Of a DNA stretch of 22,130 nt, positions 1 through 22,130 are shown one piece after another (the stretch's first letter is position 1; each line of letters starts with the position of its first letter). The stretch is from a virus. The translations under genes and the position numbers were made by a program. Where the stretch lies: positions 1 through 22,130 of the IMG/VR virus record IMGVR_UViG_3300026519_000071, one strand, 5' to 3'. The notes beneath the pieces were generated by a model. The model was given only the letters and a program-made list of their open reading frames with translations, was not told the origin of the DNA and searched no databases.

Positions 1-1659
1 GCCCGTACCGGCGACAGCAGCGGTCCCCGCCGTGGCCGCAGATCCAAAGCTACCCATGAATGTTGCACCGACACCACCCAACAAACCTGATCCGGACGTC
101 GCAGCCGATGCCGTCGACCCAACACCGGACCCGCCGACGCCAAGGAATATCATGATCTTGTTTTTCGCTGCGATCGCGATCATCTGCGTCAGCATAGATT
201 TGAACGAACCAATCACCGCGCCGGTAAAGCCTTTGAAATCTTTAAAGCCACGGGCAACCCAGTCATTAAAGGCTTCTTTCACCTCGCTAACAGCACCAAC
301 AAGCGGCCCCTTAATAGCATCAGCTGAATCCTCTGCCGCACCCGTTACCTCGCCGAGACCACCGCTCAAGTCTTCGCTTAATTCGATTGGCTCAATTATC
401 GCATCACCAAATTGCACCATTCCGTCTTTAGCGTTTTCGAGTGCTGTTTCAAGTTCACGAATGTTAGATGCAGAGAGAGCCATCTGCTCGTCCAGTTCTG
501 GACTGTCATTCACAAGCCTGTTCATCTCCTTAGCAATCCGATCAATCGCGATCAGGTCTTTTTCAAATGCATCCCTCACACGTGCCGAATGTGCAATACC
601 GGTTTCAACGTTCCCGTTTCCACCAGCTGCATCTGTTCTCAATTTAAGATCTCTGGTCAGATCCGCGTACTCGGTTGACGTCAACGCGAGTGAACGGCGC
701 TCGGCTATAATCGCCCGAACATTCTGTTGGCGCGCCTTGGCTTCCTCCAGCTTTTGTTTCGCCGCAGATATGGACATGTTGATGTCCTGACCAAGAGCGG
801 TTTTCAGAAGTTGGGACTGGGTAATCTCGTCACCCATGGCCGAAACAAGATTATCCGTTGCGACCTGAAGATCAGTCTGAGGCTTTAAAAATCCTTCGAT
901 CGCAACCCGTACATCTCCCATCTTGCTTGCCCAACCTGCAAGCAGGTTTGCAATGCGCTCCATCGAGGGGGCTAAAATAGCGGCAATCTGATTGCCGAGA
1001 CCGCGCCCTGCCAGACCAAGCGCTGACATTGCATCGTTTGCTCGCTCAATGGCTTCAGCATCCACCTCACTCACGGCAACCCCGTACCGCTCCACCTCAT
1101 CGGTCGCTCGTGCGATCGTAGCCGGATCCAACCGGGCAATTGCAATCCCGTTACGGGTTCCAAACAGTTCGCCAGCGATTGCACCCTGCTGTGCCGCTGG
1201 TATAAATTCGGTAATCGCTTCATTGATCGACGCAATACGTTCATCAAGTGGCAACGCTGCGAGTTCCTCGGCTGAAAGCCCCATGCGTTTAAGAGCGCGC
1301 GCAACCGGCCCGCCTGCCCCAGCCGCAACTTTCCCCAAACGAATGTTGAGCTGAATTGCGCCGGCTTCAAGTTCCTTAAATCCAACACCGGACAATTCGC
1401 TGGCGCGCGCCATGACCTGCACCGACGCTGTTGACGTTTGCAAGGATTGGGCAAGTTTTGCCTGCTCATCGATCAAAGAGAGGCTGCGCCTGGTTAATAC
1501 TGCCAGTCCGCCTGCAGCCGCCACGGCTGCTCCTGCCATCGCAATTCCAGCATTTTTGGCAAACCGACCCAGACCTTTGTTGGCACGGCCAAGCCCTTGA
1601 TGAAACTGGGCACTATTCAGGCCAAGATTTACGCGCAGCGCGCCAATAACAGCACTCAT
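1..1659 (-). CDS. Phage tail tape measure protein, N-terminal part (cut by the window edge)
   Basis: The minus frame is open for all 553 codons from the ATG at 1659 to position 1. The protein is the internal ruler that sets tail length, and it is assembled with help from the tail chaperones encoded just upstream. The start resembles many tape measure proteins: a short basic N-terminus (RVNLGLNSAQF), then an Ala/Gly-rich hydrophobic stretch at about residues 35-57, then long heptad-like Ala/Glu/Leu helices. A second hydrophobic, Gly/Ala-rich stretch begins near residue 490 (IAAKNKIMIFLGVGG). The ATG overlaps the TGA of the upstream chaperone frame (ATGA), so translation is probably coupled. 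The C-terminus lies off the window. Family assignment is firm by composition and position; no enzymatic domain is seen. Confidence 0.86.
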   Translation of the reverse strand, partial: MSAVIGALRVNLGLNSAQFHQGLGRANKGLGRFAKNAGIAMAGAAVAAAGGLAVLTRRSLSLIDEQAKLAQSLQTSTASVQVMARASELSGVGFKELEAGAIQLNIRLGKVAAGAGGPVARALKRMGLSAEELAALPLDERIASINEAITEFIPAAQQGAIAGELFGTRNGIAIARLDPATIARATDEVERYGVAVSEVDAEAIERANDAMSALGLAGRGLGNQIAAILAPSMERIANLLAGWASKMGDVRVAIEGFLKPQTDLQVATDNLVSAMGDEITQSQLLKTALGQDINMSISAAKQKLEEAKARQQNVRAIIAERRSLALTSTEYADLTRDLKLRTDAAGGNGNVETGIAHSARVRDAFEKDLIAIDRIAKEMNRLVNDSPELDEQMALSASNIRELETALENAKDGMVQFGDAIIEPIELSEDLSGGLGEVTGAAEDSADAIKGPLVGAVSEVKEAFNDWVARGFKDFKGFTGAVIGSFKSMLTQMIAIAAKNKIMIFLGVGGSGVGSTASAATSGSGLLGGVGATFMGSFGSAATAGTAAVAGTG

Positions 1660-1964
1660 TTCTTACCCCCATAATATTCATGTAAAGCGCGGGCGCGCAT
1701 CAAAAGTTCTTGCGAACCACTTCGCCGTTTCTCCCCCTCGACAAATTCATCAAGCGGTATCTCTTTTTTGAAGTACGGCAACATAGCCGTATGCCAGGCG
1801 ACAAATTTTTGCTGCTGGAATTCAGCGTTAACGCGCGCTTGCGCACCGGCCATATGGATCAGATATTCGCGCGGCGTAAGCGACCAGAAGCCAGCTGGTG
1901 AAAACCCCGCCGCGCAATAATTTTCAAGGTATTTCAGGCAGTCGAAGGCTTCTTGCCGCGAGGC
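1656..1964 (-). CDS. Tail assembly chaperone, downstream (T-like) frame, expressed by -1 frameshift
   Basis: The frame is open from 1964 to the TGA at 1656, coding 102 residues. The segment around FSPAGFWSLTPREYL looks like the small GTA-type tail chaperone family (Phage_TAC_6-like). Its only internal ATG (1853) lies after this conserved segment and has no good ribosome binding site, so independent initiation would lose the conserved part. Reading instead enters from the upstream chaperone at the GGGAAAG heptamer (1970-1964), which gives a predicted 220-residue fusion. In lambda the equivalent gpG-gpGT pair chaperones the tape measure protein. The stop overlaps the tape measure start. Frame continuity is seen directly; the chaperone role is inferred from family resemblance and gene order. 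Confidence 0.78.
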   Translation of the reverse strand, partial: ASRQEAFDCLKYLENYCAAGFSPAGFWSLTPREYLIHMAGAQARVNAEFQQQKFVAWHTAMLPYFKKEIPLDEFVEGEKRRSGSQELLMRARALHEYYGGKK

Positions 1965-2317
1965 TTTCCCGACGGTTTTTCTGGATCCTCGCCAACCTCT
2001 CCGAACAATCCGCTATTTGCCATAACCTCGGCGACCACTTCCGACAGTTTTTCCTGCCCAAGCTGTTCACCAAGCTCACCTGCATCTCGCAAACTGGCGT
2101 CAGGAAGGGTTTCCAACATTGATGCCCAAAGGACAGCACGAGAATCCCTCATCGACACCGACTGGGCCGCAAAATCGTTCAGATACTTAGTAAAAATTTG
2201 CGTGATATTCTGGCCGTAGTGATCTTCCAGTTCGCAAAATGAATTGAAAGTCAGGCATAACTTCAGGTTCTTACCTTTGAACCGTGCAGTTACATTGACG
2301 CGTTTTTTATTCGACAT
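1934..2317 (-). CDS. Tail assembly chaperone, upstream (G-like) frame
   Basis: This 127-aa protein lies between the tail tube gene and the tape measure gene, where siphophages encode their G-like chaperone. The N-terminal half (VNVTARFKGKNLKLCLTFNS, then a helix beginning CELEDHYG) is typical of gene-transfer-agent-type chaperones of the Phage_TAC_11 kind: a short beta strand pair followed by a helix that scores the tail. The tail is Lys/Pro/Gly-rich and probably disordered. The ATG at 2317 has AGAGG six bases upstream. The -1 slip site lies in the codons for residues Gly117-Lys118, so most ribosomes should make this short form and a minority the 220-aa fusion. Function is inferred from family and synteny. 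Confidence 0.8.
   Translation of the reverse strand: MSNKKRVNVTARFKGKNLKLCLTFNSFCELEDHYGQNITQIFTKYLNDFAAQSVSMRDSRAVLWASMLETLPDASLRDAGELGEQLGQEKLSEVVAEVMANSGLFGEVGEDPEKPSGKPRGKKPSTA
1964..1970 (-). promoter_or_regulatory. Programmed -1 ribosomal frameshift site (GGGAAAG)
   Basis: On the minus strand GGGAAAG is in the X XXY YYZ register of the upstream chaperone (TC G GGA AAG, codons 1972-1964). It lies 10 codons before that gene's stop. A -1 slip enters the open downstream frame exactly. The heptamer is the same as the one used at lambda G-T. Confidence 0.8.
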
Positions 2318-2354
2318 TTCAGCCTCTCTGATTATTGAATTTCAGGGAATTGGA

Positions 2355-2777
2355 TTAGGTGATGGCCGTACTGCCGGTCACACGAATAGTTGCCTGCGCC
2401 TGTTTTTTGTCACCAAGTGGCACTGTAGGTTTGTAGCCCTTGATAAATCCCTGGAATGTCCATTTTGTACCGCCCGGAAAGACAATTCGCATCGCGCGTT
2501 TTTCCTTGCTGGCCTTAAGCGATGTCAACTCGACATCCGTGGCATTGCCCTGGATCCAGTTGGTTTCAACGCTGCATTCACCGGGATCGGTTAGACCGCC
2601 GATAAATTCCTTCATTCCGCCAGGCGACTTCATATGCGTCACCTCGACTTCGTCGGCTTGCTCGTCTGGCAACTCGATATTTGTAACCTCTATAAGAGAT
2701 ACAAACACACCCGAACCAACTGCGTCCTCGATTTCAAATCCGATGTCGTAACCAATGTCTGCGTCGCTCATTTTCAT
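2355..2777 (-). CDS. Major tail tube protein
   Basis: A 140-aa protein (138 aa from the second ATG) in the usual position between tail terminator and chaperones. It polymerises into the tube through which DNA passes. Beta-rich sequence with the motifs LIEVTNIELPDEQADEVEVT and MKSPGGMKEFIGGLTDPG matches the lambda gpV/TTP-like tail tube families. Two starts are possible. The ATG at 2777 overlaps the upstream stop (ATGA) but is only three bases from AAGGA; the ATG at 2771 has AAGGA nine bases upstream and may be the main start. Confident call. Confidence 0.88.
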   Translation of the reverse strand: MKMSDADIGYDIGFEIEDAVGSGVFVSLIEVTNIELPDEQADEVEVTHMKSPGGMKEFIGGLTDPGECSVETNWIQGNATDVELTSLKASKEKRAMRIVFPGGTKWTFQGFIKGYKPTVPLGDKKQAQATIRVTGSTAIT

Positions 2778-3172
2778 ATTTCCTTATGATTGATAGTCAG
2801 GTCGATTGATGTTCGGAACAACAGTTCCGATTCCGTCTTTCCGGCGTCAACACTCTCGCGCCATCCGTCGATAAAAATGCCTTTGAAATCCGTTACGCCG
2901 GCGATGCCCCGAAACCCGCTGACGGCTTTTTTGAACGCAATCGCCAGCGCCTCGCCGTCCATGTCGGACTCGGCGTAAAGATCACACTGCACGCGGCTAA
3001 ATTTCAGCGCGCTTTCACCTTGATAGGTGTAGTTTGGAATGTTGCTGATCAGATGCAAAACAACACTTGGAAACGGATCATCTTGTGGGCGCACCATCCA
3101 GTAGATCCGGTCATCGCATAGCGCGGCCAACCCAATGTCCGCCAACATCAAAGTCCGTAAGTCAATTTTCAA
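2774..3172 (-). CDS. Tail terminator/completion protein (DUF3168-like)
   Basis: This 132-aa protein caps the tail tube and forms the joining surface to the head. The pattern LRTLMLADIGLAALCDDRIYW, then FPSVVLHLIS, then the GESALKFSRVQCDLYAES segment, is that of the DUF3168/Tail_completion_gp17 family. The start is TTG at 3172, with AAGG about nine bases upstream; an internal ATG (LADIG) would remove the conserved first helix. It lies between HK97 gp10 and the tail tube gene, the standard order. The stop overlaps the tube start. Confidence 0.82.
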   Translation of the reverse strand: MKIDLRTLMLADIGLAALCDDRIYWMVRPQDDPFPSVVLHLISNIPNYTYQGESALKFSRVQCDLYAESDMDGEALAIAFKKAVSGFRGIAGVTDFKGIFIDGWRESVDAGKTESELLFRTSIDLTINHKEI

Positions 3173-3178
3173 TTTGTG

Positions 3179-3670
3179 CTACCTTCGTTTGGCGGCGCGC
3201 TTCGCAGCCCGTTTCGCTGTTTTCTCGATTTCCTCGCCGAGCGAGCTTGAGATGTATTTTAAAACACCTCGCCCTTTTGCATCCCAGGCCGGGCGCATGA
3301 ACGGCTGTGGCGCAACACTTCCAACATTCCTGCCCGTGCTGGCGACGACACGCTCAGATGTTCCAAATTCAATCAAATGCGCTTGTGGCGACGCGCCAGC
3401 CCCGGCATAAACCTCGACCGTCGATTTACCGTCTGCGCTCCGTCGCCGGTTAAGCGCCTTTTGCCGCTTACTGAGTTTGGTGGAGACAACCAGACTGTCG
3501 CGAAGCTCACCACTGGCAACGGGAACATTTTCCTTTGCGGCCTCAATGACCGGCTTCAGTGCCTTTTTCCCGACACGGCGCAAAACACCTTTGCCCGCAG
3601 CCTTGGATAAATCCGCCAACGCACGCTCTAAATCCTTCAAACCATCGACGCTGACCCGCCCAGTGGTCAT
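3179..3670 (-). CDS. HK97 gp10-family head-tail/tail completion protein
   Basis: A 163-aa protein with the recognisable family layout: GLKDLERALADLSKAAGKGVLRR helix, ALKPVIEAAKENVP, SGELRDSLVV, then a C-terminal AHLIEFGTSE and APQPFMRPAWD. HK97 gp10-family proteins sit at the neck and help join or complete the tail. The C-terminus is very basic (AKRAAKRAAKRR). The ATG overlaps the stop of the upstream adaptor gene (ATGA). It is flanked by head-tail adaptor and tail terminator genes as expected. Strong call by motif and synteny. Confidence 0.88.
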   Translation of the reverse strand: MTTGRVSVDGLKDLERALADLSKAAGKGVLRRVGKKALKPVIEAAKENVPVASGELRDSLVVSTKLSKRQKALNRRRSADGKSTVEVYAGAGASPQAHLIEFGTSERVVASTGRNVGSVAPQPFMRPAWDAKGRGVLKYISSSLGEEIEKTAKRAAKRAAKRR

Positions 3671-3993
3671 TTTGCCACCGCTGTTGCACTGATCTCAAGT
3701 CGGTGGCGCCGTCCAATTTCTTTAAGGCCGTGAATATCGTAATGTCGCCCACCATAATTAATCCGGTCTTTTGCGGTTATTAGCTCAGCCTTGGCATTCC
3801 AATTGATCACAAACCGATCGGTAATCGTTGCCGAAGCTGCATCCGCGCGAAACCGTTCGCCATCCGAGACTGGCGCAACCGAAGCCCACGCCTTCATGTA
3901 TTCAGGCCATGTTTTCGATTGCCCACCCAATGGACTTTTAGTGCTGGTCGATCGTTCAATTGTGATCATTCTGTCTAGACGTCCGCCAGCCAT
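3667..3993 (-). CDS. Head-tail adaptor / head closure protein (SPP1 gp16-like)
   Basis: 108 aa, the usual length for the Phage_H_T_join family. Diagnostic features are an early GRLDRMITIERST beta segment, the central TWPEYMKAWASVAPVSDGERFRAD, and the later INYGGRHYDIHGLKEIG. The protein sits below the connector and closes the packaged head before tail joining. The ATG at 3993 has GAGGTGG seven bases upstream and starts one base after the connector stop. The next gene overlaps by four bases. Confidence 0.87.
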   Translation of the reverse strand: MAGGRLDRMITIERSTSTKSPLGGQSKTWPEYMKAWASVAPVSDGERFRADAASATITDRFVINWNAKAELITAKDRINYGGRHYDIHGLKEIGRRHRLEISATAVAK

Positions 3994-3994
3994 A

Positions 3995-4570
3995 TCAGGC
4001 CACCTCGCAGGGTCGTGTGTAGCGACGCTGTTTGATCAGTGAGTGAATGCCAAATGACAATTTTGCAACCACCGCATCATCCACCGCGATACCGGCCTCG
4101 AACCATTCTTTGACAAGTAAAATGACGGCCTGCTTCATGGCCAGTGGATAGGTCGCGCCTTCATATCCAACAGTTGCTTGAATTCTCAACGCGTCGTTAC
4201 CCACGACGCCGGAGCGAAAGCCCTCAGGCAAAACCAGTATTGGTTCGTCAAAGTTCGTAATGACTGTGAAATTGGCAAGCGTTAAATCCACCCAAGCCCC
4301 GGCTGCATCGATGTAGGATATTTTATCAAAGCTAATTACAGGCGCGACAGGTAACCACCAGTTGGTCCAATTACCTGCAGGCGCCATAAATTCAACGGGG
4401 CGGGGCAGCATCGGTCTGCGACACGCGGTTTCAATAACCTCGATCGCTGCGCCAATATAGGCGTCGATCAAAGCATCATCGTCCGTTTCCGTGTCGATAA
4501 TGTGAACGGCACGCTTAAACTCGTCATTTGTGACAGCCAAGGCGATCGGATCTGCACCAATATATTTCAC
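3995..4570 (-). CDS. Head-tail connector protein (gp6/YqbG-like)
   Basis: 191 aa. The N-terminal helical half (DDALIDAYIGAAIEVIETACRR) followed by a beta section and a helical C-terminus (MKQAVILLVKEWFEAG) fits the Phage_connect_1/gp6-like connector family that forms a ring under the portal. The start is GTG at 4570, with a GGGG Shine-Dalgarno-like stretch about seven bases upstream; no ATG lies nearby in frame. It is placed between the small coiled-coil gene and the adaptor gene, which is the standard connector position. Confidence 0.8.
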   Translation of the reverse strand: MKYIGADPIALAVTNDEFKRAVHIIDTETDDDALIDAYIGAAIEVIETACRRPMLPRPVEFMAPAGNWTNWWLPVAPVISFDKISYIDAAGAWVDLTLANFTVITNFDEPILVLPEGFRSGVVGNDALRIQATVGYEGATYPLAMKQAVILLVKEWFEAGIAVDDAVVAKLSFGIHSLIKQRRYTRPCEVA

Positions 4571-4587
4571 GATACTGCCCCTACCCT

Positions 4588-5013
4588 TTATTTAGAGCCT
4601 TGTTTTGGAGGTTTGCCACCGGGCTTTTCCTCGCTGGCGGGATCAGCGTTCTTGACCGCTTTTTCACGCTCAACCAGAGCCGTTTCGCGCGCATCAAGAT
4701 CACCTTTTTGCACCGATAACTCGGCGTCACGCTTATCGAGTGCTGCGTCACGCTCATCCAACGACGCTTCAGCCTGATCAAGTTCATCGGATTTTGCCTT
4801 GATCTGAACCTCGGCGTCCGCGATGAGTTTTTCAGTGGCGGAGGTGTCCAATTTGACCTCGACAGTGGCAACTTTAGCTTTGCCGCCCTCATACAGTTTC
4901 GCGACCTTTTTAACCTCGATCAGGTCTTCGGCCACAGAATGCTCGAAGCCAGCAATGTCTTTGGCATTGTACTTGCTCCAGCCTTTGGTGAATTTTACGA
5001 CTGTTTTAGACAT
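4588..5013 (-). CDS. Small phage head-region protein with N-terminal FluMu-like motif and coiled coil
   Basis: 141 aa from the ATG at 5013, which has GGGAGA eight bases upstream; a TTG at 5028 would place the start on top of that site and is less likely. The first 45 residues (VVKFTKGWSKYNAKDIAGF...) resemble the short module found in many phage proteins near the capsid gene (KFT.xx.YNxGEIAGF). Residues 70-125 are strongly heptad-like with repeated DERDAALDKRDAEL, indicating a coiled coil. The tail is Pro/Gly/Lys-rich. Position directly after the capsid gene suggests a minor head or head-completion role, but no function is assigned. Confidence 0.7.
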   Translation of the reverse strand: MSKTVVKFTKGWSKYNAKDIAGFEHSVAEDLIEVKKVAKLYEGGKAKVATVEVKLDTSATEKLIADAEVQIKAKSDELDQAEASLDERDAALDKRDAELSVQKGDLDARETALVEREKAVKNADPASEEKPGGKPPKQGSK

Positions 5014-5044
5014 CTGAATGTCTCCCAATATTTTGATTGTTATC

Positions 5045-5066
5045 GCCCCCGCAGATTCGCGGAGGC
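5045..5066 (-). other. Stable hairpin after the capsid gene
   Basis: An 8-bp stem (GCCTCCGC/GCGGGGGC on the minus strand, one G-T pair) with a six-base loop lies between the capsid stop (5084) and the next start (5013). No U-run follows, so it is more likely an mRNA-stabilising or processing hairpin than a terminator. Confidence 0.45.
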
Positions 5067-5083
5067 AATTTCTTAGCTATGGA

Positions 5084-6397
5084 TTACAGCGTCCAGGCCA
5101 CGCATTGCGCACCGGAAAGAGCGACATCATGGCGAGGTGCCAGATCATGCTCGGAAATTGCGCGCATCAACGTGAGATCATTTTGGAAGGCCGAAACTGT
5201 ATTGCCACCGGCATCCACATAAGCTGCTTCGGCAGACGAACTGACGATGATCTGCATGCTGTCGCCAATCATCACTTCGTCGAAGTCACCGAAATACACC
5301 TCGGTCTCGTTAACACCCACACCAAGGTTATTCGGGATCTGCGATGTAGTTTTGATCGGAAAGCCCAGCAGCATATTCGAAGTAGTGATCGAAGGGTAAA
5401 GAGGCACACCCGAAGCTGCATCACGCAAACTTGCAAGGAAGTTTTTAGTTGCCGCGCGCATAATCCAGCCAGGAGTAACCATTCCAACATCTGCATCTTC
5501 TACTTTGGACACAAGCGAACGCAACGTTGCGTCGACAACTGCTGGCGTTGCTGCAATACCTGTTAGCCAGTTTGCAGCTGGAATCCAGTTCAACAAGCCT
5601 ATTGGCGTGTTACCCACACCATCGCCACGGATAAATGCCAGATCCTCGCGAAGCGCCATCACTTTCAGCAAATCATCGCGAACCAAACCGGCCATTGCGG
5701 TGCTGGTATGGCGAAGCAAAGAGTTACCGATTGGCACGAGGCTGGTCAGCTTTTTGAACGTCTGGTCGATCTTGGCAAAATCAGGCTGACTCTCTGTCGC
5801 CTTCACGTTTTCGCCCACATAGCCAGCAGTAGCGGAGGAATTCTGTGCAGCGTGGCGCAATTCACCAGCTGGCATTGGAACCGTGCGCGCACCGGATGCG
5901 CGAACAGCTACACGTGGACGTAGCAGTTCGATCAACTCGGAAGATTGCGCGCGGGGAATGGTAACTCCACCTGCGGCATCCGTTGCACCGGAAAGTGCCG
6001 CAGATACGGCTGAGTGACCGTTTTGTTCAAGAAGCGACACAGCCTTGTCGCGATCACCTTTCGAACTTGCCAACGCTGCCACCATCAAACCGGCGACGAC
6101 ACCTTTGTCATTTGGATTTATTGCCACGGCGGGTACTGTCACGGCACCGCCATTCGCTTCGTCACCGGAAGCGGCAACAGCAGCTTGCGCCGCCTCGACA
6201 GTTTCAGCTCGCGTAACTTTTACGTCAGCCGCTTTGAAATCAGCTTCAGCCGTTTCAAACGCAGTGACTGCTGCAGCCACCTCGTCGGAATTAGCCGCCG
6301 TTTCACCATCTTCAAGCGCAGAAATAGCCGTGGCACATTCCTGCATCTGGTCTGCTGCAGCTTTGCGCTTGCGGCGGAGGTCGTCTAAATCAAACAT
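5084..6397 (-). CDS. HK97-type major capsid protein
   Basis: 437 aa from the ATG at 6397, which has AAGGAG six bases upstream; the frame reaches back to 6427 but without an equivalent site. Residues 1-75 are a charged helical region typical of the HK97 delta domain, which scaffolds the prohead and is then removed by the protease. The fold body carries the family signature AFIRGDGVGNTPIGLLNW (about residues 254-271) and a GGVTIP entry to the N-arm near residue 143. It is the capsid building block. The gene order protease-capsid is canonical. Hairpins flank the gene on both sides, possibly tuning its high expression. Confidence 0.93.
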   Translation of the reverse strand: MFDLDDLRRKRKAAADQMQECATAISALEDGETAANSDEVAAAVTAFETAEADFKAADVKVTRAETVEAAQAAVAASGDEANGGAVTVPAVAINPNDKGVVAGLMVAALASSKGDRDKAVSLLEQNGHSAVSAALSGATDAAGGVTIPRAQSSELIELLRPRVAVRASGARTVPMPAGELRHAAQNSSATAGYVGENVKATESQPDFAKIDQTFKKLTSLVPIGNSLLRHTSTAMAGLVRDDLLKVMALREDLAFIRGDGVGNTPIGLLNWIPAANWLTGIAATPAVVDATLRSLVSKVEDADVGMVTPGWIMRAATKNFLASLRDAASGVPLYPSITTSNMLLGFPIKTTSQIPNNLGVGVNETEVYFGDFDEVMIGDSMQIIVSSSAEAAYVDAGGNTVSAFQNDLTLMRAISEHDLAPRHDVALSGAQCVAWTL

Positions 6398-6416
6398 CTT
6401 AGTCTCCTTGAAAAAT

Positions 6417-6434
6417 GGTTGCATCAACGCAACC
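6417..6434 (-). other. Hairpin just upstream of the capsid ribosome binding site
   Basis: GGTTGC/GCAACC stem with a six-base loop, followed on the minus strand by ATTTTTC and then the capsid AAGGAG. It could be a weak terminator, a processing site or a 5'-end stabiliser for capsid mRNA. The stem is only 6 bp. Confidence 0.35.
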
Positions 6435-6486
6435 GAAAGACCCCACCGCCAAGGTAGGGCAAATGAACACGACTGGATTTGCGTGA

Positions 6487-7392
6487 TTAGGTTTGTGCGA
6501 GCGCCTGAGCAGCAGATGCATGGGCGCTAAAAGCACGTGTGCCTTTGCGTGGCTTCATCGCGTATTGCGAAAAAACCCGTTGATAAAAGTCGCCGCGAAC
6601 TTCAGAACTGTCCGCCAGTCCCCGCTCGATCGCCGATTGGGATTGAAATGTTGAGCCGCCGTCCGCCACATCGTCTGAAACACTCAAGCGCGAGGGCAAA
6701 TCGGCAAGAGCGATCCCCCGCCCATTTGATACCGCTTCGTGAAACCGCGCCTCGCCTTCATCCAACCGCCGCTTGATTTCGGCCTTGCCCTCATCCGTTG
6801 CCGGATCAGGATTTTTGGCGCGTGCATGCGACGAGGCCATCTGGAACCATTGGTCACCACGCATATCGGTTGTAACATGACTGTTGGCGTCCACCATCGT
6901 TCCGATGGACCCAACCAGAGAGCCAGGCGTCATCGCTATATCGGTCGCCTGACTGGCCAACCAATATGCTGCCGATGCGGCCAAGGGATTTACCAACACA
7001 TGAACTGGCTTGATGGCAGATGCCTTGGCGATCGCTTCGGATGCGGACTCCAGCCCTATTACCAAACCACCGGGACTGTCGACTTCAAGAATAATGGCTC
7101 CGACTTCTTCGTTGGCCGACAGCTCACCCATGGATTCTTCAATACCGTGATATGTCGACCAGCCAAGGTATTTTTCGAGCGCAAAGAAATTCGGCGTGAG
7201 CAAACCCTTGATCGGAACTACTGCGACACCGCGCGAAATAGCAAAGCGCTCGCCTCGACCGACCATGGCCGCGTCCAGAGGAGCCGATGCTGCCTCTTCT
7301 GGCAATTCTGTGGAGAGATATTGCGACGCATGAAGCGCTGACAATGCCAATGGCGACGCGCCCAACAACGCGGCAATCGTTCGTTTGTTCAT
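6487..7392 (-). CDS. Prohead protease, S49 (SppA/ClpP-fold) family
   Basis: 301 aa. Cleaves the capsid delta domain during prohead maturation. Residues 55-63 (GVAVVPIKG) start the fold, EVDSPGG at 103-109 is the oxyanion segment, and PLAASAAYWLAS gives Ser140 as likely nucleophile, followed by a GSIGTM strand at about 161. The N-terminal 25 residues look mildly signal-like but phage members act in the cytoplasm. The ATG overlaps the portal stop (ATGA). S49 enzymes replace the more common S78 prohead proteases in many phages. Confident call. Confidence 0.92.
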   Translation of the reverse strand: MNKRTIAALLGASPLALSALHASQYLSTELPEEAASAPLDAAMVGRGERFAISRGVAVVPIKGLLTPNFFALEKYLGWSTYHGIEESMGELSANEEVGAIILEVDSPGGLVIGLESASEAIAKASAIKPVHVLVNPLAASAAYWLASQATDIAMTPGSLVGSIGTMVDANSHVTTDMRGDQWFQMASSHARAKNPDPATDEGKAEIKRRLDEGEARFHEAVSNGRGIALADLPSRLSVSDDVADGGSTFQSQSAIERGLADSSEVRGDFYQRVFSQYAMKPRKGTRAFSAHASAAQALAQT

Positions 7393-8654
7393 TCCTTTTT
7401 TCCCTCTGGTTTTTCATCGTCCCGCGTCATATTTGGCGCTGGATTTAGTTTTTCGCCACCTTCAACCGGCTCAAGTCCTTCGATTTTTCGAGCCTCGTTC
7501 GGCACCATAAATGGCCCGCCTGTCGCTTTACTAAGAGCCTCGTAACGCTCTTTTGTCGTGGATTGTAAAAGTGCATTGAAATCGTGTTTGAAGAACAAAC
7601 CATTGCGCCGTTCTTCCTCGGTTAAAATTCCGAGCATAAGTTGCGCCTCTACAAACCCGCCCCAATGCAACAGGCAGTCGGCTTTATAGTCGATCGACTG
7701 CTGTTCGCCGTTCGCCTTCACACCATATTCCAGCATCTGCAATTTTGAAGGCGGGACACGGTATATTCCTGCGATCATTTCTCGATCGAACTTCCGGCTC
7801 TGCAATAACTGCTGATCAGCCGCTGAAATATCCAGGCTCTTGATATCGTCGTCTGATCCAATGATTGGAATCCCATTTGCATCCGGATCGCTTAACGCAT
7901 TTCGAATTCGCTTTGCGTTTCGGGTGTAATCCTCGTCGGAATCAAAGGTGTCTTCCATTTTCAAAAACGCGCGGGTGGTAATACCAGATGCGGTTCGCGC
8001 CGCAGCCTCTTGTCCAGCCAGCGCAAGTCCGACGCTTTCGCCCGCTATTTCCAAAGGCGAGCGCCCCGTCCAGCCATCCTCGGCCATGTAGCGCAAATGG
8101 ACCATTACACGTGATGGAACACGACGATAAACGCCAGCACCATCCTCAAATTCGTAAAAGCGTGAACGCCCGGCACGTAATTCCGTGCATCCATCTTGCC
8201 GGACTACATCAATCAAGGTGAGTTCACCTGCCCCGTCGCGCGGACCGTATGCATAAGCGCGACCACGTAAACAAAAGGCGTAAGCCAGAGCGTAGCGAGA
8301 TACGATCGCAGGTACACCAGGCGAGCTTTCAACGTTTAACAGATACGATGCTGGATGATCACGCACGCGCTCCTCGTGGCCCTTGCTATCGCGTTGGTAA
8401 AGCTTAAGCGGAACCTTTGAAAGGTCACCGGCGATGACGTTACAACACGAAAACACGGTCGCATGTTTTTGCGCAATCACGCCGGTAACGCGTGGCAACG
8501 TTTTTACATTACTCTGCGATCCAAACCCAATATTGTTCAACCAAGATTGCGGCGATGTGACACCGGAAACGGGAGCGGAGGCCGATATTTGTGGCTCCAA
8601 CTTTTGCGCCAATTCGCTTTGCCGACGACCCAACACACGATCTAGAAAGCTCAT
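7389..8654 (-). CDS. Portal protein, HK97 family
   Basis: 421 aa, standard length. Forms the dodecameric ring at one head vertex through which the terminase pumps DNA. Recognisable segments are HATVFSCCNVIAGDLSKVPLKLYQR near the N-terminus, MVHLRYMAEDGWTGRSPLEIA, the RKFDREMIAGIYRVPPSKLQML clip/stem region and LLHWGGFVEAQL. The C-terminus is Pro/Lys/Glu-rich and probably disordered. The ATG overlaps the TerL stop and the stop overlaps the protease start, so all three are likely translationally coupled. Confidence 0.93.
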   Translation of the reverse strand: MSFLDRVLGRRQSELAQKLEPQISASAPVSGVTSPQSWLNNIGFGSQSNVKTLPRVTGVIAQKHATVFSCCNVIAGDLSKVPLKLYQRDSKGHEERVRDHPASYLLNVESSPGVPAIVSRYALAYAFCLRGRAYAYGPRDGAGELTLIDVVRQDGCTELRAGRSRFYEFEDGAGVYRRVPSRVMVHLRYMAEDGWTGRSPLEIAGESVGLALAGQEAAARTASGITTRAFLKMEDTFDSDEDYTRNAKRIRNALSDPDANGIPIIGSDDDIKSLDISAADQQLLQSRKFDREMIAGIYRVPPSKLQMLEYGVKANGEQQSIDYKADCLLHWGGFVEAQLMLGILTEEERRNGLFFKHDFNALLQSTTKERYEALSKATGGPFMVPNEARKIEGLEPVEGGEKLNPAPNMTRDDEKPEGKKE

Positions 8655-10333
8655 ACTGTTTCAATCTCCCTAGCTTTGCGTTTGCCTTCGCCCACGAGAG
8701 CGCGGCCAAGTGCCATGATTGCTGCAACCGCCGTATCAATACGGCCCGTTGATTTCTTTTTGTTCGGGCTAATATTCTCGGCCTTGTCCATATCGACATG
8801 CACGTTACTCACCGCCCAAGCCAGCACCGGATTTCCACCGTGGCGGATCTTGTTCTTGAAGGTCATTTCTTCAAATTTCTTCATCGGGTTAGACATGCTG
8901 CCATAACCTTGGCGATGTTCGACCATCGGGAAATGGCGCTTGTCCAGTTCCTTGGCCACGTAACTCATACCCCACGGATCATAGGCCACTTCCTTGAGAT
9001 CGAAGTGGTCTTTGATCCACCCCATCCGCTGGATGATTTGTTCTTCATCGATCGCCGCTCCTTTGTGAACCTCGAGCCAGCCAGTGTCGCGCCACTGCAC
9101 AAACTCGCGGTTTTCCTTTTGCGCGCGCTGGATGAACCCCTTCGGCCCTGCAGGCAAAAACGTGTAGGAGATCAGATAGACCAGACCGTCAATTGGCACC
9201 GCGATCACAATCGCTGTGGTGTCTGTTGTTCTGGACAAGTCGATCCCCACCCAAGCTGGTCGCCCATAGAGCATTTCCGGATTGAACGGTTCAGCCCCTC
9301 TGTCCCAGATATCGCGCCCGATCCACGTCTGCGCGCCCTCGGTCCAGAGGTTTAAATGCAGCCGGCGAAAGTTTGGCATGCCGCCCTGAATGGCGACGGC
9401 CTTGTTGTATATCTGCTCAAAGTTCTCGCGCTTGAAACTCACGCCGAGGTTCGGATTGCCCATCATCCAGTTTTTCGGATCGCCCGGATCGCAGTCTTCA
9501 GCTGGCTCCGCGATATACCCGAAGAAGGAATCGTCGATCACATCGCCGCGCAAAACCTTTTCGCCGTACCCGCGCAGCTCACCACAAATCGAAACCATGT
9601 CGGCACCGGCCGTAGTGATGGCCCAGTCGATCGGCTGGTCGCGGCTGACCATCGAGTTGACGACGATCTCCGCCAACTCCCGATCTGTCCAGCGGTGAAC
9701 CTCGTCTCGCGCAGCAAAATGCGGGTTGATACCGTCCGAGGCATTCCCGTCGCGGCTCAGGCATTTGATGAATCCATCTGCCTTTGGCGTGGCGATTTCT
9801 GACTGCCAGACATTCATCAGGCGCGGCAAAATCGGCGATTTTTTAATCATCCGCTTCAGCTCTTTGAACAACAGCCCGGCTTGATCCCGCGTTGTCGCCG
9901 CGCAGTAGCCTTGTGGTGCGGCCTCCGGTTTTCCCGTTAACGGGTTCACATCGAACAGCTGCGTGAACAGCATCGGCACGGCGGTGTCGGTCGTCTTGCC
10001 GTTTTTCTTACCCACCTGGTGGTAGGTCGATTGAAACCTGCGCAGGCCGGAGTCTTCTTTCTTCCAACCAAACACCGAGCCGTGGCGAAATTCCTGCCAA
10101 GGTTCAAGAGCCAAAGGTTTTCCTGCCATCGATCCGGTTGTGTGACAAATCATCTTTGAGAAGTTCAAGACGCGCGAAGCGGCCTGACAGTCGAAATACA
10201 GCCCCCGATCCCCGCCGGTCTCGAGATCCATCAAATGGCGCTCACACGCCAGGCGAACCAACTCGCCGGTTACAATGTCGCCTTCGACAACTTTGACCGC
10301 ATATTGCGAGGTCGGGTGATCAATCGGATCCAT
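8651..10333 (-). CDS. terL: Terminase large subunit (HK97 type, Terminase_1)
   Basis: 560 aa. ATP-driven DNA packaging motor and nuclease. The ATPase half shows a deviant Walker A VGKKNGKT at 107-114, and FAARDE at 206-211 as Walker B with the catalytic Glu. The nuclease half begins with GIDLSRTTDTTA at 363, giving the first acidic metal ligand Asp365, and ends with GRIDTAVAA, Asp533 being the likely last ligand. The ATG at 10333 lies 14 bases inside the small terminase gene. The sequence looks intact. Confidence 0.94.
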   Translation of the reverse strand: MDPIDHPTSQYAVKVVEGDIVTGELVRLACERHLMDLETGGDRGLYFDCQAASRVLNFSKMICHTTGSMAGKPLALEPWQEFRHGSVFGWKKEDSGLRRFQSTYHQVGKKNGKTTDTAVPMLFTQLFDVNPLTGKPEAAPQGYCAATTRDQAGLLFKELKRMIKKSPILPRLMNVWQSEIATPKADGFIKCLSRDGNASDGINPHFAARDEVHRWTDRELAEIVVNSMVSRDQPIDWAITTAGADMVSICGELRGYGEKVLRGDVIDDSFFGYIAEPAEDCDPGDPKNWMMGNPNLGVSFKRENFEQIYNKAVAIQGGMPNFRRLHLNLWTEGAQTWIGRDIWDRGAEPFNPEMLYGRPAWVGIDLSRTTDTTAIVIAVPIDGLVYLISYTFLPAGPKGFIQRAQKENREFVQWRDTGWLEVHKGAAIDEEQIIQRMGWIKDHFDLKEVAYDPWGMSYVAKELDKRHFPMVEHRQGYGSMSNPMKKFEEMTFKNKIRHGGNPVLAWAVSNVHVDMDKAENISPNKKKSTGRIDTAVAAIMALGRALVGEGKRKAREIETV

Positions 10334-10757
10334 TGAGCTGTTTCATCAGGTCATCGAAGAGATCCCCCTGACCCACGTTTCTGAACCGCGCCTCGTCAAT
10401 CGGCGACATGCCAAAGACAGCAGACAGCTGGCGCATCGTTGCCAGTGCATCTTGGCGCTGCCCCCATGCGGCGCGTTTTTTTTCCTGATCACCGTTTCTG
10501 GTCTTAACACTGAAGTAGCTGCCTATCATTGCGATATCACCGGTGAAGCGAATGAAGTCGGCCACCGCCTCGCAGTACGCGGCAAACATATCTGCGTGTT
10601 GTGGCTCTAGGCGTTCCTTGGAAACTTGAATCGAGGCCAGGCGCTCCCAGACTTCGCGCCCTTCACTGCTCATAAAATCCGGTGCTTCAGGTATCGTTCT
10701 TCGGATGTCTCCCTTCATAGGGAGGACGTTGTCGAGCTTAGGTTTTGCTCCCTTCAT
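10320..10757 (-). CDS. terS: Terminase small subunit, P27 family
   Basis: 145 aa. Recognises the packaging site and loads DNA to the large subunit. The N-terminus MKGAKPKLDNVLPMKGD and the helix FMSSEGREVWERLAS followed by LEPQHADMFAAYCEAVADF are typical of the P27/Terminase_4 family, as is the short acidic C-terminus GDLFDDLMKQLNG. An excellent ribosome binding site (AAAGGAGG, five bases before the ATG) makes the start clear. The 126 bases between this gene and the HNH gene hold no ORF I can support and no clear terminator; they may contain the packaging site. Confidence 0.9.
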   Translation of the reverse strand: MKGAKPKLDNVLPMKGDIRRTIPEAPDFMSSEGREVWERLASIQVSKERLEPQHADMFAAYCEAVADFIRFTGDIAMIGSYFSVKTRNGDQEKKRAAWGQRQDALATMRQLSAVFGMSPIDEARFRNVGQGDLFDDLMKQLNGSD

Positions 10758-10883
10758 TGCGGCCTCCTTTCATGAGCTGTCTATCCAATATCAGGTGGGC
10801 TTTTTTCCCCAATTCAACGCGCACAAAAGAAAAGGTTCTCCCGCCGGTCTAGGGCATCAGCACCTTAAAAATCAGATACCCCC

Positions 10884-11264
10884 CTACCGAGATCCAAAGA
10901 CCTCGCGAGCAGTTTTACGACTGTGACAAGGATGGCAAAGCGATTGCCAGTTCGTTTTATCCCACATTAGAGCCGGTTTGCCCTTGTGTGGAATGATGTG
11001 GTCGACGTCCGTTGCCGGGACAACCAAACCAAGTTCACCGCAGTCAACACATAGCGGGTTATGCTTCAGGTGCTTTAGGCGAGCGACCCGCCAACGCTTC
11101 GTTCCGTAGAACTTCCTGTTGGCCTTGGCCTCGTCCGATAACTGGGCAGATGCGCGCCGCTTGTTCAGTTTTGCCAGTCGCCGTTCTTCATGTTCCGGGC
11201 AGTGCGACAGACCAGCGATTGCTATGTCGCCACACCCTGCAGCGACACATACTTTTCGTATCAA
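10884..11264 (-). CDS. HNH endonuclease next to the terminase
   Basis: 126 aa. The HNH core is complete: DVDH at 86-89 (His89), Asn105 and His114, with zinc ligands C72/C75 and C110/C113. An extra Cys/His group at the N-terminus (C6, C11, C22, H25) suggests a second zinc site. HNH proteins beside TerS/TerL, such as HK97 gp74, are known to assist the terminase in cutting DNA at packaging. The start appears to be TTG at 11264, five bases after the stop of the preceding gene and without a good ribosome binding site, so it probably relies on re-initiation. Confidence 0.88.
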   Translation of the reverse strand: MIRKVCVAAGCGDIAIAGLSHCPEHEERRLAKLNKRRASAQLSDEAKANRKFYGTKRWRVARLKHLKHNPLCVDCGELGLVVPATDVDHIIPHKGKPALMWDKTNWQSLCHPCHSRKTAREVFGSR

Positions 11265-11268
11265 TTGC

Positions 11269-11625
11269 TTACGGAATTTTATCCAGCTTGATTGCAGCCG
11301 AAGTCACCGATGCAGTAGCCGAATAGTCCACGGTGACCGTACCGTCTGCATCGCGGTACGCGTTGGCGAACGGGCCAATGAGTTTCTCAGCACCTGCGCC
11401 AACAGCAACAACGTGATCCGGAATTGGTATCAACCCAGCGCCCGCAACATCAGCCTCTGTTGTAAAGGCCGGGATCGTCACGTTGATTGATGCACCGCCA
11501 CCGTTTTTCACGAGCAGCATAAAGCGATCGTTGCCACCGGTCTCGATCACATCTTGCGCCGCCACTGCACTGAAGACAGCGGCCAGACCTGCTGGTGTGA
11601 TTTTCTGAATAGTCATCGTACCCAT
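11269..11625 (-). CDS. Small beta-rich phage protein, decoration-like
   Basis: 118 aa. Sequence such as ITPAGLAAVFSAVA, RFMLLVKNGGGASINVTIPA and VVAVGAGAEKLIGPF recurs in short phage proteins predicted as single beta-sandwich domains and sometimes annotated as capsid decoration or head proteins. First gene of the late block, directly after the terminator at 11,665, so expressed with head genes. The ATG at 11625 has AGGGA eight bases upstream. Structural role is an inference; there is no catalytic motif. Confidence 0.68.
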   Translation of the reverse strand: MGTMTIQKITPAGLAAVFSAVAAQDVIETGGNDRFMLLVKNGGGASINVTIPAFTTEADVAGAGLIPIPDHVVAVGAGAEKLIGPFANAYRDADGTVTVDYSATASVTSAAIKLDKIP

Positions 11626-11664
11626 AGCATGCGTCCCTAATTATGATTGAATGGTGTAGGAATC

Positions 11665-11696
11665 AAAAACGCCCAGACGATTATCTCGCTGGGCGT
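11665..11696 (-). terminator. Leftward intrinsic terminator before the late genes
   Basis: On the minus strand ACGCCCAG pairs perfectly with CTGGGCGT, the inner CGA/TCG adds three pairs, and TTTTT follows. This strong terminator separates the 288-aa gene from the late block. Just past it, TTGATT and CATAAT occur 15 bases apart on the minus strand and could form a weak late promoter. Confidence 0.85.
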
Positions 11697-11734
11697 ATTT
11701 GTTGATTATGCCGTTAGGGATACATTCAGATGAA

Positions 11735-12601
11735 CTAAGCGTCAACCCCCTTGTGTGGCCGCTGGTAGCGTCCGGCCACCATTTCACCAGTTCTGCCCAA
11801 AACTGGTTCATAGCCAATGTCTGCCATGCTCTGCACTCCATACGTTGCCGATACAATGCCGCCCTTACGATTGGTTCCCGCCATCCGGTCAAGACACTCG
11901 CAAAGAGCATTTGAAAGTTTGGTAACGTTTGGGCCGCCTATTTTCCAACCATGCACGTGCAGCACCTGTGATATCGTCTTGCCTTCGATGCACACCATAT
12001 CGACCAACTTCCGCGCTTTGATAACAACGCGCTCACCGCGTTTCGATGGACGTACCCGACGAATTTCCATCGCCAGTCCATTACCAATCAGTTTGCGCCA
12101 GTGATCAATCTGCTTACCCTGATCGATCACAGCATCCATATATCCTGTTCCGTCGCCGCCGCCACCACTGGGCATGCCCTCGACCGAGCTACAACGAACG
12201 CCAGCTGAAGCATGACGCTCGACCAAGTCTCGATAGTCGCGCCCCATCTGGACCTGCGCATAAGTGAATGGTGCGCCTTTTTTCTTGGAAGCCTTATCTA
12301 TCATTACATCGAACACATCGCGCTCTCGCATGGCTGACCGTCCATACGCACCGTGATCAATCGTCTGAAATTCCCCGCCCGCATCGAGATAGGTTTCAGC
12401 CGAACGGAACGGGATCACCCTGCCGCGCGCCGGTGCGATCGAAACCATCTCTGGCCCACACTCGCTAGGTGCAAGACCCGCTGCTACTACCGCCGCCAAT
12501 CGCTCATTTTCTGCATTTCGCGCATCATGCCTGCGTTCCAACCTGCCAGCTGAAGCGTCAATTTCAGAAAGATCGTTTTTCAGTACAGTTTGGTCATTCA
12601 T
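11735..12601 (-). CDS. Putative DNA-binding protein, candidate late-gene regulator
   Basis: 288 aa, no family named with certainty. The N-terminal 45 residues are helical and charged. The middle has FTYAQVQMGRDYRDLVERH and a Gly-rich SGGGGDGTGYMDAV linker. The C-terminal third (LVDMVCIEGKTISQVLHVHG, then KIGGPNVTKLSNALCECLDRM) reads like a helix-turn-helix. The gene is last in the middle operon and is followed by a strong terminator and then the late genes, the position held by Q-type antiterminators or late activators in lambdoid phages. The start overlaps the upstream stop (ATGA). The regulatory role is inferred from position and the HTH-like segment. Confidence 0.6.
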   Translation of the reverse strand: MNDQTVLKNDLSEIDASAGRLERRHDARNAENERLAAVVAAGLAPSECGPEMVSIAPARGRVIPFRSAETYLDAGGEFQTIDHGAYGRSAMRERDVFDVMIDKASKKKGAPFTYAQVQMGRDYRDLVERHASAGVRCSSVEGMPSGGGGDGTGYMDAVIDQGKQIDHWRKLIGNGLAMEIRRVRPSKRGERVVIKARKLVDMVCIEGKTISQVLHVHGWKIGGPNVTKLSNALCECLDRMAGTNRKGGIVSATYGVQSMADIGYEPVLGRTGEMVAGRYQRPHKGVDA

Positions 12602-13179
12602 GCTGCTGCCCCTTTATATTTGCTGTCGATTATCGCCATGCATGTGTCATGCGCTTTGCGCCAACCTTCCAACCATTGACGATCCTGATCGCTCGCACGG
12701 CCTGCATTGACGTTCTCTTCGATGCGCGCGCGCTGGCCTGAGTTTCTGGAAGCGTTATCCAGTATCTGCTTCATGTCGTAGTCGCCTGGTGGCCTTCCGT
12801 TGCGTTTCAAAAACGCACGCAGCTCCACGATGTAGCCACCATCAACTGCCCGCTGGCCTGGCGCTGATTGCAGGAACGATCGAACCAACCGGCTTTCACT
12901 TGGCGGCGGCTCTTGCAACGCGCGCGCCCATCCGGTGATTAAGGTTAGTGCCGGCCAATGATCTTTGTCCGGACCGCCCGCATGTGTCTCGACCACCTCG
13001 GCCAAGGCGTACAAGAATCCTTCATCCATGTAGGACAACCGCGCCATCAAACCATCCATAACAGATTGATGCGTGTCGATGGTCATGCCCTTTTTACGCA
13101 CCATCCCGATTGCATTCAGTGGATCTATCAGGTGTTTTTTCACCCGCTCTTTGCCTGCTCTTAGTTCCTCACCTTCCAT
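12598..13179 (-). CDS. Conserved-looking phage protein of unknown function downstream of the origin
   Basis: 193 aa, mostly helical and soluble. Features are a short basic N-terminus, YMDEGFLYALAEVVETHAGGPDKDHWPA, and an Arg/Asp-rich C-terminal helix pair ending before a Lys/Ala tail. No catalytic motif or membrane segment recognised. It is the first gene after the candidate origin region, has AGGA/AGAGG upstream of the ATG, and is coupled to the 288-aa gene by a four-base overlap. Replication or regulatory work is possible from position only. Confidence 0.62.
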   Translation of the reverse strand: MEGEELRAGKERVKKHLIDPLNAIGMVRKKGMTIDTHQSVMDGLMARLSYMDEGFLYALAEVVETHAGGPDKDHWPALTLITGWARALQEPPPSESRLVRSFLQSAPGQRAVDGGYIVELRAFLKRNGRPPGDYDMKQILDNASRNSGQRARIEENVNAGRASDQDRQWLEGWRKAHDTCMAIIDSKYKGAAA

Positions 13180-13209
13180 GCCCTCTTCCTTTCTCTATGC
13201 AATCCCGAC

Positions 13210-13218
13210 TTATCCACA
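13210..13218 (+). promoter_or_regulatory. DnaA box (TTATCCACA), part of a candidate replication origin
   Basis: An exact match to the consensus DnaA box. A second, one-mismatch copy (TTATCTACA) is at 13287-13295. The two flank a pyrimidine-rich tract. Confidence 0.65.
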
Positions 13219-13297
13219 GGTTCAATCTTCAGTTCCGGCGCGCCCCGTATTGTCTTTTCTTTTTCTTTTTCTTTTCGTTTCTTTTCTTATCTACAGT

Positions 13298-13418
13298 CAC
13301 AGAATATTCGCAAAAAAAGGGGATAACCCCTGATGTTCCGTGTTTATTCCGTAATATTCCGTGTTTATTCCGTAACATTCACGGAATATTCTGTAACAGT
13401 CACAGAATGTCACAGATT
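13298..13418. repeat. Helically phased iteron-like repeats
   Basis: Two identical 19-bp units, TTCCGTGTTTATTCCGTAA, start at 13336 and 13357, a 21-bp period. The core TTCCGT therefore starts at 13336, 13347, 13357 and 13368, about one helical turn apart, and TTCTGT follows at 13389. Opposite-strand copies are CACAGAAT at 13298-13305 and 13401-13408, CACAGATT at 13411-13418, and ACGGAAT at 13381-13387. Confidence 0.75.
13312..13331 (-). terminator. Short leftward terminator inside the repeat region
   Basis: Minus-strand AGGGG-TTAT-CCCCT followed by seven T residues in all. The stem is only five pairs but mostly G-C. It lies about 100 bases after the stop of the initiator-like gene. Confidence 0.6.
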
Positions 13419-13429
13419 GGAAACCCTTC

Positions 13430-14053
13430 TTAATTCCCCACCATTTCCGTCTGGAAATCTCCCAAAGCTTGCCGGATAAACGCCTCACGGCGCTGTACAT
13501 CTGGGTGTTTTTCCTCCAGCCAATCATTGAATCGGTCGACGAATTGCGGGGTACGTAATAACTGTCCTGCCCCGATCCGGTCCTTGATCATCTCTTCCAA
13601 ATCCTTCAAGCGCTTGAACCGTCTTTTAGCTTCTGTATTTGCTTGGTTTACCCGCCGCGATTTCACAGCCTCCAGAACGACCTCAGTAACGACTGGATGC
13701 GCATAGCGGACTTCGCCATTATCACACTGGACCAACTCCCAATTGTGCAGCGGATTTACTTCTCGACTGTCCAGCTTCTTCCAATAATCTACAGTCACGC
13801 CGATCGCGCTAGCCAGTAGCCGTTCATCTGTTGGTAAAGTTCCAACCGGTGTTTCATCGTGCGCTTCACAAAATAACAAGAAACCAAACCAACCGACTTC
13901 TGGTTCGGCTAACTGGCGAAACTTACTTTTCCGCCAACGCTTCAAATTCCAAGCGATGAAGAAGTGGGAATCCAACCTATCACCCGCTGAAATCGGATAT
14001 TGTGGTAGGGTATTTACATCTACCAGTTCGGGCTTTTTTTGTTTCTGGCTCAT
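13430..14053 (-). CDS. Replication-initiator-like winged-helix protein (long paralogue)
   Basis: 207 aa. The N-terminal 125 residues (HFFIAWNLKRWRKSKFRQLA, LPTDERLLASAIGVTVDYWKKL, SREVNPLHNWELV, EVRYAHPVV) have the layout of the small winged-helix domains found in phage and plasmid replication initiators (YdaU/DUF1376-like style), with a graded GTLPTDERLLA helix as recognition region. Residues 130-207 are a charged helical extension absent from its neighbour. The upstream gene encodes a clear paralogue of the N-terminal domain, and the downstream 250 bases carry DnaA boxes and phased repeats. Initiation of phage replication is the best reading, but the exact family is not certain. Confidence 0.66.
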   Translation of the reverse strand: MSQKQKKPELVDVNTLPQYPISAGDRLDSHFFIAWNLKRWRKSKFRQLAEPEVGWFGFLLFCEAHDETPVGTLPTDERLLASAIGVTVDYWKKLDSREVNPLHNWELVQCDNGEVRYAHPVVTEVVLEAVKSRRVNQANTEAKRRFKRLKDLEEMIKDRIGAGQLLRTPQFVDRFNDWLEEKHPDVQRREAFIRQALGDFQTEMVGN

Positions 14054-14364
14054 TTAGCGCCCCTCGCCTTACCAAGCAATTCCATTACTACTGGATGGCA
14101 GTAACGGACTTCATCCTCAAATCGGGCTAGATACCAATTATGGAGCGGCGAAATCTCTCGGCTCTTCAATTCCAGCCAAGTTGCAAGATCGAGCCTCAAT
14201 AGCAGGGCCAACTTCTTGTCGTCCTGCGGCAGTGTTCCGATAGGTGATTGGGTGTGGGCGATTGAGATAAGATCAAACCCCGCCGACTTAACATCTGGCG
14301 ACGCTAATAATCGAAACCTACTATTCAGCCAACGATTGTGATGAAATTCGATATACCTATTCAT
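14050..14364 (-). CDS. Short paralogue of the replication-initiator-like protein
   Basis: 104 aa. It aligns along its whole length with the N-terminal domain of the next gene: FHHNRWLNSRFRLLASPDV, IGTLPQDDKKLALLL, SREISPLHNWYLARF, EVRYCHPVVMEL. The block SRE..PLHNW shares 8 of 10 residues and EVRY.HPVV is nearly identical. It lacks the C-terminal helical extension. Overlaps both neighbours by four bases (ATGA), so the pair is made from one mRNA. It may form a mixed complex with, or antagonise, the longer paralogue. Function is inferred. Confidence 0.66.
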   Translation of the reverse strand: MNRYIEFHHNRWLNSRFRLLASPDVKSAGFDLISIAHTQSPIGTLPQDDKKLALLLRLDLATWLELKSREISPLHNWYLARFEDEVRYCHPVVMELLGKARGAK

Positions 14365-14750
14365 GACTTGTTTACCCCCTCAATGCGTCGGCCGCGATCC
14401 GCCAGCCATTCCGATTGAACACGCGTAACGTATCGCCGTGCGGCAGTGGTTAGTGCTTTTTGCGCTGTACCATCGGCGGCGTACTTGCCCATCCTGTGGA
14501 TCAGCAACGGCATGGCCATTTTATGGCCCCACTTGCGCGCCTCGTTGGTGCCCGCCGTCTCACATGCCGTACAACAGTACACTTGCCAGTCACGGTTTTT
14601 ATCAAACACTTCACTGCACGCAGGGTTAAAACAAACACCATCAATCCATGGTCTGAATTGCTCCAGTTCAGCCCATGCGTAATTCTTGAATGGTTCAGGT
14701 GCAAAATGCCCTGCCACCACTTCTTTACGAGGGGTTATCAGGTCAGACAT
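14361..14750 (-). CDS. Zinc-binding phage protein of unknown function
   Basis: 129 aa. Residues 40-63 carry C40-x4-C45, then C59-C60-x2-C63, a likely zinc knuckle (CFNPAC ... VYCCTAC). The C-terminal half is basic and helical (ALTTAARRYVTRVQSEWLADRGRR), as in nucleic-acid-binding proteins. AAGGGG lies six bases before the ATG. The ATG overlaps the end of a 28-codon ORF and the stop overlaps the short initiator paralogue. Probably an early DNA-metabolism helper; no enzyme motif seen. Confidence 0.66.
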   Translation of the reverse strand: MSDLITPRKEVVAGHFAPEPFKNYAWAELEQFRPWIDGVCFNPACSEVFDKNRDWQVYCCTACETAGTNEARKWGHKMAMPLLIHRMGKYAADGTAQKALTTAARRYVTRVQSEWLADRGRRIEGVNKS

Positions 14751-14829
14751 TCGCCACCCCTTTGTTATCGCCGTCCACGGGGCTTAAAATGGCCCTCAAG
14801 TCCTGCCCAATTAACATCGCGCCATTCAT
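14743..14829 (-). CDS. 28-aa coupled small ORF
   Basis: Reads MNGAMLIGQDLRAILSPV and ends DNKGVANV. It begins in an ATGA overlap with the preceding 42-aa ORF, and its stop lies just inside the next gene's start. AAGGGGG is seven bases upstream of its ATG. No function recognised. Such short links between genes may encode peptides or simply carry ribosomes from gene to gene. Confidence 0.4.
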   Translation of the reverse strand: MNGAMLIGQDLRAILSPVDGDNKGVANV

Positions 14830-14954
14830 TGAGCTGCCCCCTTCATCATTCCATGAAGGGAATTGCTACACGCCAGCCCACGTTCGATAAATAATTCGGC
14901 ACCTGCCATATTCGCCCAAAAGGCGCTGGTGGCAGGGCTGGCGACAACCATCAT
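14826..14954 (-). CDS. 42-aa coupled small ORF
   Basis: Starts MMVVASPATSAFWANMAGAE and ends MMKGAAQ. GGAGG lies four bases before the first ATG and seven before the second. It overlaps the stop of the wHTH gene (ATGA) and the start of the 28-aa ORF. Mildly hydrophobic with no clear membrane segment. Its placement in an unbroken chain of overlaps supports real translation. Function unknown. Confidence 0.5.
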   Translation of the reverse strand: MMVVASPATSAFWANMAGAELFIERGLACSNSLHGMMKGAAQ

Positions 14955-15322
14955 GCCGCCTCCGTCATAGTATAGACGTTCACAGGCTGCCCCATGGGTT
15001 TACGTTTTTTCCCGCCAACCTGGATATATCCATCACCGCGAAGCTGCAAAAGCAGTCCACCGGCATAGTGCGTGGAAATTTGTAGATGCGCAGCAACATC
15101 GGTACTGGTGATCTGCACCCCACCCTTGAACATCGCCAGCGCCCGCGCCCGCGCCGACCCGCTGGCATAACCCGAACGGTTATCATCATCGGGCGGCAGC
15201 TTTGCTATATGTCCGGCTCGTTGCTCCAGCATCAACAACAGCTTCCCGAACACCAGTTCAGCCCCGGCAGTAATTTTTGGCTGGTCAGGCGACCTTGTTG
15301 CATACACTGTAGTAATTATCAT
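14951..15322 (-). CDS. Small winged-helix DNA-binding protein
   Basis: 123 aa. Residues 71-100 (ITSTDVAAHLQISTHYAGGL, then LLQLRGDGYI) give a clear helix-turn-helix with a following wing, and the C-terminus (GGKKRKPMGQPVNVYTM) fits a beta hairpin. The N-terminal 45 residues are probably a helical dimerisation segment. It starts in a TAATG overlap with the previous gene. It may control early genes or act in replication; no family name assigned. Confidence 0.66.
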   Translation of the reverse strand: MIITTVYATRSPDQPKITAGAELVFGKLLLMLEQRAGHIAKLPPDDDNRSGYASGSARARALAMFKGGVQITSTDVAAHLQISTHYAGGLLLQLRGDGYIQVGGKKRKPMGQPVNVYTMTEAA

Positions 15323-15633
15323 TACACGCCCCCCAAAGAATACATATTGTCTGTAATCCCAAAGGCATCCAGCTTGGCCATAATGTCCTTTACCGCCCGC
15401 AGGCGATGGAAGCGTTGCTCAACCGAAATTCGGGAGCGTCCAATACTCTCTGCAATCTCTAGAAAATTCCGCCCGTCCGCCTTCAAATACATAATCGCGT
15501 AATCATCAGCGGGCGACCAATGCGGGTGCATGATCTCTACCAATGCTGCGCGGGCTTTTATAAGCCTCAATGTATTAGGAACCCGTTCTGCGCCAGGTAC
15601 GTTCAAATGCAGTCGTCGCGGTTGGTTGCTCAT
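15322..15633 (-). CDS. Small SANT/Myb-like helix-turn-helix protein
   Basis: 103 aa. Residues 39-80 (WSPADDYAIMYLKADGRNFL, EIAESIGRSRISVEQRFHRL) match the three-helix pattern of short phage and alphaproteobacterial SANT-like or GcrA-like DNA-binding domains, in which the third helix contacts DNA. A basic N-terminus precedes it. It overlaps the methylase stop by four bases and the next gene by one. Likely a transcription or replication accessory factor. Confidence 0.66.
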   Translation of the reverse strand: MSNQPRRLHLNVPGAERVPNTLRLIKARAALVEIMHPHWSPADDYAIMYLKADGRNFLEIAESIGRSRISVEQRFHRLRAVKDIMAKLDAFGITDNMYSLGGV

Positions 15634-16373
15634 GCCGCCCCCTCCCTTTGCGTTCTGGACTCCACAATTTCCACGGCGCGCCGTACGCGCTCGCAGGTCA
15701 TTTTGAAAAACTCCGGTTTCTTTTCAATCCCGATCCCGCGCCGCCCGGTTTCCACGCAGGCAACCATGGTCGAGCCTGAACCCATGAATGGATCGAGAAC
15801 CAGATCACCGAGCTGCGAGGAATTTTCGATATAATGCACCATCAGCTGCACCGGCTTTTCAGTCGGATGGCTGGTTTCGCGCGGTGCGTTCAATTTGAAC
15901 GTCTGCATCGAGCCACAATTGTTGATGCGCTGCGCGTTGCCCTTCCAAAGGTACAGCGTGAACTCATTGTGCTTCATGTACCAGCGATTGCGGGTCGCGC
16001 GGATCTTGTCCCACGATAGCAAATTGTGGAACTGGAACCCTGCCCCGGTAAACCCGCCGTGCGCCGCAAACAGGTTCTTGTCGTTGGTCATGATGTAACA
16101 GTCAGCGCTGTTCTTCAGCGCGCGATATATCGGGCCACCCATCTGATCCCATGGCACAATGTCCATCAGCTCACCGTCGTTCGTATATTCAGAGTGCGAA
16201 AACAACCCGCCCATGACCTCGACAGCGTTTCCCCCGGAAGTCAGTAAGTATGGTGGGTCTGACACGACCAAATCGGCTTTTTCACCCAGCAACGGCAGAA
16301 CCTCCAGGCAATCGCCAAGGATCAACCGGCATGGCCCGATCGTAACTTCTTTGAGGATGCCACTATGCTTCAT
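15630..16373 (-). CDS. Site-specific DNA methyltransferase (N6-adenine/N4-cytosine, beta class)
   Basis: 247 aa from the ATG at 16373. Motif IV DPPY is at 39-42 and motif I DPFMGSGST at 194-202; catalytic motif before the AdoMet-binding motif marks the beta class. HPTEKP at 169-174 is also typical. The frame extends upstream to 16445, but that stretch lies in a terminator hairpin and is not credible. No restriction gene lies next to it, so it is an orphan phage methylase, probably for anti-restriction or mimicry of host marks. The target sequence cannot be read from the protein. Confidence 0.9.
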   Translation of the reverse strand: MKHSGILKEVTIGPCRLILGDCLEVLPLLGEKADLVVSDPPYLLTSGGNAVEVMGGLFSHSEYTNDGELMDIVPWDQMGGPIYRALKNSADCYIMTNDKNLFAAHGGFTGAGFQFHNLLSWDKIRATRNRWYMKHNEFTLYLWKGNAQRINNCGSMQTFKLNAPRETSHPTEKPVQLMVHYIENSSQLGDLVLDPFMGSGSTMVACVETGRRGIGIEKKPEFFKMTCERVRRAVEIVESRTQREGAA

Positions 16374-16384
16374 GCCGCCACCCC

Positions 16385-16419
16385 AAAAAAAGGGGCGCGG
16401 CTTCTCACGCCCGCGCCCC
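16385..16419 (-). terminator. Leftward intrinsic terminator just before the methylase gene
   Basis: Minus-strand GGGGCGCGG and CCGCGCCCC form a perfect 9-bp stem around a 10-base loop, followed by seven T. The T-run ends 11 bases before the methylase ATG, leaving no room for a new promoter in between. Confidence 0.88.
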
Positions 16420-16445
16420 AGTCCAACAGGGAGGTCGGGGGGCAC

Positions 16446-16661
16446 ACATTACGGGCAACCACGCCCCCCTCGGTATGGCTCTTTGAAGACAGTTGGGGAA
16501 CCGACCCGCCCGTGTGTTTCGACGTCACGGTGTCTTGACGACCAAGTTTCACCTGCAACAATAAGGTGCCGGACAACCGATTCGAAGTCAGTTGCCCAGC
16601 CAGTGAAGCCGCCCACTCACCAATAAGTGAGCGGCACATGCAGCCAGAAAAGGAGTTTTCT
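16446..16661. ncRNA. Structured non-coding region (possible phage regulatory RNA)
   Basis: No credible gene fills this stretch. On the plus strand I see four hairpins: CCGTG/CACGG (16508-16528), CACCT/AGGTG (16549-16568), CAACCGA/TCAGTTG with one mismatch and a seven-base loop (16575-16595), and GCCG..CTCAC/GTGAGCGGC (16609-16635). Stems read on either strand. It could be a plus-strand RNA of the C4 antisense kind known from phage immunity regions, or a leftward antiterminator leader for the adjacent terminator. Neither is proven. Confidence 0.35.
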
Positions 16662-16898
16662 ATGGCTACTTCCAGGCACCCCATCAATTTTGATAAGGGA
16701 GTTCTAAGCATCCCGTGTCCCCAATGTGGAAATGAGACCCAGAAAAGCATCGGATGGATTAAAAGGAACGACGAGTTCATTTGTGCCGGGTGTAGTAACA
16801 CCGTCACCTATGACAAAAATGTCCTCTTGTCCGGCCTCGACAGCGGCAATAAAGATCTGGACGCGTTTTCGCGCGGGATCGGAAAGCTCGGGAAATAA
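16662..16898 (+). CDS. Small zinc-ribbon protein
   Basis: 78 aa. C19-x2-C22 (IPCPQCG) and C41-x2-C44 (FICAGC) form a classical zinc ribbon, with the linker ETQKSIGWIKRNDEF resembling a widespread proteobacterial small zinc-ribbon protein found on chromosomes and phages. AAGGAG lies six bases before the ATG. It is the only plus-strand gene between the methylase and the repressor, and its 3' two-thirds runs antiparallel to the minus-strand 87-aa gene. Possibly a cargo (moron) gene with its own promoter. Biochemical role unknown. Confidence 0.72.
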   Translation: MATSRHPINFDKGVLSIPCPQCGNETQKSIGWIKRNDEFICAGCSNTVTYDKNVLLSGLDSGNKDLDAFSRGIGKLGK

Positions 16899-16967
16899 CT
16901 CTGTGGTTTTTTCCAACGCGGCGCGCAACGCACTCATATCTGCTGATATTTTAATGGTTATTGCCAT
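16704..16967 (-). CDS. Small early protein, antiparallel to the zinc-ribbon gene
   Basis: 87 aa from the ATG at 16967, which has GAGGGGG five bases upstream. It begins MAITIKISADMSALRAALEK, then a basic helix and a beta-like IFVIGDGVTTPGTNELVVPF. It overlaps the CII-like gene by 17 bases and is in operon order with it, so coupling is likely. About 195 bases are shared with the zinc-ribbon gene on the other strand. One of the two may be spurious; the zinc-ribbon is the safer call. No family recognised. Confidence 0.45.
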   Translation of the reverse strand: MAITIKISADMSALRAALEKTTELFPELSDPARKRVQIFIAAVEAGQEDIFVIGDGVTTPGTNELVVPFNPSDAFLGLISTLGTRDA

Positions 16968-17436
16968 CACACCCCCTCGCCTTCGCAGACAATGCAGCGC
17001 GCACAACTGCACCAGCCGCCAACATCTCGTCAATTTCCTTGATGGCATCTAGCGCCTCACCGGGCGTATAGTCGTGTGGCTTTTTGGAAGCTTCTGACAT
17101 CGCTTCGGAGTGTGATAGCAACACGTCGGAAAATTCCGACATCAACACGCTCATATCCACCCCGATCACACCCTCGACATTCAAAGGCAGGAATATTCCG
17201 CCTGCCAAATGCGCGAAATGCTGGGCCAAAGGCACGGATGACGCGGGAATGATCCGGCCCAGCCTATCGAAGTGGTTTATACCCAGCCCGCCGGGGCGTT
17301 CCTCGTCGCAGGCTGTCGCTCGGGACAGGTTTGCGGTGGAGACACCAATGTCGTTGCTAACGCACTCCAACCCACCGGCGGCGGTAATTGCCATTTGTAC
17401 CGCCGACTGGATTGATCCGGGTCTTACGCTACGCAT
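16951..17436 (-). CDS. CII-like phage transcriptional regulator
   Basis: 161 aa from the ATG at 17436; GGAGG lies eight bases upstream and would be destroyed by the earlier ATG at 17451. The first 50 residues (SAVQMAITAAGGLECVSNDI, GVSTANLSRATACDEE) form a helix-turn-helix of the phage CII/CP76-like type. The rest is helical and could oligomerise (MSVLMSEFSDVLLSHSEAM). It is the second leftward gene after cro, the place of cII in lambdoid phages. Likely an activator in the lysis-lysogeny choice; this is inferred. Confidence 0.7.
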   Translation of the reverse strand: MRSVRPGSIQSAVQMAITAAGGLECVSNDIGVSTANLSRATACDEERPGGLGINHFDRLGRIIPASSVPLAQHFAHLAGGIFLPLNVEGVIGVDMSVLMSEFSDVLLSHSEAMSEASKKPHDYTPGEALDAIKEIDEMLAAGAVVRAALSAKARGCDGNNH

Positions 17437-17493
17437 GGACAAAACCTCCATGTGATTTCCCGTGTGTATAAGACGTAGTTGTGCGAATTATCA

Positions 17494-17691
17494 TCAAGCC
17501 GCCTCGTTCTGATTGCGGTTTTTGGGAGGATTGTCCGCCATGTATTGACGAATTTTATCCGCCGTTCGCATCGAGCAACTGGCCCCAGCCAACCACGCCG
17601 CCCATTTGCTTCCGCTCATTCCACCACCACGCTGTATTACCGTGGTTGGCTGAATGCCAAACGATGCGGCATAGACTTCAATCTGTTTCAT
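17494..17691 (-). CDS. Cro-like repressor
   Basis: 65 aa from the ATG at 17691, which has GGAAG five bases upstream; two earlier in-frame ATGs (17712, 17703) lie within or next to the promoter and lack a site. MKQIEVYAASFGIQPTTVIQ ... SGSKWAAWLAGASCSMRTADKI has the Cro/XRE helix-turn-helix pattern. It is the first leftward gene and is divergent from the CI-like gene, with the operator between them. Expected to counteract CI during lytic growth. Confidence 0.72.
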   Translation of the reverse strand: MKQIEVYAASFGIQPTTVIQRGGGMSGSKWAAWLAGASCSMRTADKIRQYMADNPPKNRNQNEAA

Positions 17692-17709
17692 GAATTCTTC
17701 CATATAGTG

Positions 17710-17739
17710 CATATAGGTTTATTACCCTATTTTCGTCAA
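17710..17739 (-). promoter_or_regulatory. Leftward early (cro) promoter with operator in its spacer
   Basis: Minus-strand TTGACG (17739-17734), 18-base spacer, TATATG (17715-17710); alternatively CTATAT with 17 bases. The spacer is filled by the operator at 17713-17730, so a bound repressor would exclude RNA polymerase. Confidence 0.65.
17713..17730. promoter_or_regulatory. Repressor operator, cro/cI site
   Basis: ATAGGTTTATTACCCTAT, a 5-bp inverted repeat (ATAGG/CCTAT) with an 8-base centre. 17 of 18 bases match the site at 19139-19156. Confidence 0.72.
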
Positions 17740-17745
17740 GGGCTT

Positions 17746-17774
17746 TTGACCTATCGCACAAAATTCAATAATTT
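17746..17774 (+). promoter_or_regulatory. Putative rightward promoter for the CI-like gene
   Basis: TTGACC (17746-17751), a 17-base spacer, and TAATTT (17769-17774). Transcription would begin about seven bases before the ATG at 17788, where no good ribosome binding site exists, so the cI message may be nearly leaderless, as lambda PRM cI mRNA is. Confidence 0.4.
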
Positions 17775-17787
17775 GACATTGTGAGTT

Positions 17788-18150
17788 ATGACAAACGACC
17801 CAACAATCGAACCGTTTTTAGTACGGTTAAAAGAGCGCATTGATAGCGACCCAGACCTAACAGTTTCTGGGCTGGCCATAAAAGCCGGGCTAGACAACAG
17901 TGCTATCCGCAACATGTTTAGCCGTAACTACAAAAGCCTCCGGATTTCAACCGCTCGGCAGATCTGCGCCGCGCTTGGCACAACTCTGGAAGAATTTATG
18001 AGCGAGGCTCACACACCAGAAGAACGAGAGATTGTTCGCCTAGTATCTCGGCTACCCGATCACCTCCGCCGCCAGCTATTAGGGTACGGACAAGGACTTC
18101 TTGTATCCGAGGATCAGGCTGCGCCAAAATCCGGCGAAGACGAACAATAA
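17788..18150 (+). CDS. Short CI-like prophage repressor (XRE helix-turn-helix only)
   Basis: 120 aa. Residues 25-70 (LTVSGLAIKAGLDNSAIRNM, then ISTARQICAALGTTLEEFM) are a clear XRE helix-turn-helix. The C-terminal 50 residues (PEEREIVRLVSRLPDHLRRQ) are a helix of the kind that follows the HTH in short phage repressors. There is no S24 peptidase domain, Ala-Gly cleavage site or Ser/Lys dyad, so RecA-triggered self-cleavage is not expected. It is divergent from cro and next to the shared operator. This is the best candidate for the lysogeny repressor. Confidence 0.76.
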   Translation: MTNDPTIEPFLVRLKERIDSDPDLTVSGLAIKAGLDNSAIRNMFSRNYKSLRISTARQICAALGTTLEEFMSEAHTPEEREIVRLVSRLPDHLRRQLLGYGQGLLVSEDQAAPKSGEDEQ

Positions 18151-18248
18151 TTTCTTTATCAGTCATATTAAGTTTCCATTCTATAATGCGACCCCTCGCA
18201 CAACAGCAGCGCTGGAAACCTTATTCCGCCCCAAAAAGGTAAACCACA

Positions 18249-18836
18249 TTGAGTAGTAGCTTCTCGAATTTTGAATTCATTTTGTTATTTATTGCTGCCG
18301 CTACAGGTGTTTTAACAGCTATTTTCACTGGCATAAGCGTCTGGAACGACCGCAATGAAAAACATGGGAAGGTGCGTGCATCATGGTACCTATCCAAGAG
18401 TTCGGACAATAGCTGGAGCATGATAATCCATGTCTACAATGATACAAGCGAAGTGATCACACTATCGCACATAGGGGTGATCGGAACAGGTCGAATTAGT
18501 AACAACAGGAACCACCAACAACAACCAGACACCAAGTTGTTGGCCGTTTTTGAGGACATTCAACCTAACCAATCCCAAAAAATCGCTGTTAGCTTAGTGT
18601 TGGATATTAAGCCAAGCTTAAGGAAAGCCAAAAGATACCGCGAACGAATTCGGAAACGGTATGCAGAACTTCGCTGGAAACATTTTCAAATACCCGGATC
18701 CGTAGGCGCACCTTTTTTGTTTTCCGCGTTAATACGATTCAATTCATCGACTCGGCGTCCGATGCGGTTAACTGCCACCAAAAGAATTAGTGCCGATATC
18801 ATTGAAAATGTTGAAGACCAAGCAGCGAAAAAGTAA
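18249..18836 (+). CDS. N-terminally membrane-anchored accessory protein (candidate lysogenic conversion gene)
   Basis: 195 aa, not recognised as a named family. One strong transmembrane helix at residues 8-32 (FILLFIAAATGVLTAIFTGI), then a soluble part with beta-rich segments (WSMIIHVYNDTSEVITLSHI) like Ig-type domains of membrane-tethered proteins, then a very basic helix (SLRKAKRYRERIRKRYAELR). The start is TTG at 18249 with AAAAGG nine bases upstream; a perfect TATAAT (18182-18187) sits upstream with a poor -35. It lies directly after the repressor, on the same strand, a usual place for genes expressed in the lysogen such as superinfection exclusion or phage-defence genes. The last 150 bases overlap an antisense small ORF. 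Function is an inference. Confidence 0.6.
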   Translation: MSSSFSNFEFILLFIAAATGVLTAIFTGISVWNDRNEKHGKVRASWYLSKSSDNSWSMIIHVYNDTSEVITLSHIGVIGTGRISNNRNHQQQPDTKLLAVFEDIQPNQSQKIAVSLVLDIKPSLRKAKRYRERIRKRYAELRWKHFQIPGSVGAPFLFSALIRFNSSTRRPMRLTATKRISADIIENVEDQAAKK

Positions 18837-18847
18837 AACAGGGTCAT
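18686..18847 (-). CDS. 53-aa antisense membrane peptide candidate
   Basis: Reads MTLFYFFAAWSSTFSMISAL with a following ILLVAV, so residues 2-28 form a likely transmembrane helix, then a charged tail (RIGRRVDELNRINAENKK). AAGGAG is six bases upstream of its ATG. It overlaps the stop of the 65-aa ORF (ATGA) and runs antisense to the 3' end of the 195-aa gene. The size and layout recall small phage membrane peptides, but no family is known to me and it could be spurious. Confidence 0.4.
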   Translation of the reverse strand: MTLFYFFAAWSSTFSMISALILLVAVNRIGRRVDELNRINAENKKGAPTDPGI

Positions 18848-19041
18848 AACCTACTCCTTTTCAGCCGCGCACCATAAAGAAGTTCTAACAGGCGCTGCTG
18901 CGCCCGAATCCGTTCAGCTGATCCTGACACCCGATCAAGCAGAACTAATTGCGAAGGATCTGCTCGAAAGCAGTGCGCAATGTCGTCTGGTTCAAACCGA
19001 ACCGAACTAATCATTTTGAGTTCGCTAACCGGCACACGCAT
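18844..19041 (-). CDS. 65-aa small protein of unknown function
   Basis: Begins MRVPVSELKMISSVRFEPDD and has a helical C-terminal half (SAERIRAQQRLLELLYGARL). A strong AAGGAG lies six bases before the ATG. The stop overlaps the 53-aa ORF, forming a two-gene cassette. Promoter-like sequence facing this way lies at 19164-19136. A competing reading exists on the plus strand, which carries an open stretch (LTPDQAELIAKDLLESS) without a usable start, perhaps the remnant of an early gene. Uncertain. Confidence 0.42.
   Translation of the reverse strand: MRVPVSELKMISSVRFEPDDIAHCFRADPSQLVLLDRVSGSAERIRAQQRLLELLYGARLKRSRL
18845..18866. repeat. 22-bp direct repeat, copy 1
   Basis: Identical to 19039-19060, and similarity continues for about 12 more bases. 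On the minus strand the repeat contains an AAGGAG ribosome binding site and an ATG, so each copy starts one of the two small minus ORFs. Confidence 0.85.
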
Positions 19042-19060
19042 AACCTACTCCTTTTCAGCC
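19039..19060. repeat. 22-bp direct repeat, copy 2
   Basis: Identical to 18845-18866. On the minus strand it supplies the ribosome binding site and ATG of the 65-aa ORF. It abuts the terminator at 19059-19079. Confidence 0.85.
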
Positions 19061-19079
19061 CCGCATCATGCGGGGTTTT
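19059..19079 (+). terminator. Rightward intrinsic terminator after the repressor block
   Basis: CCCCGCA-TCA-TGCGGGG perfect 7-bp stem followed by TTTT. It would end transcripts from the CI-like and 195-aa genes before the rightward early promoter. Confidence 0.8.
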
Positions 19080-19108
19080 CAATGTTGATTCCATTTCAAC
19101 AACTTTTA

Positions 19109-19126
19109 ATAGGTTATTTGTCCTAT
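19109..19126. promoter_or_regulatory. Repressor operator, right-arm site 1
   Basis: ATAGGTTATTTGTCCTAT: same ATAGG/CCTAT arms and 8-base centre as the other two sites. Centre lies 30 bp (three helical turns) from site 2, which would allow cooperative binding. Confidence 0.65.
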
Positions 19127-19133
19127 TTATGGA

Positions 19134-19164
19134 TTGACATAGGATTATTACCCTATTATGTCAA
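19134..19164 (+). promoter_or_regulatory. Palindromic rightward early promoter
   Basis: TTGACA (19134-19139), 17-base spacer, TATGTC (19157-19162). The outer 8 bases TTGACATA/TATGTCAA are an exact inverted repeat, so the minus strand also reads TTGACA-17-TATGTC. Operator site 2 fills the spacer. Confidence 0.65.
19139..19156. promoter_or_regulatory. Repressor operator, right-arm site 2
   Basis: ATAGGATTATTACCCTAT, one base different from the cro/cI site, and placed exactly between the -35 and -10 of the early promoter. Confidence 0.72.
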
Positions 19165-19172
19165 TATCCATT

Positions 19173-19254
19173 CGGTGCCACCGTAACCAGTAAGCAGAAA
19201 CTAGTACGGCACCGTCTAGCCCCTCCCCTCTGAGCAGAACGCAGATGGGGGGGG
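19173..19254 (+). other. Structured leader of the rightward early operon
   Basis: CGGTGCC (19173-19179) pairs with GGCACCG (19208-19214), and the C-rich 19220-19232 pairs with the G-rich 19242-19254 (CCCC..TCTG/CAGA..GGGG, with a bulge). Both hairpins lie between the promoter and the first start at 19275. No gene occupies 19042-19274. Confidence 0.5.
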
Positions 19255-19274
19255 AACTTGGAAAGGATGGAACA

Positions 19275-19433
19275 TTGAAAAAGATCATTTACCTGAACCA
19301 ATACCGCGAAGCACTGGCCATACTCGCCACCAAAGGCTTGCGCCCTTCGCTTTATCGGCTGGCCCGGCGCGTAATCAACACAAACGCCCCCCACCCCTAC
19401 ATGCAAATCCTCCCCTCCGAGGTGGAAGCATGA
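19275..19433 (+). CDS. 52-aa first early protein
   Basis: Starts at TTG 19275, seven bases after AAAGGA. An upstream in-frame ATG at 19245 is inside a stable hairpin and less likely. Sequence MKKIIYLNQYREALAILATK is helical and basic, followed by LYRLARRVINTNAP. No family recognised. The stop overlaps the next start (ATGA), and the gene is first behind the operator-controlled promoter, so it would be made immediately on induction. Early phage proteins of this size often target host functions, but no role is shown here. Confidence 0.55.
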   Translation: MKKIIYLNQYREALAILATKGLRPSLYRLARRVINTNAPHPYMQILPSEVEA

Positions 19434-19702
19434 ACCTCGATCTTCACAAAGAGCGCGCCGATTTGCTGGCCGTCTTGGAAACCCTCACCCCCGAAGCCCG
19501 ACACGACCGCATGTATACAGCCGTCGTTGATACAGGTGGGTCATGGATCGGGCCGCACACCAGCCCCAAATGGCCAACAACACACCAAGTCGAACTAGAC
19601 CTGCTCGGCCTATTGGCCACCGCCCCCAACGACGAAGAAGCCATCCACAACTGGATGGGCATCGTCCGCCGCCAAGTCGCAGAACAGGCGTTGGCGTCAT
19701 GA
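19430..19702 (+). CDS. 90-aa early protein of unknown function
   Basis: Starts MNLDLHKERADLLAVLETLT; acidic and helical, with a central Trp/Pro/Thr-rich segment (GGSWIGPHTSPKWPTTHQVE) and a C-terminal helix (DEEAIHNWMGIVRRQVAEQA). Codon use matches its neighbours. Coupled to both neighbours by four-base overlaps. No motif links it to a known family; it belongs to the rightward early operon. Confidence 0.62.
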   Translation: MNLDLHKERADLLAVLETLTPEARHDRMYTAVVDTGGSWIGPHTSPKWPTTHQVELDLLGLLATAPNDEEAIHNWMGIVRRQVAEQALAS

Positions 19703-19800
19703 TCATCATCGAGCGGATCATGTGGGGCATAGGGCTAGGAATGTGGCTCTACATCATAGCCGAAACCAGCCGTGCCCTACTTTCTACGAACCCATACTGA
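19699..19800 (+). CDS. 33-aa membrane peptide
   Basis: MIIIERIMWGIGLGMWLYII and then AETSRALLSTNPY: a single hydrophobic helix with a short polar tail. It starts in an ATGA overlap with the 90-aa gene, so translation is coupled. A longer frame-mate upstream (from 19543) lies inside the 90-aa gene and is rejected. Such peptides in early operons may act on host membranes; function unknown. Confidence 0.5.
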   Translation: MIIIERIMWGIGLGMWLYIIAETSRALLSTNPY

Positions 19801-19842
19801 AAAGCGTGACCGCCTCAAAAATCACCAAAAGGAGAAAATGCC

Positions 19843-20265
19843 GTGATGACCAACAAGATACCCACCCCCGATACCGGGGTAATTGAACCCCACGACCCAT
19901 ACAAAATGCGGACGCTGGAGCAAATCCTCGCGCTATTCGACGGCGGTGATTTTCTCGCCGAGGTTTTGAGCGGACACAAACAGCTGCAGCTGGACCTGCT
20001 CGAGCACAAGGCAGAACACGGCACCAAAGGGTGCCAAGGCACTATGACGCTGCAGGTTAGCTACACACTTGGAAAATCCGGCGACGTAGCCATGGGCGCG
20101 ACTATCGCCTTCAAGCCACCGAAGAAACCACCATCCAGCGCCGCCGCCTACATAAATGATGCCGGTGAATTGACGCTCTACAGCCCATTCATGGCGCGCA
20201 TGCATCAGCCGGTTCGGGACGCCGCCTTCGATCCAGAAACCGGCGAAATTCGAGACGCCGACTAA
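19843..20265 (+). CDS. Phage early protein upstream of DUF2303
   Basis: 140 aa. Start GTG at 19843 with AAGGAG eight bases upstream (the adjacent ATG is three bases further). The core MTLQVSYTLGKSGDVAMGATIAFKPPKKPP is a beta meander with conserved Gly and Lys-Pro motifs, seen in short proteins that accompany DUF2303 genes in many phages. N-terminal helix TLEQILALFDGGDFLAEVLS. No catalytic residues evident. Probably a partner in early DNA metabolism, inferred from neighbourhood. Confidence 0.64.
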   Translation: MMTNKIPTPDTGVIEPHDPYKMRTLEQILALFDGGDFLAEVLSGHKQLQLDLLEHKAEHGTKGCQGTMTLQVSYTLGKSGDVAMGATIAFKPPKKPPSSAAAYINDAGELTLYSPFMARMHQPVRDAAFDPETGEIRDAD

Positions 20266-20293
20266 ACCTCAAACAAACCAAGGGATATTACCA

Positions 20294-21292
20294 ATGAAAG
20301 ACGAACCCAAAACCATCGCGCATCCGCTGAACAACACGGCAGAAACTGTGCGCGATATTATGGCTGATCTCAGCCATCACGACCCGATCGAGACGCCTGA
20401 AGGTTTTGATCTTACGAAATCGCATCTGATCTCCGTGCCAGACCACCGGAAGGTCGAAGACCTGACATCCAAACACCGGGATGCGGCTCAATTCCTGAAA
20501 CCAGCGCGTCGCGAAGGCACAGCAAAATTCGATGATCTGCAAAGCCTGATCAATTGGATCAATCGGTTTAAAGGCGACACATCGGCTCTATTTGCAAAAC
20601 CGGACATGAAAGCCCCCACGCTGACTTGTGTGGCTGACTACCATGGAGAGGGCGCAGCGGATCAAACCACACCGACAGGCGACCCGACCGCACGGCACTG
20701 CCATCACCGTGCGATCTATGACTTCCCCCTGTCGGAAGAGTGGAAGGCTTGGATGGGCATTTCTGGCGAGCCGCTGGAAAAGGATGATTTGGGTGAATTC
20801 ATCGAAGCCAACGCCAAGGATATCATGGACCCGACACCCGCAGTTTTGAAGGCTGTCGAGCATGACAAAAACGAAAATTGGGAAAACCGTCTAATCAAAA
20901 CTGCCCAGCAGATCGAGGGGCGCTATGGCCAGCTGACGCAGCTGCTCGCGATGTCGAAGCAGTTTCAGATCTTCGAATCCAGCGATCTAAAGGTTAGCAC
21001 AAACCGTGACACCGGTGAGTCCGAGATCCAGTTCTTGAACGAACATAAAGGCGCAGATGGCCAACCACTGAATATTCCGAACCTGATAATCATTGCCATT
21101 CCGGTGTTCATGGGTGGCGCGCTTTACCGCATGCCGGTTCGGTTCCGTTATCGCAAAATGGGCGGCAATATTCGGTTCATTATGTCGATCTACAACCCCG
21201 AGAAATCCTTCGAAGCCGCATTCAAAGAAGCCATTCTTGAGGCAACTGAAGCGACGGAACTACCTACATTCTTAGGCTCACCCGAAACCTGA
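20294..21292 (+). CDS. DUF2303 family protein (YfdQ-like)
   Basis: 332 aa, typical length. Characteristic features are the N-terminal helical ETVRDIMADL segment, RREGTAKFDDLQSLINWINR, TLTCVADYHG with the following Asp/His-rich segment, FPLSEEWKAWMG, and LGEFIEANAKDI. The C-terminal part has IAIPVFMGGALYRMPVRFRY and then IYNPEKSFEAAFKEAI. The family is common in prophages, including YfdQ of E. coli CPS-53, and its biochemical function is not established. AAGGGA lies eight bases before the ATG. It is the largest early right-arm gene. Confidence 0.9.
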   Translation: MKDEPKTIAHPLNNTAETVRDIMADLSHHDPIETPEGFDLTKSHLISVPDHRKVEDLTSKHRDAAQFLKPARREGTAKFDDLQSLINWINRFKGDTSALFAKPDMKAPTLTCVADYHGEGAADQTTPTGDPTARHCHHRAIYDFPLSEEWKAWMGISGEPLEKDDLGEFIEANAKDIMDPTPAVLKAVEHDKNENWENRLIKTAQQIEGRYGQLTQLLAMSKQFQIFESSDLKVSTNRDTGESEIQFLNEHKGADGQPLNIPNLIIIAIPVFMGGALYRMPVRFRYRKMGGNIRFIMSIYNPEKSFEAAFKEAILEATEATELPTFLGSPET

Positions 21293-21301
21293 TCTCTTTG
21301 T

Positions 21302-21325
21302 CTGGCCCTCTTGATCGAGGGCCAG
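21302..21325 (+). other. Perfect 9-bp hairpin between early genes
   Basis: CTGGCCCTC and GAGGGCCAG with a six-base loop lie just after the DUF2303 stop. No T-run follows, so it is more likely an mRNA end-protection or processing structure than a terminator. Confidence 0.5.
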
Positions 21326-21353
21326 TGATGGAAATCAGAGTGGAGAAAATTTT

Positions 21354-21593
21354 ATGAAAAACACACAAGCAGAGCTGACCGACCACCTATTCAATCAGCT
21401 TGACCGCCTGTCCAACAAAGAAATGACGGCGGAGCAGATCGAGCAAGAAGTGGCGCGCACCAAGGCCATCGTCTCGGTTGCCGACAAAATCGTGAGCAAC
21501 GCCGACTTGCAGCTCAAGGCAGCAAAACTGTTTGCGGAACATGGCTCTGTCGTCCTACCCCACCTACCTCAAATCGGAGGGCCATCGGAATGA
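21354..21593 (+). CDS. 79-aa helical early protein
   Basis: MKNTQAELTDHLFNQLDRLS followed by the segment MTAEQIEQEVARTKAIVSVA, then DKIVSNADLQLKAAKL: a near-all-helical protein of the kind often placed directly upstream of phage HNH genes (the E...R.KAI..VA..I..NA pattern). GGAG lies eight bases before the ATG. The last bases overlap the HNH start. No function known. Confidence 0.72.
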   Translation: MKNTQAELTDHLFNQLDRLSNKEMTAEQIEQEVARTKAIVSVADKIVSNADLQLKAAKLFAEHGSVVLPHLPQIGGPSE

Positions 21594-22130
21594 AACACCT
21601 GGCTTACAACACCAAGGAACTTGCGTGGATTGAGGAGCACAAAACACAGCTCCGACGTGTTTCGCATGCAAAATTTTGCGTCAAATTCCACCGCGATGAT
21701 GTATCCCTCAAAAACTTCAACGGTCTATGCAAGCGCAAGGGTTGGATGACAGGTCGAACAGGACAATTCGTGCCGGGGCAACCCGCCCGCAATAAGGGTA
21801 AGAAAATGCCCTTCAACGCAAACACTGCAAAGACGCAGTTCAAAAAAGGTCAGTTACCGCACAACACAAAACACCTCGGTCACGAGCGGCTATCAAAAGA
21901 TGGTTACGTTGAGATCAGCGTGGCCCATACGAACCCACACACAGGCTATGAAAGACGCTATGTCCACAAACACCGTTATTTGTGGTTAAAGGCCAATGGA
22001 CCGATCCCGAAAGATTATGTTCTTAAATGCTTGGGTAATGACAAAACAAATTCCGACCCATCGAACTGGAAAGCTATCCCGCGCGCAATGCTGCCCCGCC
22101 TGAATGGGCGTTTCGGGCGGGATTACGACA
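21590..22130 (+). CDS. HNH-type endonuclease family protein (cut by the window edge)
   Basis: The first 180 codons are present and open to the right edge. Residues 25-60 (FHRDDVSLKNFNGLCKRKGW) are an HTH-like DNA-recognition segment, followed by basic repeats (GQPARNKGKKM) like those in phage homing-type HNH proteins. The C-terminal part YVHKHRYLWLKANGPIPKDY and NDKTNSDPSNW matches HNH_3-type domains, but the usual second His of the V.H.DGN segment reads VLKCLGN, so the active site looks altered. The ATG overlaps the previous stop and has GGAGG nine bases upstream. Confidence 0.82.
   Translation, partial: MKHLAYNTKELAWIEEHKTQLRRVSHAKFCVKFHRDDVSLKNFNGLCKRKGWMTGRTGQFVPGQPARNKGKKMPFNANTAKTQFKKGQLPHNTKHLGHERLSKDGYVEISVAHTNPHTGYERRYVHKHRYLWLKANGPIPKDYVLKCLGNDKTNSDPSNWKAIPRAMLPRLNGRFGRDYD

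Follow-up and report, generated by a model that had tools for sequence, protein, structure and literature searches.

Probable immunity operators that vary together with the recognition helix of a short CI-like repressor in phages of Rhodobacteraceae and relatives

Three copies of an 18-bp palindrome, ATAGG-N8-CCTAT, found in the virus record analysed here (the window, 22,130 bases) are very likely the immunity-region operators of a temperate phage, bound by a dimer of a CI-like helix-turn-helix (HTH) repressor, and comparison with related loci indicates that these sites changed together with the recognition helix of the repressor. The family of operator-repressor loci revealed by this comparison has the common lambda-type immunity plan, and the co-evolution of repressor and operators is recorded in it unusually clearly.

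Operator sites and promoters in the window

The window represents a whole virus record, in which a head/packaging module containing the terminase large subunit gene lies on the minus strand and the early region is located at the right end. The three copies of ATAGG-N8-CCTAT listed in an earlier note on this DNA all proved to be exact (O1, O2, and O3 in Table 1), compared with the 0.018 copies expected from the base composition in 22,130 bases. The search for further sites that had been suggested was run over the entire record; it yielded no fourth exact copy and one degenerate site, O1b. When two mismatches were allowed, 11 matches were obtained in the window versus 4.25 expected, and only the exact copies stand out.

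The description of two copies as lying in the spacers between the -35 and -10 elements of divergent early promoters is essentially correct, with the refinement that O1 spans most of the leftward spacer and also enters the -10 element by four bases, and that O3 abuts TTGAC, the last A of the rightward TTGACA being the first base of O3 (spacer, 17 bp). A generic sigma-70 scan of the sequence reported neither early promoter, and our promoter assignment therefore rests on the TTGAC conserved in relatives. The -10 elements of the early promoters are weak, and that of the putative promoter of the CI-like gene is weakly conserved. The ATG of the Cro-like gene is positioned nine bases past O1, with the predicted transcription start at or beside it, and the Cro-like mRNA is probably leaderless. 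On the other side, 12 bp separate the end of O2 from the start of O3. The spacing of the two sites (30 bp, or 2.86 turns at 10.5 bp per turn) agrees approximately with the three helical turns claimed earlier, and it ranges from 28 to 31 bp in relatives. Hairpins similar to the terminator upstream of O2, GC-rich and followed by T residues, are present in the same position in loci L004, L009, and L010.

Table 1. Features of the immunity region, with positions in the window
Feature	Position	Strand	Basis
Cro-like gene, small HTH protein (69 aa)	17494..17703	-	ORF; conserved in all loci
Predicted leftward early promoter, TTGACG (17739-17734) N17 CTATAT (17716-17711)	17711..17739	-	Sequence; same geometry in relatives
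Probable operator O1, inside the leftward promoter of the Cro-like gene	17713..17730		Exact ATAGG-N8-CCTAT; counterpart in 35/35 main-set loci
O1b, degenerate fourth site CAAGGGCTTTTGACCTAT, over the -35 elements of the leftward and CI-like promoters	17737..17754		Match with two mismatches
Putative promoter of the CI-like gene, TTGACC (17746-17751) N17 TAATTT (17769-17774)	17746..17774	+	Sequence
CI-like repressor gene (120 aa)	17788..18150	+	Pfam and PHROGs matches; HTH_26/HTH_3 domain, two C-terminal helices
Accessory gene between repressor and O2 (195-aa protein with hydrophobic N-terminus)	18249..18836	+	ORF
Predicted intrinsic terminator just upstream of O2	19057..19079	+	Hairpin of -15.1 kcal/mol (z -4.35), then UUUU
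Probable outer right-hand operator O2, directly upstream of the rightward -35	19109..19126		Exact motif; in 33/35 loci
Predicted rightward early promoter, TTGACA (19134-19139) N17 weak TATGTC (19157-19162)	19134..19162	+	Sequence; TTGAC kept in relatives
Probable operator O3, filling the spacer of the rightward early promoter	19139..19156		Exact motif; abuts TTGAC without a gap in relatives

Genes of the immunity region

The CI-like gene runs rightward between O1 and O2 and is followed by the accessory gene and then by the intrinsic terminator. Its product matches PF13443 at the Pfam cut-off, and its AlphaFold model (pLDDT 80) consists of an HTH bundle and two C-terminal helices. Structure comparison revealed a fold of the 434/SinR/C-protein type, with Z scores of 7-9 to C-proteins, SinR, and the 434 and P22 domains, which is the five-helix 434/P22-like DNA-binding fold of the XRE/HTH_3 superfamily. 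Neither the domain search nor the model revealed a LexA/S24 self-cleavage (peptidase) domain in the 120 residues, HTH_26/HTH_3 being the only domain found. The protein thus belongs to the XRE repressor superfamily, outside the LexA-domain CI family. A comparison of this protein with an annotated phage collection yielded no match.

The predicted model of the Cro-like protein shows a four-helix HTH fold (pLDDT 84), and the structure comparison of this model returned no significant match. The protein had previously been given as 65 aa long, which corresponds to the same ORF read from a later start. Because a longer N-terminus beginning with M[ED]..[FL] is conserved in relatives, the gene very probably starts four codons further upstream and encodes 69 aa. 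Another 65-aa ORF, on the minus strand at 18844-19041, was weighed as a candidate for the Cro-like gene and rejected; L008, a Rhodobacteraceae metagenome-assembled genome (MAG) and the nearest relative, has a 91-aa plus-strand ORF (10466-10741 in L008) that takes in this stretch. A 3' remnant of this plus-strand ORF persists in the window, with the minus-strand ORF probably being a shadow of it.

The 195-aa accessory protein matched nothing in Pfam, PHROGs, or PADLOC, and PADLOC flagged no defence gene in the slot separating the repressor gene from O2. This slot contains a different gene in nearly every phage (L004-L037), on either strand, and the product is often a small membrane protein or lipoprotein; these genes are possible superinfection-exclusion genes. 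The rightward early operon of the window encodes a DUF2303 protein (PF10065; 20294-21292), and in L008 an excisionase-like and an integrase-like ORF lie downstream.

Conservation of the site layout in relatives

Relatives were retrieved from viral contigs, genomes, and plasmids, the queries being the CI-like protein and its alignments. A single-sequence search with the Cro-like protein detected no relatives, and an alignment search with it added only contigs already reached via the CI-like protein. The named hosts are mainly Rhodobacteraceae and relatives, and the phages of this family are for the most part phages of marine bacteria. The main set, which was analysed first, consists of 35 loci, including the window and two duplicates. 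O1 was found in the same place in all 35 loci and the O2/O3 pair in 33, and a best-triple score of 31 was reached in 30 of the 35 loci but in none of 175 dinucleotide-shuffled controls. The two loci with no detectable O2/O3 pair (L030 and L034) are divergent, and L034 spans only 3.3 kb with a short right-hand side; in addition, O2 of L035 and O3 of L036 are imperfect. In relatives, O1 begins 3-4 bp after TTGA[C/G] and ends 9-11 bp before the ATG, and O1 and O3 are 555-1833 bp apart. Nine loci found later also have the rightward site and the pair; in several of these, O1 is present next to a -35 element other than TTGAC and was read by eye, as the pattern missed it.

One relative, L013, is the circular 33.8-kb Phaeobacter inhibens plasmid pP66_i, which carries the CI-like/Cro-like pair together with terminase, portal, and capsid genes and looks like a phage-plasmid; an IMG/VR contig (L020) has the same operators. 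Genome G104 contains four copies of the module (L032, L035, L036, and L037) with four different operator sets. Three of these copies have an almost identical Cro-like gene, and two lie near contig ends, where assembly calls for caution. The open-access papers searched contain no account of this operator family.

Covariation of operators and repressor

The outer TAG..CTA of the operators is nearly invariant, and bases 5-7 vary between phages but agree within one phage. The agreement of O1 with O2/O3 of the same phage at bases 5-7 was 159, compared with -72 (sd 23) under permutation, and the best of 20,000 permutations reached only 25. Residue 36 of the CI-like protein accounts for 79% of the variance at operator base 5 (null, 17%; 0 of 20,000 permutations), and operator base 6 varies together with residue 42; these were the leading pairs among the 604 tested, in statistics that correct only coarsely for shared ancestry. 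The link between residue 36 and base 5 survives permutation within clades. Where residue 36 is D or A, base 5 is G in 67 of 72 half-sites; G at residue 36 is paired with A or T at base 5, and N mostly with T. The rule is incomplete: the clade L023-L029 contains both D and N with the same operators, and held-out phages with S36 have T, A, or G. As read from the ranges aligned in the structure comparison with the 434 repressor, residue 36 lies close to position 27 of that protein, where the recognition helix begins. Positions 27-29 and 33 of the 434 repressor contact bases. Operator distance follows the recognition helix of the CI-like protein (r 0.16, p 0.014) and does not follow its C-terminal part (r -0.18). 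Since residue 36 tracks operator base 5, we take the CI-like protein as very probably the one that binds O1, O2, and O3.

A natural swap is provided by the window and L008. In 60-column blocks, the two sequences are 93-100% identical over 17400-17700 and 92-98% identical over 17938-18178, but only 52-72% identical over 17700-17937, the stretch that contains O1, the repressor promoter, and the HTH. The accessory genes differ, 18898-19077 is identical, and identity around O2/O3 is 63-82%. The operators of L008 read TAGTTC-N4-GTTCTA, a sequence that occurs exactly three times in the 2.6-Mb L008 genome, each time at the immunity region. The covariation and this swap together argue that the repressor determines operator specificity.

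The degenerate site O1b lies between the two divergent -35 elements and is operator-like with weakened outer bases. Its inner bases follow the operators of its own phage (81 versus -20, sd 17, when permuted; 25 phages), whereas control offsets gave 0.1-1.4 sd. Some phages, such as L012 and L014, do not show O1b. These features suggest that O1b is a weak autoregulatory site.

Proposed mechanism

We infer repressor binding, repression, the order of site occupancy, and autoregulation from these comparisons as follows. A dimer of the 120-aa CI-like repressor, encoded between the sites, would bind O1, O2, and O3. On O1, it would cover the spacer and -10 element of the leftward promoter and thereby silence the Cro-like gene and the genes downstream of it; on O3, aided by O2 30 bp upstream, it would silence the rightward early operon. 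Occupation of O1b, over the -35 elements of the repressor and leftward promoters, would probably result in negative autoregulation at high repressor levels. In each relative, all of the sites would have changed with the recognition helix, giving rise to new immunity specificities, and this joint change is probably how related phages ignore each other's immunity. Because no self-cleavage domain was found in the CI-like protein, prophage induction via an antirepressor, by analogy with Salmonella phage SPC32H (PMC9986798), is a possibility.

Alternative explanations

The local AT content is higher than that of the rest of the window, so palindromes arising by chance in an AT-rich stretch, as well as sites of a host regulator, had to be weighed. 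Both readings are contradicted and were rejected, and we give them practically no credence. Only approximately 0.002 exact sites are expected in the local 1.6 kb, which the exact triplet far exceeds, and in dozens of relatives the positions are conserved while the letters are phage-specific. A host regulator would not alter its sites in step with a phage repressor. The concern that the motif might be common in the host chromosome was not borne out in the relatives either, as exact ATAGG-N8-CCTAT occurs only 1-3 times per genome of 2.6-5.5 Mb. Lambda-like looping, in which dimers on O1 and on O2/O3 bridge 1.4 kb, is an addition to the repressor-operator explanation and not an alternative to it. 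In nearly all relatives, sites at the two promoters flank the repressor gene, the two C-terminal helices in the CI-like model could serve oligomerisation, and the HTH part of the SPC32H repressor, described as tetrameric (PMC9986798), is among the structure matches. However, the C-terminal helices contained no recognisable tetramerisation domain, the O2-O3 spacing drifts, and the O1-O3 distances lack helical phasing (Rayleigh p 0.72 at 10.5 bp), although phasing should matter little at such lengths. We therefore regard it as rather doubtful that looping is needed for tight repression or autoregulation.

The earlier note suggested binding assays with both proteins. The covariation and the swap make the CI-like protein the most probable binder; a Cro-like protein sharing this site specificity finds no support in the comparison. 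Transcription of the Cro-like gene from the promoter that holds O1, the HTH fold of its product, and a weak Mantel signal for the Cro-like HTH (r 0.12, p 0.049) would all suit a Cro-like protein that mainly binds the sites, or binds them equally with the repressor as in lambda, with operator/Cro co-evolution. That signal was lost on controlling for the CI recognition helix (p 0.11), and the overall Mantel r between Cro-like and operator distances was -0.004. Moreover, L032 and L036 encode identical Cro-like proteins, and that of L035 is identical over the first 62 residues, yet their operators differ (TAGTC, TAGTA, and TAGAT among L032, L035, and L036); L010 and L016 also have the same Cro-like HTH with different operators, and the Cro-like proteins of the window and L008 differ by one residue. 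Since identical Cro-like proteins occur with different operators, the Cro-like protein does not determine the variable operator bases, and its use of the repressor's operators in the lambda manner is very unlikely. It could read the invariant TAG..CTA part or other DNA. As a tentative idea, possible though not favoured, the Cro-like protein may not compete for the operators at all, leaving the repressor and operators free to change together; the switch would then not be one of CI/Cro mutual repression, and the small leaderless gene would act via other sites or partners.

Relationship to known immunity systems

The arrangement resembles OL/OR of lambda with CI and Cro, as the earlier OL/OR-like reading of two divergent early promoters had it: a repressor gene lies between divergent early promoters, the palindromic operators (17-18 bp) lie inside the promoters, and a neighbouring small HTH gene, accessory genes in the immunity region, and a predicted leaderless transcript are also shared. 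It differs in that lambda has three plus three sites, compared with one good and one degenerate site here and two on the other side, in the 120-aa repressor without a self-cleaving domain, and in the Cro-like protein, which does not follow operator specificity. The telomere phages PY54, N15, and phiKO2 (immB) have leaderless cI and cro mRNAs, and PY54 Cro binds a single operator (one OR3 site) and not all of the repressor sites (PMC4488713); their repressor is of another family. As cited there, a study of lambdoid phages (Hall et al. 2005) correlated the helices of Cro with operator half-sites, whereas the correlation in the present family is with the repressor.

In Cluster A mycobacteriophages, the operator consensus of each phage drifts with its repressor, resulting in heteroimmunity (PMC6550527); these stoperators comprise up to approximately 30 sites across the genome, in contrast to the promoter-linked palindromes found here. 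The HTH part of the short SPC32H repressor superposes on that of the CI-like protein (Z 8.6 over 65 residues), with a sequence identity of only 15%, and its dimerisation and tetramerisation domains (PMC9986798) were not recognised in the CI-like protein. The Roseobacter-clade Sulfitobacter phages phi-A and phi-D also have XRE regulators without a LexA/peptidase domain, in a switch that has yet to be deciphered (PMC7305329); as the CI-like protein has no match in annotated phages, we claim no kinship with them.

For a family of short repressors without a peptidase domain, carried by prophages of Rhodobacteraceae, the computed operator map is now complete. The XRE-type lysogeny switches of this bacterial group have been singled out as awaiting decipherment (PMC7305329). 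The dozens of repressor-operator pairs constitute a natural series for the recognition code, at residue 36/base 5 and residue 42/base 6. With the near-identical pair of the window and L008 and the four-copy genome G104, this series also serves the study of how phages gain new immunity.
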